This document shows positions 1 to 64,000 of a DNA stretch of 64,000 nucleotides, in pieces. Within the stretch, counting starts at the first letter, position 1. Every line of letters begins with the position of its first letter. The DNA lies in NCBI GenBank assembly GCA_016223085.1, contig JACRPS010000010.1, positions 124,001 through 188,000 of the forward strand, written 5' to 3'. Position numbers and translations under genes: made by a program. The stretch is from Chloroflexota bacterium (GTDB lineage Bacteria; Chloroflexota; Anaerolineae; Aggregatilineales; Phototrophicaceae). The notes beneath the pieces were generated by a model. The model saw nothing but the letters and a program-made list of their open reading frames with translations. It made no database searches and was not told the origin of the DNA.

Positions 1-161
1 TTGGCCTGGTGTTGCTGGCGCTGCTGGTGCTGCCCTGGCTGCACTTTGTAGCGACGGTCGAGGGCGAGTTTGAGCATCCGACCGTGTATCTGCCGCTGCC
101 GTTCGGGATGCTGGCGCTGTTGTGGCTGACCCGGCGGCGGTGGTGGGAGCGCGCCACGTGA
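1..161 (+). CDS. C-terminal end of a membrane protein (partial)
   Basis: The reading frame beginning at base 3 is open from the window edge to a TGA at 159-161 and encodes the last 52 residues of a protein. It shows a hydrophobic stretch (GLVLLALLVLPWLHF), a short polar loop, a second hydrophobic segment and a basic tail (TRRRWWERAT), which is the usual end of a polytopic membrane protein. The next gene probably starts at GTG 158, inside this stop (GTGA overlap), so the two are translationally coupled. By position it may be another member of the GT-C-like group that follows, but too little is visible to name it. Confidence 0.6.
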   Translation, partial: GLVLLALLVLPWLHFVATVEGEFEHPTVYLPLPFGMLALLWLTRRRWWERAT

Positions 162-1834
162 AACGCTTTCCGCTGCCGGTCTGGCTGTTTGCGCTGGCGC
201 TGGCGATTCTTACGTCGCTGCCGTATCTGGTCGGCTGGTGGAGCACGCCGGCAGGCTGGCAGTACAGCGGCGCGGCGGCAGTGCCGGTCGGCGCGCAGGT
301 GGATTTTAACAGCCATCTCGCTAAAATGTGGCAGGGCAGTCGCGGCCAGTGGGACTATCACCTGCTGTTCACGCACGAGCCGCATCCCGGCCTGCCGCTG
401 GTGCAGGGCTTTTACGTGGCGCTCGGCGCGCTGGCGCAGGTTACGCTGCTCAGCCTGCCCGCTGCGTACCATATCGCGCGGTTTATCCTCACAATTGGTC
501 TGGTGCTGGCGCTGTGGGCGTTCGCCAGCCATTTTCTGGAAAAACGGAGCGAACGCTGGCTGGCGCTGCTGTTTGGCACCATCGCCAGCGGGTGGAGCTG
601 GCTGCTGCTGGCGCTTGACCCGGCCATGACCGCGCAGCTTTCCCCGATTGAATTCTGGCTGACCGACGCCTTCAACCTGCTTGGCGCGTTTGTCATGCCG
701 CACTTCGCTGCGGTGGTGATCGTGCAGATTGTGATCGTGCTGGCGTTCGAGGGGTGGGTCAGAACCCCTCCCCCTGACTCCCTCTCCATACATGGACAGG
801 GGGGGCAGGTAGGGACACGATATATCGTGTCCCTACCGGTGATCGTACTGACTCTGGCGCTGGCGGCGCAGGCGATCATCCAGCCATATGCGGCGCTGCT
901 GTTTGGGCCGCTGCTGGTGATACTGGCGGGCTACCACGTCTTTTCGACGCAAAAGTTGTCACTCCGCCGCGCGCTGTGGCTGCTGCTGCCGCTTAACATT
1001 TATGCGGCGCTGATGCTGTACCAGTACGTGGCGTTACACAGCCATCCGGTCTGGAGTAGCTTTGCCGAGCAGAACCAAACCCTGTCACCGCTGGTGACAT
1101 ATTACCTCCTGGGTTATCTGCCGTTCATCCTCCCGATGGCGTTTGGCCTGCGCACTTTCCTGATGGACAGACCAGATGATCGCTGGTGGATGCCGATTCT
1201 ATGGGTGGCGCTGGTGGCGATGCTGCTGTACGCGCCGTTTCCGACGCAGCGACGTTATCTGCTAGGCGTACAGACGCCGCTGGCGATGCTGGCGGCTTAC
1301 GGCTGGTCGCGGGCCGTGCTGCCGTGCCTGTCGAGAAGGCTGCGTCCGCTGGCGTCCATCGTCTACTTTGGGCTGGCCTCGGTCGGGCTGATGGCTGTGA
1401 TTGCCGTGAATGCTGTGGCGCTGTCTCAGCCTGAAAGGCACACCGACGTATTTTACCAGCCCGATGAAGCGCGAGCATTCGACTGGCTGCGGCAGGAAAC
1501 CAATGATCGGAACGCGCTGGTGCTGACGGTGGCGGACGAATCCGGGCGCGGCAGCGGCGGGCGGCTGGTGGCGGCGCTGGGGCTGCGGGTGTACCTGGGG
1601 CACTGGATTGAAACGGCGGACTTTGCCGACAAAGTGGCAAACGTGCGCCACTTTTACGACCAGGCGACGACGGACGAGTGGCGCAAAACATTTCTTAAGG
1701 ATACGGGTGTTGCCTACATCTGGTATGATGAGTATGCCCGCGCGGTGGGGGATTGGAATCCGGCAGGCGCGGACTATCTGGAGCCGGTATTTACGTCTGA
1801 AAAGGTGACGATTTACCGGGTGAGCGGCCTGTAG
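158..1834 (+). CDS. polytopic membrane protein, GT-C glycosyltransferase-like
   Basis: About 558 residues with some ten or more hydrophobic segments and a soluble C-terminal part (from about residue 435), the arrangement of dolichyl-phosphate-mannose-type (GT-C) membrane glycosyltransferases. An extracytoplasmic loop after the first helix carries acidic and aromatic residues (VDFNSHLAKMW). I see no diagnostic motif that fixes the substrate. The open frame extends to GTG 122, but GTG 158 overlaps the stop of the upstream gene (GTGA) and gives a more natural N terminus (KRFPLPVWLFALALA), so 158 is preferred. Residues about 202-227 are encoded by an inserted palindromic repeat. It heads a run with the next two genes. 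Confidence 0.65.
   Translation: MKRFPLPVWLFALALAILTSLPYLVGWWSTPAGWQYSGAAAVPVGAQVDFNSHLAKMWQGSRGQWDYHLLFTHEPHPGLPLVQGFYVALGALAQVTLLSLPAAYHIARFILTIGLVLALWAFASHFLEKRSERWLALLFGTIASGWSWLLLALDPAMTAQLSPIEFWLTDAFNLLGAFVMPHFAAVVIVQIVIVLAFEGWVRTPPPDSLSIHGQGGQVGTRYIVSLPVIVLTLALAAQAIIQPYAALLFGPLLVILAGYHVFSTQKLSLRRALWLLLPLNIYAALMLYQYVALHSHPVWSSFAEQNQTLSPLVTYYLLGYLPFILPMAFGLRTFLMDRPDDRWWMPILWVALVAMLLYAPFPTQRRYLLGVQTPLAMLAAYGWSRAVLPCLSRRLRPLASIVYFGLASVGLMAVIAVNAVALSQPERHTDVFYQPDEARAFDWLRQETNDRNALVLTVADESGRGSGGRLVAALGLRVYLGHWIETADFADKVANVRHFYDQATTDEWRKTFLKDTGVAYIWYDEYARAVGDWNPAGADYLEPVFTSEKVTIYRVSGL
762..837 (+). repeat. composite palindromic repeat inserted in frame in a membrane-protein gene
   Basis: Two adjoining inverted repeats lie inside the coding frame. 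The first pairs 780-789 with 792-801 (one mismatch) and is part of a C-rich then G-rich element. The second, 808-837, is a perfect 30-base palindrome with GGTAGGGACACG at its foot. The frame stays open, adding a Pro/Gly-rich hydrophilic peptide (RTPPPDSLSIHGQGG) between two hydrophobic segments. Related palindromes occur at 2526-2553, 9900-9932, 16340-16367 and 16399-16424. Confidence 0.85.
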
Positions 1835-1844
1835 AGACAGTATT

Positions 1845-3497
1845 GTGTCCATTTCGCTTCGAGAACGTAGCCTGTTCGCTCTGATCGCCCTGATCGGCGC
1901 GCTGATTATCACGCGCGGACTGGCTGCCGCGCCATCGTTCACCGACGCTTTTTATCATCTCAACGCGGCCAACCGGCTGGTAACAGGCCAGGGATTAACT
2001 GACCCCTACCTGTGGACGTATATCGGCGCGCCGGACACGCTGCCCGCGCCGTCGCACCTGTACTGGATGCCACTGACATCGTTAACCGCCGCGTTTGGCA
2101 TGTGGATGCTGAACGCGCCAGGGGATTATGCCGCCGCGCAGTGGCCGTTCGCGCTGCTGTTCGCCGGGACAGTGTATGTGGGATTCTGGTTGGGCTGGCG
2201 CATCGGCGGGACGCGCCGCCAGGCCTGGGTGACCGGCCTGCTAACGCTGTTCGCCGGCTATTACACCCGCTTCTGGGGCGCGATTGACACCTTTGCACCG
2301 TATGCCTTTGTCGGGTCGCTGTGTCTGGTGTGGATGGGTTTAGCCCTCACCCCCCGACCCCCTCTTCCTCATAGAGAGGGGAAGCTAGAAAGGCGTACTC
2401 AATCACGCTTCGTTTATTGGACGTTGGCAGGAGCGTTCGCCGGGCTGGCGCACCTGACACGCGCCGATGGGGTGCTGCTGCTGATCGTGGGCTGGGCGGC
2501 GATATTCTGGCCCTGGGATAGACGTGTAGGGGCATGGCATGCCGTGCCCCTACGGATGCGCCTGACAAATGCGGCTGTCATGTCCCTCGCCTACCTGCTG
2601 GTGATGCTGCCCTGGTTCGCCCGCAACCTGAACGCCATCGGTTCGCTGCTGCCGCTCGGCGGGACGCAGGCGATCTGGTTCACTGAATACAACGATCTGT
2701 TTAACTACCCGCCTGATGCCAGTCCGGCGGCGTTTTTTGCGAATGGACTTGACACGCTCTTCCGAACGCGCTGGGAGGCGCTGGTCGGCGGGGGCGGGCT
2801 GCTGTCCGGCAACCTGGGGACGTTTGTCGCGGTCGAAGGGCTGGTGGTGATGACGCCGCTGATGCTGCTCGGCCTGTGGCAGCGGTGCTGCCAGCCGTTT
2901 TTGCGCGGCTTCTGGCTCTACGCCTTGGGGCTGCATCTGGTCATGACGCTGGTGTTCCCGTATCCGGGCTATCGCGGTGGACTGTTCCACTCGGCGGCGG
3001 CGCTGGTGCCCTGGTGGGCGGCGTTGGGCGTGGCCGGGCTGGACGACGCGGTAGACTGGGCGGCGAAGAAGCGGCGGCGCTGGAACGCGGCAACCGCCAA
3101 ACGCATGTTTTCGGCGGCGCTGGTGGGGGTGGCGGTGTATCTCAGTCTGGTCGTCGGGCTGGCGAACCGCGCTGTGCCGCGAGGGACACCGGCACTGTAC
3201 GACAAACTGCTTGAAATCCTGCCGCCGGATGCCCGCGTGCTGGTGAACGACCCGGCGCAGCTTTATTATTACACCGGCATGGGGGGCACGGTGCTGCCAA
3301 ACGAAGCGCCGGACGTGATTCCGGCGATTGCGCAGCAGTACGGCGTGGATTACGTGCTGCTGGAAGGGGTGACCGATGCTGGCCGTGCGAACGCAGCGCC
3401 CGCAAGGCTGTGGCCGATTTTGACCGAGGCGTATCCGTTCCTGACACCGGTTGAGTTGGATGTCGCGGGGGTGAAGCTGTATGCCATCCAACGCTGA
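1845..3497 (+). CDS. polytopic membrane protein, GT-C glycosyltransferase-like
   Basis: 550 residues starting at GTG 1845, ten bases after the previous stop. It has many hydrophobic segments, an early extracytoplasmic loop with an acidic residue (PSFTDAFYHLNAANRL) of the kind that holds the GT-C catalytic Asp, and a soluble C-terminal region (about 440-550) similar in layout to that of its upstream neighbour (LPPDARVLVNDP...YGVDYVLLEG). It is likely a paralogous lipid-linked-sugar transferase or a related membrane enzyme, acceptor unknown. Two in-frame repeat insertions encode residues about 167-180 (LTPRPPLPHREG) and 227-237 (VGAWHAVPLR). The end overlaps the next gene by 17 bases, indicating coupling. 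Confidence 0.65.
   Translation: MSISLRERSLFALIALIGALIITRGLAAAPSFTDAFYHLNAANRLVTGQGLTDPYLWTYIGAPDTLPAPSHLYWMPLTSLTAAFGMWMLNAPGDYAAAQWPFALLFAGTVYVGFWLGWRIGGTRRQAWVTGLLTLFAGYYTRFWGAIDTFAPYAFVGSLCLVWMGLALTPRPPLPHREGKLERRTQSRFVYWTLAGAFAGLAHLTRADGVLLLIVGWAAIFWPWDRRVGAWHAVPLRMRLTNAAVMSLAYLLVMLPWFARNLNAIGSLLPLGGTQAIWFTEYNDLFNYPPDASPAAFFANGLDTLFRTRWEALVGGGGLLSGNLGTFVAVEGLVVMTPLMLLGLWQRCCQPFLRGFWLYALGLHLVMTLVFPYPGYRGGLFHSAAALVPWWAALGVAGLDDAVDWAAKKRRRWNAATAKRMFSAALVGVAVYLSLVVGLANRAVPRGTPALYDKLLEILPPDARVLVNDPAQLYYYTGMGGTVLPNEAPDVIPAIAQQYGVDYVLLEGVTDAGRANAAPARLWPILTEAYPFLTPVELDVAGVKLYAIQR
2344..2385 (+). repeat. in-frame C-rich/G-rich inverted repeat
   Basis: A run of C-rich sequence followed by a G-rich one pairs 2359-2365 (CCCCTCT) with 2375-2381 (AGAGGGG). 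It is translated as LTPRPPLPHREG and resembles the first half of the element at 762-801 in base composition and order. It lies between hydrophobic segments and leaves the frame open. Confidence 0.75.
2526..2553 (+). repeat. GTAG-ended palindrome inserted in frame
   Basis: A 28-base palindrome with one mismatch, ends GTAGGGGC and GCCCCTAC, sits within the second GT-C-like gene and is translated as VGAWHAVPLR. Its ends match those of 16340-16367 and are close to 808-837 and 9900-9932, so it belongs to the same dispersed family. Confidence 0.85.
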
Positions 3498-5031
3498 CTC
3501 CCGCTTCTGGCGTCCGCGCGCTGCTGATGGGGTGCTGCTGGCGATGGCGGCGGCGGGTGTGCTGGTCTACGTGCTGACCGCTGACGGTGGCTTCCCGCTG
3601 GATGATAGCTGGATTCATCAGGTGTACGGGCGCAATCTGGCGCAGACCGGGCAGTGGGCGTTTGTGCCGGGCGTACCGAGCGCGGCTTCGACCTCGCCGC
3701 TGTACACCGTGCTGCTGGCGCTGGGCTACGCGCTCAACGTGCCGTTTAAGCTGTGGACGCACAGCCTCGGCGCGCTGGCGCTGGCGTTGACGGGTATGAT
3801 CGGCGCGCGGCTGGCGGAGCAACTGCTGCCGGAGCAGAAATACGCTGGCCTCATTACCGGGCTGGCGCTGGTGCTGGCCTGGCATCTGCTGTGGGCGGCG
3901 GCCTCCGGCATGGAAACAATGCTGTTCTGCCTGTGGACGCTGGTGCTAATCGCGCTGGCGCGGCGGGAAGTGGAGAGACACGGCAGCGCCACGTTCCGAC
4001 ATGGGTTTGCATTTGGCGTGGCGGCGGCACTGGCGACAATGACGCGGCCTGAAGCGATTGCGCTGGCAGGGTTGATCGGCGTCACGCTGTTGGGCGTTCG
4101 ACCTCAGGTGTCGTGGCGGGACTTTCTGATATGGAGCGCGGGCGCGGCGGTTGGCTTCGCCGTGTTTATCGCGCCGTACCTGCTGCTGAACGTGCGGCTT
4201 ACCGGCGGTCTGCTGCCGAATACTGCCGCCGCCAAGCAGGCGGAATACGCGCCGATTGCCGCCGCGCTGTCGTATCCGGCGCGCGTCTGGGAGATGGCAA
4301 AGCCGATCTTTGCGGGCGGGCAGGTCTTGCTGCTACCGGGGGTGGTGTATTATCTGATGCGGCTGGTACGCCGTCTGCGAACTGACCGAACGGCGCTGCT
4401 ATATCTGCTGCCGCTGGCCTGGGCGCTGGTGTTGATCGTGCTGTACGCGGCCCGGCTGCCGGCACCGTACCAGCACGGTCGTTACGTCCTCCCGGCGCTG
4501 CCGTCGCTAATTGTTTGCGGGGTAGCAGGTACGGTCTGGCTGCTGCGCGATGGCCGGCGGTCGCTGGCGGGGCGTGTCGTCAGCCGGTCGCTGGCGATTG
4601 CGGCGCTGCTGGCATTTGTGTATTTCGCGGTGGCGGGTGCGGGCATTTACAGCCGCGATGTGCGGATTATTGACGAGGAAATGGTTGCGGCGGCGCGGTG
4701 GATTGCCACGAATATCCCGCCGGAAGAACGGCTGGCCGTCCACGACATTGGCGCGGTGGGCTACTTCGCGCCGCGACCGATTCTCGATCTGGCGGGGCTG
4801 GTCAGCCCGGAAATCGTGCCGTTCATCCGCGACGGCGAGCAGCTATGGAATTGGCTGCGCCAGAACGACGCCCGCTATCTGATGGCCTTCCCGGACCAGA
4901 TACCCGGCAAAAATGTGGACGATTCGCGGTTGTGCCGGGTGTTTGTGACGGACGGTCAGGCATCGCTGGCGGCAGGCGGCCCCAACATGGCGGTGTACGC
5001 GCTGGCCTGGGATGGACGCTGTCCGGGTTAA
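3481..5031 (+). CDS. polytopic membrane protein, glycosyltransferase family 39-like
   Basis: 516 residues, ATG start 17 bases inside the preceding gene. After the first membrane helix a loop reads PLDDSWIHQVYGRNLAQTG; an Asp-Asp or Asp-Glu pair in this first extracytoplasmic loop is the catalytic feature of GT39/ArnT-like GT-C enzymes. About ten membrane segments follow, then a soluble tail (about 395-516) with LAVHDIGAVGYFAPRPILDLAGLVSPE, a pattern often seen at the end of bacterial mannosyltransferase-like proteins. The three-gene group may build a surface glycan or glycosylate exported proteins such as the Tad proteins downstream; that link is inference only. Confidence 0.7.
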   Translation: MPSNADSRFWRPRAADGVLLAMAAAGVLVYVLTADGGFPLDDSWIHQVYGRNLAQTGQWAFVPGVPSAASTSPLYTVLLALGYALNVPFKLWTHSLGALALALTGMIGARLAEQLLPEQKYAGLITGLALVLAWHLLWAAASGMETMLFCLWTLVLIALARREVERHGSATFRHGFAFGVAAALATMTRPEAIALAGLIGVTLLGVRPQVSWRDFLIWSAGAAVGFAVFIAPYLLLNVRLTGGLLPNTAAAKQAEYAPIAAALSYPARVWEMAKPIFAGGQVLLLPGVVYYLMRLVRRLRTDRTALLYLLPLAWALVLIVLYAARLPAPYQHGRYVLPALPSLIVCGVAGTVWLLRDGRRSLAGRVVSRSLAIAALLAFVYFAVAGAGIYSRDVRIIDEEMVAAARWIATNIPPEERLAVHDIGAVGYFAPRPILDLAGLVSPEIVPFIRDGEQLWNWLRQNDARYLMAFPDQIPGKNVDDSRLCRVFVTDGQASLAAGGPNMAVYALAWDGRCPG

Positions 5032-5039
5032 ACCTTAAG

Positions 5040-5067
5040 TTGCTTTAGGTTGTGAAAAAGGTAAAAT
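5040..5067 (+). promoter_or_regulatory. sigma70-like promoter, probable leaderless start of the PspA-like gene
   Basis: TTGCTT (5040-5045), a 16-base spacer and TAAAAT (5062-5067) precede the ATG at 5075 by only seven bases, so transcription should begin at or next to the start codon. The only SD-like bases (AAGG, 5058-5061) are 13 bases away. A leaderless mRNA is therefore likely. Confidence 0.45.
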
Positions 5068-5074
5068 AAGATTT

Positions 5075-5770
5075 ATGAACGAGTTATTCAGGAAACTCAA
5101 CGTGCTGGTACGCGCCAGCATTAACGATGTGCTGGGCGAAGACCATGCCATTGGGCAGTCGCGCCGCCAACCTCTGACGCCAGACAAACTGGGCAAAAAC
5201 ATTGACCGGGAAATTGTATCCCTGCGGGGCCGGATTAACGATGCGCTGTCGTTTGAGGACGAACTGCGCCGGCGGGTGCAAACGCTCCAGGATGAAGTGG
5301 CGCGTTACGACCGCCAGGCCGACGAAGCCGTAGCGGCGGGGCAGGACGCGCTGGCGCGGCGGGCAATTGAGCAGATGCAGTCCGCGCAGCAGCGGCTGGC
5401 GATGGCCGAGGCGGACCTGCACGAACATCAGTTGGTCACGCAGGAGCTGATTCAGCGGGTAAATATGCTGGACGCGGTGGTAGCGGATGCGCGCCGGGCG
5501 CAGGCGGCAGAAGCCGCGCCGCCGGTCGAAGCGCCCGCCGCCAACGAAGCCGCGCCGACCACGCAAGCGCAGCCGCGCGTCCCATCCCTGTCGGATGTAC
5601 TGCGGGACGCGCAGGAGAAGATCAACCAGATGGGTGATCTGATTCAGGCTAAGCAGGAAGTGAACGCGCCGACGCCAGCAGAGCAGGCGACCGAGGCTGC
5701 CGACGAACAGCGCGTAGACGATGATCTGGCCGCACGCCGGGAGCGGCTGAGCAAACCGAAATCATCATAA
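5075..5770 (+). CDS. pspA: PspA/IM30 (Vipp1) family protein
   Basis: 231 residues. The N terminus (MNELFRKLNVLVRASINDVL) is the amphipathic helix typical of PspA/IM30 proteins, followed by a long Ala/Glu/Arg/Gln-rich coiled coil (about 45-145) and an acidic, Ala-rich tail. Members of the family oligomerise on the inner face of the cytoplasmic membrane and protect it under envelope stress. Length is normal for the family. The neighbours are upstream membrane glycosyltransferase-like genes and a downstream two-component system 10 bases away, which suggests that membrane state and signalling are linked here. No PspF-like activator is present in the window. Confidence 0.8.
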   Translation: MNELFRKLNVLVRASINDVLGEDHAIGQSRRQPLTPDKLGKNIDREIVSLRGRINDALSFEDELRRRVQTLQDEVARYDRQADEAVAAGQDALARRAIEQMQSAQQRLAMAEADLHEHQLVTQELIQRVNMLDAVVADARRAQAAEAAPPVEAPAANEAAPTTQAQPRVPSLSDVLRDAQEKINQMGDLIQAKQEVNAPTPAEQATEAADEQRVDDDLAARRERLSKPKSS

Positions 5771-5780
5771 ACTATAAACT

Positions 5781-8375
5781 ATGTCCGATACCGAACCGAA
5801 ACGAATCCTGATTGTGACTGGCGATTATGCCCTGGTTCATAAGGTGCGGCAGCTTCTGGACGCCGACAGCTTTGCGATCCAGACAGCCTACAGCCATATG
5901 GACGGGGCATACACGCTCGAAAACGGCGAGTTTGATGCCGTGCTGGTCGAGGCAGGCATGGCAGACCGCCGGTCCGGCGATTCAACCGCCTTCAGCCTGG
6001 CGCGGCTGTGCGAGCACGTGCCGGTGATTGCCGTTGCGGCAGATGGCCGCGTCCCCAGCCGGAGCAATTTACCACCGAACCTCTCGTTTACCCGCTTGGA
6101 AGAACGCGCCATCCAGCGAAGTCTGTCGGCGGCGCTGCGCATCCCGATTGGTCTGAACACGGCGGTCTTCGACAACAGCGGCGCGCCGGTAGCCGAGGAA
6201 ATCCAGACGCTGTTTAACCTCAGTAAATCGCTGACGGAAGTGCTGGACCTGACGGAAGTGTTGAACCGGGTAGTGGAAGCTGCCCGCCGCCTGACCCATG
6301 CCGAGGAAGGCATGATTCTGCTGCCGGACGACGAGGCCGGGCAGCTTTACCTGCGAGCGAAAGTGGGCATTGATGTCGAGGTGGCCCGCAACTTCCGCGT
6401 CAAAACCGAGGATACGCTGGCGGGCGATGTCTTTCTCAAGGGGCAGCCGGTACTGATTGGTGCGCAGGGGCCGCAGAAAGTCAAAACCGAATATCTGGTG
6501 AACGCCCTGCTGTACGTGCCGATCATTTATAAAGGCGCGTGCATCGGCGTGCTGGGTGTGAATAACAAAAACACCGAGGCGGTGTTCCACCCGCGCCACC
6601 TCGACCTGCTGGCGAATCTGGCGTCGTTTGCGGCGGTGGCGATTGAGAACGCCCGCGCGCATGAAGAAGTGCTGGAACGCACCCGCGAACTGCAAATGCT
6701 GGTGGAGGCCAGCCACGCCGTGAATGCGTCCGTGTCGCTCGACCGGACGCTGCCGACGGTCTGCGAACAACTGGCGCGTGTCCTTAACGTCCACCGGGCG
6801 GAAATCTACGAATGGAATCCGGAAACCAGCCGCCTGTCCGTGCAGGCGCGTTTTTTCCGAACGATCTGGCCGGTCGGGCAGGGGCCGGTAATTGATCTGG
6901 CAAGCCGGTCGCTGGTGCGTGTCTCGCTGACGGAAGGGATGCCGGTGCTGGCGCTGCGCGACGACCCTGAACTGGCGCCGGGTGAGCAGGAGTATCTCTG
7001 CCGAGTCGGCGCGGGCATGATGGTGGTGGTGCCGATCATCGGCGGCAGCCAGGTGCTGGGGGCGGCGCAGTTAGGGTATATCGCGCCACCGCAGCGGATG
7101 CCGGACGGCGATGTGTGGCAGCGGGCGCAGCATCTGGCGCTGGAAGTACTGGTGACGTTTTCCAACCAGACCGGCGCGGCGCGGGCACAGGGGCTGCTGC
7201 GCGCGGTTGAGGAGATCAACCGCCTGACCGGCGCGGACTGGTGTGATCTGGCGCTGTTCACGCCGGACAAACAGGCGCTGACGGTGCATCTGTCGGTGGG
7301 CAGTGGCGTGTGGCTGGGTTCTGCGCAGCCCGGCCTTGATCTGCCGGCTTATCCCGATCTGCTGGAGGCGCTGCGGTCGCACACGCCGATCAACAAGCAG
7401 GCCGACAGCAAAATGATGTCGTCCGGCATCCGCGCGCTGATGGACGTGGCGCAGGGGCGCAGCATCCTGGGGCTGCCGCTGGTGCAGCGCGGGCAGGCCA
7501 GCGGGCTGGTCCTGTTTGTGGATGCCCGCCGCAGTCGCGTGTTTGACCAGCATGATCTTGACCTGGCCGGCACGATGGTGGCGCAGGCGGCCACCGCGCT
7601 CGAAAACGCGCGGCTGGTGCATGACCTGGAACGCAGCCTGATCGAACTGCGCGAAACGCAGGACCGACTGGTACAAACGGCGCGGCTGTCTGCGATGGGC
7701 GAACTGGCGGCGGTGGTGGCGCATCAGATCAATAATCCGCTGACCACCATCATGGTTGATTCGGAGATGCTGCTGCTGGATGAGCCGAAGGACTCGCGCA
7801 ATTATGCTTCGCTACTGGCGATCAACCGCGCCGGCAAACGCGCTTCCGGCGTTGCCCGGCGGCTGCTGGCGATCTCCCGTCCCGACAAACCGGACAACCC
7901 GCCACAGCCGATTGATGTGGTGGATACGATTGATGGCGTGCTGTCGCTGGTGAAAGCGCATATCGAGCGCGACCGTATCCGTGTTGTGGCGGAACTGCCG
8001 GATGAACGGCTGCCGTCAGTGTGGGCAGTGCAGGGCCAGTTGGACGACATCTGGCTGAATCTGGTGATGAATGCCCACGATGCGCTGGTGGGGCGCGAGG
8101 GAGCCACCATCTGGATTCAGGCGGAGTATCTGCCGGAGCAGAGCCTGATCGAAGTGCGGGTGGCGGATAACGGGCCGGGCATCCCGCCGCATCTGGTTGA
8201 AGAAGTGTTTAAACCGTTCTTCACCACCAAGCCGGTGGGGGAGGGTACGGGACTGGGCTTGCACATCTGCCGCCAGACCGCCGAACGTGTGGGCGGCAGT
8301 ATTACCGTCGAAACACTCCCCAACGAGGGGACCACATTCTTTGTTCGGCTTCCGGTGAAGAAAGGTACGGACTAA
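5781..8375 (+). CDS. multi-GAF histidine kinase with degenerate N-terminal receiver
   Basis: 864 residues, no membrane segment, so a cytosolic sensor. Order: a receiver-like domain (about 7-130), three GAF domains (about 155-295, 315-470, 475-610), HisKA with the phosphorylated His in AHQINNPL (H648), and a HATPase_c domain with N764 and the G boxes DNGPGIP and GEGTGLGL. In the receiver-like domain the phospho-acceptor position is Glu57 (VLVEAG), and the conserved Lys is not recognisable, so this domain is probably a protein-interaction or signal-integration module. The TAATG overlap with the following regulator indicates a cognate pair. The GAF ligands cannot be predicted. Confidence 0.85.
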   Translation: MSDTEPKRILIVTGDYALVHKVRQLLDADSFAIQTAYSHMDGAYTLENGEFDAVLVEAGMADRRSGDSTAFSLARLCEHVPVIAVAADGRVPSRSNLPPNLSFTRLEERAIQRSLSAALRIPIGLNTAVFDNSGAPVAEEIQTLFNLSKSLTEVLDLTEVLNRVVEAARRLTHAEEGMILLPDDEAGQLYLRAKVGIDVEVARNFRVKTEDTLAGDVFLKGQPVLIGAQGPQKVKTEYLVNALLYVPIIYKGACIGVLGVNNKNTEAVFHPRHLDLLANLASFAAVAIENARAHEEVLERTRELQMLVEASHAVNASVSLDRTLPTVCEQLARVLNVHRAEIYEWNPETSRLSVQARFFRTIWPVGQGPVIDLASRSLVRVSLTEGMPVLALRDDPELAPGEQEYLCRVGAGMMVVVPIIGGSQVLGAAQLGYIAPPQRMPDGDVWQRAQHLALEVLVTFSNQTGAARAQGLLRAVEEINRLTGADWCDLALFTPDKQALTVHLSVGSGVWLGSAQPGLDLPAYPDLLEALRSHTPINKQADSKMMSSGIRALMDVAQGRSILGLPLVQRGQASGLVLFVDARRSRVFDQHDLDLAGTMVAQAATALENARLVHDLERSLIELRETQDRLVQTARLSAMGELAAVVAHQINNPLTTIMVDSEMLLLDEPKDSRNYASLLAINRAGKRASGVARRLLAISRPDKPDNPPQPIDVVDTIDGVLSLVKAHIERDRIRVVAELPDERLPSVWAVQGQLDDIWLNLVMNAHDALVGREGATIWIQAEYLPEQSLIEVRVADNGPGIPPHLVEEVFKPFFTTKPVGEGTGLGLHICRQTAERVGGSITVETLPNEGTTFFVRLPVKKGTD

Positions 8376-9061
8376 TGGCTTACATCCTGGCAGTAGACGA
8401 TGACCCTGAAGTTCTGGCGACCCTGGGGCGCGTGCTGGAACGGGAAGGGTTTGAAGTCGGGCTGGCAAAATCAGGGCTGGAGGCGCTGCCGCTGATCGAA
8501 CGGCGCGCGCCGGAATTGCTGATTCTGGATATTGTGATGCCGGGGATGGATGGCATCACGTTATGCCGGCAACTCCGGCACGACCCGCGCTTCACGGCGC
8601 TGCCCATCCTGTTCCTGACGGCGAAGGGCAGTACCGATGACATCGTGGACGGGCTGGACGCAGGCGCGGATGATTACGTCGTGAAGCCGTTTGAGATCGC
8701 CGAACTGCGGGCGCGCGTGCAGGCGCTGCTGCGCCGCAGTATCCGCGATGCCCAGTCCGACTCCATCATCCAGCTCCATGACCTGAAGCTGGATTCGGAC
8801 ACGTATCAGGTGTTTGTGAAGGGGTACAAGATTCAACTGACCTCCACCGAACACCGCCTGCTGCGCTACCTGATGGAAAACCCCAACCGCGCGCTGTCGC
8901 CGGGGCACCTGCTGCAAGCGGTGTGGGAATACCCGCCGAACACCGGCGACCCCGACCTGGTGCGGGCGCACGTGCGCAACCTGCGCGCCAAAATTGAAAA
9001 AAACAGCGACCGTAAATATATCCGTACAATTCACGGTGTTGGTTACATGATTTCAGGCTAA
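8375..9061 (+). CDS. OmpR/PhoB-family response regulator
   Basis: 228 residues. The receiver domain has the acidic pair (AVDDDPE), phospho-acceptor D52 (ILDIVMPGMDG), T82 and K104 (VKPF); a winged-helix DNA-binding domain of PhoB/OmpR type fills about 130-228 (VRAHVRNLRAKIE, RTIHGVGYM). The start ATG overlaps the kinase stop by one base (TAATG), so the kinase at 5781 is the evident partner. All residues needed for phosphorylation are present, in contrast to the paralogue at 9185. Confidence 0.93.
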   Translation: MAYILAVDDDPEVLATLGRVLEREGFEVGLAKSGLEALPLIERRAPELLILDIVMPGMDGITLCRQLRHDPRFTALPILFLTAKGSTDDIVDGLDAGADDYVVKPFEIAELRARVQALLRRSIRDAQSDSIIQLHDLKLDSDTYQVFVKGYKIQLTSTEHRLLRYLMENPNRALSPGHLLQAVWEYPPNTGDPDLVRAHVRNLRAKIEKNSDRKYIRTIHGVGYMISG

Positions 9062-9101
9062 AACGACCCTTAACCACTGGCGGCAGAATTCACAAAAAGT
9101 T

Positions 9102-9153
9102 TATATGTATCTACAGTAGGAGCACGTTTATCAGGCTATACTGTGTACATATA
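9102..9153. promoter_or_regulatory. imperfect inverted repeat in the leader of the second response regulator
   Basis: The arms 9102-9118 and 9137-9153 pair as TATATGTA/TACATATA plus TACAGTA/TACTGTG with a two-base bulge. It is the only AT-rich, dyad-symmetric block in the 123-base gap between the two regulator genes and ends 31 bases before the ATG at 9185. It could be an operator or an mRNA hairpin; I cannot tell which. Confidence 0.4.
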
Positions 9154-9184
9154 AGAATGAAACAGCCAAGGTGGATGGGCGGAC

Positions 9185-9898
9185 ATGCACAAAATCCTGC
9201 TGGTAGACAACGATGCCGAAACATTGGAGATGATTGACCAGTTACTGAAGCGGGAGGGCTACTCCGTATATCGCGCAACTTCCGGGCCGGAGGCACTGCG
9301 GCTGGTGGAATCCACAGCGCCCGACATGCTGGTTGTAAACATGCAGTTAAACGGCTTCGACGGCCTGACGCTGTGCCGCAAGCTGCGTTCCACTTCACCC
9401 ACTTCCCGAACGCCGATTCTGTTCCTGAACAACAGCGAATCGCCCTACGGCGTGGCCGACGCGCTGGACGCCGGCGGCGACGATTACCTGCGCAAGCCGT
9501 TTGCGCTGCGCGAACTGTCGGCGCGGATTCGCGCGCACCTGCGCCGAATGTCACGCCAGAGCGACGAACTGCCGCGCCTGCGCATCGTGCCGGACAGCCT
9601 GACCGTGTTTGTCAACGACCGCGAAGTGATGCTGACGCAGGTCGAGTTTGACCTGCTGCTGTTCCTGTGCAGCACGCCGAACCAGCTTCATTCAACGCAG
9701 GCGCTGCTGTCCGACGTCTGGCAGTACCCGCGCGGCACGGGCGACACGGCGCTGGTGCGCAACCACGTCCGCAATCTGCGCCGCAAGATCGAACCCGACC
9801 CGAACCGGCCCGAAATCATCCAGTCCCGGCATGGGCGCGGCTATTCGGTGCGGGCGCAGGTGGAAATTGAATCCGGGGTGATGAGCCATTCGCATTAA
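9185..9898 (+). CDS. OmpR-family response regulator lacking the phospho-acceptor Asp
   Basis: 237 residues, aligned without gaps through residue 105 with the regulator at 8375. The acidic pocket (LVDNDAE) and K104 are kept, but the phospho-acceptor position is Asn52 (VVNMQLNGFDG) and the switch Thr82 is also Asn (FLNNSE). The winged-helix output domain is intact (VRNHVRNLRRKIE, HGRGYSV). It is therefore likely an atypical, phosphorylation-independent DNA-binding regulator or a heterodimer partner of its paralogue. It is separated from the first regulator by 123 bases and followed by a strong terminator. Confidence 0.88.
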   Translation: MHKILLVDNDAETLEMIDQLLKREGYSVYRATSGPEALRLVESTAPDMLVVNMQLNGFDGLTLCRKLRSTSPTSRTPILFLNNSESPYGVADALDAGGDDYLRKPFALRELSARIRAHLRRMSRQSDELPRLRIVPDSLTVFVNDREVMLTQVEFDLLLFLCSTPNQLHSTQALLSDVWQYPRGTGDTALVRNHVRNLRRKIEPDPNRPEIIQSRHGRGYSVRAQVEIESGVMSHSH

Positions 9899-9899
9899 T

Positions 9900-9932
9900 T
9901 TGTAAGGACACGATCTAATCGTGTCCCTACAA
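9900..9932. repeat. GTAG-type palindromic repeat
   Basis: Arms 9900-9914 and 9918-9932 are complementary apart from one pair, with a three-base centre. The inner core GGACACGAT/ATCGTGTCC is shared with 808-837 and with 16399-16424. It lies directly after the regulator gene. Confidence 0.8.
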
Positions 9933-9949
9933 CCCGTCGTGTTCTCAAG

Positions 9950-9978
9950 AGGACAGGCCGCCGCGCCTGTCCTTTTTT
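9950..9978 (+). terminator. rho-independent terminator
   Basis: Nine-base-pair stem AGGACAGGC (9950-9958) / GCCTGTCCT (9965-9973), six-base loop, and a run of six T (9973-9978). It ends the two-component block before the Tad operon. Confidence 0.9.
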
Positions 9979-10062
9979 ATGGATACCCGCACCGTTCCCT
10001 CATTTTTGCACAAAACTCGTACAACTTCTTATCAGTAGCCGCACGGGGGCGGATAAACCTTG

Positions 10063-10071
10063 TGGTATGAT
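10063..10071 (+). promoter_or_regulatory. extended -10 promoter of the Tad operon
   Basis: TGGTATGAT is an extended -10 element (TG, one base, TATGAT) with no good -35 hexamer 17 bases upstream. Transcription would start near 10078, about 39 bases before the first tad gene at 10117, which has a GAGGG ribosome site. Confidence 0.45.
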
Positions 10072-10116
10072 GAAGTTGCCGACATGCGTCAACCGGTAAT
10101 CTATTGAGGGCGGGCG

Positions 10117-11289
10117 ATGCAAAAATATCTCAAAAAAATCCTGCACATTCTGGACGGCACGCCGGCGGAGTACGGACTGCGCTCGCGCGGGCAGAGCGTC
10201 GCGGAACTGGCCCTGGTCACGCCCATTCTGATCGTCCTGATTATGGGGCTGGTCGAAATCGGCTGGTTTGCCAACAATTATTTGATTCTGCTGGAAGCCA
10301 CCCGCACCGGCGCGCGCTTCGGCACGGTGCAGACCGGCCTGAATAGTCCGCTGTCGTGGAATAACGATGCCAGTCTGGTGCCGAACCAGATCAAGAAAGA
10401 CTTTTTCCCGCTGGACCCGGCGACGGAAAACCTGCGTATCGGCGTGCGGACATGCAGCGAAGTGACGCGCGACCAGCGCTTTCAGGGCTTCTACAGCCTG
10501 CTCAACTGCGTGGTGCAGCAGTCCATGAACCCACTGACGATGCACATCCACGATGAAGATTCCGACCCGCAGTACCCGGACGACATCGTAATTTCGGTGT
10601 TTGCGCTGCAACTGGTTGACCCGCGTGAACCTTTCTGGAACAGGAATAACCAGCACCAACCGGCCAAAACCAACAAACAACTGCTGGCGCAGGTGCCCGG
10701 CATTGATTCCGAGATGCCGCGCGTGGTGGTTGTTGGACGCTACCCGACCAACGCCAACGAGTGTACGGTAGACGCGGATGACCCAACCAAGGGCCGTGCC
10801 TGGGAAGACCGTGACCCGTTTGATTACATCCAGAACGGCGTGCGCGATTACGTCCTGATTGACCCCGGCCTGGCGCCCGACCCGAACATTGAGGATAACC
10901 GTATCTACCTGGAACTTTTTGGCGCCGACCCCTACAGCGCGACCGACGCCAGCAAGTTTGAGCGCCAGCGCGGCTTTGTCTACGTCGGCCAGCATCATAT
11001 TGCCGGCGCTACCGAGCCGAATGCCAACTGCATTGGTTCCGAGTGGACAATTGCCGAAGTCGAGGAATTGATTAACCTGCCAACCTACGGGCTGGATGAC
11101 GCCACCGAACGCTCGAAGCTGGCCTCCATGGGGCTGGTGCTGGTGGAACTGTACTGGCAGCACGACCTGCTGCTGAAAAACCCGGTCTTTAACCCGGTCT
11201 TCACGATTCTGGGGCCGAATACCACGATTGCGGTCTGGTCGGCCTTCCCGGTGCCTGCCGTTGAGCCGCGTATCCGGTTCCCGAAGTAG
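10117..11289 (+). CDS. TadE-like pilus/surface protein
   Basis: 390 residues. The N terminus has a basic cytoplasmic segment and then the TadE signature (RGQSVAELALVTPILIVLIMGLVE), in which a Glu precedes a single hydrophobic helix; TadE-like pseudopilins are processed by prepilin peptidase and assembled by the Tad machinery. Classical TadE proteins are around 150-200 residues, whereas this one has an extra extracytoplasmic domain of about 300 residues with few cysteines and no motif I recognise. The start has a GAGGG ribosome site. It is first in a three-gene operon with gaps of 8 and 47 bases. Confidence 0.82.
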   Translation: MQKYLKKILHILDGTPAEYGLRSRGQSVAELALVTPILIVLIMGLVEIGWFANNYLILLEATRTGARFGTVQTGLNSPLSWNNDASLVPNQIKKDFFPLDPATENLRIGVRTCSEVTRDQRFQGFYSLLNCVVQQSMNPLTMHIHDEDSDPQYPDDIVISVFALQLVDPREPFWNRNNQHQPAKTNKQLLAQVPGIDSEMPRVVVVGRYPTNANECTVDADDPTKGRAWEDRDPFDYIQNGVRDYVLIDPGLAPDPNIEDNRIYLELFGADPYSATDASKFERQRGFVYVGQHHIAGATEPNANCIGSEWTIAEVEELINLPTYGLDDATERSKLASMGLVLVELYWQHDLLLKNPVFNPVFTILGPNTTIAVWSAFPVPAVEPRIRFPK

Positions 11290-11297
11290 AGGTGCGT

Positions 11298-13949
11298 ATG
11301 AAGCCACTATTGAAACACATCCTTCGGCGTGGCCAGACCGGCCAGACGATTGTGATTCTGGCGCTGGGTTTTATCGTCCTGCTTGGCTTTGTCGGCATCG
11401 TCACCGACGTGTCACTGCTGTTTGTGCGCTACAGCACGCTGCGCCGCGCGGTGGACAGCGCGGCGGTGGCGGCTGCCGGCCAGGTGCGCCGGTACGTGCC
11501 CACCGCCGCCGAGTTGGCCCAGGTCGGCGGGGACCCGAACAAGGCCGACGGGCTGGCCTATGCCCGCAACCTGACAACCGTCAACCTGGCAGCGCGCCAG
11601 TTTATCGAGTTTTACGGCCTCAGCCCATCCAACGTGGTGGTGGAAACCTACCAGTCGCTGGACTGCGCCAACCATCCCGAACGCGACCCGGAACTGTGCA
11701 ACCCGGCGCGCAAGCTGGGGCGGGTGACGGCGCAGGTGCCGTCGCCCACCGTGTTCCTGCGGCTGCTGGGGTGGGGCACGGTGCAGTTGGAAGCGGTCGC
11801 CACCTCGGAAACCGCCGTGCTGGACGTGGTGCTGCTGTTTGACGTGTCCGAGTCCATGCTTGACAACACCACCTATGATGATTGGGACAACATTAACCTG
11901 GGCGCGCGTATCATCCCGCCCCGGATGGATAAAGCGATTGAGGCCTACGTCGCCGCTGACCCGGTCAACAACACGCCGGTGAAGTTTATTCAGTCCATCC
12001 TCAAGCTGCCGTTTAACCAGGTGATAGACAACGCCTACATTAAAAACACCCCTAACGCCTTCCGTGCGTTTATAGACCCTAATAACAACAACACTTTCAC
12101 CGAAGTTCCTCTAAACCATGATCAAGTGCCGCGCAAGACCTGCCAGATTCGCTTCTGGCCCAGCGGGCGCACTATTCCTAACGCCGATGGCAGCCTGTTT
12201 TACCAGCATCCCGATGTCGCTACCATGGGCGACGACGTGTGGCAGGAGTATGCCAAGTTCCTGGGCGACCCGTCGTATCCCAGGAGCTACAGCAACTTCG
12301 TGCCGGCCTATAACTTCTACGGCTGCTGCAACGACCCGAACGGCGACGGCAATTTCAGCGATCTGATCTGCCAGCCGTTCAGGCAGGCGCGCGACGCCAG
12401 TCTGGAATTTATCAAGCAGATTGACTTCGCGCGCGGCGACCGGGTCGCCATCGTGACGTTTGATCGCAGCGCGTCCCTGCTCCAGCCGGAACATCCCGCC
12501 GGCACCGATGTGTCGCCCATGATCGAGACGTATGCCGATGCCGTTAACATCCTGAACAAGGCGGTTGGCGTGCGCGCCGAAGAAACGTTCTACGACGATT
12601 CCAACAACGACGGCCTGTGGGATGGCTATGTCACCAATTTTGGCGATACCGTCGTGTACCGTACGGTGGATACTGGCAATCCTAAAAATGACGGTTATAC
12701 CTACTGGGATACCGCGCCGGTTGGCACGATGGTGGACTATCCGGTGAAAAGCAGCTGCCCGTACGTCAACGCGGCGCTGGTGTTTCCCAATAGCCTGTAC
12801 AGCGCGGAAACGTCGGCGCAGAACCCGTACCGCTACCCGAACTCGCTGGCGGCGCTGGTGGAGCCGATCATGCACCCGAACCTGAACGACCCGGCCTGGA
12901 AAGACGAACTGCCGCCGGAAGGGATTGGCGTGGAAGCGAACTATACCTACGAACGCCGCGCGTCCTGCGCCGGCACCAACATGGGCGCGGCGCTGCGTAC
13001 CGGTAACAACGCTCTGCTGGACCCCGACACGGTGCGCACCAACGGCGCGGTCTGGGTGATGGTCATGCTGAGCGATGGCGCCGCCGGCGCGAGCGACCCG
13101 GCCAACCGCTGGTCGCTGGCTGAAGCAGGGCGCTTCCTGACCGAGCCAAATCCGTATAACGGCACGGCAGACCTGCCGCTGACCGACCCGCAGGGACGGT
13201 TTAAGCCGATCAAGGGTGATTACGGTGTGTTCGGCGTGTGCCCGTATGGCACGGATACCAACCCGGCGGAACTGGTCGAGGATGAAAGCGGCGGCTTCCC
13301 CTACTGCGGCGATCTCGTGCCGGAATCGCGCCACTTCTGCTTCGACCCGGTGGCGCTCGACCGGTTTGGGTTCTCGGTGAACCTCGATAACCCCAACTGT
13401 GACGAAGAATTTTATGATGCGGACGACTATGCCCGCGACTGGGCCGATCACGTTGGCCTGCTCGACCCGTATCCGTACCTGGGCAACGCAGTGGAGAGCC
13501 GGTCGGATGCCCTGCTGCCGACGATCTTCACCATCGGCTTCAACCTGACGTTCAGTGACCTGACGACGATGTGCAAGGACGGCCTGATCTTCGTGTCTGC
13601 AGGTGACAATGACTACGAAAGCTGCCTGGGTGAAGAACTGCTGCGTTACATCGCCGACGTGGGCGATAACCAGCAGGTTGACACCGACTACCAGCAGGAC
13701 TGGCGCGACAACGGCCAGCCGGACCTGAACGTGTCCGACTGGGGCGTGCGCGGCCCGTGCGAGGACCCGATACCCGGCTTCAATAATCCGGCAGAAGTGA
13801 AAAACGCCGGCCAGCCGTTTTCGACGATCATCCAGCCGCGCAAGCCGGGTGAAAACTGCGGCAACTACTTCAATGCGACCGACGGCCTGGAACTGCAACG
13901 TGTGTTTGACGAAATCGCCGCCCGCATGTTCACGCGGCTGGCGCGCTAG
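11298..13949 (+). CDS. TadG-like protein with split von Willebrand A domain
   Basis: 883 residues. The N terminus is TadE/TadG-like (GQTGQTIVILALGFIVLLGFVGIVTD), followed by a von Willebrand factor A domain whose metal-site motif DVSES is near residue 181. The core strand VAIVTFD is near 383, the metal-site Thr (GTNMGAAL) near 558 and the Asp of MLSDGA near 592. The domain is thus spread over more than 400 residues by insertions. Several Cys pairs suggest extracytoplasmic disulfides. Such proteins are proposed to anchor or adhere through metal-dependent binding. ATG 11298 is preferred to GTG 11292 because AGAGGTG lies just upstream at usable spacing. Confidence 0.82.
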   Translation: MKPLLKHILRRGQTGQTIVILALGFIVLLGFVGIVTDVSLLFVRYSTLRRAVDSAAVAAAGQVRRYVPTAAELAQVGGDPNKADGLAYARNLTTVNLAARQFIEFYGLSPSNVVVETYQSLDCANHPERDPELCNPARKLGRVTAQVPSPTVFLRLLGWGTVQLEAVATSETAVLDVVLLFDVSESMLDNTTYDDWDNINLGARIIPPRMDKAIEAYVAADPVNNTPVKFIQSILKLPFNQVIDNAYIKNTPNAFRAFIDPNNNNTFTEVPLNHDQVPRKTCQIRFWPSGRTIPNADGSLFYQHPDVATMGDDVWQEYAKFLGDPSYPRSYSNFVPAYNFYGCCNDPNGDGNFSDLICQPFRQARDASLEFIKQIDFARGDRVAIVTFDRSASLLQPEHPAGTDVSPMIETYADAVNILNKAVGVRAEETFYDDSNNDGLWDGYVTNFGDTVVYRTVDTGNPKNDGYTYWDTAPVGTMVDYPVKSSCPYVNAALVFPNSLYSAETSAQNPYRYPNSLAALVEPIMHPNLNDPAWKDELPPEGIGVEANYTYERRASCAGTNMGAALRTGNNALLDPDTVRTNGAVWVMVMLSDGAAGASDPANRWSLAEAGRFLTEPNPYNGTADLPLTDPQGRFKPIKGDYGVFGVCPYGTDTNPAELVEDESGGFPYCGDLVPESRHFCFDPVALDRFGFSVNLDNPNCDEEFYDADDYARDWADHVGLLDPYPYLGNAVESRSDALLPTIFTIGFNLTFSDLTTMCKDGLIFVSAGDNDYESCLGEELLRYIADVGDNQQVDTDYQQDWRDNGQPDLNVSDWGVRGPCEDPIPGFNNPAEVKNAGQPFSTIIQPRKPGENCGNYFNATDGLELQRVFDEIAARMFTRLAR

Positions 13950-13959
13950 TGGTGGGAAT

Positions 13960-13979
13960 GCGGCCCGGCGACGGGCCGC
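13960..13979 (+). other. intercistronic GC hairpin with GNRA-type tetraloop
   Basis: A perfect eight-base-pair stem GCGGCCCG (13960-13967) / CGGGCCGC (13972-13979) closes the loop GCGA. It begins 11 bases after the TadG-like stop and ends six bases before the GAGGGG ribosome site of the next gene. There is no T run, so it is more likely an mRNA-stability or translation-ratio element than a terminator. Confidence 0.6.
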
Positions 13980-13996
13980 TTATCGAGGGGGTGTGT

Positions 13997-16324
13997 ATGG
14001 GTGACAACACCGAACGCGACCGACGACGGCGAAAAGGCCAGACACTGGCCGAATTTGCCATCACGCTGCCCATCGTGCTGCTGTTGATGTTTGGCATCAT
14101 CGAGTTTGGGCGCATCTTCCAGGCCTGGGTGACACTGCAAAACGCCGCGCGGACGGCGGCACGCTACGCCAGCACCGGGCAGTTTTACGACCGGTATCAG
14201 ATGGACTTCAGCAAGCTGGACGACCCGGATAGCCTGATCCCCTGCGTGCGCGACGAAAGTTTTGGCGGCGACCAGCGTGGCACGCAGGACACCTATAAAC
14301 CTAGTGCCGACTCCTACAGTGTCAAGGTGTACCGGGGCGGGCGGGAAAGCCTGTTCGCCACCTGGAACGATGGTCGCAACTGCGACCCGGCGCTGGAAGC
14401 GCACCAGGACATGCGTAAGGACATGGTGCGGCTGCTGTCCATCATGGAGGAGGCGCGGCGCGGCGCTTCCGGGCTGATGCTGGAGGAAAACTCGCTGGAT
14501 TTGCCCAACGACCCGACGGTGGTCGCCGGGCAGCCCTGGTACGAGGTCTGGCGGCGGCCTTACCCGCGTTCCTCCGAGCGCGGCTGGTTCCACGTCATGA
14601 TCTGCAGCACCCGCCCGATGCTGGATTCGGCCAACGGTTCAACCAGTTCGCTCAAACTGGCCACGGGAACCAGCAGCGCCACCGTGACGACACGGTTTGT
14701 GACCTACCTCGGTGACAGTGTGCTGCGCGACATGACCGACGCTGATCTGAACCCGCAGCCCATCGCGCCGGCCTGCGTGCTGAACGAGAAACTCCCGGCG
14801 AACTACGTCACCGATTTTAAGATGCTCGACAATGCCGGTATCCCGTGGATGGACCCCGGCGGCCCCGGTGACAGCGTGACGGTCATCGTGACGTTTAACC
14901 ATCCACTGATTACGCCGCTCGGCCTGGCACCGTATATCCAGATGCAGGCGCGGCGCACGGCCATCGTCGAGTCGTTCCGCGCGGCGCGGGCGGTCGGGGC
15001 GATCAACAACCCCGGCGCGGATAACCCGGCCTTTGATACGCTGGAACCGACCGACACCAATACGCCAGAGCCAACCTTGACACCGTCTGCCACCTTCACC
15101 GGCACGCCGCTGCCAACCAATACGCTGACAAACACGCCGCGTCCGCCGTTTGAATGCTCGCGCGTGAAGGCGGATACGCTGGTCATCAACGGCAATCAGG
15201 TCAGCATCCAGATCACCAACGATAATGATCTGGCGACGGTGCTGACGCGGGTGATCTTCCGCTGGCGACCTATCACGATCTTCCCGAACATGTACGTGTC
15301 GGACATGGGCGTCAACGGCATTCCGGTATGGCGCGGGCGTGATAACACCCCGCCGACGGACACCAACGCCGACAAGTCCGAGCCGCCGTTCCCGGACTTC
15401 CCGCTGACGGACGAAAGCGATCGCACGGTGGGCGCGAATGACGCGGTGACGTGGGGTGCGCTGTTCAGCGAACCGATGCGGCTGCAGGACTACACCACCA
15501 TGCACGACTACGCCGGGACGCAGTTCTACCTGCTCAACCCGACCAACGGCACCAACTGCGTGATTACGCTTGATCTGCCAACGCCGACGCCCGTGCCCAC
15601 GCGTGACCCGGCACAGCCCACCAACACCCCCACGCGCACACCGGACTGCGCCTCAAACGAACTGCGGGTGCGCTTCGTGCGCTTCGAGCAGTTTGGTCTG
15701 GTGCGGCTGGAAGTGGTGAACAACCGGACTGCGGTTGCGCCCTTCACGGACTTCACTATCCGCTGGCGGCAGGTGGCTGCCGGGGTGCTGACGTTGGCAC
15801 GGGTATCGGTCGTGGCGCCGCAGGGGTCGCCCGGCAGTGTCACGGTCTGGGACTCTAACAGCGCGACCGAGGACAAAACGCCGCCGACAACCGGTCGGGC
15901 CGAAGGCCGCTGGATTCAGAACTACACCTTCAGCCCGAACTCGATCACCCCGCTGTACATTGACTTCGATGGCATCTCGTCGCGGGTGGATTCGGTTGGC
16001 ATGTCGCCGGTAGACTTCAACGGCAGCGAGTTTATCATCGGCTGCGGTAACCCTGGCGGCGGTGGCGGCGGTGGCACGACGCCATCCGGCAAGATCATCC
16101 TCGACCAGGTGCCGACACCGCGTCCGACCAACACGCCTGGGCCAAGCCGGACGCCGGCGCCGACGTTCACGCCGTCCAAGACGCCGACCAAAGGCCCGCC
16201 GACGGCAGTACCAACCGCTGGCCCAACCAAGCCGCCGCCCACGCAACCGCCGGCGACCAATACGCCCCGTCCGCCGACGAACACGCCCATTCCGACCTTG
16301 AGCGACGGTGGCAAGTCGGACTAG
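13997..16324 (+). CDS. TadE-like protein fused to a long Thr/Pro-stalked surface region
   Basis: 775 residues. A TadE-type helix (GQTLAEFAITLPIVLLLMFGIIEF) leads to an extracytoplasmic domain (about 50-345), a first TPT-rich stalk (350-385), a Cys-flanked beta-type domain (386-527), a second stalk, a second domain of similar size (about 549-681), a Gly run and a final Thr/Pro stalk (about 705-770). Such TPTxTP stalks are common in Chloroflexota surface proteins. A stalked, pilus-associated adhesin is the most reasonable reading. Start ATG 13997 was chosen over upstream GTG codons because GAGGGG (13985-13990) is placed correctly. No FlpP, TadA, TadB or TadC gene is in the window. Confidence 0.8.
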   Translation: MGDNTERDRRRRKGQTLAEFAITLPIVLLLMFGIIEFGRIFQAWVTLQNAARTAARYASTGQFYDRYQMDFSKLDDPDSLIPCVRDESFGGDQRGTQDTYKPSADSYSVKVYRGGRESLFATWNDGRNCDPALEAHQDMRKDMVRLLSIMEEARRGASGLMLEENSLDLPNDPTVVAGQPWYEVWRRPYPRSSERGWFHVMICSTRPMLDSANGSTSSLKLATGTSSATVTTRFVTYLGDSVLRDMTDADLNPQPIAPACVLNEKLPANYVTDFKMLDNAGIPWMDPGGPGDSVTVIVTFNHPLITPLGLAPYIQMQARRTAIVESFRAARAVGAINNPGADNPAFDTLEPTDTNTPEPTLTPSATFTGTPLPTNTLTNTPRPPFECSRVKADTLVINGNQVSIQITNDNDLATVLTRVIFRWRPITIFPNMYVSDMGVNGIPVWRGRDNTPPTDTNADKSEPPFPDFPLTDESDRTVGANDAVTWGALFSEPMRLQDYTTMHDYAGTQFYLLNPTNGTNCVITLDLPTPTPVPTRDPAQPTNTPTRTPDCASNELRVRFVRFEQFGLVRLEVVNNRTAVAPFTDFTIRWRQVAAGVLTLARVSVVAPQGSPGSVTVWDSNSATEDKTPPTTGRAEGRWIQNYTFSPNSITPLYIDFDGISSRVDSVGMSPVDFNGSEFIIGCGNPGGGGGGGTTPSGKIILDQVPTPRPTNTPGPSRTPAPTFTPSKTPTKGPPTAVPTAGPTKPPPTQPPATNTPRPPTNTPIPTLSDGGKSD

Positions 16325-16339
16325 TCCAGACAGAAACAT

Positions 16340-16367
16340 GTAGGGGCGCACAGCCGCGCGCCCCTAC
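16340..16367. repeat. GTAG-ended palindromic repeat
   Basis: Arms GTAGGGGCGC (16340-16349) and GCGCCCCTAC (16358-16367) flank an eight-base centre. It has the same ends as the coding copy at 2526-2553 and lies 15 bases past the stop of the stalked Tad protein. Confidence 0.85.
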
Positions 16368-16398
16368 GGAACATTCTCGTATTGATTCACCGATGAGG

Positions 16399-16424
16399 CC
16401 GGGACACGATTGATCGTGTCCCGG
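16399..16424. repeat. palindromic repeat, possible bidirectional terminator
   Basis: Perfect twelve-base arms CCGGGACACGAT / ATCGTGTCCCGG around TG. The core GGGACACGAT is shared with 808-837 and 9900-9932. It lies between the convergent genes ending at 16324 and 16446 and may help end both transcripts, although there is no long T run. Confidence 0.75.
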
Positions 16425-16445
16425 TTGCTTCTCCGACCGAACGGT

Positions 16446-17210
16446 TCAGACAAAAATCCCGGCGCGCGCCAGCTTGGCTTCCACCTGGCGGCGCGTATCG
16501 TTAAACGACTGTTCCAGATAGGGGAAGGCCAACCAGGCGTTCATCAGGCCAAACAGGGCACCTGTCAGGACGCGAAAGCCGGGTAAGGTTTCCCGCGGGG
16601 GCCACAGGTTAAACGGCGGGTAGCCAAGCATCTGGCTGAAACCGTCCAGGCCAATCGGCAGCACCCCCAGAATCACGTAGATATAAATCGGTACCGGGCG
16701 CAGCCGCCGCCGGACGCGGCTGTAGACCAGCCCGCCGACAAACAACGCCGTGTAAATGGCGATGTCCCGTTCGCATAGCGTCATCTTGTAACCCATTTCC
16801 TCGTTGCCCACGAAGTCGCGCGCAGCGAACTGAAAGCCGGGCGTGAACTCGTACACGTCGCGCACCGCCCCGCCGATGGGGTGAACGCGGTCGGGCGCAA
16901 ACTCCGGCAGCGTGACGGCGTAGCTTTCAAACGGCGTCAGCGGCGAGCCGGTGTTGTAGCGGGGATAGGCCGGCTGGTCGCCGTACAGGAAAAATGACCG
17001 GAACGCAAACTGGTGGCAGAACGGGCTGTAGAGCGTGTACAGCGCCCGCGCCGGGCCGGTCAGACCGAGTTTCATCAGCGTCGGCGCGACCCAGGGCAGG
17101 CTGATGTAAATCGCCAGCAGCACCAGCGCCACCCGCAGCCAGTGGCGGGCAAACCGCAGCACCCAGATATTGAGCCGGACGGCCAGCGAGCGATCAGTGG
17201 GACGGGACAT
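16446..17210 (-). CDS. DUF2085 family membrane protein
   Basis: 254 residues with about four or five membrane segments. The family pattern is visible: a CHQ motif after a helix (YSPFCHQFAFRSFFLYG) and CERDIAIYTALFVGGLVYS; conserved Cys, His and acidic residues suggest metal or redox chemistry, but the function is not established. It is the last gene of an apparent operon starting with the CcdA-TlpA fusion at 19446, 27 bases after the TlpA gene. This context supports, by inference, a link to membrane thiol or haem/copper handling. Confidence 0.78.
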   Translation of the reverse strand: MSRPTDRSLAVRLNIWVLRFARHWLRVALVLLAIYISLPWVAPTLMKLGLTGPARALYTLYSPFCHQFAFRSFFLYGDQPAYPRYNTGSPLTPFESYAVTLPEFAPDRVHPIGGAVRDVYEFTPGFQFAARDFVGNEEMGYKMTLCERDIAIYTALFVGGLVYSRVRRRLRPVPIYIYVILGVLPIGLDGFSQMLGYPPFNLWPPRETLPGFRVLTGALFGLMNAWLAFPYLEQSFNDTRRQVEAKLARAGIFV

Positions 17211-17237
17211 GGCGGTGTGACCTTTCCAAAAGGCGGT

Positions 17238-17816
17238 TCAGGCGGAGAGCAGCGGCGTGACTGCCGCTTCCAGCGCGGCCTCTGTCACCGGGCCGTAAAA
17301 GATATGCGTGATGACGCCGGTTGGCGACAGCACGTAGGTAGACGGCTGGCCGCGCAGGGCGTACTGCGCGGCGATCTGCTGGCGCGGGTCCAGCAGCAGA
17401 TCGAAGGTCAGGCCAAATTCATCGGCCCAGGCGCGCACCGCTGCCGGCGTTTCGCCCAGGTTAACCGCCAGCAGCCGCAGTCCGCGCGCGCGGTAACGGT
17501 CGTAAATTGTTTGCAGCGCGGGCATTTCAACGCGGCACGGTTCGCACCACGTCGCCCAGAAGTTAATGATGACCGGCGCGCCGCGCAGGTCAAGCAGGTC
17601 GAGCGTGTCACCGTCGGGCGTGGCAGCCCGGAAGGGCGGGGCGACCACGCCGATTTCCGGCGCGACCACCTGCCCGTTGGGCTGTATCTGCCCGGTGAAG
17701 GCGGCGCGCTCCGGCAGGCCGGCGGAAGCGACCAGCACGATGGCAGCAGATAAACAACCAATCCCCACGACGAGCAGAATAAATCGGGTGGATGCGAACT
17801 TACGAGGCCAGTGCAT
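17238..17816 (-). CDS. TlpA/ResA-type membrane-anchored thioredoxin
   Basis: 192 residues: an N-terminal signal-anchor helix (about 11-31) followed by an AhpC/TSA-thioredoxin fold with the active site NFWATWCEPC and the cis-Pro segment GQPSTYVL. It should face outside the cytoplasmic membrane and reduce disulfides, for example in apocytochrome c or copper proteins. It starts 17 bases inside the preceding ccdA-tlpA fusion gene. It is paralogous to that protein's C-terminal domain but has WCEPC instead of WCGPC, so the redox potential or client may differ. Confidence 0.88.
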   Translation of the reverse strand: MHWPRKFASTRFILLVVGIGCLSAAIVLVASAGLPERAAFTGQIQPNGQVVAPEIGVVAPPFRAATPDGDTLDLLDLRGAPVIINFWATWCEPCRVEMPALQTIYDRYRARGLRLLAVNLGETPAAVRAWADEFGLTFDLLLDPRQQIAAQYALRGQPSTYVLSPTGVITHIFYGPVTEAALEAAVTPLLSA

Positions 17817-19446
17817 CGTTAACGGCCTGTTCGATCTGCGCTGCTGTCATCGGGCCGAAGAACCGGGCGACGATGACGCCCTGCCGGTTGACGAGGAAAG
17901 TGCTGGGGTAGCCCTTGATGCCATACTGCGTCTGAATCGCGCCGCTTTCATCCAGCAGCAGCGGGAAACTGAGGTTCATCTCCTCACGGAAGCCGCGCAC
18001 GTCCTCTGGCGTTTCCTGATTGTTCACTGCCAGGATGGTAAACCCATCGGCGGCGCGGGTTTTAAACGCGCGTTCGAATTCCGGCATTTCCAGGCGGCAC
18101 GGCCCGCACCAGGTCGCCCAGAAGTTGACCAGCACCACCTGCCCGCGCAGCGACGAGAGCTTAACCGTCTTGCCAGTGTCGTCCACCGCTTCAAAGTTTG
18201 GCGCCAGATTACCAACATCAGTCCCGACCGCCGGCACGGACTCCGCCGCGCCGGTGATGCTATTGAAGCCTACTGCGCCCGCCAACGCCATATCACCGGA
18301 CGAGGGGAGGGCCGCGCCGTCCCCGGCTTCCGGCGTGGCTTCAGCATTGTCGCCGGTGATTGCATCCAGCACGCTCTGTTCAACCTGAATCGATACTTCG
18401 GCAAACTGGTTGCTCAAATACTGGCTGAGGCTTTGCAGCGTGCCGGTGGCTACCAGCACGCCGATAAAAATCAGCAGACCGCCGCTGACCAGTTCGATCT
18501 TGCGCATGTGGCGCTGCAAGCGGCGCAACAATCCCTGCGCGCTGTCCAGCAGCAGGGCGGTCAGCAGGAAGGGGATGCCCAGGCCAAGCGAATACGCCGC
18601 CAGCAGCGGCCCAGCGCGGCCTACGTCACCGGTGTTGGCCGCCAGCGTCAGTACTGCGCCGTACACCGGCCCGATGCAGGGCGTCCAACCGGCGGAAAAA
18701 ACTACGCCCATGATGGCAGAACCGCTCAGCCCCTGATGGCCGGAAGCATCCATTTGGCGGCGGGTGTCAGTGTACAGCGCCGTTTGTAGGGCGGTGACAG
18801 CCTGCCTCCAGAACGCGCCGGGGTGGGTAAACGCGCCGCCCAGGAACAGCCACAGCAGGTAGATCGCCAGCACGATCAGCGCCAGCACGGTCGGCCAGAA
18901 AATGGACGTGGATTCCCCGGCAGTGGTGGCAAGCGTGGTCGTCAGCGGCGGTAACAGCGTACCGGCGAAGCCCCACAGAATCAGCGCCGTACCCAGCAGA
19001 GCGGCTGCCACGCTGGTCAGCGGCGAGTCGAGCAGGCGCGGGCTGGCGGTGAGGCGGGCGAAAAGCTGCGGCAGCACGCCCATGAAGTGCAGCCCGAAGA
19101 AGATAATCACCACCCCGCCCAGACGGCCAATCATGGCCGTGACGAGGCTGATGTTTTGCCCGCCGATCTGTTGCACAAAAGCGGTGGACAGCAGGCCAAT
19201 CGTCACAAACACAAAGGTGAAGCCGGCGACAAACGCCAGCCCGTGCAATACGGTGGTGAAGCGCGCGCTGGCGGAAGGCCGCGCCGCAAGCTGGCCGCGC
19301 CCAGCCACCTGCGCCGCCACCGTAGTGGTGACACGCCCACCCATGTAGCCGATGTAGGCCGGCACCAGTGGCAGCACGCAGGGCGAAATAAACGACACCA
19401 ATCCGGCAATAAAGGCTAAACCAAGCGTAAGGTTATCGGCGCTCAA
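17800..19446 (-). CDS. CcdA-type electron-transfer membrane protein fused to a TlpA thioredoxin
   Basis: About 548 residues. The N-terminal part is a CcdA/DsbD-beta transporter with the paired cysteines in FISPCVLPLVPAYIGY (C23) and GWTPCIGPVYG (C257); it passes electrons from cytosolic thioredoxin across the membrane. The C-terminal part (about 415-548) is an extracytoplasmic thioredoxin with CGPC at 447-450 and GYPSTFL. CcdA is normally about 200-240 residues with the two cysteines about 100-130 apart; here an extra hydrophobic stretch (about 140-240) separates them. TTG 19446 is preferred as start because GGAG lies eight bases upstream; GTG 19452 would be only two bases from it. Confidence 0.85.
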   Translation of the reverse strand: MSADNLTLGLAFIAGLVSFISPCVLPLVPAYIGYMGGRVTTTVAAQVAGRGQLAARPSASARFTTVLHGLAFVAGFTFVFVTIGLLSTAFVQQIGGQNISLVTAMIGRLGGVVIIFFGLHFMGVLPQLFARLTASPRLLDSPLTSVAAALLGTALILWGFAGTLLPPLTTTLATTAGESTSIFWPTVLALIVLAIYLLWLFLGGAFTHPGAFWRQAVTALQTALYTDTRRQMDASGHQGLSGSAIMGVVFSAGWTPCIGPVYGAVLTLAANTGDVGRAGPLLAAYSLGLGIPFLLTALLLDSAQGLLRRLQRHMRKIELVSGGLLIFIGVLVATGTLQSLSQYLSNQFAEVSIQVEQSVLDAITGDNAEATPEAGDGAALPSSGDMALAGAVGFNSITGAAESVPAVGTDVGNLAPNFEAVDDTGKTVKLSSLRGQVVLVNFWATWCGPCRLEMPEFERAFKTRAADGFTILAVNNQETPEDVRGFREEMNLSFPLLLDESGAIQTQYGIKGYPSTFLVNRQGVIVARFFGPMTAAQIEQAVNDALAS

Positions 19447-19538
19447 TGTCACTTCTCCGCGCTAACGAGCGAATTCATATAGTCTTTAGAATAACACCGC
19501 CGCGCGAATCTTTCCTGAATTGCGGGTGAGAAGCGCCA

Positions 19539-20423
19539 TCAGACGACGGCCACGCTGCCGCGCTGCCCCAGTGCGGCGTAAAGCCACTGCGCCAGCACCG
19601 GCGTGACCTGTACCGCCGCGCCGGGAACCGCCGCGCCGAAGCGGTTGTGCCAGTACGCGCCGGTCAGGTCAAAAGCGCCAAAGGCAACGCGCCAGGGGAC
19701 GCCGTGCACGTCGGAAGCGTCATCCAGGCGCAGCCGGACGCCGCCAGTCTGGCGCGTCTGTACGGCGTAAACCCCGCGCCGAACGGATTGCCCGATGGAG
19801 CAGGGCGCTTGCAGGATGGCGCGGCCATCTTCCCAGGCGGTAAGCTGCTGCGAACGGGTGTCCAGTTCCAGCGCCAGTCCGCTGCTGGCGATTTCGCTTC
19901 CGTCCACACGCTGCCAGTGGACAGCGGGCGTCCAGCCCAGTAGAGCGCCGATTTCGTCAGCCACGCCGTACCAGGGCGACGGCGAGTCCGGCAGGTAGTC
20001 TACCACGCGTAGAATGCCGCCGTGACCGATGCGCGTGACCAGCGGCGCGTTAGCGGCGCAGCAGGCGCGGACGCTGGCGGCAGGCGCGATCACTTCTGCC
20101 CAGAACGGCGCGTCAGGTGTCTGGACAGCAGCGGGTGTACCGGGTTTCATCGGCTGGATGTCGCTGCGCGGCGCGAAGCCTTCCGGCAGGCGATACCAGT
20201 CACCCTGCGCGGCGTGGATTGGCGTCACGGTGTCCGGCCACAGGCGCACGGCAGGTGCGGCGTTGAGCGACGGACGAGCGTACACTGTTGATGCCGTCAG
20301 CGCGCGGCCTTGCAGCGCCGGCGCGTCCGGCACCAGCGCATGGATGAAACGCAGCGAGGGTGAAAGCTGGCTGCCGAGGGCGGCAATGCCGGTCAGTTGC
20401 AGGAATTGGCGGCGAGTGTACAC
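19539..20423 (-). CDS. L,D-transpeptidase-like exported protein without catalytic residues
   Basis: 294 residues. A twin-arginine-like signal (TRRQFLQLTGIAAL) suggests export. The C-terminal half (about 180-294) matches the YkuD L,D-transpeptidase layout: the substrate strand LELDTRSQQLTAWEDG, then YWHNRFG, then a helix APVLAQWLY-like end. In active enzymes the segment after the Phe-Gly reads S-H-G-C-V; here it is P267-G268-A269-A270-V271, so the catalytic His and Cys are both gone. It is probably a peptidoglycan-binding pseudoenzyme or a protein recruited to another task. It follows the molybdopterin oxidoreductase gene by 12 bases, so the two are likely co-expressed. Confidence 0.75.
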   Translation of the reverse strand: MYTRRQFLQLTGIAALGSQLSPSLRFIHALVPDAPALQGRALTASTVYARPSLNAAPAVRLWPDTVTPIHAAQGDWYRLPEGFAPRSDIQPMKPGTPAAVQTPDAPFWAEVIAPAASVRACCAANAPLVTRIGHGGILRVVDYLPDSPSPWYGVADEIGALLGWTPAVHWQRVDGSEIASSGLALELDTRSQQLTAWEDGRAILQAPCSIGQSVRRGVYAVQTRQTGGVRLRLDDASDVHGVPWRVAFGAFDLTGAYWHNRFGAAVPGAAVQVTPVLAQWLYAALGQRGSVAVV

Positions 20424-20435
20424 GGCGGTGGTCCT

Positions 20436-21359
20436 CTAGGCGGTTACACGAACGATAATCCGCTGGATGGCGGTCGAGCCATTGGGAAAGGCGGTTGTGT
20501 CTTCCGGCTGGGTGAAGCCGCTGCTGTCGGTGGCGCGCACTTTTACCAGATAATCGCCGGGCGCCGGCGGTGCCCAGGTGATGCGCCATGTCGTCCAGCT
20601 ATAGGGCGCGCCGGCCTCGACCGGGACGGGCATCCAGGGCGCGTCGTCAATACTGATTTCGACGCTTGTTACGGCGCGCTCGCCGGCGTAGGCGAAGCCG
20701 GTAAACGTCACTTCACCGCTGACGCTTTCCAGATGGCGCGGCGACACAATCGCTGACAGGGTTTGCGCTACGCCGCTGGCCGACCAGCCACGCCCTTCCC
20801 AGAAGCCGTTCACCGGCGTATCCGTCAGTTGCAGCCGTTGAATCCACTTCGGCATTTTGTAGCCGTATAGCCCCGGCACAATCAGCCGCACCGGGTAGCC
20901 GTGTTCTGGCAGCAGCGGCGCGCCGTTCATTTCGTAGGCCAGTATCGCTTCGGCCAGCCGCGCGCGCTCCACAAACGTGGTGTAGCCATCGGCGCTATAG
21001 AACTGAGCGAAATCGGCCCGGTCGTCGGGTGCGACCTGGTCCAGCAGCGATTGCAGCCGGACACCGCGCCAGCGGGCATGGCCGATCAATGGTTTGGCCG
21101 GGGTGCTGCCAATGCAGACAAGAGTTGCCGGAAGTTCGATGGCGGGCAGCGCCAGCAGTTCGTCGTACCGGATAACCAGCGGGCGCTGTACCATTCCTCC
21201 CAGGCTGAAGGCCCAGAAGGCCGGGTCAACCGGCGGCACGTGGCGCAGATGCTGGTGATAAAATGCTTCGGTTGGAGTTTCAGCGGGAATGGCGGGCGCG
21301 CCGCTGTCAGATGCTGACGGAAGGTGTAAGAAACTGCGTCGGGAGAGGTTTCGTTGCAT
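20436..21359 (-). CDS. sulfite-oxidase-family molybdopterin oxidoreductase, exported
   Basis: 307 residues. A short twin-arginine-like N terminus (SRRSFLHLP) precedes a Mo-pterin domain (about 45-195) with the likely molybdenum-ligand Cys82 (ATLVCIGS) and the conserved blocks W-x-G-V-R-L and GYPVRLIVPGLYGYKMPKW. A C-terminal Mo-co dimerisation, Ig-like domain follows (about 200-307, ending in WAPPAPGDYLVKVRATDSSG). Family members oxidise sulfite or reduce sulfoxides outside the cytoplasm; the exact substrate cannot be read. No haem-binding partner is adjacent; the downstream gene is the dead L,D-transpeptidase homologue. Confidence 0.85.
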   Translation of the reverse strand: MQRNLSRRSFLHLPSASDSGAPAIPAETPTEAFYHQHLRHVPPVDPAFWAFSLGGMVQRPLVIRYDELLALPAIELPATLVCIGSTPAKPLIGHARWRGVRLQSLLDQVAPDDRADFAQFYSADGYTTFVERARLAEAILAYEMNGAPLLPEHGYPVRLIVPGLYGYKMPKWIQRLQLTDTPVNGFWEGRGWSASGVAQTLSAIVSPRHLESVSGEVTFTGFAYAGERAVTSVEISIDDAPWMPVPVEAGAPYSWTTWRITWAPPAPGDYLVKVRATDSSGFTQPEDTTAFPNGSTAIQRIIVRVTA

Positions 21360-21424
21360 AAGGATATCCGCTTGCCTGTAACCAATCTTCCATTTTACGA
21401 TAAAGCTGCTAATCGCGGCCAGAT

Positions 21425-21472
21425 TAAAAATAGCCCAATCCGGTTTTTACACACTTCACACCGGATCGGGCT
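21425..21472 (-). terminator. terminator of the cupin gene
   Basis: A 13-base-pair stem with one mismatch pairs 21460-21472 with 21432-21444; read on the minus strand it is followed by TATTTTTAAT. It lies downstream of the minus-strand cupin gene and upstream of the molybdo-enzyme gene, so the latter must have its own promoter. Confidence 0.75.
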
Positions 21473-21577
21473 GAAAAGGCCGTTACCGCCGAAACGTAAT
21501 AAGGGTTGTTAGAGAGGTTTCGGGGATTTGGTGATGGTGGGCGGGTGAATAACAGATGCCCATCGGTGGCGGGCGGC

Positions 21578-21910
21578 TTACCGCCGCGCGACGGCTGCCT
21601 CGACGCATTTCGCGCCATTGGTGCCAACGATTGTCCCGTGCCGGACGCCCGCCGGAATGGTCACACGGTCGCCAGCCTTAAGGATGATACGCTGGTTGCT
21701 ATCCGGCAGGGTGATTTCAAGCGTGCCTTCGATGACGTAAAGCACTTTTTCGTAGCCGTGACTGCGGACACCGTAGCGGTGATTGGGCATGTTTACCCAC
21801 ATATACGGGCGCAAGCCTTCCTTTTTCATTTGCCGGGTGATCGTTGAAAAGGTTGGATGTTCGCTGCCTGTCCAACGCGCCAAACGAACGTTCGCTTGAT
21901 TGATATTCAT
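21578..21910 (-). CDS. small cupin-domain protein
   Basis: 110 residues, single conserved cupin barrel: RSHGYEKVLYVIEGTLEITL forms the first motif and AGDRVTIPAGVRHGTIV the second. Only part of the usual His/His/Glu metal set is visible (H51, E54, H91), so metal binding is uncertain. Small cupins bind or isomerise sugars, store effectors or act as ligand sensors; I cannot say which. The frame opens further upstream, but ATG 21910 with the strong ribosome site AAGGGGAG is clearly the start. It is monocistronic, ended by the terminator at 21425-21472. Confidence 0.8.
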   Translation of the reverse strand: MNINQANVRLARWTGSEHPTFSTITRQMKKEGLRPYMWVNMPNHRYGVRSHGYEKVLYVIEGTLEITLPDSNQRIILKAGDRVTIPAGVRHGTIVGTNGAKCVEAAVARR

Positions 21911-21939
21911 AGAACTCCCCTTACGATGTAAACTGATGT

Positions 21940-21998
21940 TGAGGTTCTCGACCTCACAATTCCTTGACAAAGCCTTTATTAACTGATGCCTGTCAAGG
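21940..21998. promoter_or_regulatory. two inverted repeats upstream of the cupin gene
   Basis: TGAGGT/ACCTCA (21940-21956, five-base loop) and CCTTGACA (21962-21969) / TGTCAAGG (21991-21998) are perfect inverted repeats in the 112-base gap between the cupin and the acetyltransferase gene. They may be operators for the cupin gene or a terminator-like structure for the upstream transcript. I could not place a convincing -10 box. Confidence 0.35.
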
Positions 21999-22022
21999 GT
22001 TGCTTAACACCAATCGTGCATT

Positions 22023-22550
22023 TTACCGCAAATGGATTTGTTTTTGCAACAGCCAACATGGTTCGTGAACCGAGCGCAGGTTGCCGCGATGATCCACGTA
22101 GCGCCAGCGGCCCTCGTCTTCCCCAAACACGCGGTAGCCCAGCCGTTCGTACAGCCGTTTGGCGTCGGGGTTGTCCTTCGCTACTGAAATGGTTATCCAG
22201 GGATAGCCGCGCTGCCGGATAACCGCTTCCGCTTCCTCGATCAGCCGTGTGCCAATGCCCTGTCCCCGGAACATCTCCATCACGCGGAAGGAATACAGGT
22301 AGGCGCGACGGCGGCTGCCGTCGTCGGGTTCGATAAACTGGATGAAGATATGCCCGACCGGGAAGCCGTTGCAGTCGGCGACCAGAATTAGCCGCCGTCC
22401 CATCTGTTGTTCGCGGTAGGCGCGGCGGAACAGGTTGCGGTAATGGATGTACTGGCCGTACCATTCCAGCTTGGGAATATCAGTGCGCAGAGCCTGGCGC
22501 AGCGTGATCGAAAGCGGGACGACCAGGGTCGGCTGTTCAAGCGCGGTCAT
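22023..22550 (-). CDS. GNAT-family N-acetyltransferase
   Basis: 175 residues of the GNAT fold. The acetyl-CoA pyrophosphate loop is V-x-E-M-F-R-G-Q-G-I-G-T-R-L (R/Q-x-x-G-x-G/A motif), preceded by the strand AYLYSFRV and followed by ISVAKDNPDAKRLYERLGY. It transfers an acetyl group from acetyl-CoA to an amine, substrate unknown. ATG 22550 was chosen because GAGGAGG lies nine bases upstream. It overlaps the end of the nucleotidyltransferase gene by 14 bases, so the two are cotranscribed and probably translationally coupled. Confidence 0.88.
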   Translation of the reverse strand: MTALEQPTLVVPLSITLRQALRTDIPKLEWYGQYIHYRNLFRRAYREQQMGRRLILVADCNGFPVGHIFIQFIEPDDGSRRRAYLYSFRVMEMFRGQGIGTRLIEEAEAVIRQRGYPWITISVAKDNPDAKRLYERLGYRVFGEDEGRWRYVDHRGNLRSVHEPCWLLQKQIHLR

Positions 22551-25161
22551 GACAGGCGGCCTCCTCATCCAGTAACCGGCGCAGCAGGCGTTCCTCCCCG
22601 GCAGAATCCTTCACCTCAGCATCCAGCCGGGCATCGCGCAACCGCTTGAGGACGATACTGTAACACGGCCCCGGCGGGACTCCCAGTTCCCGCAGCGTGT
22701 GGCCGTTAATTGTCGGCTGCACCGTGCGCCACTCAGCGGCATAACGCCGGATGCGGTCGCTGACCAGCGGCTGGTCGGCCAACAGCCAGCCCGTGAGCAG
22801 CGCCAGATCGGAATATGATTTGAGCATATCCACCACCTGGCTGGGACGCAAATCCGGCTGCGCCAGCGCATCGGCATTGTGAACCAGATGGGAGGCGTCC
22901 AGCAGTGAGGCGGCGGTGTGCCGGGCGAACAGCAGCCGGTCGGTGACGCTCGGCAGTTTGAGGGGGTGAATATGCGCCGCGAGAATGTGCCAGAACCAGT
23001 CGGCGCGGTCGAGATTGGCAATCGGCCAGGGTAATTCCTTCAGCGCCCGCGCCTGCCGGAACTGCGCCCCGATGCCGGACGGCACCACCAGCGCCGGGTG
23101 GATGGCCGCCAGCGCGCCACGCGACTGGAGTTCCAGCAGCCCTTTTTCCGGCTCGGCTTCGCGCAGCAGCAGTGTCAGTTCGTTCCGCACCCGTTCACCG
23201 GTGATGCGCCCCAGCATCGGCAGCGCCCCGGCGATCAATTCCGCCGTGCGCGGCTCGATGGTGAAGCCAAGCCGCTGTTCAAACCGGACTGCCCGTAGGA
23301 TGCGTGTGGGGTCATCCACAAAGCTGAGGCTGTGCAGCACCCGCACCAGCCGCGCCTGCAAATCGTGCAGGCCGCCGTAATAGTCGAGGATACGCCCGTA
23401 GGCAGCGGTTGGACTGAGCTGCACCGCCATCGCGTTAATCGTAAAATCACGGCGCTGCAAGTCGAGTTTGACCGAACTGTTGTAGACGGTCGGCAGGGCA
23501 GTGGGATGTTCGTAAAACTCGTTGCGGGAGGTGGCGAAGTCAATGTGGTCAGGCATCTGCTGCGGGTCAATACCTAATGCCGCCGCAACCGACTCGTCCA
23601 GTTTCCACTTGGCCGTGCCAAATGGGCGAAAGCTGCTGACACGCCCGCCGTAGCGGCTGCGCAGATTTTCCGCCAGCGTGATGCCGCTCCCCTCCGCCAC
23701 AAAGTCAATATCGAGGTTGCGCCGGTACAGCAGCAGATCGCGCACGATGCCGCCAACCAGATACAAACTGACACCGGCTTCCTGCGCGTGGCTGGCGATG
23801 GCATTGATGAGCGTGGCGACCGCTTTACCCAGCACGTTTTCCATCTGCTGGCCGGAAACAAGCCGGTCTGGCGGGCGCGCAGGTGGATGCGACCGCGCCC
23901 AATGGTTAATCAGGTCGGTGCGGGTGACAATACCGATGATGTTGCCGGCCTCATTCACCACCGGAATCTGCCCCCAGCCGCTTTCGACCATACGCTGTTC
24001 CAGCGTCAGCACGGAATCGTCCGGGCGCAGCGTGACCGTTCCGGCGGACATGATGTCGCTGGCCGTCAGGTTGCCCAGGCCATGTTCTACGGCGCGGTCC
24101 ATGTCGCGCCGCGTCAGCAGGCCGACCACCTGCCCGTTTTCCACCACCGGGAAACCCTCATGGCCGATGCGCCGCAACTGCCGGATGACATTGCTGATAC
24201 GTTGGTTTACGTCAATCGTGTGCGCGCCGAAGGACATCAAATCTGCGACGCGCGTGGTTGGCTTGATACGCGCGGTAACTGCGTCCCACAGGGCGGCGAC
24301 AGTTTCGTCCAGCGTTTTATCGTGCACCGTGGCGGCGGCAGCGCGGTTATGGCCGCCCCCGCCGAACAGCCGGGCTACCTCGCCCACGTCGAGCGCGTCT
24401 ATCGTCGAACGCCCGACCAGTTGGATGCTGGTCGGCATGGCGACGACCACAAACAGCGCCGCCGGGTCAAGCGTGTCGCGCAGGCGGTGCGCCACGCTGC
24501 TGATCTGCGTGATGTAGTGGTCGGCGGCCACGGCGCTGACGGTAATGGTATAACCTTCCAGCATCCGGCTCTCGGCGGCCTTCACCAGTTGCTCAAACAG
24601 CGCCTGCTGTTCTTCAGTCAGCGGCGGAAAAAGAAAGCGTCGGATGGTATCCAGTGACGCCTGATTTTCCAGCAGCCAGGTCGCTGCTCGCAGGTCGCGC
24701 GGGGTGGTGGTGCCGTACAGTAGCGACCCGGTGTCCTCGTAAATACCCAGCGCCAGCAGCGTCGCTTCCAGCGGCGCCAGCGGAATCCCCTGAGTCTGAA
24801 TCCGCTCGACCAGCAGCGTGGTGGTGGCGCCGACCGGTTCGTAGGTGAAGGTCTGGTGCGGCTGGAGGTCGCGCGCCAGGGGATGGTGGTCAATCAGATG
24901 CATGGGGGTGTTGGCGGGCAGGCCGCGCAGTTGGATAGGCCGCTGCGTGTCTACGACGATCAGTTTACGCACCGACCCGGCGCGCACGTCACGCTGGGGA
25001 ACAAACGGCAGCCCTTTTTCATACAGGGTGACAAAACCGGCGACATTCTGATTCACCCGTTCCGGCAGGACGGGGATGGCGTCGGGATACAGTTTATGCG
25101 CGGCCAGCATGGCGGCAATCGCGTCGAAGTCCGCGTTTTCGTGCGTGACGATCAGTTCCAT
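22537..25161 (-). CDS. DHH phosphoesterase-CBS-tRNA nucleotidyltransferase fusion
   Basis: 874 residues. Order: an NrnA-like DHH phosphoesterase (ENADFDAIAAM near 8-18, DHH at 91-93, DHHA1 motif GGGGHNRAAAA at 267-277); two CBS domains (about 305-360 and 365-425); then a class II poly(A) polymerase/CCA-adding core with VGGIVRDLL (about 469-477) and the metal pair DID (484-486), plus its RNA-binding helices. This architecture is known from Chloroflexota, cyanobacteria and delta-proteobacteria, where it is usually called an A-adding or CCA-adding enzyme. The DHH part may trim short RNAs while the C part rebuilds the 3-prime CCA, with CBS domains sensing adenylates. The second ATG (25161) suits GGTGG better than 25164. 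Confidence 0.88.
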   Translation of the reverse strand: MELIVTHENADFDAIAAMLAAHKLYPDAIPVLPERVNQNVAGFVTLYEKGLPFVPQRDVRAGSVRKLIVVDTQRPIQLRGLPANTPMHLIDHHPLARDLQPHQTFTYEPVGATTTLLVERIQTQGIPLAPLEATLLALGIYEDTGSLLYGTTTPRDLRAATWLLENQASLDTIRRFLFPPLTEEQQALFEQLVKAAESRMLEGYTITVSAVAADHYITQISSVAHRLRDTLDPAALFVVVAMPTSIQLVGRSTIDALDVGEVARLFGGGGHNRAAAATVHDKTLDETVAALWDAVTARIKPTTRVADLMSFGAHTIDVNQRISNVIRQLRRIGHEGFPVVENGQVVGLLTRRDMDRAVEHGLGNLTASDIMSAGTVTLRPDDSVLTLEQRMVESGWGQIPVVNEAGNIIGIVTRTDLINHWARSHPPARPPDRLVSGQQMENVLGKAVATLINAIASHAQEAGVSLYLVGGIVRDLLLYRRNLDIDFVAEGSGITLAENLRSRYGGRVSSFRPFGTAKWKLDESVAAALGIDPQQMPDHIDFATSRNEFYEHPTALPTVYNSSVKLDLQRRDFTINAMAVQLSPTAAYGRILDYYGGLHDLQARLVRVLHSLSFVDDPTRILRAVRFEQRLGFTIEPRTAELIAGALPMLGRITGERVRNELTLLLREAEPEKGLLELQSRGALAAIHPALVVPSGIGAQFRQARALKELPWPIANLDRADWFWHILAAHIHPLKLPSVTDRLLFARHTAASLLDASHLVHNADALAQPDLRPSQVVDMLKSYSDLALLTGWLLADQPLVSDRIRRYAAEWRTVQPTINGHTLRELGVPPGPCYSIVLKRLRDARLDAEVKDSAGEERLLRRLLDEEAACHDRA

Positions 25162-25213
25162 CATCCACCGCGTTTGTGCCGGGAAAGCAGTTCCCGCCGC
25201 AGGTATCCCGCCT

Positions 25214-25219
25214 ATTATA
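25214..25219 (-). promoter_or_regulatory. -10 box of the nucleotidyltransferase gene
   Basis: On the minus strand TATAAT lies 52 bases before the start codon at 25161, in the only AT-rich part of the 81-base gap. No clear -35 hexamer was found, so the call rests on the perfect -10 box and position. Confidence 0.4.
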
Positions 25220-25242
25220 ACTGAGGATTCTTTGAAATTCTG

Positions 25243-26064
25243 TTAACGTCCTGGTAACGGCCAGCCGGTGGGGGTGTAGCTGATGGTTAAGCCGGGCACA
25301 GCCAGATAACTGATGGGCAGGGTATAGAGGGGAAAGACGTTCGCCGCGCCTATTCGGGCTTCCCACTCGGCGCGGTCGTCGGGCGAGGTCCAGACCACCA
25401 GCGCAAGCTGAGCCGCACCGGAGGCGAAAGCGGCATCGGTCACAGTTTCGGCGCGAACAGTGACGTTGACGCGTGCCAGCGCCGCCGCCAGCGGCGCCGC
25501 GCCCGGCGCATGGGTGACGGCCAGTGTCAGGTCAAAACCATCCGGCCAGCCGGCGTTTGCCAGTGCCTCGCGCACGGCGCGCGTGGGAACGGACGCGGAT
25601 GCCTGTGGGACTGCGCCGGGAAGAGCGAGCGAGGTCAGGATGTTCGTCGGGTTAACGGCGTGTTTGAGTGCCGCGACGACGGCGTTGTCGTTAGTTGGTG
25701 GCAGGTCAGGATTAAACACCAGCGCCACCTGATGCTCAACCGGCGACCGCTGACCACCGGGCAGGTCACCGTAAGCGGCGATTATATCGTAACGACTGCC
25801 CAGGTCAGCCGGGTTGACGACAGTTTCCAGTGTGATCACCTGCGCGCTCTGTTCCAGCAATGGCAGGTCAGCAACCAGGCCGGCAGTGTTTGCCGCCAGG
25901 GCGTAGCGTATGACTCCGGCGGTAGCCGGTAGTGCGGCAGTTGGCGCGGCGGTGGAGGCTGGCGTGGCGGGCACGTCCACCGGGAACGGCGTCGGTTCCG
26001 GCGTGCAGGCGGTCAGGATGACCAGCAGTGCCAGTGTGCGCCGGGAGATAAGCGACCGGCACAT
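25243..26064 (-). CDS. lipoprotein with a solute-binding-protein-like region
   Basis: 273 residues. A signal peptide ends in the lipobox LTAC with Cys20, followed by a Thr/Pro-rich linker (about 21-45). The mature part has a segment (ALKHAVNPTNILTSLALPG...AREALANAGWPDGFDL) reminiscent of the C-terminal lobe of oligopeptide-type (SBP_bac_5) binding proteins. The protein is only half their length, so it is either a reduced derivative or a different fold. It starts three bases after a small membrane-protein gene and is last in an operon with the large histidine kinase, so it might be an outer sensor; this is inference. Confidence 0.6.
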   Translation of the reverse strand: MCRSLISRRTLALLVILTACTPEPTPFPVDVPATPASTAAPTAALPATAGVIRYALAANTAGLVADLPLLEQSAQVITLETVVNPADLGSRYDIIAAYGDLPGGQRSPVEHQVALVFNPDLPPTNDNAVVAALKHAVNPTNILTSLALPGAVPQASASVPTRAVREALANAGWPDGFDLTLAVTHAPGAAPLAAALARVNVTVRAETVTDAAFASGAAQLALVVWTSPDDRAEWEARIGAANVFPLYTLPISYLAVPGLTISYTPTGWPLPGR

Positions 26065-26067
26065 GGC

Positions 26068-26463
26068 TTAACCGGCGTCGGGCAGCCAGGGACTCACCAG
26101 CCCGCGCTGGAACATGCTGGCGGAGGTGGCCGCGTTAAAGAAGCTGAGGATGGAAAAGGCGACGGCAGCCGAACGGTCGTCGCGGCCACGCAGCATAGTG
26201 TACAGGCCGGGCATGATAATCACCAGCCATGACATGTAGATAAAATAAACTACCGTCCGGGCCACTCGCAGCCCTTGCAACGTCATGATGATGCCGAGCA
26301 GCGTAACCACCCCGGCCAGTATCGCGCTGGTGGCGACCGCGCCCCAGAAATTGCCGGAAATAGACTGGCTGCGGGCGGCCATCAGCGCCGCCCAGATGCC
26401 CAGAATCAACGAATAGAGGATGTGCATGTTAAACAGAATCGCGTGGAGGTCATTCAGTCCCAT
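26068..26463 (-). CDS. small four-helix membrane protein
   Basis: 131 residues with about four hydrophobic helices (roughly 8-28, 40-62, 68-88, 100-118) and short polar connections; I do not recognise the family. Its ATG lies 14 bases inside the end of the histidine kinase gene and the lipoprotein gene follows after three bases. This tight packing suggests that the membrane protein, lipoprotein and kinase act together. Confidence 0.6.
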   Translation of the reverse strand: MGLNDLHAILFNMHILYSLILGIWAALMAARSQSISGNFWGAVATSAILAGVVTLLGIIMTLQGLRVARTVVYFIYMSWLVIIMPGLYTMLRGRDDRSAAVAFSILSFFNAATSASMFQRGLVSPWLPDAG

Positions 26464-29400
26464 TACTGACTACTTTGGTTTTTGGCAGGGTAAAAATGAA
26501 GGTAGCGCCCTCGTTGAGCTTGCTCTTGACGCCGATGCGCCCGCCATGCCCTTCGATGATCGCTCTGGCAATCGCCAGCCCCAGCCCGGTGCCGGGATAG
26601 CGGCGCGCCGTGCCACCGTCTACCTGGTAGAAACGGCGGAAAATCTTCTGCTGCTCGGTGGCGTCAATGCCAATGCCGTAGTCCCGCACCGCTACCTGCA
26701 CCATCGGCCCGCCGGTATCCTGAAGCGTGACCTCAACTTTTTCGCCACCCGCGCCAAATTTTAGCGCGTTGTCCAGGAGCTTCTCAACCGCTTCACCCAC
26801 TGCGCGCGCGTCCACCAGGACGGATGGAATCGCGTCCGGCAGCGTGGTGACGATTTGCAGGTTGGCCGCCGCCGCCTGTGGACTACATCGCTCCACCACT
26901 TCGCGGACGATGGCGCGCAGGTCCGCCGGAGAGCATTCAAACATCTGGTTTTCCAGGGCCTGCACGGACACAATGTCATCCACCAGATCGGCCAGTTTTT
27001 GCGCCTTGCGGGTGATTTCCGCCAGAGCTTCCTGCTGCTGCGGATTCACCGGGCCGAAGGTGCCGTCTGCCAGCAGACCGGCATAACCCAGCACCGAAAT
27101 CAGCGGTGTTCGCAGTTCGTGGGAGACGTTCTGGATAAACTCGTCTTTCGCTTTGTCGGCTTCCTGCAGTTCGCGGTAGGCGCTTTCCAGCGCGCGGGCA
27201 CGGCTCTCCAGCGACTGGTACAGTCGTGCGTTTTCGGTGGCGCTGCTGACCACGTTGGCAATCCCCTGCGCCAGCCGGATGCTATCCTCGTCAAACAGGT
27301 GCTCATCGCGGTCCACCAGTTTGACGATGCCAACCGCCGTACCATGTTCGATCAGCGGCACCATCAGGCAGGCACGCCCGCCCCGTACCTGAATCCACTC
27401 CGCTTCCGCCGGGTCGTTTGCCAGCTTATCGAGTGTAACGACGCTGCCCCGTTTATCCTGGATCACGGCCTGCATCGTCGGATATTTCTCCATCGGGTAG
27501 GTTAGCCTGGGACGGGTGGTCCACTCGGCAAAGCCGCGCTCCCGTACGACGACCGTGTGGTCTTCGCCTGGCGTCCAGGTGCGCAGCGTCACCCAGCAGG
27601 TTTTGCCGACGGCCATGAGCTGCTGCACCAGTTGCCCCAGTTGTGCTTCTGTCGCGCTTGCCAGCGTGGTGTTTTCCGGCAGATCACTCTGCCACACCTG
27701 CACAATCGCGTTAAACTGGCTCACGTCCTTATCGCTGTAAGCCATGCTGGCGTCGGTGCTGTACAGGTCGGCCAGCCCCGCGACCGCCCCGCCCACCCAC
27801 AGCGGCGCGACCATCAGGTTCGCCATGCCGGTTTCTTCCAGGCTGGCGCGGTAGTCCGGCACCAGGTCAACATCCTGCGCTGACGCAAACACCGGCAGGC
27901 CGGAAGCCAGCGCGGCGCGGTTAAGTGGTTCTTTCGCCAGGCTGCGGCGGGGCGCGTCTTCCTTCGGCCAGTGAATGTCCACCACTTCCGCCAGAGCCTC
28001 AAGCTGGTTCTTGGGGGCATTCCACGCCATAATCACGCAGCGCGCCACCCCCAGTCCTTCGGCGACACTGTGGACGATACTTTCCAGCACCTGGGCAAAT
28101 TGCAGCGTGGACGAGGCCGCGCCGCTGGCCTTCAGCAGCATCCCCAGTTCGCGCACGCGGCGCTGTGATTCGTCGAACAGGCGGGCATTAACGACGGAAA
28201 TCGCCGCCGTCCCGGCCATGCTTTCCAGCAGGCGCAGGTCATTTTCGTCAAATGCCTGATTGTTGTGTTTGTTCACCACCTCGATCACGCCGATGACCTG
28301 CTCCGCGTTAATCAGCGGCACAGCGATCAGCGACCGGGTTTGCAGGCCGGTTTTTTCGTCCACGTCGCGGTAATAACGCGGGTCCTTGGTGATGTCTGCC
28401 ACAAGCTGCGGCTGCGCTTCCCGCGCGACCCAACCGGCCACCCCCTGGCCGACCGGCACGCGCACTCCCTGAATGATGTCCGCGCCGGAACCAACCGCCG
28501 CCACGCCGATGAGTTCGGTCGGGTTGTCCTTGTTGAGCAGGAACAGGGAAGCGCCCTGTGCCTCCACCACTTCGACCGCCGCGTTCAGGATGTTTTGCAG
28601 CGTTTCGTGCAGGGAGACGTTAGAAGCGATGACATGCGCCGCGCGGTTGAGCGCCTGCAGGTGGCTGGTCTGCCGTTCCAGTTCCTGCTCGCGGTTTTTC
28701 TGCTGGGTTATGTCCGACAGCACGATGACCTGGCTGTTTACGTCCGACTGCGCGCGCGACCGGGTGAGCCAGACCGGTATCACCCGATTTTCGCGGGTGA
28801 TAAGGCGCTGCTCAAATTTCATCGTCGCAATGCCTTCGCGCAGCAGGCCGAGCATGACTTCGGCACGGTCATCTTCGTGGAACAGTTCGCCCACCGAACG
28901 GCCTTCGAGATAGCCTTTGGGGTGGTTGGTCATGCGCAGCATCCGGCGATTGACGTAGCGGATGATGCCCTTGTCGTCAATCACCACCAGGCCATCGCTC
29001 ATCGTGTCCAGCATCATCTCGCGGAAGGCCTGTTCGCGCTCCATATCCTGTTCGCGCTGCGTCAGGTTCAAAATCAGGCGTGAGTAGTCAAGCGCGATAG
29101 CCGCCTGGCTGCCAAGCGACGACAGGATTTGCTGCGCGCGCGACAGGTCCATGTTGTGCGGCTGTAAACTGCCCAGCGCCATCACGCCAGAGGTTTTGCC
29201 GGCGGCGGTCAGTGGGACGATGGTCAGGTAATTGATACGCAGGTCGCGCGCCGCCTGTGCCAGCAGGCGCGTGGATGGGGTGGCATCCAGCCGGTCAATC
29301 GGCTGATTAATCAGCGTCTGACGGGAGATAAAGGCCACACACAGTGGATTCTGACTGTCGGTGATGGGGAAACGCGGCCCGGCCTGGCCTTCACCGGCGG

Positions 29401-29962
29401 TCAGCAGGAAGTCGGTTTCAGCGCGCGAGCCACTGGTGGTGACGAGGATGCGGCTGGCAAGCGACTGGTCTTCGTCGTCCAGCGCCAGCAGCCAGACGAG
29501 GCTGGACTGCAAAATCGTCATGGCAGAGTGCGCCACTTCTTCCAGCAGGCGCTGCACATCCACCGGCGACTGTGGGGTGGTCGCCAGTGCTGCTTCGATG
29601 CGGCGGACCAGATCGTTGAGGTTGATCGGCTTGGTGATGTAATCAATCGCGCCGGCCATCATACCTTCGGAGCGGGCATCGCCGGGGTTTTTAGCCGTGA
29701 CCAGTATCACGGGGATGCCGGCAGTTTTGGGGTTGGCTTTTAAACGGCGGCAGGTTTCGATGCCGTCCATTTTGGGCATCATCACGTCGAGCAGAATCAG
29801 ATCAGGGGATTGCTGTTCCGCCAGTTCCAGCGCCTGCACGCTGCTGGTCACGCCGGTAGCGCGGAAATTGTGGCTCTCCAGCCACTCCTTCAGCAGCTTC
29901 ACGGTATCGGGAATGTCGTCTACGATCAGGATTCGTCCGCGCGGGCTGTCGCCGTTGGTCAT
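26450..29962 (-). CDS. REC-GAF-PAS-GAF3-HisKA-HATPase hybrid kinase
   Basis: 1170 residues, soluble. Order: intact receiver (1-125; VDD, D59, K111), a GAF-like domain (about 130-305), PAS (about 320-440; MSDGLVVIDDKGIIRYVN), GAF (445-615; VGQGVAGWVAREAQ), GAF-like (615-775), GAF-like (775-930), HisKA with VSHELRTPL (about 950-960), HATPase_c ending RRYPGTGLGLAIARAIIEGHGG. This looks like a cytosolic integrator of several small-molecule or redox signals. A receiver at the N terminus of a kinase suggests it is itself a phosphorelay target. Start ATG 29962 follows GGGG four bases upstream; a TTG at 29983 is less likely. No response regulator with an output domain is adjacent. Confidence 0.88.
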   Translation of the reverse strand: MTNGDSPRGRILIVDDIPDTVKLLKEWLESHNFRATGVTSSVQALELAEQQSPDLILLDVMMPKMDGIETCRRLKANPKTAGIPVILVTAKNPGDARSEGMMAGAIDYITKPINLNDLVRRIEAALATTPQSPVDVQRLLEEVAHSAMTILQSSLVWLLALDDEDQSLASRILVTTSGSRAETDFLLTAGEGQAGPRFPITDSQNPLCVAFISRQTLINQPIDRLDATPSTRLLAQAARDLRINYLTIVPLTAAGKTSGVMALGSLQPHNMDLSRAQQILSSLGSQAAIALDYSRLILNLTQREQDMEREQAFREMMLDTMSDGLVVIDDKGIIRYVNRRMLRMTNHPKGYLEGRSVGELFHEDDRAEVMLGLLREGIATMKFEQRLITRENRVIPVWLTRSRAQSDVNSQVIVLSDITQQKNREQELERQTSHLQALNRAAHVIASNVSLHETLQNILNAAVEVVEAQGASLFLLNKDNPTELIGVAAVGSGADIIQGVRVPVGQGVAGWVAREAQPQLVADITKDPRYYRDVDEKTGLQTRSLIAVPLINAEQVIGVIEVVNKHNNQAFDENDLRLLESMAGTAAISVVNARLFDESQRRVRELGMLLKASGAASSTLQFAQVLESIVHSVAEGLGVARCVIMAWNAPKNQLEALAEVVDIHWPKEDAPRRSLAKEPLNRAALASGLPVFASAQDVDLVPDYRASLEETGMANLMVAPLWVGGAVAGLADLYSTDASMAYSDKDVSQFNAIVQVWQSDLPENTTLASATEAQLGQLVQQLMAVGKTCWVTLRTWTPGEDHTVVVRERGFAEWTTRPRLTYPMEKYPTMQAVIQDKRGSVVTLDKLANDPAEAEWIQVRGGRACLMVPLIEHGTAVGIVKLVDRDEHLFDEDSIRLAQGIANVVSSATENARLYQSLESRARALESAYRELQEADKAKDEFIQNVSHELRTPLISVLGYAGLLADGTFGPVNPQQQEALAEITRKAQKLADLVDDIVSVQALENQMFECSPADLRAIVREVVERCSPQAAAANLQIVTTLPDAIPSVLVDARAVGEAVEKLLDNALKFGAGGEKVEVTLQDTGGPMVQVAVRDYGIGIDATEQQKIFRRFYQVDGGTARRYPGTGLGLAIARAIIEGHGGRIGVKSKLNEGATFIFTLPKTKVVSNGTE

Positions 29963-29996
29963 AGACCCCTGCCTCTGTTTCAACTAACAATCCCTG

Positions 29997-30026
29997 ATTA
30001 TAGAAAATGGAAATTGCAAGCGCCAA
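29997..30026 (-). promoter_or_regulatory. promoter of the hybrid kinase operon
   Basis: On the minus strand TTGGCG (30026-30021), an 18-base spacer and a perfect TATAAT (30002-29997) lie 35 bases before the start codon. Confidence 0.6.
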
Positions 30027-30085
30027 ACGGAATCTAGTACTTTAGTGTTTTTTGCGTTTATCCTTCGTTCAATAACGGTATGTGG

Positions 30086-30116
30086 AATAAAAAGTCGGGG
30101 GCACTGCCCCCGACTT
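30086..30116 (-). terminator. terminator of the UbiA gene
   Basis: A perfect 11-base-pair stem pairs 30106-30116 with 30092-30102 around a three-base loop; on the minus strand it runs into five T. It lies 24 bases past the UbiA stop. Confidence 0.9.
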
Positions 30117-30139
30117 CACAACGGTTTTTGTTGCCGGGT

Positions 30140-31054
30140 TCAGGACAACAGCACCTGCTGCACCAGCACCGAGATCAGCCAGACGGCAATGGTCAGGTTG
30201 GCGACCAGCAGCCCCTGAATCTGCATCCCGCCGCTGATGTCTACCGCCTCGGTGCCGCGCATGTCGGTGCTTGGGCGGAAGATCATGCTGACCGGAACGC
30301 TGGCAAGCAGCACCAGTCCCAGCCACAGCGGAAACACGCCCTGGACGATGGCGGCCAGCAGACAGACCGCCGCCAGCCCAATCGAGAGATACATCACGCG
30401 GCGCGTGTTGTTTTCGCCGAGGACGATGGCGGTGTTAAACAGCCCGGCAGCCTTGTCCATTTCGAAGTCACGAAGCTGGTTGTAAAGCTGGCCGTAGACC
30501 GACACCAGCGTGACACTGGCCGCCACAAACCAGACGATGCCCGGCTGGGTGTGATAGGTGAAATACCCGGCCAGCAGCAGGAAGCCGCTTAACATCAGCG
30601 AGTGGGAAACCACGTCCGTGACCGGCCACGCTTTGAGCCGCACCGGACGCCAGGAATAAAGATGTGATAAGAGCAGGGTAGCGATGCCGATGAGCAGCGC
30701 CCACACACCGCCCAGGGCATACAGAATGAGCGTGATGGCGGCAACCACCCGGCAGGCTGCATAACCGACGCGCACGCCAATCTGGCCGCTGGAGATGGGA
30801 TTGCGGGCAGCGCGGGCCGGGTCACGGGCGTCATCAGGCGCATCTTCAATATCATTAATCATAAACGCGTAGGCGACGGCCAGGATATTCGCCGCCGTGA
30901 CCGCCACCAGCCGCCAGTCGAGCAGAATATCATGAGGGCGGGTCGCCAGCAGCGCACCGAGGATGGTTAGCGGTACGACAAACGGTACATATTCTTTCCA
31001 GCGAGTTAGCTGAATCAGCCCTCGTAGTTGGTCACTAATCGGTAGTTCTTTCAA
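30140..31054 (-). CDS. UbiA-family prenyltransferase
   Basis: 304 residues with eight or nine membrane helices. The two Asp-rich motifs of the family are visible: NDIEDAPDDARDP (about 65-77) with the following NPISSG, and RDFEMDKAAG (about 196-205). UbiA enzymes attach a polyprenyl chain to an aromatic or sugar acceptor; menaquinone, chlorophyll, haem A or archaeal-type lipids are possible products and the sequence does not decide. The frame opens at ATG 31105, but TTG 31054 has the perfect ribosome site AGGAGG seven bases upstream, so it is taken as the start. Confidence 0.82.
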   Translation of the reverse strand: MKELPISDQLRGLIQLTRWKEYVPFVVPLTILGALLATRPHDILLDWRLVAVTAANILAVAYAFMINDIEDAPDDARDPARAARNPISSGQIGVRVGYAACRVVAAITLILYALGGVWALLIGIATLLLSHLYSWRPVRLKAWPVTDVVSHSLMLSGFLLLAGYFTYHTQPGIVWFVAASVTLVSVYGQLYNQLRDFEMDKAAGLFNTAIVLGENNTRRVMYLSIGLAAVCLLAAIVQGVFPLWLGLVLLASVPVSMIFRPSTDMRGTEAVDISGGMQIQGLLVANLTIAVWLISVLVQQVLLS

Positions 31055-31177
31055 GGCTATTCCTCCTGGTCGTGTATCGGCCTGTAAACATAACACGCAA
31101 CCCATTCATTCGCTGCGTTTCGAGCGTCGGTCAAACGACGGTTGGCAATTTCCGGCGCTCACGGTAAGATGCAACTC

Positions 31178-32746
31178 ATGCCACGCTTAAGCTATCTGAT
31201 CGCGCTTCTGCTCCTCGCCGCCTGCGCTGTTACCGGGGCGGATAGCCAGCTTATCCCAACGGCGACACCGATCCCTTTGCCCCAGACAACACCCGTACCG
31301 ACGGTAGACCGGCAGCTTCGCCAGGTACCAACGCCGTCACCAGCGCCTACGTCAAGTGCGCTTCCGGCGCAGTGCCAGGGCACGGCAGAACTGCCGGGGA
31401 CCCGTCATACGGTTCTTGCTGAACTCGATTACGCAAATCGTCAACTGGTGGTGCGCCAGATGGTGGATTATATCAACCGCACGACTGTTGGCCTATCCCA
31501 GATTATATTCAATATCAAGGCGAATGCGTGGCCGGGAATCTTAAGCCTTGACGAGGTGACGGTAGACGGGGGGAAACCGGCAAGCACGTCTCTAGTCGGT
31601 CAGCGGCTGGTCGTGAACCTGGAGGCAGCACTGAAACCAGGCTGTGCGGTCAAGGTTGAACTGTGGTTTGGGCTGCGGCTTCCGGTAATTAACCTGGCTA
31701 GTCCGGAGGCGTACCGGGGTTACCTCGGTTACAGTCCGCGCCAGTTGAACCTGGGACACTGGCTGGCGACGGTCGCGCCCCGGCTGGCTGACGACTGGGT
31801 GTCGCGCGAGGATACGCCGATCGGCGAGCAGGATGTGCTGGATGAAGCCGACTGGGACGTGACGCTGACCGTCAGCAACGCGCCGGATGGGCTGCGGGTG
31901 GCCGCGCCGGGCGTGGTGCGGGAGAACGGGCCGGCACACTGGCATTTTGTGCTGAATCGCGCGCGTGACTTCAGTTTGAGCCTGAGCGACGCTTTCGTCA
32001 TGACCAGCGCGCGCAGCGCCAACGGGGTCAAGGTGGAACTGTACACATTTGCGGAGGCGCGGATTCAAACCGAGTCTGGCATACTTGACAGCGCAGCGTT
32101 CGCGCTGGACTCGGCGGTGAAAGCGACGGAAACCTTCAGCGATCTGTACGGGGCGTATCCCTATGACCGGTTGGTGATTGTGCAGGGGGATTTCCCGGAT
32201 GGCATGGAATTCAGCGGGATAGTGTTTGTCGGCGGGGAGTACTTCCGAGCGTTTAACGGGCCAACCAGCTACCTGATGATTATCACCGTCCACGAAATTT
32301 CGCATCAATGGTGGTACAGCAAGGTCGGCAATGACCAGGCCATGAGTCCCTGGCTGGATGAAGCCCTGGCGACCTACAGCGAATACGTGTTTATTGAGGA
32401 ATATTACCCGGCGCTGAAAGACTGGTGGTGGGATTTCCGCGTGAACCGGCTGGCGCCCGAAGGCTATGTGGACAGCACCGTGTACGAGTTTTCGTCACGG
32501 CGGGCGTATATCAACGCCGTGTATTTGCGCGGCACGCAGATGCTGCACGATTTACGGTCTGATCTGGGCACGGAAGCGTTTTTTGACTGGCTGCGCCGGT
32601 ATGGCGACGCTGGGGCAGGGCGGTTGATGGCGCCCGAACAGTTCTGGTCGCTCCTGACGCCGGAACAGCTTGCAGCGACGCGGGCGACCCGAGAGCGCTA
32701 CCTGCGCCAGCCCGACTTTACGGTATTGCAGATGGGCGGTTCGTAA
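31178..32746 (+). CDS. lipoprotein metallopeptidase, M1 aminopeptidase-like
   Basis: About 523 residues. A signal peptide ending in the lipobox LAAC and a Thr/Pro linker (TATPIPLPQTTPVPTV) tether the protein to the membrane surface. The C-terminal half holds the gluzincin site H372-E-I-S-H376 followed 18 residues later by E395 (WLDEALATYSEY), and a GMEFSG motif in place of the GAMEN motif of M1 aminopeptidases. It should be a zinc peptidase acting on peptides outside the cell. Two possible ATG codons (31169, 31178) differ by three residues. It is divergent from the UbiA gene and convergent with the glycosylase. Confidence 0.85.
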   Translation: MPRLSYLIALLLLAACAVTGADSQLIPTATPIPLPQTTPVPTVDRQLRQVPTPSPAPTSSALPAQCQGTAELPGTRHTVLAELDYANRQLVVRQMVDYINRTTVGLSQIIFNIKANAWPGILSLDEVTVDGGKPASTSLVGQRLVVNLEAALKPGCAVKVELWFGLRLPVINLASPEAYRGYLGYSPRQLNLGHWLATVAPRLADDWVSREDTPIGEQDVLDEADWDVTLTVSNAPDGLRVAAPGVVRENGPAHWHFVLNRARDFSLSLSDAFVMTSARSANGVKVELYTFAEARIQTESGILDSAAFALDSAVKATETFSDLYGAYPYDRLVIVQGDFPDGMEFSGIVFVGGEYFRAFNGPTSYLMIITVHEISHQWWYSKVGNDQAMSPWLDEALATYSEYVFIEEYYPALKDWWWDFRVNRLAPEGYVDSTVYEFSSRRAYINAVYLRGTQMLHDLRSDLGTEAFFDWLRRYGDAGAGRLMAPEQFWSLLTPEQLAATRATRERYLRQPDFTVLQMGGS

Positions 32747-32779
32747 AAGTGGTGAGCGCAAAGCATTAAGCCCCTGCAC

Positions 32780-34003
32780 TTATCGTAAGGTGGTTTTCCA
32801 CCCTTCCGGTACGCGGTCGGTATAGACGATGTTTGTTGCACCGAGGAAGGTGGCGAGGTTTTCTATGGCAGCCCGGATGGTGTGGGCGGTGTCCCTGTCC
32901 TGTGGCGCGCCGGGTTCGGCGTAAACCGCATTAATGTTTAACACGCCCTGTTTACGATCCAGCAGCGGGTCAATCCGCCCGATCAGGCGGTCGCCGTGCA
33001 GGATGGGCAGGACAAAATAGCCGTATCTGCGTTTGTCCTTCGGCACGTAAATCTCAATCCGGTACTCGAAGTGAAACATCGATTCGGTGCGCGCCCGGTC
33101 GGCAATCAGGTTGTCAAATGGCGACAGCAGCGTGGTGCGGGGCTGCCAGTCGCCTGCTTCCAGCCGGTCGAGCAGCGGCAGTTCGTCCGTGTGGATATAC
33201 CACACGCCCGGCCAGGTCACTCCGTCGCCGGCAATCTTCACGCGCTGGATGCGGCCTTCCGCTTCAAGTTCATCCAGCACGGACGGCAGATCAGGGTAGC
33301 GGCTGCGCGTGAAGTGCTGTTTGATCTGGTTGGCGCGGGCGACGCCGAGCGCGCGCAGGGCGCGCTGGGCGGACCGGCGCACGACTTCGCGGCGTGAAAG
33401 CGCGTGGCGCGGCGTCCAGTCTGGCAGGCAGCGTTCGGCCAGGTCCCAGTAACGGGTTTGTCCCCGGCGCTCCTTCACCAGAATTTTCCCCTGAAGCCAC
33501 AGGAAATCGAGCATCCGGCTGACGTTGCGCCCGCTGGTCCAGCCGGTCGAAGCCCAACCCGACGCTGTTTTATCCTCAAAATCCTTGGATGACAGCGGGC
33601 CGCGCTTTTCCAGTTCATTCAGGATGTGATCCCGGAAAGCCGCGTTTTGTTGAATCCATTTCTGCCAGTAGGCCGGTTCGCCATTGGCGTAGCGGCTCAT
33701 CATCTCGGCGTGAATCGGGTAGTCCTCGGTCAGCACGATGGAAGCGGCGTGCGCCCAGTATTCAAAAAGCTGGCGATCATGCCACAACAGGCGGTCAAGC
33801 TGCGCCCGGTCATAATTCCCCAGGCGGCTCCACAGCACCAGTAGATGGCTGCGGGCGACGGCGCTGGTCGGGTCAAGCTGAAGGCAGCCCAGGTCCCGAA
33901 TCACGTCCAGCATGTTATCAGCAGGGCGAGGCTGGCCGTCCAGGTGCTGGCGGGCGATGGCTAACCGGCGGGCTGTAGTGGGGGTGAGAGTTCGGATAGT
34001 CAT
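32780..34003 (-). CDS. YcaQ/AlkX-type DNA glycosylase (HTH_42 family)
   Basis: 407 residues of the winged-helix HTH_42 family. The diagnostic block LGCLQLDPTSAVARSHLLVL contains Q42-x-D44, the catalytic QxD pair of E. coli YcaQ, and LFEYWAHAASIV follows. The family excises alkylated bases, YcaQ in particular unhooks interstrand crosslinks and N7-alkylguanine. Length agrees with the family. The gene lies 75 bases downstream of a radical-SAM/HhH protein on the same strand, with a hairpin between, suggesting a joint DNA repair or modification unit. Confidence 0.85.
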   Translation of the reverse strand: MTIRTLTPTTARRLAIARQHLDGQPRPADNMLDVIRDLGCLQLDPTSAVARSHLLVLWSRLGNYDRAQLDRLLWHDRQLFEYWAHAASIVLTEDYPIHAEMMSRYANGEPAYWQKWIQQNAAFRDHILNELEKRGPLSSKDFEDKTASGWASTGWTSGRNVSRMLDFLWLQGKILVKERRGQTRYWDLAERCLPDWTPRHALSRREVVRRSAQRALRALGVARANQIKQHFTRSRYPDLPSVLDELEAEGRIQRVKIAGDGVTWPGVWYIHTDELPLLDRLEAGDWQPRTTLLSPFDNLIADRARTESMFHFEYRIEIYVPKDKRRYGYFVLPILHGDRLIGRIDPLLDRKQGVLNINAVYAEPGAPQDRDTAHTIRAAIENLATFLGATNIVYTDRVPEGWKTTLR

Positions 34004-34043
34004 TCAAAAAACCTTAACCCAAAGTCGCAAAGTTTCCAATTAC

Positions 34044-34070
34044 TGCTGCCGCCAGGGGATTGCGGCAGCA
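34044..34070 (-). other. intercistronic hairpin
   Basis: A perfect nine-base-pair stem TGCTGCCGC (34044-34052) / GCGGCAGCA (34062-34070) with a nine-base loop lies between the radical-SAM gene and the glycosylase gene. It lacks a T run, so read-through is likely; it may set the ratio of the two transcripts. Confidence 0.6.
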
Positions 34071-34078
34071 ACTGCAAA

Positions 34079-35227
34079 CTAAAACAGGGTAAGCTGCTGC
34101 GGCGGGCGGCGGCCATCCAGCAGGATGTAGGGTGCGGCCTGTTCCGGCGCGCGAATGCCTAGCGACCGCAGGTGCGACAGGTCAGTCAGGCGGCCACGCC
34201 GGCGCGCCTTCATAATCGCATCCGCGCCTTTTGGACCGATGCCCGGCACCCGCAGCAGGTCGGCACGGTCGGCGCGCATCAGGTCAACCGGGGCGGGGCG
34301 CAGATTCTCGTCGGCCCAGGCGCGTTTGGGGTCTACGTCCAGACGCAGGTTGCCTTCACCTTCAAATGGCAGTTCTTCCACGCTCCAGCCGTAATCGCGC
34401 AGCAGAAAGCTGGCCTGGTACAGCCGCGTCTCCCGCAGGGGGAGGGTGGGCGTCCGGTTTTCAAACGGCGTATCTTCGATGGGGTTAAAACCGGAATAAT
34501 ACGCTCGCGCCAGCCCGATCTGCCGGTAAAGCTGCTCGCTGATGGACAGCAGTTCCAGGTCAGTGTCGCCAACCGCGCCGACAACAAACTGCGTCACGAT
34601 GCTGGCGCGCAGGTTGTGCTGGCGACGAATCTGGTGTGCCCAGCGTAGGCGTTCCAGCAGTTCGTCAGCCAGGTTTTTGCCGGGGGCCAGCGCGTTCAGC
34701 CGTTCCTGCGTGGGGCCTTCTAAGTTAATACTGACTCGGTCGGCAAGCTGCATGGCACGCAGGATTTGATCGTATTCCGCGCCAGGCATGATTTTGAGGT
34801 GAACGTACCCCTGATAACCATAGCGGTGGCGAATGACTTCCGCCGCGTCAATGATTTTGTCCTGAGTGGTGACGCCGCCTTTAATAATGCCCGACGACAG
34901 GAAGATGCCCTGCGCCATGCCCACCCGCTGTACCCGGTCGAAGGTATCGGCCATTTCGGCGGTTTTGAAGGAGATGCGCGGCATCTTGCCGCGACCGGCG
35001 CGGAAGGGGCAGTAATAGCAGTTGCGCTCGCAGGCGGTGGTCATCATGGCTTTCATGATGGGCTTCGCGCCGGAGGGGGTAGCGACGTTGGTAATACACG
35101 GCAAACGCTCCGCGCGCGGGGCGCGGGCGTGTTCAGCCTGGGGTTTGTCGCCCGCCGGTTCGAAACGGGTGGTATCCCCCAGGATAGTCAACTTTTCCAG
35201 CGAGTCCGGCTGTCGTTGGATATTCAT
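34079..35227 (-). CDS. radical SAM protein with C-terminal helix-hairpin-helix
   Basis: 383 residues. The radical SAM cluster motif is C66-x3-C70-x2-C73 (CERNCYYCPF). The C terminus carries a helix-hairpin-helix DNA-binding element (LLRVPGIGPKGADAIMKARR, about 322-341). This matches the putative DNA modification/repair radical SAM family (TIGR03916), whose genes are usually next to a uracil-DNA-glycosylase-like protein. No such gene is here; the neighbour is a YcaQ-type glycosylase. The reaction is unknown. ATG 35227 has GAAGGT just upstream; the open frame beyond it runs into the divergent promoter region. Confidence 0.85.
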   Translation of the reverse strand: MNIQRQPDSLEKLTILGDTTRFEPAGDKPQAEHARAPRAERLPCITNVATPSGAKPIMKAMMTTACERNCYYCPFRAGRGKMPRISFKTAEMADTFDRVQRVGMAQGIFLSSGIIKGGVTTQDKIIDAAEVIRHRYGYQGYVHLKIMPGAEYDQILRAMQLADRVSINLEGPTQERLNALAPGKNLADELLERLRWAHQIRRQHNLRASIVTQFVVGAVGDTDLELLSISEQLYRQIGLARAYYSGFNPIEDTPFENRTPTLPLRETRLYQASFLLRDYGWSVEELPFEGEGNLRLDVDPKRAWADENLRPAPVDLMRADRADLLRVPGIGPKGADAIMKARRRGRLTDLSHLRSLGIRAPEQAAPYILLDGRRPPQQLTLF

Positions 35228-35291
35228 ACCTTCTATGATACGAACATTTGTTCCGAAAGTCAAGTCTTGAGCGATGGTCCGATACTGGCTA

Positions 35292-35300
35292 TGGTACAAT
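35292..35300 (+). promoter_or_regulatory. extended -10 promoter of the PfkB kinase gene
   Basis: TGGTACAAT is an extended -10 element 46 bases before ATG 35346, in the divergent gap with the radical SAM gene. No matching -35 hexamer is at the right distance. Confidence 0.4.
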
Positions 35301-35345
35301 AAAAACCAGACTCACATGCGGCAATTCGTATGCCGGAGCATCTTC

Positions 35346-36275
35346 ATGCAGTACGACATCATCCAGCTTGGCGATTACTGTTTCGACCAGATTTTCTCCG
35401 GGATGCCGGAATTTCCCTGTTTGGGACGGGAGATTTTTGCTACCGAACTGATTACCACTGGTGGCGGGATGTTCATCACCGCCGCTGCGCTGACGCGCCT
35501 GGGCGCTCGGGTTGGCTGGCCGGGCTGCTTTGGCAATGACTCGTACAGCCAGTTTGTTTACGATCTGGCCGGACGCGAAGGCATAGACCTGACTCTGGCG
35601 CGTATCCTCGACCGGCCTTACCGGCTGGTGACAACCTCGGTACCGTTCCAGGGCGAGCGCGCCTTTATCTCCTATGCGGACTCGTCGTGTGATGACATGC
35701 CGGAATACTGGCAGCACACGCTGGAGGAGTGCGAGTATTCGCACCTGCATATCGGCTGGATGATGCCGGATGACGAACTGCGGCCACTGGTCGAGCAGGC
35801 GCACCGCAAAGGGGCGACCGTTTCGATGGACTGTCAGGACGGCCATCACCTGCGGCAGCCACCCATCTGTCGGGAAACGCTGGCGAAGGTGGACATCTTT
35901 ATGCCCAACGCCCGCGAGGCGCTCATCATCACCGAGGCCAGCAATGTCGAAGCCGCCGTTCGGCAGCTTAACCAGCACGTGCGGATGGTTGTGGTGAAGG
36001 ACGGCGCAAATGGTGCGTGGATTGGTAGCGAAGGCAACGTGATTCACGCGCCAGCGATCTGCGCCGGGCCGGTGGTGGACACGACCGGTGCCGGCGACTG
36101 CTTCAATGCCGGTTTCCTGTTTGGTTATATCGTGGAAAAAGCGCCGCTGGAGGTATGCGCCCGCTACGGCAACATCTGCGGTGGGCTGTCGGTAACCGCC
36201 ATCGGCGGCGCGACGGCAGCGCCGACCCATGATGAGCTGTTGGCGTGGCTGGAGAAAGCGCCGGCTGGCCTATAA
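35346..36275 (+). CDS. PfkB/ribokinase-family sugar kinase
   Basis: 310 residues. The PfkB signatures are present: an N-terminal substrate-binding glycine motif (TTGGGMFITAAALTRLGARV) and the catalytic DTTGAGDCFNAGF near 257-269 with its Asp base and anion hole. It phosphorylates a sugar, sugar alcohol or nucleoside with ATP; specificity cannot be read. ATG 35346 starts the conserved first strand (YDIIQLGDYCFD); upstream in-frame codons would add an unrelated leader. The ComM-type gene follows after 34 bases, probably as a coincidental neighbour. Confidence 0.9.
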   Translation: MQYDIIQLGDYCFDQIFSGMPEFPCLGREIFATELITTGGGMFITAAALTRLGARVGWPGCFGNDSYSQFVYDLAGREGIDLTLARILDRPYRLVTTSVPFQGERAFISYADSSCDDMPEYWQHTLEECEYSHLHIGWMMPDDELRPLVEQAHRKGATVSMDCQDGHHLRQPPICRETLAKVDIFMPNAREALIITEASNVEAAVRQLNQHVRMVVVKDGANGAWIGSEGNVIHAPAICAGPVVDTTGAGDCFNAGFLFGYIVEKAPLEVCARYGNICGGLSVTAIGGATAAPTHDELLAWLEKAPAGL

Positions 36276-36309
36276 GTTACCGGGTTGTCATATACAGGGG
36301 GGGACATCA

Positions 36310-37851
36310 ATGCTGGCAATCGTGCGTGCCTGCGCCATCGTCGGGCTGGACGGCTGCATCGTGGAGGTGCAGACCGATTTTAACCCACGCGCGGGCATTC
36401 CCTCGTTTAACATCGTTGGCCTGCCGGACAACGCGGTGAAAGAGAGCCGTGAGCGTGTCCGCGCCGCCATAAAAAACAGTAATCTGACCTTCCCCAACAA
36501 AGGCTATCTGGTCAATTTATCACCCGCTGACATCCCCAAACACAGCACCGCCTACGATCTGGCAATCGCGGTGGGTGTTCTGGCAGCGACCGATCAACTG
36601 CCGCTGGCGGAACTGGACCGCGCGCTGTTTGTGGGTGAACTGTCGCTGGACGGTAGCATCCGGCACGTCAAGGGCGTGATGCCGATGGCCTATGCTGCTT
36701 ACCAGGCAGGGTTTGCCACGATTTACGTAGCGGCGGAGGACGCGCCTCAGGCGGCGCTGGTGGACGGCATCGAGGTGATTCCTATCCGAACGTTGGGCGA
36801 ACTGGTTGAGCATTTATATGGTCTCAATCCGATTCCGCCGTTCCGCGCCGACCCTACGGCATCCCTGCAAGTTTCATCTCAAGCGGACGGCGTGGTGGAC
36901 TTCGCCGACGTGCGGGGCCAGGAGCATGTGAAGAGGGCGCTGGAAATCGCCGCCGGAGGCGGGCATAACGTGCTGCTCAGCGGGCCGCCGGGAACAGGCA
37001 AAACGCTGCTGGCGCGGGCGATGGCCGGCATTCTGCCGAAGCTAACGCTGGAAGAGGCGCTGGAAGTGACGCGCATTTACTCGGTGGCCGATCTGCTGCA
37101 AAGCCAGCACCCACTGATGCAAACCCGCCCGTTCCGTGCACCGCATCATACCATCTCCACCGCCGGGATGATCGGCGGCGGCTCGATTCCCAAGCCGGGC
37201 GAAGTAACCCTGTCGCATCGTGGCATCCTATTTCTCGATGAATGTACGGAACACAACCCGCGCACGCTGGAAGTGCTGCGCCAGCCAATCGAAGATAAAA
37301 CGGTGACGATTTCGCGCGCAAAAGGTAGCCTGACGTTCCCCGCCAATTTTATGCTGGTTTTGGCGATGAATCCCTGTCCGTGCGGCTATTACGGGGACCC
37401 GGTGAAAACATGCAGTTGCACGCCTAATATGATTACGCGGTATCAAAGTAAACTGTCCGGCCCGCTGCTTGACCGGATTGATATTCATGTAGACGTGCCG
37501 CGCGTGGAATACGACAAGCTGCTGAGCGATAGCCGCGCTGAAAGTTCCGCCGCTATCCGCGAACGAGTCGAACAGGCACGCCAGCGACAGTACGAACGCT
37601 TTGCCGGCTGCAAGGGGCTGTACACTAACGCCGATATGGGGGTGAGCGAAATCCGCGAGTTCTGCCGGTTAGCGCCGGAAGCGCAGCAACTTCTGGAACT
37701 CTCGGTGCGGCGGATGCAGCTCAGCGCGCGGTCGTATCATCGGGTTCTCAAGCTAAGCCGGTCTATTGCTGACCTGGCGGGCAGCGCGCGGATTGAAGTG
37801 CAGCACGTCGCCGAAGCGATTCAGTACCGCCCCAAACTTCATAATACCTGA
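36310..37851 (+). CDS. comM: ComM/YifB-type Mg-chelatase-like AAA+ protein
   Basis: 513 residues. The N-terminal Lon-protease-like domain (1-165; VEVQTDFNPRAGIPSFNIVGLPD) is followed by an AAA+ ATPase with Walker A GPPGTGKT (about 222-229), a Walker B region (GILFLDE) and a C-terminal helical domain (SARSYHRVLKLSRSIADL), plus the four-Cys insert NPCPCGYYGDPVKTCSC. ComM is a hexameric helicase that promotes branch migration during natural transformation. Length is normal. ATG 36310 is preceded by a G-rich ribosome site. No other competence gene is in the window. Confidence 0.92.
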   Translation: MLAIVRACAIVGLDGCIVEVQTDFNPRAGIPSFNIVGLPDNAVKESRERVRAAIKNSNLTFPNKGYLVNLSPADIPKHSTAYDLAIAVGVLAATDQLPLAELDRALFVGELSLDGSIRHVKGVMPMAYAAYQAGFATIYVAAEDAPQAALVDGIEVIPIRTLGELVEHLYGLNPIPPFRADPTASLQVSSQADGVVDFADVRGQEHVKRALEIAAGGGHNVLLSGPPGTGKTLLARAMAGILPKLTLEEALEVTRIYSVADLLQSQHPLMQTRPFRAPHHTISTAGMIGGGSIPKPGEVTLSHRGILFLDECTEHNPRTLEVLRQPIEDKTVTISRAKGSLTFPANFMLVLAMNPCPCGYYGDPVKTCSCTPNMITRYQSKLSGPLLDRIDIHVDVPRVEYDKLLSDSRAESSAAIRERVEQARQRQYERFAGCKGLYTNADMGVSEIREFCRLAPEAQQLLELSVRRMQLSARSYHRVLKLSRSIADLAGSARIEVQHVAEAIQYRPKLHNT

Positions 37852-37885
37852 GACGATAACAGGCTGTTGCTATCAAAGTAATAAA

Positions 37886-37932
37886 TTGACAAAGCTCTGA
37901 TTTTCGGTGTATAGTGGTTGTAAGTGCTTACA
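37886..37932 (+). promoter_or_regulatory. sigma70 promoter with LacI-type operator
   Basis: TTGACA (37886-37891), 18-base spacer, TATAGT (37910-37915). The dyad TGTAAGTGCTTACA (37919-37932) covers the expected start point and is the usual form of a LacI-family operator. A second half site (CACTTACAC) follows about 10 bases on. It lies 42 bases before the LacI gene start, so the repressor is probably autoregulated. Confidence 0.8.
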
Positions 37933-37973
37933 CAAAAACACTTACACCTCCTTTTACCCGTCGCGGTGGTTAC

Positions 37974-38996
37974 ATGAGCACCGACCGCAATCCCTCCCCA
38001 ACGATTTACGATGTCGCTGAACTCTCCGGCGTCAGCATTGCGACGGTTTCCCGCTTTCTGAACTCGCCCGAACGGGTCAGCGAAGTCAGCCGTCAGAAGA
38101 TCATGGCCGCGATTGACCGGCTGGCCTTCGTGCCAAAAGCCGAGGCACGCGCCCGCGTGTTGCAGAGCACCGGTCGCATCGGTGTCATCACCCCGTTTTT
38201 TACGTCGCCGTCGTTTGTGGACCGGATGCGCGGCGTGGCCGAAGGGCTGTCAAATTCGCGCTACGAGCTGGTTGTCTACACCGTAGACTCGGTTGAACGG
38301 CTGAACAATTACCTGGCGACCCTACCGCTGATCGGCAGCCTGGATGGGTTGATTGTAATGTCACTACCGGTAGATGGCGTGGCGGCGCAGCGGCTGTTGA
38401 CAAACCAGTTGGAGACCGTGTTTATCGAATATAACCTCCCTGGTTTCAGCGGGATTCTGGTGGATGACTGTGGTGGCGGACGGCTGGCGGCGCAACGCCT
38501 GCTGGAACTAGGGCATCGGCGCTGCGCCTATGTGTATTTCGGCCAGCATCCGGCCTATTCGATTCACCCTGAAGTGCAGCGGTTACACGGCTTCTGCGAG
38601 GCGCTGGCTGAGCAGGGGGTGGCGCTGCCGGACGAATACGTGAAGTACGTGCCGGTGTCACGCAAGGGGATACGGGAAAAGCTGGCGGAACTGCTGCAAC
38701 TGCCAAAGCCGCCGTCGGCGATCTTTGTGCCCGCCGACGACCTCGCCATCCGGGTGATTCATGAATTGCGCCAGATGGGGCTGCACACGCCGGATGACGT
38801 GTCGGTTATCGGCTTCGATGACATTGACATCGCTGAACACGTTGATCTGACGACGATCAACCAATCTCTGGTTGAGTCCGGGCGCATGGCGGTTGAACTG
38901 CTGCTGGCGCGGTTGGCTGACCCTGGTCGCCCGATCCAGCAAATTCAGTTGCAGGTGCGCCTGGTGGACCGGGGCACGACCCGCCCGATAAGCTGA
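37974..38996 (+). CDS. LacI-family transcriptional regulator
   Basis: 340 residues. The N-terminal helix-turn-helix is canonical (TIYDVAELSGVSIATVSRFLNSPERVS) followed by a periplasmic-binding-protein-like effector domain (from about 62; RIGVITPFF ... VIGFDDIDIAEHVDLTTINQSL). It should repress or activate the downstream glycan-import and mannosidase genes in response to a sugar. ATG 37974 has GGTGG upstream; in-frame codons further upstream overlap the operator. In the 147 bases before the sugar-binding protein I see no second full operator, only a weak TTGTA/TACAA dyad (39120-39132), so the operon may be transcribed through from this promoter. Confidence 0.92.
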   Translation: MSTDRNPSPTIYDVAELSGVSIATVSRFLNSPERVSEVSRQKIMAAIDRLAFVPKAEARARVLQSTGRIGVITPFFTSPSFVDRMRGVAEGLSNSRYELVVYTVDSVERLNNYLATLPLIGSLDGLIVMSLPVDGVAAQRLLTNQLETVFIEYNLPGFSGILVDDCGGGRLAAQRLLELGHRRCAYVYFGQHPAYSIHPEVQRLHGFCEALAEQGVALPDEYVKYVPVSRKGIREKLAELLQLPKPPSAIFVPADDLAIRVIHELRQMGLHTPDDVSVIGFDDIDIAEHVDLTTINQSLVESGRMAVELLLARLADPGRPIQQIQLQVRLVDRGTTRPIS

Positions 38997-39143
38997 CAGC
39001 GACGCTGTAGAAAGGAGATGTCTACCGGAGAAAACCCTCTTGACGGGTGTTGCAGTCGCCCTCCTGCTTCGCTGCCTGCGAACGGGGATGGCGCGACTCA
39101 CGAAGTTAGGTGCGTCGGGTTGTATTTTACAAGGAGTGTTTCC

Positions 39144-40496
39144 ATGTTGTTCAAGACTCACCGCCACTTCTGGCCGGCAGTGATCGTCATCGTGCTGGCG
39201 CTGGCCCTGATGGCCGGCGTCTCCAGCGCCCAGGAAGACATCAGCGGCAGCCTGACCGTTCTCGGTTTTGGCCTGGGTGACGAGATTGCCACCGAGCGCG
39301 TGGATTATTTCAAGGAGCAGTATCCCAATGTTGACGTCCAGTTCACCGAAGGCGCGCTGGATGAGCAGCAGTTCCTGACCTCGGTCGCCAGCGGCAACCC
39401 GCCTGATCTGGTGAACATGGGCCGCGACGTGCTGAGCACCTACGCGGTGCGCGGCGCGCTGATGCCGCTGACGGACTGCATCGCCAACCACGAGATTGAC
39501 ATGAGCCAGTATCGTCCGGTGGCGGTCGACCAGGTCACGGTCAACGATACCGTGTATGGCATCCCCGAATTCTTCAACAATATCATGGTATTTGTGAACA
39601 CCAAGGCGTTGGAAGACGCGGGCCTGACGCTGGATGATATGGACACCAGCGACTGGGACAAAATCGCCGAACTGAACGATGCGCTGACCGTCGGCAGTGG
39701 TAATGAGCTGACCCGTATCGGCTTCGACCCCAAGCTGCCCGAATTCCTGCCGCTGTGGGCGAAGGCTAATGGCGCGTCACTGCTATCCGATGATGGTCGC
39801 ACCGCGCAGTTAAACGACCCGAAGGTGGTTGAGGCGCTGGAATTTGCCGTCAGCCTGCTGGAAACACCCGGCGGTTACGCGCCGTTTAAGGCGTTTCGCG
39901 ATACGTGGGATTTCTTCGGTGGGGAAAACCAAATTGTCGCTGACCAGATTGGCGCGTGGCCGATGGAGCAGTGGTACATGAACGTGCTGGCCGATGTGTC
40001 GCCGGATGCGCCGGTCGCTTTTAAAGCATTCCAGGACCGCGAAGGCAATCCGTTGAGCTATGCCACTGGTAGTGCCTGGGCGATTCCGAAGGGCGCCGCC
40101 AATCCCGAAGCCGCCTGCATCTTCATGAAGACCGTGACCTCGCCAGAAGCGTGGATTCGCGCCGCTGAGAAACGCGCCGAACTGCGCGCCGAGAAGGGCA
40201 CGATCAATACCGGCGTGTACACCGGCAACATCGTGGCGGACGAGACAATCTTCGGCGACATCGTGCAGCCCAGCGGCGACGAAAAGTTCGATAACGGCGT
40301 GCAGGTGATCCTGTCGCTGCAGGAGAATGCCTTTGCCATTCCGGCGAACCCGGCAGGGGCCGAGTTCCGGCAGGCGTGGGTGGATGCGGTCAACCGCGTC
40401 CTGAATGGCGAGCAAACCCCGCAGGAAGCGCTCGACCAGGCGCAGCAGGAAGCCCAGGCCGCGCTGGACGAAGCGTGGGCGAACCAGCCGCAGTAA
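39144..40496 (+). CDS. ABC transporter sugar-binding protein (family 1)
   Basis: 450 residues. A signal peptide (MLFKTHRHFWPAVIVIVLALALMAGVSSAQ) is followed by a cluster B/family 1 binding-protein fold (TVLGFGLGDEIATERVDYFKEQYPNVDVQF, then GIPEFFNNIMVFVNTKALEDAGL and WAIPKGAANPEAACIFMKTV). There is no lipobox Cys, so it is probably free or membrane-tethered by the uncleaved helix. The C terminus is a Gln/Ala/Glu-rich helix. ATG 39144 has AGGAG at normal spacing; longer in-frame starts would put an unlikely sequence before the signal peptide. It delivers an oligosaccharide, by context probably a mannoside, to the permeases that follow. Confidence 0.92.
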   Translation: MLFKTHRHFWPAVIVIVLALALMAGVSSAQEDISGSLTVLGFGLGDEIATERVDYFKEQYPNVDVQFTEGALDEQQFLTSVASGNPPDLVNMGRDVLSTYAVRGALMPLTDCIANHEIDMSQYRPVAVDQVTVNDTVYGIPEFFNNIMVFVNTKALEDAGLTLDDMDTSDWDKIAELNDALTVGSGNELTRIGFDPKLPEFLPLWAKANGASLLSDDGRTAQLNDPKVVEALEFAVSLLETPGGYAPFKAFRDTWDFFGGENQIVADQIGAWPMEQWYMNVLADVSPDAPVAFKAFQDREGNPLSYATGSAWAIPKGAANPEAACIFMKTVTSPEAWIRAAEKRAELRAEKGTINTGVYTGNIVADETIFGDIVQPSGDEKFDNGVQVILSLQENAFAIPANPAGAEFRQAWVDAVNRVLNGEQTPQEALDQAQQEAQAALDEAWANQPQ

Positions 40497-40503
40497 CGGT
40501 TAT

Positions 40504-41318
40504 ATGGCTACTCTAGCGCAGAGCGCCCGCTCCCCCCAGGGGGAGCGGGCCTCCTTACAACGACGGGAGACATTGGCGGGGCTGGCGTTCATCTCGCCCT
40601 GGTTTATCGGCTTTCTGGTGTTTACTGCCGGGCCAATGGCGTTCAGCCTGTGGCTGTCGCTCACCAAATACGACGTGATTAACCCGCCAAAGTTTATCGG
40701 TCTGGAAAACTACCAGCAGTTGTTCCAGGACTCACGGTTTGCGCTGGGCCTTACCAATTCGTTTTTCTACGCCGTTCTGCACGTTCCGCTGGCGATCATC
40801 GTGGCGCTGGCGCTGGCGCTGCTGCTGAACCGGGTTGGCAAGGCAGCCGGTTTCTTCCGCACCGCCTTCTATCTGCCTTCGATCACGCCGGCGGTGGCAA
40901 TTGCTACCCTGTGGCTGTGGCTGCTGAACCCGCGCGTGGGGCTGGTGAATAAAGGGCTGGAACTGCAGGGGATTGCGGGGCCGCCAGCATTGATGGCGCG
41001 ACCGGCTGGAAACAGTTCCGGCATGTGACGCTGCCCCTCATCAGCGGCACGATCTTCTTTACGCTGATCGTCAATACCATCGCTTCGCTTCAGATTTTTA
41101 CCGAAGTGTATACCATGTACTTCGGCAATATGGAGTCCAGCGCGGCGTCGTCAGCAGGGTTGTTTTACAACATCTACCTGTTTCGGCAGGCGTTTGAGTT
41201 CCTGCGGATGGGGTATGCGTCGGCGATGGCCTGGGTTTTGTTTGTCATCATTCTCATCCTGACCGTTATCCAGCTCCGCGTCAGCCGCCGCTGGGTTTAC
41301 TACGAAGGATCGTCGTGA
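40504..41318 (+). pseudogene. ABC sugar permease (UgpA/LacF type) broken by an internal frameshifting deletion
   Basis: The first part (40504-about 40976) encodes the N-terminal half of a MalF/UgpA-type permease in frame 1 (TLAGLAFISPWFIGF ... LWLLNPRVGLVNKGLELQGIAG) and then hits a stop at 41026-41028. The second part, in another frame from about 40980, continues as AASIDGATGWKQFRHVTLPL and runs to a TGA at 41316-41318 that overlaps the next start. The last permease helices and most of the EAA loop are therefore present, but about 40 codons between LQGIAG and the Glu of the EAA loop, including one membrane helix, are missing. This is either a real loss-of-function deletion or an assembly error. 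Confidence 0.85.
40525..40550 (+). other. perfect hairpin after the sugar-binding protein gene
   Basis: An 11-base-pair stem GCCCGCTCCCC (40525-40535) / GGGGAGCGGGC (40540-40550) with loop CCAG lies 28 bases after the binding-protein stop, within the first codons of the permease. No T run. Such hairpins protect the binding-protein mRNA and reduce permease expression; the overlap with coding sequence (residues 8-16) is unusual. Confidence 0.65.
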
Positions 41319-42217
41319 TGTCGGCAGTTGCAAGTGACAGCAGCGTCCGTGTGGAGCCAATGAACCGGCGCGCCGCCAACCGTGAACTGAAAGACCGGCT
41401 GTGGCGCATCGTGTTTATCATCGTGCTCATCGGTTGCACGATGATCTTCTTCACGCCGTTTGTGTGGTTGGTCAGCGCATCGCTGAAGGTGCGCGCCGAG
41501 GTATTTAACAGCGAGTGGATTCCGGACCCAGTGGCATGGGAAAACTACGTCCGGGTATGGCAGGTCGCGCCGGTGTTTACATGGCTCAAAAACAGTCTGG
41601 TTATCGGCATCCTGGCCGCCGTCTCGGTCACGATTAGCTGTGCGGCCATCGCCTTCGGTTTTTCCTATTTCCGCTTCCGGGGGCGGGATACGCTGTTTGG
41701 CCTGGTGCTGGCGACGATGATGCTGCCGGGTGTGGTGACGATGATCCCGGTGTTTCTCGTCTGGCAAAGGCTGGGCTTTGTGAATACGCAGGTGCCGTTG
41801 TGGGCGGGCAATCTGTTTGGCTCCGCGTTTTATATCTTTCTGCTGCGGCAGTTTTATCTGGGGCTGCCACGTGAATTATTTGAGGCGGCGCGGGTGGATG
41901 GCGCCAGCTACTTCCAGATGTGGCGCAATATCGCGCTGCCGCTGACCCGCACCGCTCTGATCGTCGTTTTTATTTTCGAGTTTAAAGCCAGTTGGACCGA
42001 CCTGCTCAAGCCGCTGATCTATCTGCAAAATTCGGCGCTGTTCACGCTGCCGCGCGGTCTGAAAGCCATTCTCGACCAGTTCGGGCAGGGCGGCGAGATG
42101 CAGTGGGAGATTGTGCTGGCGGCCAGCGTGATCGTGACCGTGCCAATGCTGGTGATCTTCTTCCTCGGCCAGCGTTACTTCATGGATGGCATTGCCACTA
42201 CCGGCCTAAAAGGTTAA
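41318..42217 (+). CDS. ABC sugar permease (MalG/LacG type)
   Basis: 299 residues with six membrane helices. The EAA loop that contacts the ATPase is ELFEAARVDGASYFQMWRNIALPL. The start ATG overlaps the last base of the broken upstream permease stop (TGATG), which shows the operon structure has been kept. It should be the second half of a heterodimeric importer; without an intact partner the transporter would not work. There is no ATP-binding subunit in the window; a shared MsmK/MalK-type ATPase encoded elsewhere is usual for such operons in this phylum. Confidence 0.92.
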   Translation: MSAVASDSSVRVEPMNRRAANRELKDRLWRIVFIIVLIGCTMIFFTPFVWLVSASLKVRAEVFNSEWIPDPVAWENYVRVWQVAPVFTWLKNSLVIGILAAVSVTISCAAIAFGFSYFRFRGRDTLFGLVLATMMLPGVVTMIPVFLVWQRLGFVNTQVPLWAGNLFGSAFYIFLLRQFYLGLPRELFEAARVDGASYFQMWRNIALPLTRTALIVVFIFEFKASWTDLLKPLIYLQNSALFTLPRGLKAILDQFGQGGEMQWEIVLAASVIVTVPMLVIFFLGQRYFMDGIATTGLKG

Positions 42218-42340
42218 CGGTTATGGGACGCAGGATGTGCTACAGTGCTAAGGTGGACAGCGAGTCGTCCTGCCAGTAGCAGGCTCGTCAGCAGACTGTG
42301 ACCGGCGGATGCTGGTAAACGCCATCGCATGAGGTTAGGA

Positions 42341-43645
42341 ATGGATCAATCGCTGATTGAAACGGCAGCGGTAACTGCCGAACGGATACTGCTGGCAAAC
42401 GGCAGCGAGCTGGGCATCCTGGGGTCGAGCCGCGCTTACCAGCAGGTTTGGGCGCGTGACAGCATGATCTGTGGCCTGGGGCTGTGGCTGTGCGCGAACC
42501 CGGAAGCGAAGTATATTCACCAGCGGTCGCTGGAAACGCTGCGGCAGTTCCAGAGTTCGTTGGGCCATATCCCGCACAATGTCGGCTATACCGACGTGGA
42601 TGACCCGGCATTGGTGGCGCTCGGTGGCCGCCTGCAAGCCGGCAGCGCCCGCCGTCTCGCGCCGGATACGACCCATGCAGGCGTGGTGGACAGCAACCTG
42701 TGGTACATTATTGGCCACTATTACCATTATAGGCAGGGCAAGGACATCGCCTTTCTGCGACAGGCGTGGGACAGCCTGGAGCGGGCGCTGCTGTGGCTGC
42801 GCTACCAGGACTCGAACGAGTGCGGCCTGCTGGAAGTCCACGAGGCGATGGACTGGGCAGATTTGTTCGCTAACCGCTATAATATTTTATTTGATAATGT
42901 GCTGTACTACACAGTGTGGAAATGCATGGCAGAGCTGGCGGCGGCGCTCGATCTGCCTTCAGAAAGCTATGTCCGGTCGGCGGAAGACGTGCGACGCAAG
43001 ATCAATACGCTGCTGTGGCTTGGGCCGGAAGCGCCGAAGGACTGGGACTGGGTGCGGCAGGAACGGCAGGAATGGCTGTATCCGCTGCGCCGGGTGGAAA
43101 CCGAACTGGTGGTGCGTCCGTATTATCTGCCATACATGGCCTTCCGCGATTATGCCGACCGCTTTGATACGCTCGGCAATCTGCTCGCCATCCTGTTCGG
43201 TGTGGCCGACAGCACGCAGGCGAACCGGATTCTGGATTACCTGCACGGCTGCGGGCTGAACGAGCCGTTCCCGGTGCGGGCGCTGTATCCGCCGGTGAAC
43301 CCCGGCGACGCCGACTGGCGCGAGTATTACCGGGTGCGGAATCTCAACCTGCCGCATCATTATCACAACGGCGGCGCGTGGCCATTCATCGGCGGGTTTT
43401 ACGTGGCGGCGCTGGTGCAGGCCGGTCGGCTGGACGAAGCAAGGGCGCAGCTTGGGAAACTGGCGGAGATGAACCGCCAGGGCATACGCAGTGAGTGGGA
43501 ATTTAATGAGTGGTTTCACGGCCTGTCCGGGCGGCCTATGGGGTATGCTGGCCAATCATGGTCGGCGGCCATGTTCCTGTTCGCACAGGATGCGGTGCAG
43601 CAGGGTAGGGTGAGTGTTTTTAATCCTGAAGCCGGGTGGGATTAA
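42341..43645 (+). CDS. glycoside hydrolase-like protein of the (alpha/alpha)6 barrel class
   Basis: 434 residues, no signal peptide, so cytosolic. The motifs QVWARDSMICGLGLW near the N terminus, HAGVVDSNLWYIIGHYY, LLEVHEAMDWADL and LPHHYHNGGAWPFIGGFYVAAL resemble amylo-alpha-1,6-glucosidase/GH100-type enzymes; the conserved Asp in WARDS and Asp in EAMDWAD could be catalytic. Specificity is unknown; the neighbours suggest cleavage of a mannose- or glucose-containing oligosaccharide after import. ATG 42341 follows GAGGTTAGGA. The 123 bases upstream contain no clear signal. Confidence 0.72.
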   Translation: MDQSLIETAAVTAERILLANGSELGILGSSRAYQQVWARDSMICGLGLWLCANPEAKYIHQRSLETLRQFQSSLGHIPHNVGYTDVDDPALVALGGRLQAGSARRLAPDTTHAGVVDSNLWYIIGHYYHYRQGKDIAFLRQAWDSLERALLWLRYQDSNECGLLEVHEAMDWADLFANRYNILFDNVLYYTVWKCMAELAAALDLPSESYVRSAEDVRRKINTLLWLGPEAPKDWDWVRQERQEWLYPLRRVETELVVRPYYLPYMAFRDYADRFDTLGNLLAILFGVADSTQANRILDYLHGCGLNEPFPVRALYPPVNPGDADWREYYRVRNLNLPHHYHNGGAWPFIGGFYVAALVQAGRLDEARAQLGKLAEMNRQGIRSEWEFNEWFHGLSGRPMGYAGQSWSAAMFLFAQDAVQQGRVSVFNPEAGWD

Positions 43646-43702
43646 AAACGGATAGTGTGATTGTGTTGTTGTCCGGCAACACAGGTTCATGGGGACAAAT
43701 GA

Positions 43703-45532
43703 ATGCAGCCAATCTTGCAAGACCTGTTCCGGTTTACCGATACGTGTAACGTGTACGTAATTCGGGCTGGCGCAACTGCCGTGCTGGTGGACTTTGGCAG
43801 CGGCGATGTGCTGGATCATCTGGATGAAATCGGCGTCGAGCGTGTGACCGACGTGCTGCTGACGCACCACCACCGCGACCAGGGGCAGGGCCTGCGCCGG
43901 GCGGTTGAAGCGGGAATCCGCATCTGGGTGCCGCATGTGGAGCAGGACCTGTTTCAGCGCGTGGATGAACACTGGCAGGCGCGCCCGCTTGATAACAACT
44001 ACAACCTGCGGCAGGATCGTTTCTCGCTGCTGGAGTCTGTGCCCATCAGCGGCACGTTGAAAGATTACGACACGTGGCGATTTGGCGGCGTCAGCCTGTG
44101 CGTGCTGCCGACACCGGGACACACGCCGGGTTCGATCTCGCTGCTGGCGGACATCAATGACCAGCGCGTGGCCTTCACCGGCGATCTGATCGCCGCGCTG
44201 GGAAAAGTATGGAGTCTGGCGGCGACGCAGTGGACGTATAACGGCGCGGAGGGCGTGGGTGCAAGTATGCTCTCGCTGCTCGACCTGAAAGACAGCCAGC
44301 CGGATTGGCTGCTGCCGTCGCACGGCGAACCGATGGACGCGCCGGACGCGGCGATAGACGCGCTGATCGAACGCCTGAACTGTCTGTTGCATCTGCGTAA
44401 CCATCACACCGACCTGCTGGAACTGCACAGCCGGCCTTACGAAGCGGTCACGCCGCATTTGCTGAAGCACCGCGCCTGCGTCGCCAACAGCTACGTCCTC
44501 TTGTCCGACAGCCGCAAGGCGCTGGTGATGGATTTCGGCTATGACTTTGAAACCGGGCTGCCCGCCGGCACCGACCGCGCCTCGCGCCGCCCCTGGTTAC
44601 ACTCGCTACCGATGCTGAAACGCCAGTTTAACGTGGACAGGATTGACGTGGTGCTGCCGACGCACTTCCATGACGATCACGTGGCCGGGTTTAACCTGCT
44701 GCGGTCGGTCGAAGGCGCGCAGGTGTGGGCGGCGGAGACGTTTGCCGACGTGCTGGAAAACCCGAAGCGGTATGACCTGCCGTGCCTGTGGTATGACCCG
44801 ATTCCGGTGGACTGCCGCCTGCCGCTGGGCATGCCGGTGCAGTGGGAGGAATACACGCTGACACTGTACCCGCTGCCCGGCCATACGCTCTATGCCGTCG
44901 CCATCGCGTTGGAGGTGGACGGGCGGCGTGTGCTGGTGACGGGCGACCAGTATCAGGGCGGGGCGGGACTGGAACTGAACTACGTGTACGCGAATCGCTT
45001 CCAGACGACCGATTACATCCAGAGCGCCCAGCTTTACCGGCGGCTGAACCCGGAGGTGATTCTGTCTGGCCACTGGGCGCCGCTGTGGGTGACGCCGGAT
45101 TACTTCGACCGGCTGGACCGGATAGGGCTGGAACTGGAACGCCTCCACCGTGACCTGCTGCCGCTGTCGCCGAATCTGGAAGCGGAAGGCTTCGTTACGT
45201 GGCTATACCCGTACCAGTCGTCTGCCGGCAGCGACCAATTGGTGGAATATCAGGTAGAAGTCCGTAATCCGTTTGATTATAATGCGGACGTGATCATCCA
45301 GGTAGTTCTGCCGGAGGGCTGGCACATGGCGGCGATGTCCGGGAACGAAAGCGGGCAGTTGATGGACCATCGGCTGCGCGCGCTGCTGTCTCCCTGCGCC
45401 ACGCAAACCCTGTCGTTCCAAGTTATCACCCCGCCGGACTTCCGGGCGCGGCGGGCCAGAATCGCGGTGGATGTAACGATTAACGATGTCCGGTTTGGGC
45501 AGCAGGCTGAGGCTTTAGTTTCTGCTGTTTAG
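43703..45532 (+). CDS. tandem metallo-beta-lactamase-fold protein with C-terminal beta domain
   Basis: 609 residues with two complete MBL domains in one chain. Domain 1 (about 1-235): H55-H56-H57-R-D59-Q60, GHTPG with H140, D161 and H207. Domain 2 (about 255-470): H321-F-H323-D-D325-H326, GHTLY with H394, D415 and H457. The two metal sites differ (DQ versus DH). Residues about 490-609 form a beta-rich domain with alternating hydrophobic strands. The fold covers lactonases, phosphodiesterases and thioesterases; in a glycan-degradation operon a sugar lactone or ester hydrolase is plausible. Start ATG 43703 follows GGGGA. No signal peptide. Confidence 0.8.
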   Translation: MQPILQDLFRFTDTCNVYVIRAGATAVLVDFGSGDVLDHLDEIGVERVTDVLLTHHHRDQGQGLRRAVEAGIRIWVPHVEQDLFQRVDEHWQARPLDNNYNLRQDRFSLLESVPISGTLKDYDTWRFGGVSLCVLPTPGHTPGSISLLADINDQRVAFTGDLIAALGKVWSLAATQWTYNGAEGVGASMLSLLDLKDSQPDWLLPSHGEPMDAPDAAIDALIERLNCLLHLRNHHTDLLELHSRPYEAVTPHLLKHRACVANSYVLLSDSRKALVMDFGYDFETGLPAGTDRASRRPWLHSLPMLKRQFNVDRIDVVLPTHFHDDHVAGFNLLRSVEGAQVWAAETFADVLENPKRYDLPCLWYDPIPVDCRLPLGMPVQWEEYTLTLYPLPGHTLYAVAIALEVDGRRVLVTGDQYQGGAGLELNYVYANRFQTTDYIQSAQLYRRLNPEVILSGHWAPLWVTPDYFDRLDRIGLELERLHRDLLPLSPNLEAEGFVTWLYPYQSSAGSDQLVEYQVEVRNPFDYNADVIIQVVLPEGWHMAAMSGNESGQLMDHRLRALLSPCATQTLSFQVITPPDFRARRARIAVDVTINDVRFGQQAEALVSAV

Positions 45533-45543
45533 AGGGGTGCGGG

Positions 45544-47991
45544 ATGGAGTCTTTACTGGGAACTTCGATCAAAACCAGAACGCTGCACATGATCGGTAAT
45601 GCCCATATTGATCCGGTCTGGTTGTGGCAGTGGCATGAAGGTTTTCATGAAGTGAAGGCCACCTTCCGGTCGGCGCTCGACCGAATGAAGGAATATGACG
45701 ATTTTATCTTCGTCGCCAGTTCGGCGGCGTTTTACGACTGGGTTGAAAAATCCGACCCGGCCATGTTCGCGGAGATCAAACAGCGCGTGAGAGAAGGGCG
45801 CTGGCAGGTGGTCGGCGGCTGGTGGATTGAGCCGGACTGCAACATCCCCGGCGGCGAGTCGTTCGTCCGGCAGGGGTTGTACGGCCAGCGGTATTTTAAG
45901 GAAAAGCTGGGTGTGACGGCGCGTGTCGGCTTTAACGTGGACAGCTTCGGCCACAGCGGGACGCTGCCGCAAATCCTGAAAAAAAGCGGCCTATCGTATT
46001 ACGTGTTTCTGCGCCCCATGCCGCACGAAAAAAGTCTGCCGTCGCGCCTGTTCTGGTGGGAGGCAGACGACGGTTCGCGTGTGCTGGCGTTCCGCATCGC
46101 CTTTGAATACCTGTCCTGGGGTAAGGAACTGGACATCCACGTGCGGCGCTGCGCCGACGAGATGAAAGACCCGCAGGACGAGTTTATGTGCTTTTACGGC
46201 GTGGGCAATCACGGCGGCGGGCCGACGCGGGAAAACCTCGAGAGCATCTACCGGCTGAATGCCGACCCCGATTTGCCGACGCTGGTGTTGAGTTCGCCGG
46301 AAGCCTTTTTTGAATCGGTCGAGTCCAAAAACTGGCATCTGCCGGTGGTGCATTCCGACCTGCAAAAACACGCCAGCGGTTGTTACGCCGCCCATTCCGG
46401 CATCAAACGCTGGAACCGGTTGGCGGAAAACCGGCTGCTGGCCGCCGAGAAGTGGTCCATCCTGGCGGCGCATACCACCGGCCAGCCATACTCGACCGAC
46501 TTCGAACGCGCCTGGAAAAGTGTGCTGTTTAACCAGTTCCACGACATCCTGGCGGGGACGAGTCTGGAAGCGGCTTACGACGACGCCCGCGACAGCTACG
46601 GCGAGGCGCTGACGATTGCCGACCGGCAGATGAATTATGCGGTGCAGTCGTTCGCCTGGAACATTCACATCGAACCGGAAGCGGGCATGAAGCCCATCGT
46701 CGTCTTTAACCCGCATACCTGGCCGGTGAAGGCGAACGTGGAACTGGAGATGTACCGCTGGGAGCCGTCGGCGGTGCTGGTAGCGGAGAACGGCCAGCGT
46801 ATCCCGCACCAGGAAGTGCAGTCTGCTACCTCAACCGGGCGCGTCCGTCTCAGCTTCATGGCCGATCTGCCGGCGCTCGGCTACCGCACTTACCGCCTGC
46901 TGCCGAAGGGCGAACCGGCTGAGACAAACCCGGTGCAGGCGTCCGATACCGTGCTGGAAAACGAACGGCTGCGGCTGGAATTTGACCCGCAGACAGGTTA
47001 CATCGCACGGCTGTACGATAAACAGGCGCAGGTGGAAGTGTTCAAGGGCGACGCCGCCACGCCGGTTGTGATTGACGACCGTTCCGATACCTGGGGACAC
47101 GACGTATTCCGCTTTGACCAGATCGCCGGAGCGTTCAAGGCTGTGAGCGTGCGGCTGGTGGAACACGGGCCGGTCAAATCTGTCATCCGCGTGACCAGCG
47201 AGTACGGCAAATCCACCCTGGTGCAGGATTTTACGATGTATCCGAATCGCAGTCAGATTGACGTGAATGTCGTCGTGGACTGGCGCGAACAGCTCAAGGT
47301 ACTGAAGCTGCGCTTCCCGATCAACGTGGACTTCATGAAAGTGACCCACGAAGTCCCCTACGGTACCATTGAACAGTTTGCCAACGGCGAAGAACTGCCG
47401 GTGCAAAGCTGGGTGGACGTATCCGGTATCGCGCGCGGGCGGGGCAATCTGTACGGCTTCAGCCTGCTCAACGACGGCAAGTACAGCCTGGACGTGAACG
47501 TGCGCGACATCGGCCTGACCGTGCTGCGCAGCCCGGCTTACGCCCATCACGTGCCACACACGCTCAAACCCGGCGCGCTGCACTCCTATATTGACCAGGG
47601 CATCCAGCGTTTCAGCTATTCCATGCTGCCACACGCCGGTAGCTGGGAACAGGCCGGAACAGTGAAACGGGCCGCGGAACTCAACCAGCGTCCAATTGCG
47701 CTGGTGGCGACGTACCATCCCGAAGGTAAGCTGCCACAGGCCGATTGCTTTATTGACGTGAAGCCGGATAACGTGATCGTCAGCGTGCTGAAGAAGGCCG
47801 AAGATAACGACGACATGATTATCCGCGCCTATGAAACGACCAAATCGGCCTGCAAGTCCACCATTCACCTGACCGGACTGGCGCGCACGATTGAGACGCA
47901 GTTCGCGCCCGGCGAGATCAAAACATTCCGCGTGCCGCGCGATCTGTCGCAGCCGATTGTCGAAACCAACCTGCTGGAGTGGGAAGAATAA
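45544..47991 (+). CDS. alpha-mannosidase, GH38
   Basis: 815 residues. The GH38 signature is clear: NAHIDPVWLWQW at the N terminus (H21 and D23 as zinc ligands), then FNVDSFGHSGTLPQIL with the nucleophile D133, and NHGGGPT; the middle helical domain and large C-terminal beta-sandwich domains follow. Enzymes of this family remove alpha-linked mannose from glycans by a retaining mechanism. Length is usual for bacterial members. No export signal, so substrates must be imported first. It starts 11 bases after the MBL gene and its stop abuts the next start. Confidence 0.93.
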   Translation: MESLLGTSIKTRTLHMIGNAHIDPVWLWQWHEGFHEVKATFRSALDRMKEYDDFIFVASSAAFYDWVEKSDPAMFAEIKQRVREGRWQVVGGWWIEPDCNIPGGESFVRQGLYGQRYFKEKLGVTARVGFNVDSFGHSGTLPQILKKSGLSYYVFLRPMPHEKSLPSRLFWWEADDGSRVLAFRIAFEYLSWGKELDIHVRRCADEMKDPQDEFMCFYGVGNHGGGPTRENLESIYRLNADPDLPTLVLSSPEAFFESVESKNWHLPVVHSDLQKHASGCYAAHSGIKRWNRLAENRLLAAEKWSILAAHTTGQPYSTDFERAWKSVLFNQFHDILAGTSLEAAYDDARDSYGEALTIADRQMNYAVQSFAWNIHIEPEAGMKPIVVFNPHTWPVKANVELEMYRWEPSAVLVAENGQRIPHQEVQSATSTGRVRLSFMADLPALGYRTYRLLPKGEPAETNPVQASDTVLENERLRLEFDPQTGYIARLYDKQAQVEVFKGDAATPVVIDDRSDTWGHDVFRFDQIAGAFKAVSVRLVEHGPVKSVIRVTSEYGKSTLVQDFTMYPNRSQIDVNVVVDWREQLKVLKLRFPINVDFMKVTHEVPYGTIEQFANGEELPVQSWVDVSGIARGRGNLYGFSLLNDGKYSLDVNVRDIGLTVLRSPAYAHHVPHTLKPGALHSYIDQGIQRFSYSMLPHAGSWEQAGTVKRAAELNQRPIALVATYHPEGKLPQADCFIDVKPDNVIVSVLKKAEDNDDMIIRAYETTKSACKSTIHLTGLARTIETQFAPGEIKTFRVPRDLSQPIVETNLLEWEE

Positions 47992-50553
47992 ATGCGGATT
48001 TCGCTCAACGGCGGCGGCTGGCAGTTGAAGGACTACTACGGCGAAGACTGGCGCTGGCGGGATGCGCATAAACCTGCCAGCCGTGACACGCGCCACTGGT
48101 GCGCCGCCTTCGTACCGGGCAGCGTCCATAATGATCTGTGGCAGGCCGGGGAAATCCCGAACCCGTACTTTGAACGCAACAGCCTGCTGCTGGAATGGAT
48201 TCCGGCGCGGACGTGGCTGTACAAAAAGTCGTTTGTTGCCGGCGACGAACTGCACGGGCGGCGTGTCCAGTTGTGCTTCGAAGGCTTGGATTACGCCGCG
48301 CAGTTTTTTCTCAACGGCGAACTGCTGGGCGAGCACACGGGCATGTATACGCCCGCCGTGTTCGACGTGAGCGACCGGCTACGGCCCGGCGAGGACAACC
48401 TGATCGCAGTGGTGGTCGAACCCGCGCCGCACGAACAGCCGCAGGTGAGCCGGACGAGTAAGGTGCGGACGCACAAAAGCCGCATGACCTATTGGTGGGA
48501 TTTCTGTCCGCGCATGATTCACGTTGGCATCTGGGACGTGGTGTATCTCAACGTGACCGGGCCGGCGCGCATCGAGGACGTGTGGGTGCGCCCGAAACTG
48601 GCGGACGATTTCCGGCAGGCGGATGTAGTCGTTTCCGTCGAACTGGACGCCACGCCGGGTCAAACCGTCGAAGTTGAGACCACGCTGCGGCTGCACGACG
48701 AGATCGTTGCACAGCAGCGCGCCCGCCATGATCTTCCCGCCGGGCGTTCCCGACTGGAGATGAATCTGCCGGTTAACCAGCCGCGCCTGTGGTGGCCGAA
48801 CGGCAGCGGCGAAGCCACGCTGTACGAGGCGGAAGTTCGCGTAGGTACCCCTGATAGTGAACCGGGCGAAGTCTCTGACCAGCGCGCGGTGTCGTTTGGT
48901 TTCCGGCGAGTGGAACTGGCAGCGAATGAAACCGAAGACACCAGCGCCCGCCCGTACACGCTGGTCGTGAATGGCCGCAAGCTGTACGCCAAAGGTTGGA
49001 ACTGGGTGCCAATGGACGTTATGTACGGCGTGCCGCGCCCGGCCAAGCTGGAGCGGCTGCTGCGGCTGGCGCAGCGAGCGCACGTTAATCTGCTGCGCGT
49101 GTGGGGCGGCGGGCTGATCGAGACGGAAGCATTTTATGGCTGGTGTGACCGGCTAGGCATCCTGGTCTGGCAGGAATTTATCCAGTCCAGTTCCGGCATT
49201 GATAACTATCCCTCGGAGTCGCCGGAGTTTATCGAAATGATGGTGCGCGAGGCGGAGCAGATCATCCCGCGCAAGCGCAACCATCCGTCGCTGGCGCTGT
49301 GGTGCGGCGGCAATGAACTGACTGCCGAAGGCTCGCGTCCGCTGGATGACTCGCATCCGGTGCTGGCGGCGCTCAAAGCGGTCGTCATGCGGCTTGACCC
49401 GGATCGGCTGTGGCTGCCCACCTCGCCCAGCGGGCGAGTCTTTGGCAACAATCTGGAGAACATCGCGCGCGACCCGACCGGTCTGCACGATGTACACGGC
49501 CCGTGGGAATTCCAGGGTGTGACCGGACAGTATGAGCTGTACAACCAGGGTACGTCGCTGCTGCACAGCGAGTTTGGCGTGGAGGGTATCACCAATCTGA
49601 AGACCCTGAATGCGACTATCGCGCCAGAACATCAGCAGCCGGTGACGCTGGATAACGTTTACTGGCATCACCTGGGGGCGTGGTGGGTGCATCAACCGGC
49701 GTGGCAGGCGGTGTTTGGCGACGTGGACGACGTGACGACGCTGGCGCGCGCGACGCAAATGATGCAGGCGGAAGGGCTGCGCTACGCGCTGGAAGCCGAC
49801 CGGCGGCGTAAGTTCCACAACAGCGGGACGCTGCCCTGGCAGTTTAATGAGCCGTACCCAATGGCGGCCTGCACCTCGTCGGTGGATTATTATGCCCACC
49901 CGAAGCCGGCGTATTACGCGGTGGCGCGGGCTTACGAGCCGGTCCATGTGTCGGCGAAGTTCCCGACGGCGGCGTGGCAGGGGCGGGAGCAGTTTGAGGC
50001 TGACATCTGGGTGAATAACTCTTATCTCGATGATCTCACCAGCTGCACGCTGAACACCCGAATCGTTGGCATCAGTGGGAAGGTGTATGCTGACTGGCAC
50101 GACATGGTTGCCTGCCCCGCTAACCGGGCGGTGTGGCTGTCGTCGGTGCGTTACCCGCTGGAACAACTGCCGGAAGCCGTGTTCTTCCTTGACACTACGC
50201 TAACGCAGGGAGACAGCATTTTCTCCCGTAATCGTTATGCCTTCACGAAGGCAGCCAACTGGTCGCCGCTGCTGGCGGTTACGCCAACCGAACTAGCCGC
50301 ACAGGTGGATATAAACGGCGACGACTGGCACATCACGCTGACCAACACCGGCAACACAACCGCCCTGTGGGTGTGGCTGGAGGACAGCCGCCCGGTGGGT
50401 GGGGCGGGTTACGTCTACCTGGATGATAATCATTTTTGCCTGTTCCCCGGCGAAACAAGGGTTATTCCGGCTGCATGGCAGGGCGTTCCGGCTGTGGAGC
50501 GCGGCTTGAGCGTTAGTGGCTGGAATACACCGCTGCTGCCTGTTCCGTTGTAG
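47992..50553 (+). CDS. beta-mannosidase, GH2
   Basis: 853 residues with the GH2 order: jelly-roll sugar-binding domain (about 1-180; FEGLDYAAQFFLNG), immunoglobulin-like domain, and a TIM barrel from about 320 with LRVWGGGLIE, the acid/base E442 in WCGGNE and the nucleophile E527 in HSEFG; beta domains follow. The pattern WGGG-x-x-E with KGWNWVPMD is typical of beta-mannosidases rather than beta-galactosidases. It would release the core beta-mannose left after GH38 action. ATG follows the GH38 stop with no spacing. Confidence 0.9.
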   Translation: MRISLNGGGWQLKDYYGEDWRWRDAHKPASRDTRHWCAAFVPGSVHNDLWQAGEIPNPYFERNSLLLEWIPARTWLYKKSFVAGDELHGRRVQLCFEGLDYAAQFFLNGELLGEHTGMYTPAVFDVSDRLRPGEDNLIAVVVEPAPHEQPQVSRTSKVRTHKSRMTYWWDFCPRMIHVGIWDVVYLNVTGPARIEDVWVRPKLADDFRQADVVVSVELDATPGQTVEVETTLRLHDEIVAQQRARHDLPAGRSRLEMNLPVNQPRLWWPNGSGEATLYEAEVRVGTPDSEPGEVSDQRAVSFGFRRVELAANETEDTSARPYTLVVNGRKLYAKGWNWVPMDVMYGVPRPAKLERLLRLAQRAHVNLLRVWGGGLIETEAFYGWCDRLGILVWQEFIQSSSGIDNYPSESPEFIEMMVREAEQIIPRKRNHPSLALWCGGNELTAEGSRPLDDSHPVLAALKAVVMRLDPDRLWLPTSPSGRVFGNNLENIARDPTGLHDVHGPWEFQGVTGQYELYNQGTSLLHSEFGVEGITNLKTLNATIAPEHQQPVTLDNVYWHHLGAWWVHQPAWQAVFGDVDDVTTLARATQMMQAEGLRYALEADRRRKFHNSGTLPWQFNEPYPMAACTSSVDYYAHPKPAYYAVARAYEPVHVSAKFPTAAWQGREQFEADIWVNNSYLDDLTSCTLNTRIVGISGKVYADWHDMVACPANRAVWLSSVRYPLEQLPEAVFFLDTTLTQGDSIFSRNRYAFTKAANWSPLLAVTPTELAAQVDINGDDWHITLTNTGNTTALWVWLEDSRPVGGAGYVYLDDNHFCLFPGETRVIPAAWQGVPAVERGLSVSGWNTPLLPVPL

Positions 50554-50961
50554 ATTATTGTCCCGGTGCTGCAGAAGAGTGATAGGCGTTACAGGATTGT
50601 AATGTATCGAGGAAGATGGCCAGTGGTGCGGCCAGCAGTAGTTTATTGAACTGGAACGCGCCAGTTGTCCTCGATTTGCCGCAGTTTTGCCCTCTCGCCA
50701 GGTCGGTCGTAACGGTTTCCAGGCAGCCAACGGTGTGCCGGATGTAAGCAGTACCTCGGTACTAAAATCATCATTTCTTTTATTTCTGTCGTAGAGTTGG
50801 CTACAATAGAATACGATGAAATAGGGGTTTCGCCAGTAGATACCTTTGTGAGTTCGGGATGGGCGTACAGGTAGATGAAGGTCTGCGGGGCTAACAGGGA
50901 AAACGTGCCCAGTCTTATTGCAGGAATTGCTGAAAAGGAACGACGTTGAGGGTTGCGAGTT
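50554..50961 (+). other. non-coding gap before the BTAD regulator
   Basis: About 408 bases without a convincing gene. It contains a small dyad AACTGG/CCAGTT around 50648-50665 and an AT-richer stretch around 50760-50830 that may hold the promoter (TACAAT at 50799-50804, no good -35). No terminator with a T run follows the beta-mannosidase gene. Confidence 0.5.
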
Positions 50962-53900
50962 ATGGCGTTACCGGCTGCCCAACCACATCCTCCTTTTCCC
51001 CGCGCTGCCGGTTTCGTTCAACGCGACCGGCTGCTGCGCGAACTGACGGCTGCGTTTGCCCATAAGATCACCCTCATCTGCGCGCCGCCGGGTTATGGCA
51101 AAACGACGCTGGTGGTGGACTTCACCAGGCAGTCGCAGCGCCCCTATGCCTGGCACACCATCGAGGAGCGCCAGCGTGATCTGCCCAACCTGTTTGCGCA
51201 GAGCCTGACGGCGTTAGAGCAGGTCGCCCCTGGCATCGGTCAGTTTCGCGCGCTGTCCGGTTATACCCCGCGCGAACTGGCGGCGGTCGTAACCAACTAC
51301 CTGCGGGATACCGTTCGGGAGCCGTTTATCTACGTCCTCGATGACGTCCATTATCTGACCGGATCGCCGGCGGCGGAAGCATGGCTACAGGCATTGGTCG
51401 CGCTGCTGCCACTGAACTGCCATTTGATCCTCATCAGTCGGGCGCTGCCGAACCTGCCGATCACCGAGATGGTGGCCCGGCGCGAAGTCACCGCCATCGG
51501 CGAACAACAGCTCCGCTTCACGCCGGACGAAATCGCCAGCCTGGCCGACCTGTTTGGCAGCCAACTACCGCCACAGCGGCTGAACGAATTGTACCAGTCA
51601 CTGGAGGGTTGGCCGGCAGGGACGGTGCTGGCATTCCAGCCGCTGCCACCGGAGATCGAGCAGGTGGCGCTGAATGGCGGCAAAGGGCCGGAGGCATTGT
51701 TTGATGCCCTGGCGACAGGCGTGGTGCAGGTGCAGTCGCCCACGTTGCGCAACTTCCTGCTGGAATCGTCTACGCTGTCGCACATCACGCCCGAACTGTG
51801 CGAAAGCGTGCTGGAAATTCCCAACAGCGCCGACCGCTTTGCCGAAGCCCTCAGCCAGCACACGTTTCTGACGCAGGTTCCGGGCGGCGTGATCTATCAC
51901 CGGCTGTTCCGGCAGTTTTTACAGCGGCAACTGTCGTCACAAAACCCGGGCCGGTTCACCTCGCTGCACCTGAAGGCGGCCTGGTGGTTTGAGCAGAACG
52001 ACCAGATCGAAGACGCAGTAGACCACTACATCAGCGCCGGGCAGCACGGGCTGGCGATTGTTCTGTGCGAACGGGTGGCGTCGGCATATTACGCGCAGGG
52101 CAAGGTGGAAACGCTCCTCGGCTGGAAGGAATACTTCGAGCACATGCCGGTGGAGGCGCCGAAGTTGTTTCTGATGTGCGCCAAAATCCACACCGACCGT
52201 TATGATTATGAAACGGCGGCAACGGAACTGCATTATGCCGAACAGGGCTTCGCCGCGCAGAATGACCCCATGGGACTGGCGGAAGTTCAGTTGCAGGAAG
52301 CGCGGTGCAGCCTGCAAAGCGGTAATTACGAACGCGCAGTTCAACTATCGAACGAACTGCTGCAATCGTGGGACGAGGAAGACCGGATCCGGGGCCGAGC
52401 GCTGCGGACGTTGGGCTTTGCCCGGATGCGGTTGGGGGAGATTCATTCGGCTATCGCTGACCTGGAAGCGGCAGTGCCGCTGTACCGGGATGATGGGGAC
52501 GTTCATGCCCTGTCGCAGTTGCTGCAGGACATGGTGCTGGTCTATGCCCAGGCCGGTCGGTTTGAGGAAGTCAGCGCCTGTTTGCAGGAAGTGGTGGCGC
52601 TGCGCCGGTCGCTCGGCAGCCCCGGCGCGCTGGCGCTGGCACTAAACAACCTCGGCTATTTTTACCATCGCTGTGGTGAATACCAGCACGCCATCCAGAC
52701 ATTTAGCGAAGGACTGAGCATTATCGCCCAGGTGTCCAATAAACGCGCCGAAGGCCATTTGTTGTGGAGTCTGGGCGATGTCAAGCGCGATCTGGGTGCA
52801 TTTGACGAGGCGCTGGGCTTCTATCACAAGGCTCTAGAATACATCGGCGTGAGCGAACCGCCGGTGCGCTGCGGGATTCTCACGTCGCTGTCCACCCTGC
52901 GGCGTTGGGAAGGGCAGCCGGACGAGGCGGTGGCGCTGGCAGCGGAAGCGGTGGCGCTGGCCGACCAGCACAAGCTGGGGCTGGAAGGGCTGCTGGCGCG
53001 GACGGCGGTGGGCGCGGCGCGGGCGCAGGCCGGGGATGCACTGCTAGCGTTGGAGCAGTTGACCGGCATCACCGAGGAACTACGCCGGCAGAACTCGCCG
53101 TTTGAAACGTTGCAGGCGTTAGGCTGCTGCCTGCAAGTGGCGATTTATGCCAGTGACCAGGCCACCGCGTCCGAAATTCTCCAGTTGGGTCTGCAGATCG
53201 CGCGCGGGGTGAACACCGCGCAGCCGCTGGCAGCAGAAATCGCCAATTCGCCGGTGCTGGAGGCGTTTGTCAGGACGAATACCAAATGGCTGGCGTCGCT
53301 GCGTGGCGATTTCGACCGGCTGTATACCGCCCAGAACAAAAATCCGGCGCCCGCACCTGCTACCAGTCAGCTATTCCGGCAGACAACCTACAGCCTGCGG
53401 GTATGGACGCTGGGTCAGGAGCGCATCGAACGCGACGGCAAGCAGGTGTTGCCATCCGAGTGGCGGGCGGCGACAGCCAGGGAACTGTTTTTGTACCTGC
53501 TGCTGATCGGCCCGGCCAGCCGCGAGGAACTCAGCCTGTTGTTCTGGCCAGATAATTCATCGCGCCAGGTGCGGAACAATTTCCATACCACGCTGTATCG
53601 CGCTCGACAAGCGCTGGGGGAAAACGTTATTATTCTGGACGATGATCGCTACTGCATCAATCCTGACGTGGCACTGTGGTGCGATGTTCATGACATGCAG
53701 AAACTGATCCAGCAGGCGCAACTCCTATCGGCCCGTGACGCCCGCACCGAAGACATGTGGCACAAGGCGGTGCGCCTGTACAAAGGGGAATTCCTGCCCT
53801 CCATACTGTCGAACTGGGCGGCATTCCAGCGCGAAAAATGGCAGGAGACGTACATCGAAGCCCTGATCGGGGCAGCGAACTGCTCACGAGCACGGGGAAA

Positions 53901-54114
53901 TTTACAGGAGTCGCTGTCGTTGTTAAAGCAGGCTGTTCATGTCAATCCCTATCGTGAAGATATCTACCGGGCGATTATGCAGTGTTACGCTGATCTGGGC
54001 GAACGGCAGGAAGTACTCGCCTGTTACCAGAATCTGGAGCGCCTGTTCCGTGAGGAACTGGGCATCAAGCCGTCCCAGGAGACTATCGCGCTGGTGGAAC
54101 GCCTGCTGCGCTGA
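50962..54114 (+). CDS. MalT-like STAND ATPase regulator with TPR and BTAD output domain
   Basis: About 1050 residues. Order: NTPase with Walker A APPGYGKTTL (41-50) and Walker B FIYVLDDVHYL (near 120), a MalT-type winged/helical region, a superhelix of TPR repeats (about 330-790), then a winged-helix module (TYSLRVWTLGQERIERDGKQV; SREELSLLFWPD) and a bacterial transcriptional activation domain (BTAD, about 915-1050). Such proteins bind an inducer, oligomerise in the presence of ATP and activate transcription. ATG 50962 lies nine bases after GAGGG; TTG 50953 is a poorer choice. A strong terminator follows, then genes for a small peptide and a helical protein, its likely targets. Confidence 0.88.
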   Translation: MALPAAQPHPPFPRAAGFVQRDRLLRELTAAFAHKITLICAPPGYGKTTLVVDFTRQSQRPYAWHTIEERQRDLPNLFAQSLTALEQVAPGIGQFRALSGYTPRELAAVVTNYLRDTVREPFIYVLDDVHYLTGSPAAEAWLQALVALLPLNCHLILISRALPNLPITEMVARREVTAIGEQQLRFTPDEIASLADLFGSQLPPQRLNELYQSLEGWPAGTVLAFQPLPPEIEQVALNGGKGPEALFDALATGVVQVQSPTLRNFLLESSTLSHITPELCESVLEIPNSADRFAEALSQHTFLTQVPGGVIYHRLFRQFLQRQLSSQNPGRFTSLHLKAAWWFEQNDQIEDAVDHYISAGQHGLAIVLCERVASAYYAQGKVETLLGWKEYFEHMPVEAPKLFLMCAKIHTDRYDYETAATELHYAEQGFAAQNDPMGLAEVQLQEARCSLQSGNYERAVQLSNELLQSWDEEDRIRGRALRTLGFARMRLGEIHSAIADLEAAVPLYRDDGDVHALSQLLQDMVLVYAQAGRFEEVSACLQEVVALRRSLGSPGALALALNNLGYFYHRCGEYQHAIQTFSEGLSIIAQVSNKRAEGHLLWSLGDVKRDLGAFDEALGFYHKALEYIGVSEPPVRCGILTSLSTLRRWEGQPDEAVALAAEAVALADQHKLGLEGLLARTAVGAARAQAGDALLALEQLTGITEELRRQNSPFETLQALGCCLQVAIYASDQATASEILQLGLQIARGVNTAQPLAAEIANSPVLEAFVRTNTKWLASLRGDFDRLYTAQNKNPAPAPATSQLFRQTTYSLRVWTLGQERIERDGKQVLPSEWRAATARELFLYLLLIGPASREELSLLFWPDNSSRQVRNNFHTTLYRARQALGENVIILDDDRYCINPDVALWCDVHDMQKLIQQAQLLSARDARTEDMWHKAVRLYKGEFLPSILSNWAAFQREKWQETYIEALIGAANCSRARGNLQESLSLLKQAVHVNPYREDIYRAIMQCYADLGERQEVLACYQNLERLFREELGIKPSQETIALVERLLR

Positions 54115-54149
54115 AACAGTTGCTGCTGTTCAAATAGCTGTTTGCCGTG

Positions 54150-54174
54150 ACCGCCGCAAGGCGGTTTTTATTTT
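54150..54174 (+). terminator. rho-independent terminator
   Basis: Stem ACCGCC (54150-54155) / GGCGGT (54160-54165) with loop GCAA, followed by TTTTTATTTT. It lies 36 bases past the BTAD regulator stop. Confidence 0.92.
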
Positions 54175-54257
54175 CTAACCTACCTGGTCAGCAGTTCGTT
54201 GAGTCGGCTGCGCTATGGTAGTGCAAAACAAGACAGGACATGAAAAGAGGACACCTC

Positions 54258-54416
54258 ATGAAACAGCAACTTATTTCAATCGCTGCCTGGATTAATGCCG
54301 ATCCCCGCCGTTTCCGTTTCCTGATGCTGTCGGTGACCAGCGCCCTGACGCTGCTTGCTGTGGCTGCACCAGACGCGGTTACAGTAGCCGGATGGGCCGC
54401 CGGCGGCAGCGACTAA
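54258..54416 (+). CDS. 52-residue membrane or secreted peptide
   Basis: A short open frame with the strong ribosome site AGAGG seven bases before the ATG. It encodes a basic, cytosol-type N terminus (MKQQLISIAAWINADPRRFR), a hydrophobic helix (about 21-37), and a small, Gly/Ala-rich tail ending AGWAAGGSD. LAVAAP contains an AxA-like signal peptidase site, so a peptide of about 16 residues could be released. The pattern would suit a signalling or modified peptide, but no family is recognised. It lies between the terminator of the BTAD regulator and a 100-residue protein gene 25 bases downstream. Confidence 0.6.
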   Translation: MKQQLISIAAWINADPRRFRFLMLSVTSALTLLAVAAPDAVTVAGWAAGGSD

Positions 54417-54441
54417 TTCGGTTGGTAGAAGGGACAACCTC

Positions 54442-54744
54442 GTGACTGCGATACATGCCAACGTAATTACGGACGTTTCGCCCTGGCCGCATGGCAAAGG
54501 CTTTAGCGGCGGTAGTACGTGGTGGCAGCATGTTCTCAGCCAGGATGAACGCCAACGCCTCGACCATCTGATGGGGGTGGCGCTGCTGGATACCGACATT
54601 TGCAAACGCCTTCTGGGCGGCAAGGACGACTCGCTGTTCTCAGCGTTTGGTCTGTCGGAAGAAACCCGCCAGCAGTTGCGTTCGGTCCAGGCCACGACAC
54701 TGGTTGATCTGGCGCGCGCCATCACCTGCGGCGCGGGCGACTAG
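54442..54744 (+). CDS. small helical protein, LigA/Os1348-like C-terminal region
   Basis: 100 residues, GTG start with AAGGGA eight bases upstream. The C-terminal two thirds (about 35-95) read DERQRLDHLMGVALLDTDIC...RLLGGKDDSLFSAFGLSEETRQQL, a helical pattern resembling the LigA-like/Os1348 NHLP group of small proteins, some of which act as precursors of modified peptides. That similarity is from memory of the pattern and needs a profile search. Two Cys are present. No modification enzyme or transporter is adjacent. It is paired with the 52-residue peptide gene upstream. Confidence 0.6.
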   Translation: MTAIHANVITDVSPWPHGKGFSGGSTWWQHVLSQDERQRLDHLMGVALLDTDICKRLLGGKDDSLFSAFGLSEETRQQLRSVQATTLVDLARAITCGAGD

Positions 54745-54812
54745 TGTCTCCAGTCGGTCAACACGATGATTAGGTCAGGACGAATGGAAAGCCATGTTAG
54801 CAGTAAAGCAGG

Positions 54813-54837
54813 GCCCGGCCCCTAAGACCGGGCTTTT
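54813..54837 (+). terminator. terminator-like hairpin before a receiver gene
   Basis: Stem GCCCGG (54813-54818) / CCGGGC (54828-54833), nine-base loop, then TTTT (54834-54837). It may end the small-gene transcript or act as a leader attenuator of the receiver gene at 54860. Confidence 0.6.
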
Positions 54838-54859
54838 CCTGTCACAAGGGGGTGAATGC

Positions 54860-55279
54860 GTGAATATGATGATTATGGCCGTTGACGATGAAGCGAATAT
54901 GCTCCATCTCATCGAGCTGGTTCTAAAGCGGCTGCGGTGCACGGTCGTGAAAGTCAGCAACCCACTGGACGCGACTCAACTGCTGACATCCGTGACCCCC
55001 GACCTGTTTGTGCTGGACGTGATGATGCCCCAGATGAACGGAATCGAACTGTGCCAGTACATCCGCTCGCTGCCGGAGACCACGCGCACGCCGATCATCA
55101 TGCTGTCTGCTCACTACAGCCGGGAAGCCGTCGCCAGAGCCTTACAGGCTGGTGCTGATGTGTATTTGCCCAAGACGGCTCTACACAGTGAACTGGTCCC
55201 CCAGGTGCGAACGCTGCTGAATCTGCCGGCGATGCCCAGCAACGGCTACACCAGCGACAGCGCTAGGCTGCTTTACTGA
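54860..55279 (+). CDS. stand-alone receiver (CheY-like) protein
   Basis: 139 residues, a single receiver domain: AVDDEAN acidic pair, phospho-acceptor Asp in FVLDVMMPQMNG, the switch Ser in MLSAHYS and the Lys in YLPKTAL (Pro after Lys is replaced by Thr). There is no output domain, so it acts by protein interaction or in a phosphorelay. GTG 54860 with GGGGGT upstream is the best start. The 3-prime end overlaps that of the convergent receiver gene by 17 bases. Confidence 0.82.
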   Translation: MNMMIMAVDDEANMLHLIELVLKRLRCTVVKVSNPLDATQLLTSVTPDLFVLDVMMPQMNGIELCQYIRSLPETTRTPIIMLSAHYSREAVARALQAGADVYLPKTALHSELVPQVRTLLNLPAMPSNGYTSDSARLLY

Positions 55280-55634
55280 TCGCGCGCCGGGCCGCCTCCA
55301 TAAACTGCCGCGCCGTGAATGGCCGGGGCAGATAAACGGCACCTTCGTTTTCGACGATTTCGATCACCTCGGCGCTGGTATGCACGCTGGTAATCAGCAC
55401 GGGGATATATGGATAGGTCTGCCGCAGCTTTTGCAGCAGGGTAATGCCATCCATCCGCGGCATTTGAATATCGCTCACCACCAGCACGAAGTCAGTATCC
55501 TTGCCCAGTACCGCCAGCACCTGCAAACCATCCTCGACCACAACCGTTTCAAACCCATTATGGCAAAAAATATCCGCCATGAGCGACCGGAGAATTTTCT
55601 CGTCGTCGGCAATCAACACCCGTTGCAGGGCCAT
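55263..55634 (-). CDS. stand-alone receiver protein with Lys-to-Arg change
   Basis: 123 residues. The acidic pair (IADDEK) and phospho-acceptor (VVSDIQMPRMDG) are present, but the invariant Lys of the KPF motif is Arg (YLPRPFTARQF), which in other receivers alters activation. No output domain. ATG 55634 with GGGAA upstream is preferred to an earlier in-frame codon. It converges with the receiver gene at 54860 and overlaps it by 17 bases tail to tail. Confidence 0.8.
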   Translation of the reverse strand: MALQRVLIADDEKILRSLMADIFCHNGFETVVVEDGLQVLAVLGKDTDFVLVVSDIQMPRMDGITLLQKLRQTYPYIPVLITSVHTSAEVIEIVENEGAVYLPRPFTARQFMEAARRAISKAA

Positions 55635-55816
55635 AAGGTTCCCGTGTTTATCGTACCTGATTAGCGGGACAGCCATGTTCTTATTGAATATCTATTGTAC
55701 GCGCCATTACGTTTCCAGAAAAATTAAAGATGCCCGCCCTTTGTGAAACGGTGGACAAGCGTAGGGAAACATCGCTCGCTGGAGCGTAAATGGTTTGTTG
55801 GTCATTCCGCCAGAGC

Positions 55817-55839
55817 GGTATACAATCTTAAGTATAACC
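55817..55839 (+). promoter_or_regulatory. inverted repeat / promoter region of the FGGY kinase operon
   Basis: GGTATAC (55817-55823) and GTATAACC (55832-55839) form a dyad with one bulge around AATCTTAA; TTGTTG (55795-55800) and TATACA (55819-55824), 18 bases apart, could be a weak promoter overlapped by the dyad. This is the only such signal in the 240-base divergent gap. Confidence 0.35.
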
Positions 55840-55874
55840 ATTTCAGGGGGACAACTCCACAAGCAGGAAAAATG

Positions 55875-57308
55875 ATGACGAGCGAACCGCTGCTCTGCGG
55901 CCTTGACGTGGGCACCACCAATATCAAGGCGCTAATTTTTACGCCGGATGGACAGGTGGCTGCGCAGGCCAGCCGGCCCACGCCGGCCCATGTGCCGCAG
56001 CCCGGCCATGCCCATTACGAACCGGAAGAACTGTGGCAGACCACCGTCACCGCGCTGCGCCAGGCCACCGCGCAGGTGGATACGCGACGGATTGTGTCGG
56101 TTGCGGTTGCCAGCATGGGCGAGGCGGGTGTGCCGCTGGACAGCGATAACCGGGCGCTGTATCCCGCGATTGCCTGGTTCGACCCGCGTACGCAGCCGCA
56201 GGCGGCCTGGCTGGAGCAGCATATCGGCAAAGACCGGCTGTTCCAGATCACCGGGCTGTCGCTGCAACCGATCTTTGGCCTGTGCAAGCTGCTGTGGCTG
56301 AAGCAGAACGAGCCGGATGTGTTCAACCGGACGGTGCGCTGGCTGAACACGGCGGAATATATCGCCTTCCGCTTAAGCGGCGAGCAGGCGACGGATTATT
56401 CGCTGGCGTCGCGTACGCTGGCACTGGACATTGCGCGGCGGCAGTGGGCCGACGATATCCTGCGCGAGGCTGGCATCCGGCATAATCCCTACGCGCCGCT
56501 GGTGCCCAGCGGCACGCCCATCGGCCACGTGACGGCGGAAGCATCCGCCGCTACCGGGCTGCCAACCACAACGCTGGTAGCGGCAGGCGGGCATGACCAC
56601 GTCTGTGGCTCTCTGGCGGCAGGTGTAACCGCGCCAGGCGTGGCGCTTAATTCGCTCGGCACCGCGGAAACGATGTTCCTGACGCTGGACAAACCGCTGA
56701 CTGACTCCCGGCTGGGGCACGAAGGATTCACGCAGGGGGCGCACGTCATCTCCGGGCTGTATTACGTGTTTGGCTCGATGTACACCTCCGGCGGCTGTGT
56801 CGAGTGGTTCCGGTCGGCGCTGGCCGACAACCGTGATTACAGCAGCCTGATCGCCGAAGCGGAAGCGGTGCCGCCGGGCAGCCAGGGGGTATGTTTCCGG
56901 CCGCATTTGCAGCTTGCCAGTTCGCCCTATGATGACCCATTGGCGCGGGAGGCGCTGCTGGCCTATGACGAAGTGCCGGAACTGCGGACGATCATCGCCA
57001 TCGGCGGCGTGACGCGCAACGCGCTGTGGATGCGGATTAAGGCGACGGTGCTGAAGCGACCGCTGGAACTGATGCAGGTGAGCGATGCCGTCAGCCTGGG
57101 GGCAGCGATTCTCGGCGGGTTGGGGGCGGGCGTGTATGCTGATGTGCCGGCGGCGCTGGCATCGCTCCGGCCCGAAACCAAACGGGTCGAGCCGGTCGTT
57201 GAACAGGTGGGACATTACGACCAGATTTATCGCCGCGTGTATTCACACCTGTACCCGGCGCTGCGCCCGCTGCATCACGAACTGCAACACATCAAACAGG
57301 GGGATTAG
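55875..57308 (+). CDS. FGGY-family carbohydrate kinase, possibly internally deleted
   Basis: 477 residues. The N-terminal actin-fold domain is normal (GLDVGTTNIKALIFTPDG; AVASMGEAGVPLD; AIAWFDPRTQ), as is the glycine-rich segment AAGGHDHVCGSL. In the C domain, CFRPHLQLASSPYDDP is followed almost directly by LAREALLAYDEVPELRTIIAIGGVTRNALWM. The FGGY signature 2 region that should lie between them (a GAF-x-GL block and the RAVLEG helix, about 30-40 residues) is absent although the frame continues. Activity is doubtful if this is real. Either of two adjacent ATG codons (55872, 55875) may be used; AGGA spacing favours the second. Confidence 0.85.
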   Translation: MTSEPLLCGLDVGTTNIKALIFTPDGQVAAQASRPTPAHVPQPGHAHYEPEELWQTTVTALRQATAQVDTRRIVSVAVASMGEAGVPLDSDNRALYPAIAWFDPRTQPQAAWLEQHIGKDRLFQITGLSLQPIFGLCKLLWLKQNEPDVFNRTVRWLNTAEYIAFRLSGEQATDYSLASRTLALDIARRQWADDILREAGIRHNPYAPLVPSGTPIGHVTAEASAATGLPTTTLVAAGGHDHVCGSLAAGVTAPGVALNSLGTAETMFLTLDKPLTDSRLGHEGFTQGAHVISGLYYVFGSMYTSGGCVEWFRSALADNRDYSSLIAEAEAVPPGSQGVCFRPHLQLASSPYDDPLAREALLAYDEVPELRTIIAIGGVTRNALWMRIKATVLKRPLELMQVSDAVSLGAAILGGLGAGVYADVPAALASLRPETKRVEPVVEQVGHYDQIYRRVYSHLYPALRPLHHELQHIKQGD

Positions 57309-57311
57309 ACC

Positions 57312-58340
57312 ATGCCACTGGTAAGCCAGCCGGAGCAGGTGGCCGCCATTTACACCCATGCCGCCGAACGCGGCCTGTGCCTCGCCAACTTTTGCACCGC
57401 AAACCGCTACACAACCGAATCGATTCTGCGTTCCGCTTATGAATTTGGCTGTGAACACGGCCTGAAGGATGTACCTGTCGTCGTATCGGTGACGGCCAAT
57501 TACCCGATTGAACCGCAGCTTGTCAGCTATACGTCCCTCAAAAACGCAGCGCTGGGGATGAAGGCACTGGTGAATGATGTGGCGCTGCTGGTCGCGCCGG
57601 ACAGCCCATATGCTGGGTTACAGGTGATGCTGCACCTCGATCACGGCCAGCCGGAGGCCGACGAAGGCCTGTTCGATTGGGCGGCAGATCGGTTTGCGAC
57701 GATCATGTACGATGCGTCCGCATGGCCGATGGCGCAAAATATCGCGATGACGCGCCGGTTTGTGGAACGGATGCGGGGGCGGGTGCTGGTTGAAGGCGCG
57801 GTGGCAGAGATCGCGCAGGCCGTTGACCACGCCGACGCGCCGCTGACCACGCCAGAGGACGCGGAACGTTTCTTCAACGAAACGGGCGTCTCCCTGATCG
57901 TGCCTGATCTGGGCACGGAACATCGTTCGACGGCGGTGGCGGCGCGGTATGATGGTGACCGGGCACGGGCAATACAGGCGCGGATTGGCAGCCGCATGGT
58001 GCTGCATGGCTCGTCCAGCCTGCCGGACTCGGATTTGGGACGGCTGCCGTCGGACGGGATTGTCAAGGTCAACGTGTGGACGGTGTTCGAGCGCATCGGC
58101 GGGCAGGCCGTCGCGCGCGATGTTTTGCAGGAACTGCCGCGTATCCTGCCGGTGGACGAACTGCGGGCGCTGTACAAAGCTGGCGTGATCGGCAGGCAGG
58201 TGCTGGAGGCCGCCAGCGGGACGCCGCAACTGGACAGCCTGCGCGAAGAACGCCGCCGCGATGTGTGGCAGGCGGCAGTCGTGGCGCGGATGAAATTCTT
58301 CTTGGAACAGTATGGATATGGAAACTGGACGCCGGTTTAA
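57312..58340 (+). CDS. class II (zinc) fructose/tagatose-bisphosphate aldolase family
   Basis: 342 residues. Class II aldolase motifs are present: MLHLDHGQ (catalytic Asp and zinc His), IMYDAS, GRVLVEGAVAEIAQ, MVLHGSSSLP (zinc His) and IVKVNVWTVFE. It cleaves a ketose (bis)phosphate into two trioses or related products. The gene starts three bases after the FGGY kinase, so the pair would phosphorylate and split one sugar; the exact sugar is not evident. A clear terminator follows. Confidence 0.9.
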   Translation: MPLVSQPEQVAAIYTHAAERGLCLANFCTANRYTTESILRSAYEFGCEHGLKDVPVVVSVTANYPIEPQLVSYTSLKNAALGMKALVNDVALLVAPDSPYAGLQVMLHLDHGQPEADEGLFDWAADRFATIMYDASAWPMAQNIAMTRRFVERMRGRVLVEGAVAEIAQAVDHADAPLTTPEDAERFFNETGVSLIVPDLGTEHRSTAVAARYDGDRARAIQARIGSRMVLHGSSSLPDSDLGRLPSDGIVKVNVWTVFERIGGQAVARDVLQELPRILPVDELRALYKAGVIGRQVLEAASGTPQLDSLREERRRDVWQAAVVARMKFFLEQYGYGNWTPV

Positions 58341-58361
58341 CCATAGCTCCGCATGAAATCG

Positions 58362-58386
58362 AACGCCCCAGACACCGGGGCGTTTT
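58362..58386 (+). terminator. rho-independent terminator
   Basis: Stem AACGCCCC (58362-58369) / GGGGCGTT (58377-58384) with a seven-base loop and a T run to 58386, 22 bases past the aldolase stop. Confidence 0.9.
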
Positions 58387-58401
58387 GATTCAATGGCTCT
58401 A

Positions 58402-58428
58402 TTGCCGGCTCGTTTTTCCCTCTACAAT
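58402..58428 (+). promoter_or_regulatory. probable promoter of the EamA exporter gene
   Basis: TTGCCG (58402-58407) and TACAAT (58423-58428) with a 15-base spacer, 35 bases before ATG 58463 and after the terminator. Confidence 0.4.
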
Positions 58429-58462
58429 GCGTAAGGATTATTCCAGAGCGAGAAAGACCAGC

Positions 58463-59347
58463 ATGTCAGAGTCTTCATGGGCAATCAGGATGAGCGCCGT
58501 TCGAGCACGGATGAACGGGGGTTGGATGCCACCCTGGGCGATGGTTGTCACGGCGGTGCTGTCGGTGCAGATGGGCGCGGCGCTGGCGAAGCAGTTGTTT
58601 GATGTGGCCGGCCCCAGCGGGGTGGTGTTCCTGCGGACTGCGCTGGGCGCGGCGATGTTTTATGCGCTGTGGCGTCCGCGGCTGTTTGGTCACAGCCAGA
58701 GAGCGTACCTCCAGATCGTCGTCTACGGCACGAATATCGCCCTAATGATGCTGACCTTTTACGCCGCCATCAGCCGGATACCGCTGGGTGTGGCCGTTGC
58801 CATTGCCTTTGCCGGGCCGCTGACGATCTCAGTGCTGGGTTCGCGCCGGGTGCAGGATTTAGTCTGGGTGCTGGCGGCGGGCGCGGGTATCGTGCTGCTA
58901 TCGCCGTTCAGCAGCGCCGCGCTCGACCCGGTTGGTATCGGGCTGGCGTTCATCGAAGCCGGACTGTGGGCCGGTTACATCCTGCTCACCCGCCGGATTA
59001 ACCGGGCGCTGGACGGCAATACCGCGCTGACGCTTTCAATGGGTGTCGCAGCGGTGGTGGCGCTGCCGTTTGGCATTGGCGGCGCGGTGCAGGTGCTGGC
59101 CGCCCCGGCGCTGGTTCTGGCCGCCTTGCTGGTGGCGCTGCTGTCCTCGGCGATTCCGTTCGGGCTGGAATTCCGGGCGCTCAAGGTGCTGCCGTCGCGC
59201 GTGTTCGGGCTGCTGGTCAGCCTGGAGCCGGTGATCGCCACCCTGATTGGTTTTGTCGTACTGCACGAAGCGCTGGGTCTGCGCGAAGGGATAGGTATCG
59301 CGCTGGTGACGCTGGCGGCGGTAGCAACGGCGCGGTCGGTAGCTTGA
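58463..59347 (+). CDS. EamA/DMT-family exporter (RhtA-like)
   Basis: 294 residues with ten membrane helices in two EamA repeats. The N-terminal repeat has VFLRTALGAAMFYALWRPRL and PLGVAVAIAFAGPLTISVLGSRR; the second ends SRVFGLLVSLEPVIATLIGFVVLHEAL. The spacing and residues resemble the threonine/homoserine exporter RhtA. It would export an amino acid or related metabolite. ATG 58463 follows an AGAAAG site; a long in-frame extension upstream overlaps the aldolase gene and is unlikely. It converges with the amylase gene. Confidence 0.88.
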   Translation: MSESSWAIRMSAVRARMNGGWMPPWAMVVTAVLSVQMGAALAKQLFDVAGPSGVVFLRTALGAAMFYALWRPRLFGHSQRAYLQIVVYGTNIALMMLTFYAAISRIPLGVAVAIAFAGPLTISVLGSRRVQDLVWVLAAGAGIVLLSPFSSAALDPVGIGLAFIEAGLWAGYILLTRRINRALDGNTALTLSMGVAAVVALPFGIGGAVQVLAAPALVLAALLVALLSSAIPFGLEFRALKVLPSRVFGLLVSLEPVIATLIGFVVLHEALGLREGIGIALVTLAAVATARSVA

Positions 59348-59371
59348 GTCTTCGGTCATAACGTTGTAAGA

Positions 59372-59389
59372 GCGGCCCTGGGTGGCCGC
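59372..59389. terminator. hairpin between convergent genes
   Basis: Perfect stem GCGGCC (59372-59377) / GGCCGC (59384-59389) with a six-base loop lies in the 53-base gap between the exporter and the amylase. There is no T run on either side, so it is at most a weak, possibly bidirectional terminator. Confidence 0.5.
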
Positions 59390-59400
59390 CCTGCGAATCG

Positions 59401-61038
59401 TCAGGCATGGGCGGCGGCTTCCGTGCCCTGCTTGCGCTCCTGAATCAGACGTTTGTAGAAAGCCAGCAGGTCAGTGTCCTGCCCGCTGTCCCAAAGCATT
59501 GGTGTGCGGCTGATGTGCAGCCCCATACCATCCTGCACGCCGACCGGCTGCGACAGGCCGATTTCCGTGCCGTAGTAGATGATAACCGGGCCGGGCTGGC
59601 GCATCTGGAACGTCGCGGCGCGGCGCAGCGCTTCTTTATCCCCGCCGGCAATGTACAAAAAGCGGTCCATGTCATGGTTGTCTATAAACAGCGGCAGGAG
59701 AAAATCGCCGGGAAAGTAGCGGCGGTGGCGCGTGGCGAAACGTTTCAGGTCGGCTTCCGTCCACGATTTCCAGCCGTAGGTGCGGCGGATGGCGTCACCC
59801 AGGTGGAAGTCCAGGCAGCCGTCCAGCCTCCCGGCGTAGGCGCGCAGCGAATCGGGCGCGTCCACAATTTCGCCAAACAGGAAGCAATCCGGCTTTTCGG
59901 CGTGGCAGCCGGCGCGGAAATCCGACCAGAAATCCGGGCCGGGGCCATTCGCGTAGTCAAGGCGATAACCATCCACGTTAAATTCGCGCAGCCAGCGCCG
60001 CGCAATGCCGATCATCCAATCCCGCGCCGGCGGATGCGCCAGGTTCAACTGCGGCATACCAGGATTGTTAAAAAAGGTGCGGTAGCCGATGGCCGAGTTG
60101 TCAAAGGTGAACCAATCCCGATAAGCGCTGGATGAGTCGTGCAGCGCCGCCTGAAAGATCGGATGGTCACTGGAGATGTGGTTGCAAACCAGATCAAGCA
60201 GCACGCGAATCCCGCGTGTGTGGGCCGCTTCAACCAGCGCCACCAACGCTTCGTCGCCGCCCAGGCGCGGCTCTACGCGGTCGTAGTCGGTCACGTCGTA
60301 ACCGTGATGGCTGGGGCTGGCCCAGGTGGGGCTGAGCCACAGGCAGGTTGTGCCCAGGTCTTCGATGTAGTCCAGCTTGTCGCGTACGCCCCACAGCGTA
60401 CCCCCGCAGAAGCCCATCAGGTCATCGGTTTGCAGCCACTCACGGCCAGCGCCGGGGCAGAAGCGGTCCACAAACACGTGATAGATGATGGCATTCCGCG
60501 CCCATTCCGGCGGGGCGAGAGTGTCCACGTGATAGGTGAATACATCGCCGCGCGCCGGGTCGCCCGGCGGGTGGCCGGTGGGCTGCGGTAGCTGTTTGAA
60601 GAAGGCATCGGCGGCGGCTTCGGCGGTCGCCGTTACGTTCGGCCAGTCGGCGAAAGTTTCCGTACCACCGTCTGTCCACGCGCCGATGCGGTAGCGCACA
60701 ATTGTGCCCTCCGGCAGTGGCGGCAGCGCCGCCTGCCAGCAGGCAACGTAACCCCAATTAAGCGTATCCCAGATCACTTCGACCGGATGGAAGCGAGCAA
60801 CCTGCCCATTGCTGGCTTCCCCACGCGACCCTGCCGGGATACTGCCATCCAGCGTATAGTAACAGGCGACATGATCGGCAGTGAAGTCAGTGCCCAGCCA
60901 GACCGTCAGTGTGACCGGCTCGTTGGGGCGGGGGTCCAATGGTGAAAGCAGGTGGCGATGCTGCAACCCCCGCCGCGCGGCGCGATGGTGTACCAGTTTG
61001 AGATCGTCGGTCGCCAGCGTACCGAAGATAAAATCCAT
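59401..61038 (-). CDS. GH13 alpha-amylase family (neopullulanase/cyclomaltodextrinase-like)
   Basis: 545 residues, no signal peptide. An N-terminal beta domain (about 35-135) precedes the catalytic barrel with VFVDRF, DLVCNH, GYRLD with the nucleophile D361, FGEIVD with the acid/base E390 and FIDNHD with D456. It would split imported maltodextrins in the cytoplasm. The chain ends soon after the barrel (LLAFYKRLIQERKQG), so the usual C-terminal beta-sandwich domain appears to be missing. It starts two bases after the malG-like gene, as the last gene of a maltodextrin operon. Confidence 0.88.
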   Translation of the reverse strand: MDFIFGTLATDDLKLVHHRAARRGLQHRHLLSPLDPRPNEPVTLTVWLGTDFTADHVACYYTLDGSIPAGSRGEASNGQVARFHPVEVIWDTLNWGYVACWQAALPPLPEGTIVRYRIGAWTDGGTETFADWPNVTATAEAAADAFFKQLPQPTGHPPGDPARGDVFTYHVDTLAPPEWARNAIIYHVFVDRFCPGAGREWLQTDDLMGFCGGTLWGVRDKLDYIEDLGTTCLWLSPTWASPSHHGYDVTDYDRVEPRLGGDEALVALVEAAHTRGIRVLLDLVCNHISSDHPIFQAALHDSSSAYRDWFTFDNSAIGYRTFFNNPGMPQLNLAHPPARDWMIGIARRWLREFNVDGYRLDYANGPGPDFWSDFRAGCHAEKPDCFLFGEIVDAPDSLRAYAGRLDGCLDFHLGDAIRRTYGWKSWTEADLKRFATRHRRYFPGDFLLPLFIDNHDMDRFLYIAGGDKEALRRAATFQMRQPGPVIIYYGTEIGLSQPVGVQDGMGLHISRTPMLWDSGQDTDLLAFYKRLIQERKQGTEAAAHA

Positions 61039-61040
61039 AG

Positions 61041-61949
61041 CTAACCCTTCACCGCGCCCTGTGCCAAACCGCCGATGATCTGCGTTTGCAGCACGATGAA
61101 GGCAATGGTGATCGGCAGCACGCCAATGATCGCGCCCGCCGTGAACACCCCCCAGTCCTGCGAGAAGTCGTTGCCGATGTAGGTCGTAAGTCCAACAGCC
61201 AGTGTAAACACCTGGGTATCGCGCAGCAGCACGCGTGGGATGAGGTAGTCGTTAAACGTGCCGATAAACGTCAGGATACCGACGACCGCCAGGATGGGCC
61301 GAATGAGCGGCAGGATAATCCAGGCGAAGGTTTGCCATTCGCTCGCGCCGTCCACCTTCGCCGATTCGTCAATGTCGCGCGGGATGGTGTCAAAATAACC
61401 TTTCATCAGGAAGGCATTCGCACCCAGCGCGCCGCCGCAGTACAGGATAATCAGGCCGCCGAGGGTGTTTAACCCCAGCCAGGGGACAATTTCGCCGATC
61501 TGGTCAAGCAGCAGGTAAAAGGCCACCAGCGATACTGCGATGGGAAAGACCTGAATCACCAGCGTTGCCAGCAGGGTGGTGCGGCGGCCAGAGAAGCGGA
61601 ATCGCGATAGGGAATAGGCCGCCAGCACGGTAAGCGCCAGCACAATGACGGTGCTGATGCTGGAAACGATGATCGAGTTCATCAGCCAGCGCAGGATGGG
61701 CGTTTGCGCGCCGCTGAACAGGGTCTGGTAGTTCACCAGCGACGGATTTTCCGGGATGATGCGCGCGCCCGACAGCGTATCACGCGGGTCGAATGACGCG
61801 CCCAGGATAAGCAGCACCGGGTACAGCGCAAAGATGCAGCCCAGAATGAGCAGAACCAGCCGGATAATCAGGTTGCGCCGCCGGTTGGGCATAACCATAC
61901 CCTCGCGGTCGGTCCGGCGGCGGGTGGTGGTACGGGTTGCAGTAGCCAT
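61041..61949 (-). CDS. malG: maltose/maltodextrin ABC permease, MalG type
   Basis: 302 residues. An Arg/Thr-rich N terminus precedes six membrane helices, and the EAA loop is DIDESAKVDGASEWQTFAWIILPLIRP. The C terminus ends QTQIIGGLAQGAVKG, as in MalG. The start ATG overlaps the last base of the malF-like stop (TGATG). Together with the malF-like protein it forms the membrane channel of a maltodextrin importer; the ATPase is not in the window. Confidence 0.92.
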   Translation of the reverse strand: MATATRTTTRRRTDREGMVMPNRRRNLIIRLVLLILGCIFALYPVLLILGASFDPRDTLSGARIIPENPSLVNYQTLFSGAQTPILRWLMNSIIVSSISTVIVLALTVLAAYSLSRFRFSGRRTTLLATLVIQVFPIAVSLVAFYLLLDQIGEIVPWLGLNTLGGLIILYCGGALGANAFLMKGYFDTIPRDIDESAKVDGASEWQTFAWIILPLIRPILAVVGILTFIGTFNDYLIPRVLLRDTQVFTLAVGLTTYIGNDFSQDWGVFTAGAIIGVLPITIAFIVLQTQIIGGLAQGAVKG

Positions 61950-63520
61950 CAGGCAGCAGCCTCCTCAAACTGGCGGGTCAGACGGAAGTTGAAGTAGGTA
62001 ATCGGCCCGACGATAAAAAAGATGAAAATACCAATGGCCGCCGCGAACCCATAGTCCGTGCCGCGCGCGCCGGAGAATGCCAGCCGGAAGGTGTACGAGA
62101 GCAGGATGTCGCTGTGGCCGGCAACCGTTGCCGCGCTCATCGGCGGCCCGCCGTTGTTAAACAGTTCGATGACGGTGAAGTTGTTGAAGTTAAAGGCAAA
62201 GCTGGCGACCAGCAGCGGCGCCAGCGCCACCAGCAGCATCGGCAGTGTAATCCAGCGGAACTGCTGCCGCCCGTTCGCGCCGTCAATCGTCGCCGCCTCG
62301 TACATATCGCCGGGGATACTTTGCAGCGCGCCGAGCGAGATCAGCATCATGTACGGGAAGCCCAGGTACATATTCACAAACAGGATGGCGATTTTGACCA
62401 GCGTCGCGTTGGAGAACCAGTCAATCTGAGTGTTAAGCAGGTTTTCCAGCGTCAGGTTTACCGGGCCATAGGCCGGATTGAGCAGACCACGCCAGGTGGT
62501 CACAACCAGCCAGCCGGGCACCGCGTAAGGAATAATCAGGATGGAACGGAAAAACGGCTTGAGCGGCAGGTCGCGGCTGTTCAGCAGCATGGCGAAGGCC
62601 AGCCCCAGCCCCAAAGTCAGAAAGACGCTGCCAGCCGCAAAGACGACTGTCCACAGGAACACGCGCCAGAACGGGTCGCGGATACGGGCATCGTTAAGGA
62701 CTCGCAGGAAGTTGTCAAAGCCGATGAAGGCCGGGAAGCCGGGTTGTAACACCTCGCGGGATTCACCCTCGCCAGTGACAAAGTTGCCGCGTTCGCTGCG
62801 ATAGACCGTACCCGTTTCGACGTTGGTTAACGTGTCGGTGGCCGGGTCGTATGACCAGCGCGGCGTCAGTTCCTGCGCCTGGATCCCACGCAGCGGGCTG
62901 ATATTCGTCACGCGAATTTCGTTAGGAGGTGCTTCGATCACCAGATTTTGCAGCGTTGTCGCAGACTGCAACAGAGCCGCCCGTTCCAGTGGCACAAAGC
63001 CGTCCAGGCTGGTTGGAACACCGTTTTCATCGCGCTCGCCGTAAGCGGGGTCGTCAGGAGCAACCGGCACGATACCCGGTTCGCCCGGACGATGGATGAA
63101 AGCGTTGCCGTCTTCATCCACCAGCCAGTAGCGGAATTCGTTGGCAGCGTTGCGAAAAACGGTAACACTGTATGTTTTGGCGTCCGAGGGCTGGTAGAGA
63201 TCAGCGAGTTTCTGCGCGATCACCTGTTCTTTCGCCAGCAGATGGCCGTCGCCATAGTTGGTGAAGGCTACCACCATTGAGTAACCGATGGGATAGACCA
63301 CTAACAGGAACATACCCGCCAGTGCTGGCACAATCCAGCGCCAGGGGTACAGCCGGTCGCTGAGAAAAACGACGTTGATGACGATTGTAAAAACAGCGAT
63401 GCCCAGGCCGAGGATGATGCTGATGCGGCTGCCCAGCGCAACGGCAAACTGAACGGCAAAAACGTCGAATATACCCAGCAATAGTATTTTGATGACCTGG
63501 TTGCGGATGGTTACGGACAT
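61949..63520 (-). CDS. malF: maltose/maltodextrin ABC permease, MalF type
   Basis: 523 residues. Three N-terminal helices, then an extracytoplasmic region (about 95-270) corresponding to the MalF P2 domain that touches the binding protein. The core permease follows, with the EAA loop GDMYEAATIDGANGRQQFRWITLPML. P2-type size and the long leader distinguish it from UgpA-type permeases such as the one at 40504. The start is ATG 63520. A hairpin lies upstream, after the malE-like gene. Confidence 0.92.
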   Translation of the reverse strand: MSVTIRNQVIKILLLGIFDVFAVQFAVALGSRISIILGLGIAVFTIVINVVFLSDRLYPWRWIVPALAGMFLLVVYPIGYSMVVAFTNYGDGHLLAKEQVIAQKLADLYQPSDAKTYSVTVFRNAANEFRYWLVDEDGNAFIHRPGEPGIVPVAPDDPAYGERDENGVPTSLDGFVPLERAALLQSATTLQNLVIEAPPNEIRVTNISPLRGIQAQELTPRWSYDPATDTLTNVETGTVYRSERGNFVTGEGESREVLQPGFPAFIGFDNFLRVLNDARIRDPFWRVFLWTVVFAAGSVFLTLGLGLAFAMLLNSRDLPLKPFFRSILIIPYAVPGWLVVTTWRGLLNPAYGPVNLTLENLLNTQIDWFSNATLVKIAILFVNMYLGFPYMMLISLGALQSIPGDMYEAATIDGANGRQQFRWITLPMLLVALAPLLVASFAFNFNNFTVIELFNNGGPPMSAATVAGHSDILLSYTFRLAFSGARGTDYGFAAAIGIFIFFIVGPITYFNFRLTRQFEEAAA

Positions 63521-63593
63521 AAGCAATCCATCGTCAATAAACTATTGAAGAACAGCCGCTGTTGATACTCCACCAGCGGCGGGGTGAAAGTGA

Positions 63594-63623
63594 CAGCCGG
63601 GCGGAGGCCACTCCACCCGGCTG
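63594..63623 (-). other. malE-malF intercistronic hairpin
   Basis: A two-part perfect stem: CAGCCGGG (63594-63601) / CCCGGCTG (63616-63623) and GGAG / CTCC inside, tetraloop GCCA. It lies 18 bases past the malE-like stop, with no T run on the minus strand. By analogy with the E. coli malE-malF region it probably protects the malE message and lowers malF expression. Confidence 0.7.
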
Positions 63624-63641
63624 CTTAATCTACGCGGAAAA

Positions 63642-64000
63642 CTAGCTGCCAGAACTGCTGGCAATCTGCTCGCGGATGGCCTCCGCTGCCTGTTTAATCG
63701 CTTCTTCCGGTGTGGTGTTCGAGTCCTGCTGGTAGACCAACAGAATGGCACGGCCCCAGGCATCCCAGACCGCCGCCATCTGCGGGATAGCCGGCATCGG
63801 GTCAGCATGGGTAGTCACTTCAGTGAAGGCCTGGATGTTCGGGTCGTCAATCTGCTCGGCCAGTGGCAGCCACGCGGGCGGACGTGGGTTGGCTTCGTAG
63901 ATGAGCTGCATGACCTCATCGGTCGCAACAAATTCCGTCAGGAACGCCTGCGCCAGCAGCAGGTTCTTGCTGAAGCTGTTCACCATGAAGCCCTGCGCGC
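63642..64000 (-). CDS. malE: maltose/maltodextrin-binding protein, C-terminal part
   Basis: The frame is open to the window edge and gives the last 119 or so residues of a family 1 binding protein: GFMVNSFSKNLLLAQAFLTEF, then AWLPLAEQIDDPNIQAF, ADPMPAIPQMAAVWDAWG and a C-terminal helix TPEEAIKQAAEAIREQIASS, as in MalE. It is the first gene of the malE-F-G-amylase operon on the minus strand; the N terminus and promoter lie beyond the window. Confidence 0.88.
   Translation of the reverse strand, partial: AQGFMVNSFSKNLLLAQAFLTEFVATDEVMQLIYEANPRPPAWLPLAEQIDDPNIQAFTEVTTHADPMPAIPQMAAVWDAWGRAILLVYQQDSNTTPEEAIKQAAEAIREQIASSSGS

Follow-up and report, generated by a model that had tools for sequence, protein, structure and literature searches.

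Two families of short palindromic repeats lie in frame inside adjacent membrane-protein genes of a Chloroflexota bacterium

We examined a 64,000-nucleotide stretch of Chloroflexota DNA (the window), near the start of which two adjacent genes encode multi-pass membrane proteins that carry short self-complementary repeats (Table 1). Gene 1 has 570 codons from its first start, with an alternative GTG start at 152. The repeats lie in frame within both open reading frames, as the original prediction had stated. That prediction described three palindromes with shared ends; we found instead that the segments are a mixture of two families. Family B is a REP-like 28-bp palindrome whose GTAG end pairs with CTAC at the opposite end, giving a symmetric element, and family A is a C-rich hairpin. 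The segment 762-837 is not a single palindrome: it comprises a family-A element followed by a family-B REP, around which 808-837 forms a perfect inverted repeat. Shared ends are confined to 809-836 and 2526-2553, since 2344-2385 belongs to family A.

Table 1. Repeats and host genes in the window.
Feature	Positions	Strand	Reading or placement	Basis
Gene 1, multi-pass membrane protein	122..1834	+	hosts 766-803 and 809-836	ORF, hydropathy, orthologues
Family-A C-rich hairpin	766..803	+	TPPPDSLSIHGQG	profile match, E 2e-7
Family-B REP	809..836	+	VGTRYIVSLP, phase GTA-GGG	perfect 28-bp palindrome
Gene 2, multi-pass membrane protein, 550 aa	1845..3497	+	hosts 2345-2383 and 2526-2553	ORF, hydropathy
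Family-A hairpin	2345..2383	+	ALTPRPPLPHREGK	profile match, E 2e-6
Family-B REP	2526..2553	+	VGAWHAVPLR, phase GTA-GGG	28 bp, 1 of 14 pairs mismatched
Degenerate REP-like palindrome	9900..9932	.	intergenic	TTGTAAGGACACG..CGTGTCCCTACAA
Degenerate REP-like palindrome	16398..16425	.	intergenic, convergent genes either side	GCCGGGACACGATTGATCGTGTCCCGGT

The window's palindromes are real and recur far beyond chance. In the 6.03-Mb genome, the pattern GTAGGGN{12,24}CCCTAC occurs 744 times, compared with seven for the reversed control pattern; because the 24-36-bp pattern demands GTAG/CTAC pairing, this number counts two-ended copies and leaves one-ended ones aside. Across 61 genomes of the order the median is 6. 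The exact 28-mer of 809-836 is itself found many more times in the same genome. Family A is much rarer, with 13 copies in 1.43 Mb of the genome (five inside genes, one touching a gene and seven intergenic). An Rfam search of window positions 1-5000 gave no match, and among the matches listed in a literature search for the letters GTAGGGGC, no title was on the subject.

REPs are strongly depleted from genes. Of 174 copies in the same 1.43 Mb, 137 are intergenic, 21 touch gene ends and 16 lie inside genes, yet the coding share of the sampled sequence is 86-91%. One REP reading phase carries a TAG stop. Fourteen of the 16 internal REPs are read as GTA-GGG, giving VG.., as are all 13 internal 28-mers. 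Independently of ORF calls, coding-like flanks were detected on both sides of 15 of the 174 REPs, compared with 1862 of 3000 random windows (150 bases a side); among these 15, 11 keep one frame in a stop-free phase, one keeps the frame in the TAG phase and three change frame (11/1/2 at 210 bases and 11/1/3 at 300 bases). The hosts have unrelated functions and include glycyl-tRNA synthetase (GlyRS), DnaG, AroB, Maf and HypF, with methionyl-tRNA synthetase as a further host at a separate locus. REPs fall between domains in the GlyQS, TIR/FGE-sulfatase and GT9-WecG proteins, and inside folded domains in Maf and HypF.

Comparison with orthologues shows an in-frame gain at two of the three window segments for which insertion had been proposed, and points to one less firmly at the third. 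At 762-837, 11 of 15 gene-1 orthologues (identity 76-47%; alignment row L029 left out) are 17-21 residues shorter and lack family A, two are shorter by 7-9 and two are longer by 5, which shows an in-frame gain. The two longer ones, from relatives G006 and G007, match family A at the same site (E 1.4e-5 and 0.033). At 2344-2385, a gain is shown by 16 of 17 gene-2 orthologues (identity 75-58%), which are 9-16 residues shorter; the 17th, from G013, has a similar insert. At 2526-2553 the difference among 17 orthologues ranges from -8 to +1 residues (median -5): three REP-less orthologues at 72-73% identity are five shorter and several others are equal or within one, so that a gain here may be suggested with less force. 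G013 has equal length at this site and a REP-like sequence scoring 18/28, one base above the control maximum of 17. The original prediction had named two findings that would count against it, and neither occurred: in no aligned orthologue does the peptide stand where the DNA lacks a similar repeat, and the repeats do recur in the genome.

In G008, both corresponding loops of gene 2 hold inserts, and these differ from those in the window. We did not adopt a hot spot common to G008, in which family A at the second loop matches weakly (E 0.015), and we make no REP claim for the first-loop piece, whose score of 18/28 was no better than that of five further windows in that stretch.

The peptides are more varied than first described. 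Those read from family A are hydrophilic, as proposed (mean Kyte-Doolittle -0.73 and -0.93), but the REP peptides are mildly hydrophobic (VGTRYIVSLP, +0.74; VGAWHAVPLR, +0.52). By hydropathy, a loop position between helices would hold for the 2526-2553 peptide (residues 228-237), which lies between hydrophobic stretches ending at 225 and beginning at 238. In the peptide from 762-837 (204-229), one such stretch continues as far as 207 and another already begins at 218, with REP 809-836 at the start of a stretch. The peptide from 2344-2385 (167-181) shares its first residues with a stretch that ends at 170, and the following stretch begins at 197.

RPE-1 elements of Rickettsia are 100-150 bp long. 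The likeness to Rickettsia palindromic elements drawn at the outset stands for behaviour: as PMC3733652 describes them, these elements occur in frame within genes of diverse function, and we likewise find in-frame, stop-free copies inside genes. It does not extend to identity, with two families present and neither shown to be an RPE; by description of terminal motifs, the end is CGTC in the RPE sequences of R. conorii (PMC3733652) and GTAG/CTAC in the repeats here. Wolbachia palindromic elements, likened here by description, are reported in frame and stop-free in addA, addB and priA, genes that still appear functional, and are longer, at 171-843 nt by coordinates (PMC4224334). The nearest parallel is the GTAG REP (Di Nocera, De Gregorio and Rocco, 2013; PMC3733652), described there as a high-copy palindrome of 20-40 bp with a GTAG end, found in phyla including Chloroflexi, mostly between genes and rarely in divergent spacers, with its TAG serving neighbouring genes as a stop codon. 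Some copies are reported within genes, among them genes of replication and repair and synthetase genes, so the original prediction was right in kind about a phenomenon already in print. The repeats here share the short, high-copy, GTAG-ended form and the mostly intergenic placement with few copies in genes, but differ in that GTAG in those REPs is unpaired and at one end only, and RAYT genes are associated with them. Translated hairpin repeats as such are known from other bacteria, and here core genes are also hit. What is unusual is the paired GTAG end, the lack of a protein above the RAYT cut-off and the nearly unchanged protein length at several sites.

We consider it most likely (probability about 0.78) that these are dispersed palindromes among which selection spares frame-keeping copies in tolerant places. 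The two families would have spread through the genome, presumably moving as single-stranded hairpins through some enzyme, and selection would remove nearly all copies that land in genes. Survivors would be those that preserve the frame, are not read in the phase where GTAG supplies a TAG stop and occupy loops, inter-domain linkers and other tolerant places, to be translated as ordinary protein sequence; the four window repeats would be such survivors. The proteins with repeats are probably made, and the inserts are probably close to neutral. The 744 copies offer a large natural set in which to study the entry of non-autonomous hairpin repeats into genes and their conversion to protein, in hosts that include the two tRNA synthetases, DnaG, AroB and Maf.

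A transposase of the RAYT/TnpA kind might move the REPs, with the in-gene copies as its insertions; we regard this as possible but rather unlikely. The genome has three Y1_Tnp matches, two of which pass the IS200 cut-off. Two HUH-tyrosine TnpA proteins both adjoin the same REP-centred composite, which is found at 10 of the 174 REPs by loose matching. Genomes with a Y1_Tnp match of at least 69 bits have more REPs (median 15 in 25 genomes, versus 4 in 36; p = 0.008, own genome included and kinship uncorrected). However, none of the three matches reaches the RAYT cut-off, the two TnpA proteins scoring 34.6 and 25.7 against 80 bits. They carry HIH and Y---Q--HH motifs (YIASQKEHH and YIENQKAHH); by motif comparison these are the motifs of subclass 1.2, whose members are described as usually lacking the end structures of IS200 and as coming chiefly from Cyanobacteria and Bacteroidetes, unlike the Y---NP of class 2 TnpA-REP (PMC6006769). 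Among relatives, a strict GTAG REP occurred in the fetched stretch at only one of 30 readable TnpA loci (36 fetched, six without a recognised ORF; strict REPs alone covered), and in G036 (285 REPs) and G013 (180) the sole Y1 match is a long-ORF one. These results weaken a RAYT as mobiliser, and we retain it as a rival.

Some observations count against selective survival of insertions: REPs inside folded domains (Maf, HypF) or at the start of a hydrophobic stretch (809-836), the lack of a protein above the RAYT cut-off, and a pattern of protein lengths. Length gains are clear at 762-837, 2344-2385 and Maf, but the median net change, in a comparison leaving out G008, is near zero at GlyRS (-2), DnaG (-1) and two sites of a PMT_2 protein (-1 and 0), and falls below the REP's own length at HypF (-3) as at 2526-2553; simple insertion does not predict this. 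Some in-gene REPs might instead have replaced a similar number of bases, through gene conversion or because a single-stranded REP annealed at the fork during replication; the bases replaced would often have belonged to an earlier, decayed REP. Length and frame would then be kept automatically. We think this improbable, and equally doubtful the broader proposal that the lineage's REPs propagate partly by length-conserving conversion of existing, often REP-like, sequence, codons of core genes included. In its favour, REP-like sequence lies at the same coding place of GlyRS in G005, G006 and G001, of Maf and window gene 2 in G013, and of the PMT_2 protein in G004, each beating all control windows of its own gene, while the own-genome copies are intact palindromes; in one spacer, aligned REPs of G005 and G007 occupy the same place with different sequences. 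The similarity test gave nine of 72 comparisons below 0.05 and seven below 0.01; one of the seven, Maf in G011 (18 versus a control maximum of 17), has a margin of one base and is not claimed. By self-complementarity, remnants do not exceed chance except for G001 GlyRS (12/14): four of 69 comparisons fell below 0.05 and that one below 0.01, about chance level. Against replacement also stand the plain gains noted above, the variability of loop and linker lengths in any case, the distance of the relatives (54-82% protein identity), too great for base-level proof, and the finding of no occupied/empty site pair in the sampled own genome. Were it true, no sieve of failed insertions would be needed to preserve the frame, orthologous sites would be updated to the current repeat type as their flanks diverged, and repeats would edit coding sequence without frameshifts, making the old question of REP spread directly testable.

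It is very unlikely that the inserts were selected as new loops useful to host proteins. The gene-1 family-A insert, which G006 and G007 also have at this site, and the gene-2 inserts common to G013 would have lasted since these species separated, but the hosts are functionally unrelated and REPs are strongly depleted from genes. Chance palindromes in C-rich, low-complexity loops, or an artefact of the 37-contig assembly, are scarcely credible, being contradicted by the genome-wide counts and by independently assembled genomes in which related inserts occupy the corresponding site.

The original prediction called both genes GT-C-like, and family matches for the two window proteins were weak or absent. 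Neither matched Pfam up to E = 1, PDB searches with profiles of both genes gave no match up to E = 10, and single-sequence structure models had pLDDT of 44.7 and 42.5, too low for use. Among the 16 alignment members of gene 2, two matched PMT_2 and one PMT, weakly, and six matched DUF6541; those of gene 1 gave only weak matches, to DUF4229 in three of 16, Tsi3 in two and DUF6798 in one. A gene further upstream (C33:121439-122962) matches PMT_2 with E = 1.8e-18.

The original prediction placed three palindromic segments in two adjacent genes. The gene placement stands (window genes 1 and 2, at 122-1834 and 1845-3497, both encoding multi-pass membrane proteins), but the segments resolve into four elements of two families: the 28-bp palindromes with a GTAG end facing CTAC (family B, or REP) and the C-rich hairpins of family A (Table). 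The genome assembly comprises 6,025,450 bases in 37 contigs, with the window at positions 124001-188000 of contig C33. Its HypF is closest, at 85% identity among named genomes searched, to that of Aggregatilineales bacterium isolate D137_maxbin.019, so the source is most likely a member of this order of Chloroflexota. Across the assembly, the pattern GTAGGGN{12,24}CCCTAC occurs 744 times versus 7 for the reversed control pattern, so REP frequency exceeds chance. The same pattern reaches at most 285 copies in 60 relatives (G036, followed by G013 with 180, G021 with 123 and G047 with 100), with a median of 6 over all 61 genomes and 22.5 over 16 same-genus relatives, counts that may be low because many of the relatives' assemblies are fragmented. 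Another genome (G038) carries the same REP ends around different inner stems, e.g. GTAGGGGCGTATTGCAATACGCCCCTAC. Family A is rare here, with 2 genome-wide matches at up to two mismatches and 9 at up to three; an iterated profile found 13 copies in 1.43 Mb, five of them inside genes. A 6-kb stretch, C33:121439-127497, accounts for three of these five, each in a different gene, and a further gene separates the first of these hosts from the second.

Table. Palindromic elements of the window, named host genes of internal REPs, and REP-like sites in relatives with similarity values below 0.01.
Feature	Position or genome	Sequence, REP placement or match	Basis
Family B (REP)	809-836	GTAGGGACACGATATATCGTGTCCCTAC	
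Family B (REP)	2526-2553	GTAGGGGCATGGCATGCCGTGCCCCTAC	
Family A, C-rich hairpin	766-803		
Family A, C-rich hairpin	2345-2383		
Host: 3-dehydroquinate synthase		one internal REP	Pfam
Host: fused GlyQ-GlyS	residue 307	between two parts	Pfam
Host: DnaG	residue 488	after Toprim	Pfam
Host: GT9-WecG fusion		between domains	Pfam
Host: TIR/FGE-sulfatase protein		between domains	Pfam
Host: PMT_2 protein		two REPs	Pfam
Host: another PMT_2 protein			Pfam
Host: Maf		inside domain	Pfam
Host: HypF		inside domain	Pfam
REP-like site: GlyRS	G005	22/28, partly raised by plain protein homology	similarity
REP-like site: GlyRS	G006	21/28, partly raised by plain protein homology	similarity
REP-like site: GlyRS	G001	24/28, full palindrome	similarity
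REP-like site: Maf	G013	24/28	similarity
REP-like site: PMT_2-protein site	G004	21/28, control maximum 16	similarity
REP-like site: window gene 2	G013	18/28, control maximum 17	similarity

We mapped 174 strict REPs in a sample of 1,433,017 bp (contigs C33, C17 and C22 in full, plus 400 kb from the start of C12), calling genes with a home-made hexamer finder that gave coding fractions of 86-91%. Most (137) are intergenic, another 21 touch the end of a gene, and 16 are internal, defined as lying inside a gene that extends 30 bases or more to each side. REPs are scarce in divergent spacers (13 in 43 kb); convergent spacers contain 32 in 23 kb, same-direction spacers contain 90 in 89 kb, and two intergenic copies lacked a neighbouring gene on one side. 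Of the 21 gene-end REPs (C33, C12, C17 and C22), 14 supply the gene's stop codon through the TAG within GTAG, suggesting that these REPs may trim C-termini.

Two phases of a 28-mer REP are stop-free and one contains TAG. Fourteen of the 16 internal REPs are read in the phase GTA-GGG; 13 of these are 28-mers and one has 29 bp. The other two, each 29 bp long, are read in xGT-AGG. Because the gene finder never lists frame-breaking copies as internal, we applied a frame test that needs no open reading frame across the repeat, asking which REPs have a stop-free, coding-like flank on each side. At 150 bases a side, 15 of the 174 REPs had two such flanks: 11 in one frame with a stop-free phase, one in one frame with the TAG phase, and three with different frames, which may be gene borders. 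The same classes held 11, 1 and 2 REPs at 210 bases and 11, 1 and 3 at 300 bases. Among 3000 random 28-base windows (150 bases a side), 1833 had the same frame on both sides, 29 had different frames, and 1138 were not coding on both sides.

The 16 internal REPs fall in 15 genes, six of which, including both window genes, have no Pfam match at E up to 0.001, the threshold used for naming hosts. Beyond the sampled sequence, a gene for methionyl-tRNA synthetase on contig C10 (locus L070:459-486) carries an in-frame REP translated as VGTRHAVSLQ just before KFSKS, at a site where the nearest PDB relative is shorter by 5 residues; this gene adjoins a TnpA (HUH-tyrosine transposase) gene.

In-frame insertion had been proposed for all three window segments. 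Protein alignments show gains at 762-837, at 2344-2385 and at the Maf site, while at 2526-2553 the length change is small. At 762-837, 11 of 15 orthologues are shorter by 17-21 residues, two by 7-9, and two (G006, G007) are longer by 5; the family-A profile matches the site in these two with E values of 1.4e-5 and 0.033, respectively. Orthologues are shorter by 9-16 residues in 16 of 17 cases at 2344-2385, where G013 has a similar insert, and by 8-13 residues in 25 of 26 at the Maf site, where G013 is longer by 3. A REP codes for 9-10 residues, and the remaining sites changed little: medians were -2 for GlyRS (17 orthologues), -1 for DnaG (3), -1 and 0 for the two sites of the PMT_2 protein (9 orthologues per site, including one at +20 for the first site), -3 for HypF (range -6 to +19; 13) and -5 for 2526-2553 (range -8 to +1; 17), all protein-level comparisons of loops and linkers that vary in length. 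Contig ends cut window gene 2 orthologues near the insert sites (G001:C188, G001:C159 and G009:C71), as if repeats had broken the assemblies there. In G008, each of the same two loops of window gene 2 holds a large in-frame insert of different sequence (L062, G008:C478).

We compared orthologous segments with 126 of the genome's own REP sequences on both strands, using all other windows of each gene as controls. Of 72 comparisons, nine gave values below 0.05 and seven below 0.01 (Table); the seventh, Maf in G011, we do not claim as REP-like, since it scored 18 against a control maximum of 17. Self-complementarity alone showed no excess (4 of 69 comparisons below 0.05, 1 of 69 below 0.01). In the spacer at C12:226861, REP-like palindromes of different sequence stand at the same place in the alignments with G005 and G007, and the REP at C12:224393 is missing from G005 and G006. 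The genome's own copies are intact, though their host proteins are 18-46% divergent from the counterparts in relatives with REP-like sites. These patterns suggest either that REPs come back to the same places or that existing REPs get rewritten.

On the question of what mobilises the REPs, the genome yields three Y1_Tnp matches. Two of them, both short proteins carrying HIH and Y---Q--HH motifs, score 94 and 97 for IS200 (cut-off 55) and 34.6 and 25.7 for RAYT, the transposase kind tied to REPs, under its cut-off of 80; the third, of 608 residues, is under the IS200 cut-off. Both short TnpA genes adjoin the same REP-centred composite, which 10 of the 174 REPs match loosely. Among relatives, however, 36 TnpA loci were fetched, of which 30 were readable, and the fetched stretch contained a strict GTAG REP at 1 of these 30. 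REPs are also numerous in G036 and G013, whose sole Y1 match is to a long ORF. REP counts are higher in genomes whose Y1_Tnp match reaches at least 69 bits (p = 0.008, without correction for kinship and counting our own genome). A longer inverted repeat, CTATCCATAAACC..GGTTTACGGATAG, is centred on some REPs (L069:1380-1460, L070:1905-1990 and 10 sampled places), and some 29-bp REPs sit within a second composite, TGAAAACCGATAC..GTTTTCGGTCATCCAT.

Di Nocera et al (2013; PMC3733652) describe GTAG and CGTC REPs, REP-derived TAG stops, REPs inside genes (synthetase and replication genes among them) and, in recB of two Xanthomonas species, REPs at roughly matching positions; PMC4224334 describes in-frame palindromic elements in Wolbachia genes. 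Given this literature the kind is already known, and what is new is the symmetric variant, with no protein past the RAYT cut-off, and the lineage: we found no paper on REPs of Aggregatilineales among the matches listed, in a search that left most subscription journals outside. These REPs offer a clear view of what selection allows inside genes.

The relatives' TnpA loci encode short Y1 transposases, with the subclass 1.2 motif Y---Q--HH at 17 of the 30 readable loci. Palindromes with CAA-type loops, e.g. GCCCCGGGTTCAAAACCCGGGGC, often flank TnpA (loci L353, L354, L355, L357, L358, L362 and L375), some in two copies, and may be hairpin partners of subclass 1.2 transposases, which are described as lacking IS ends.
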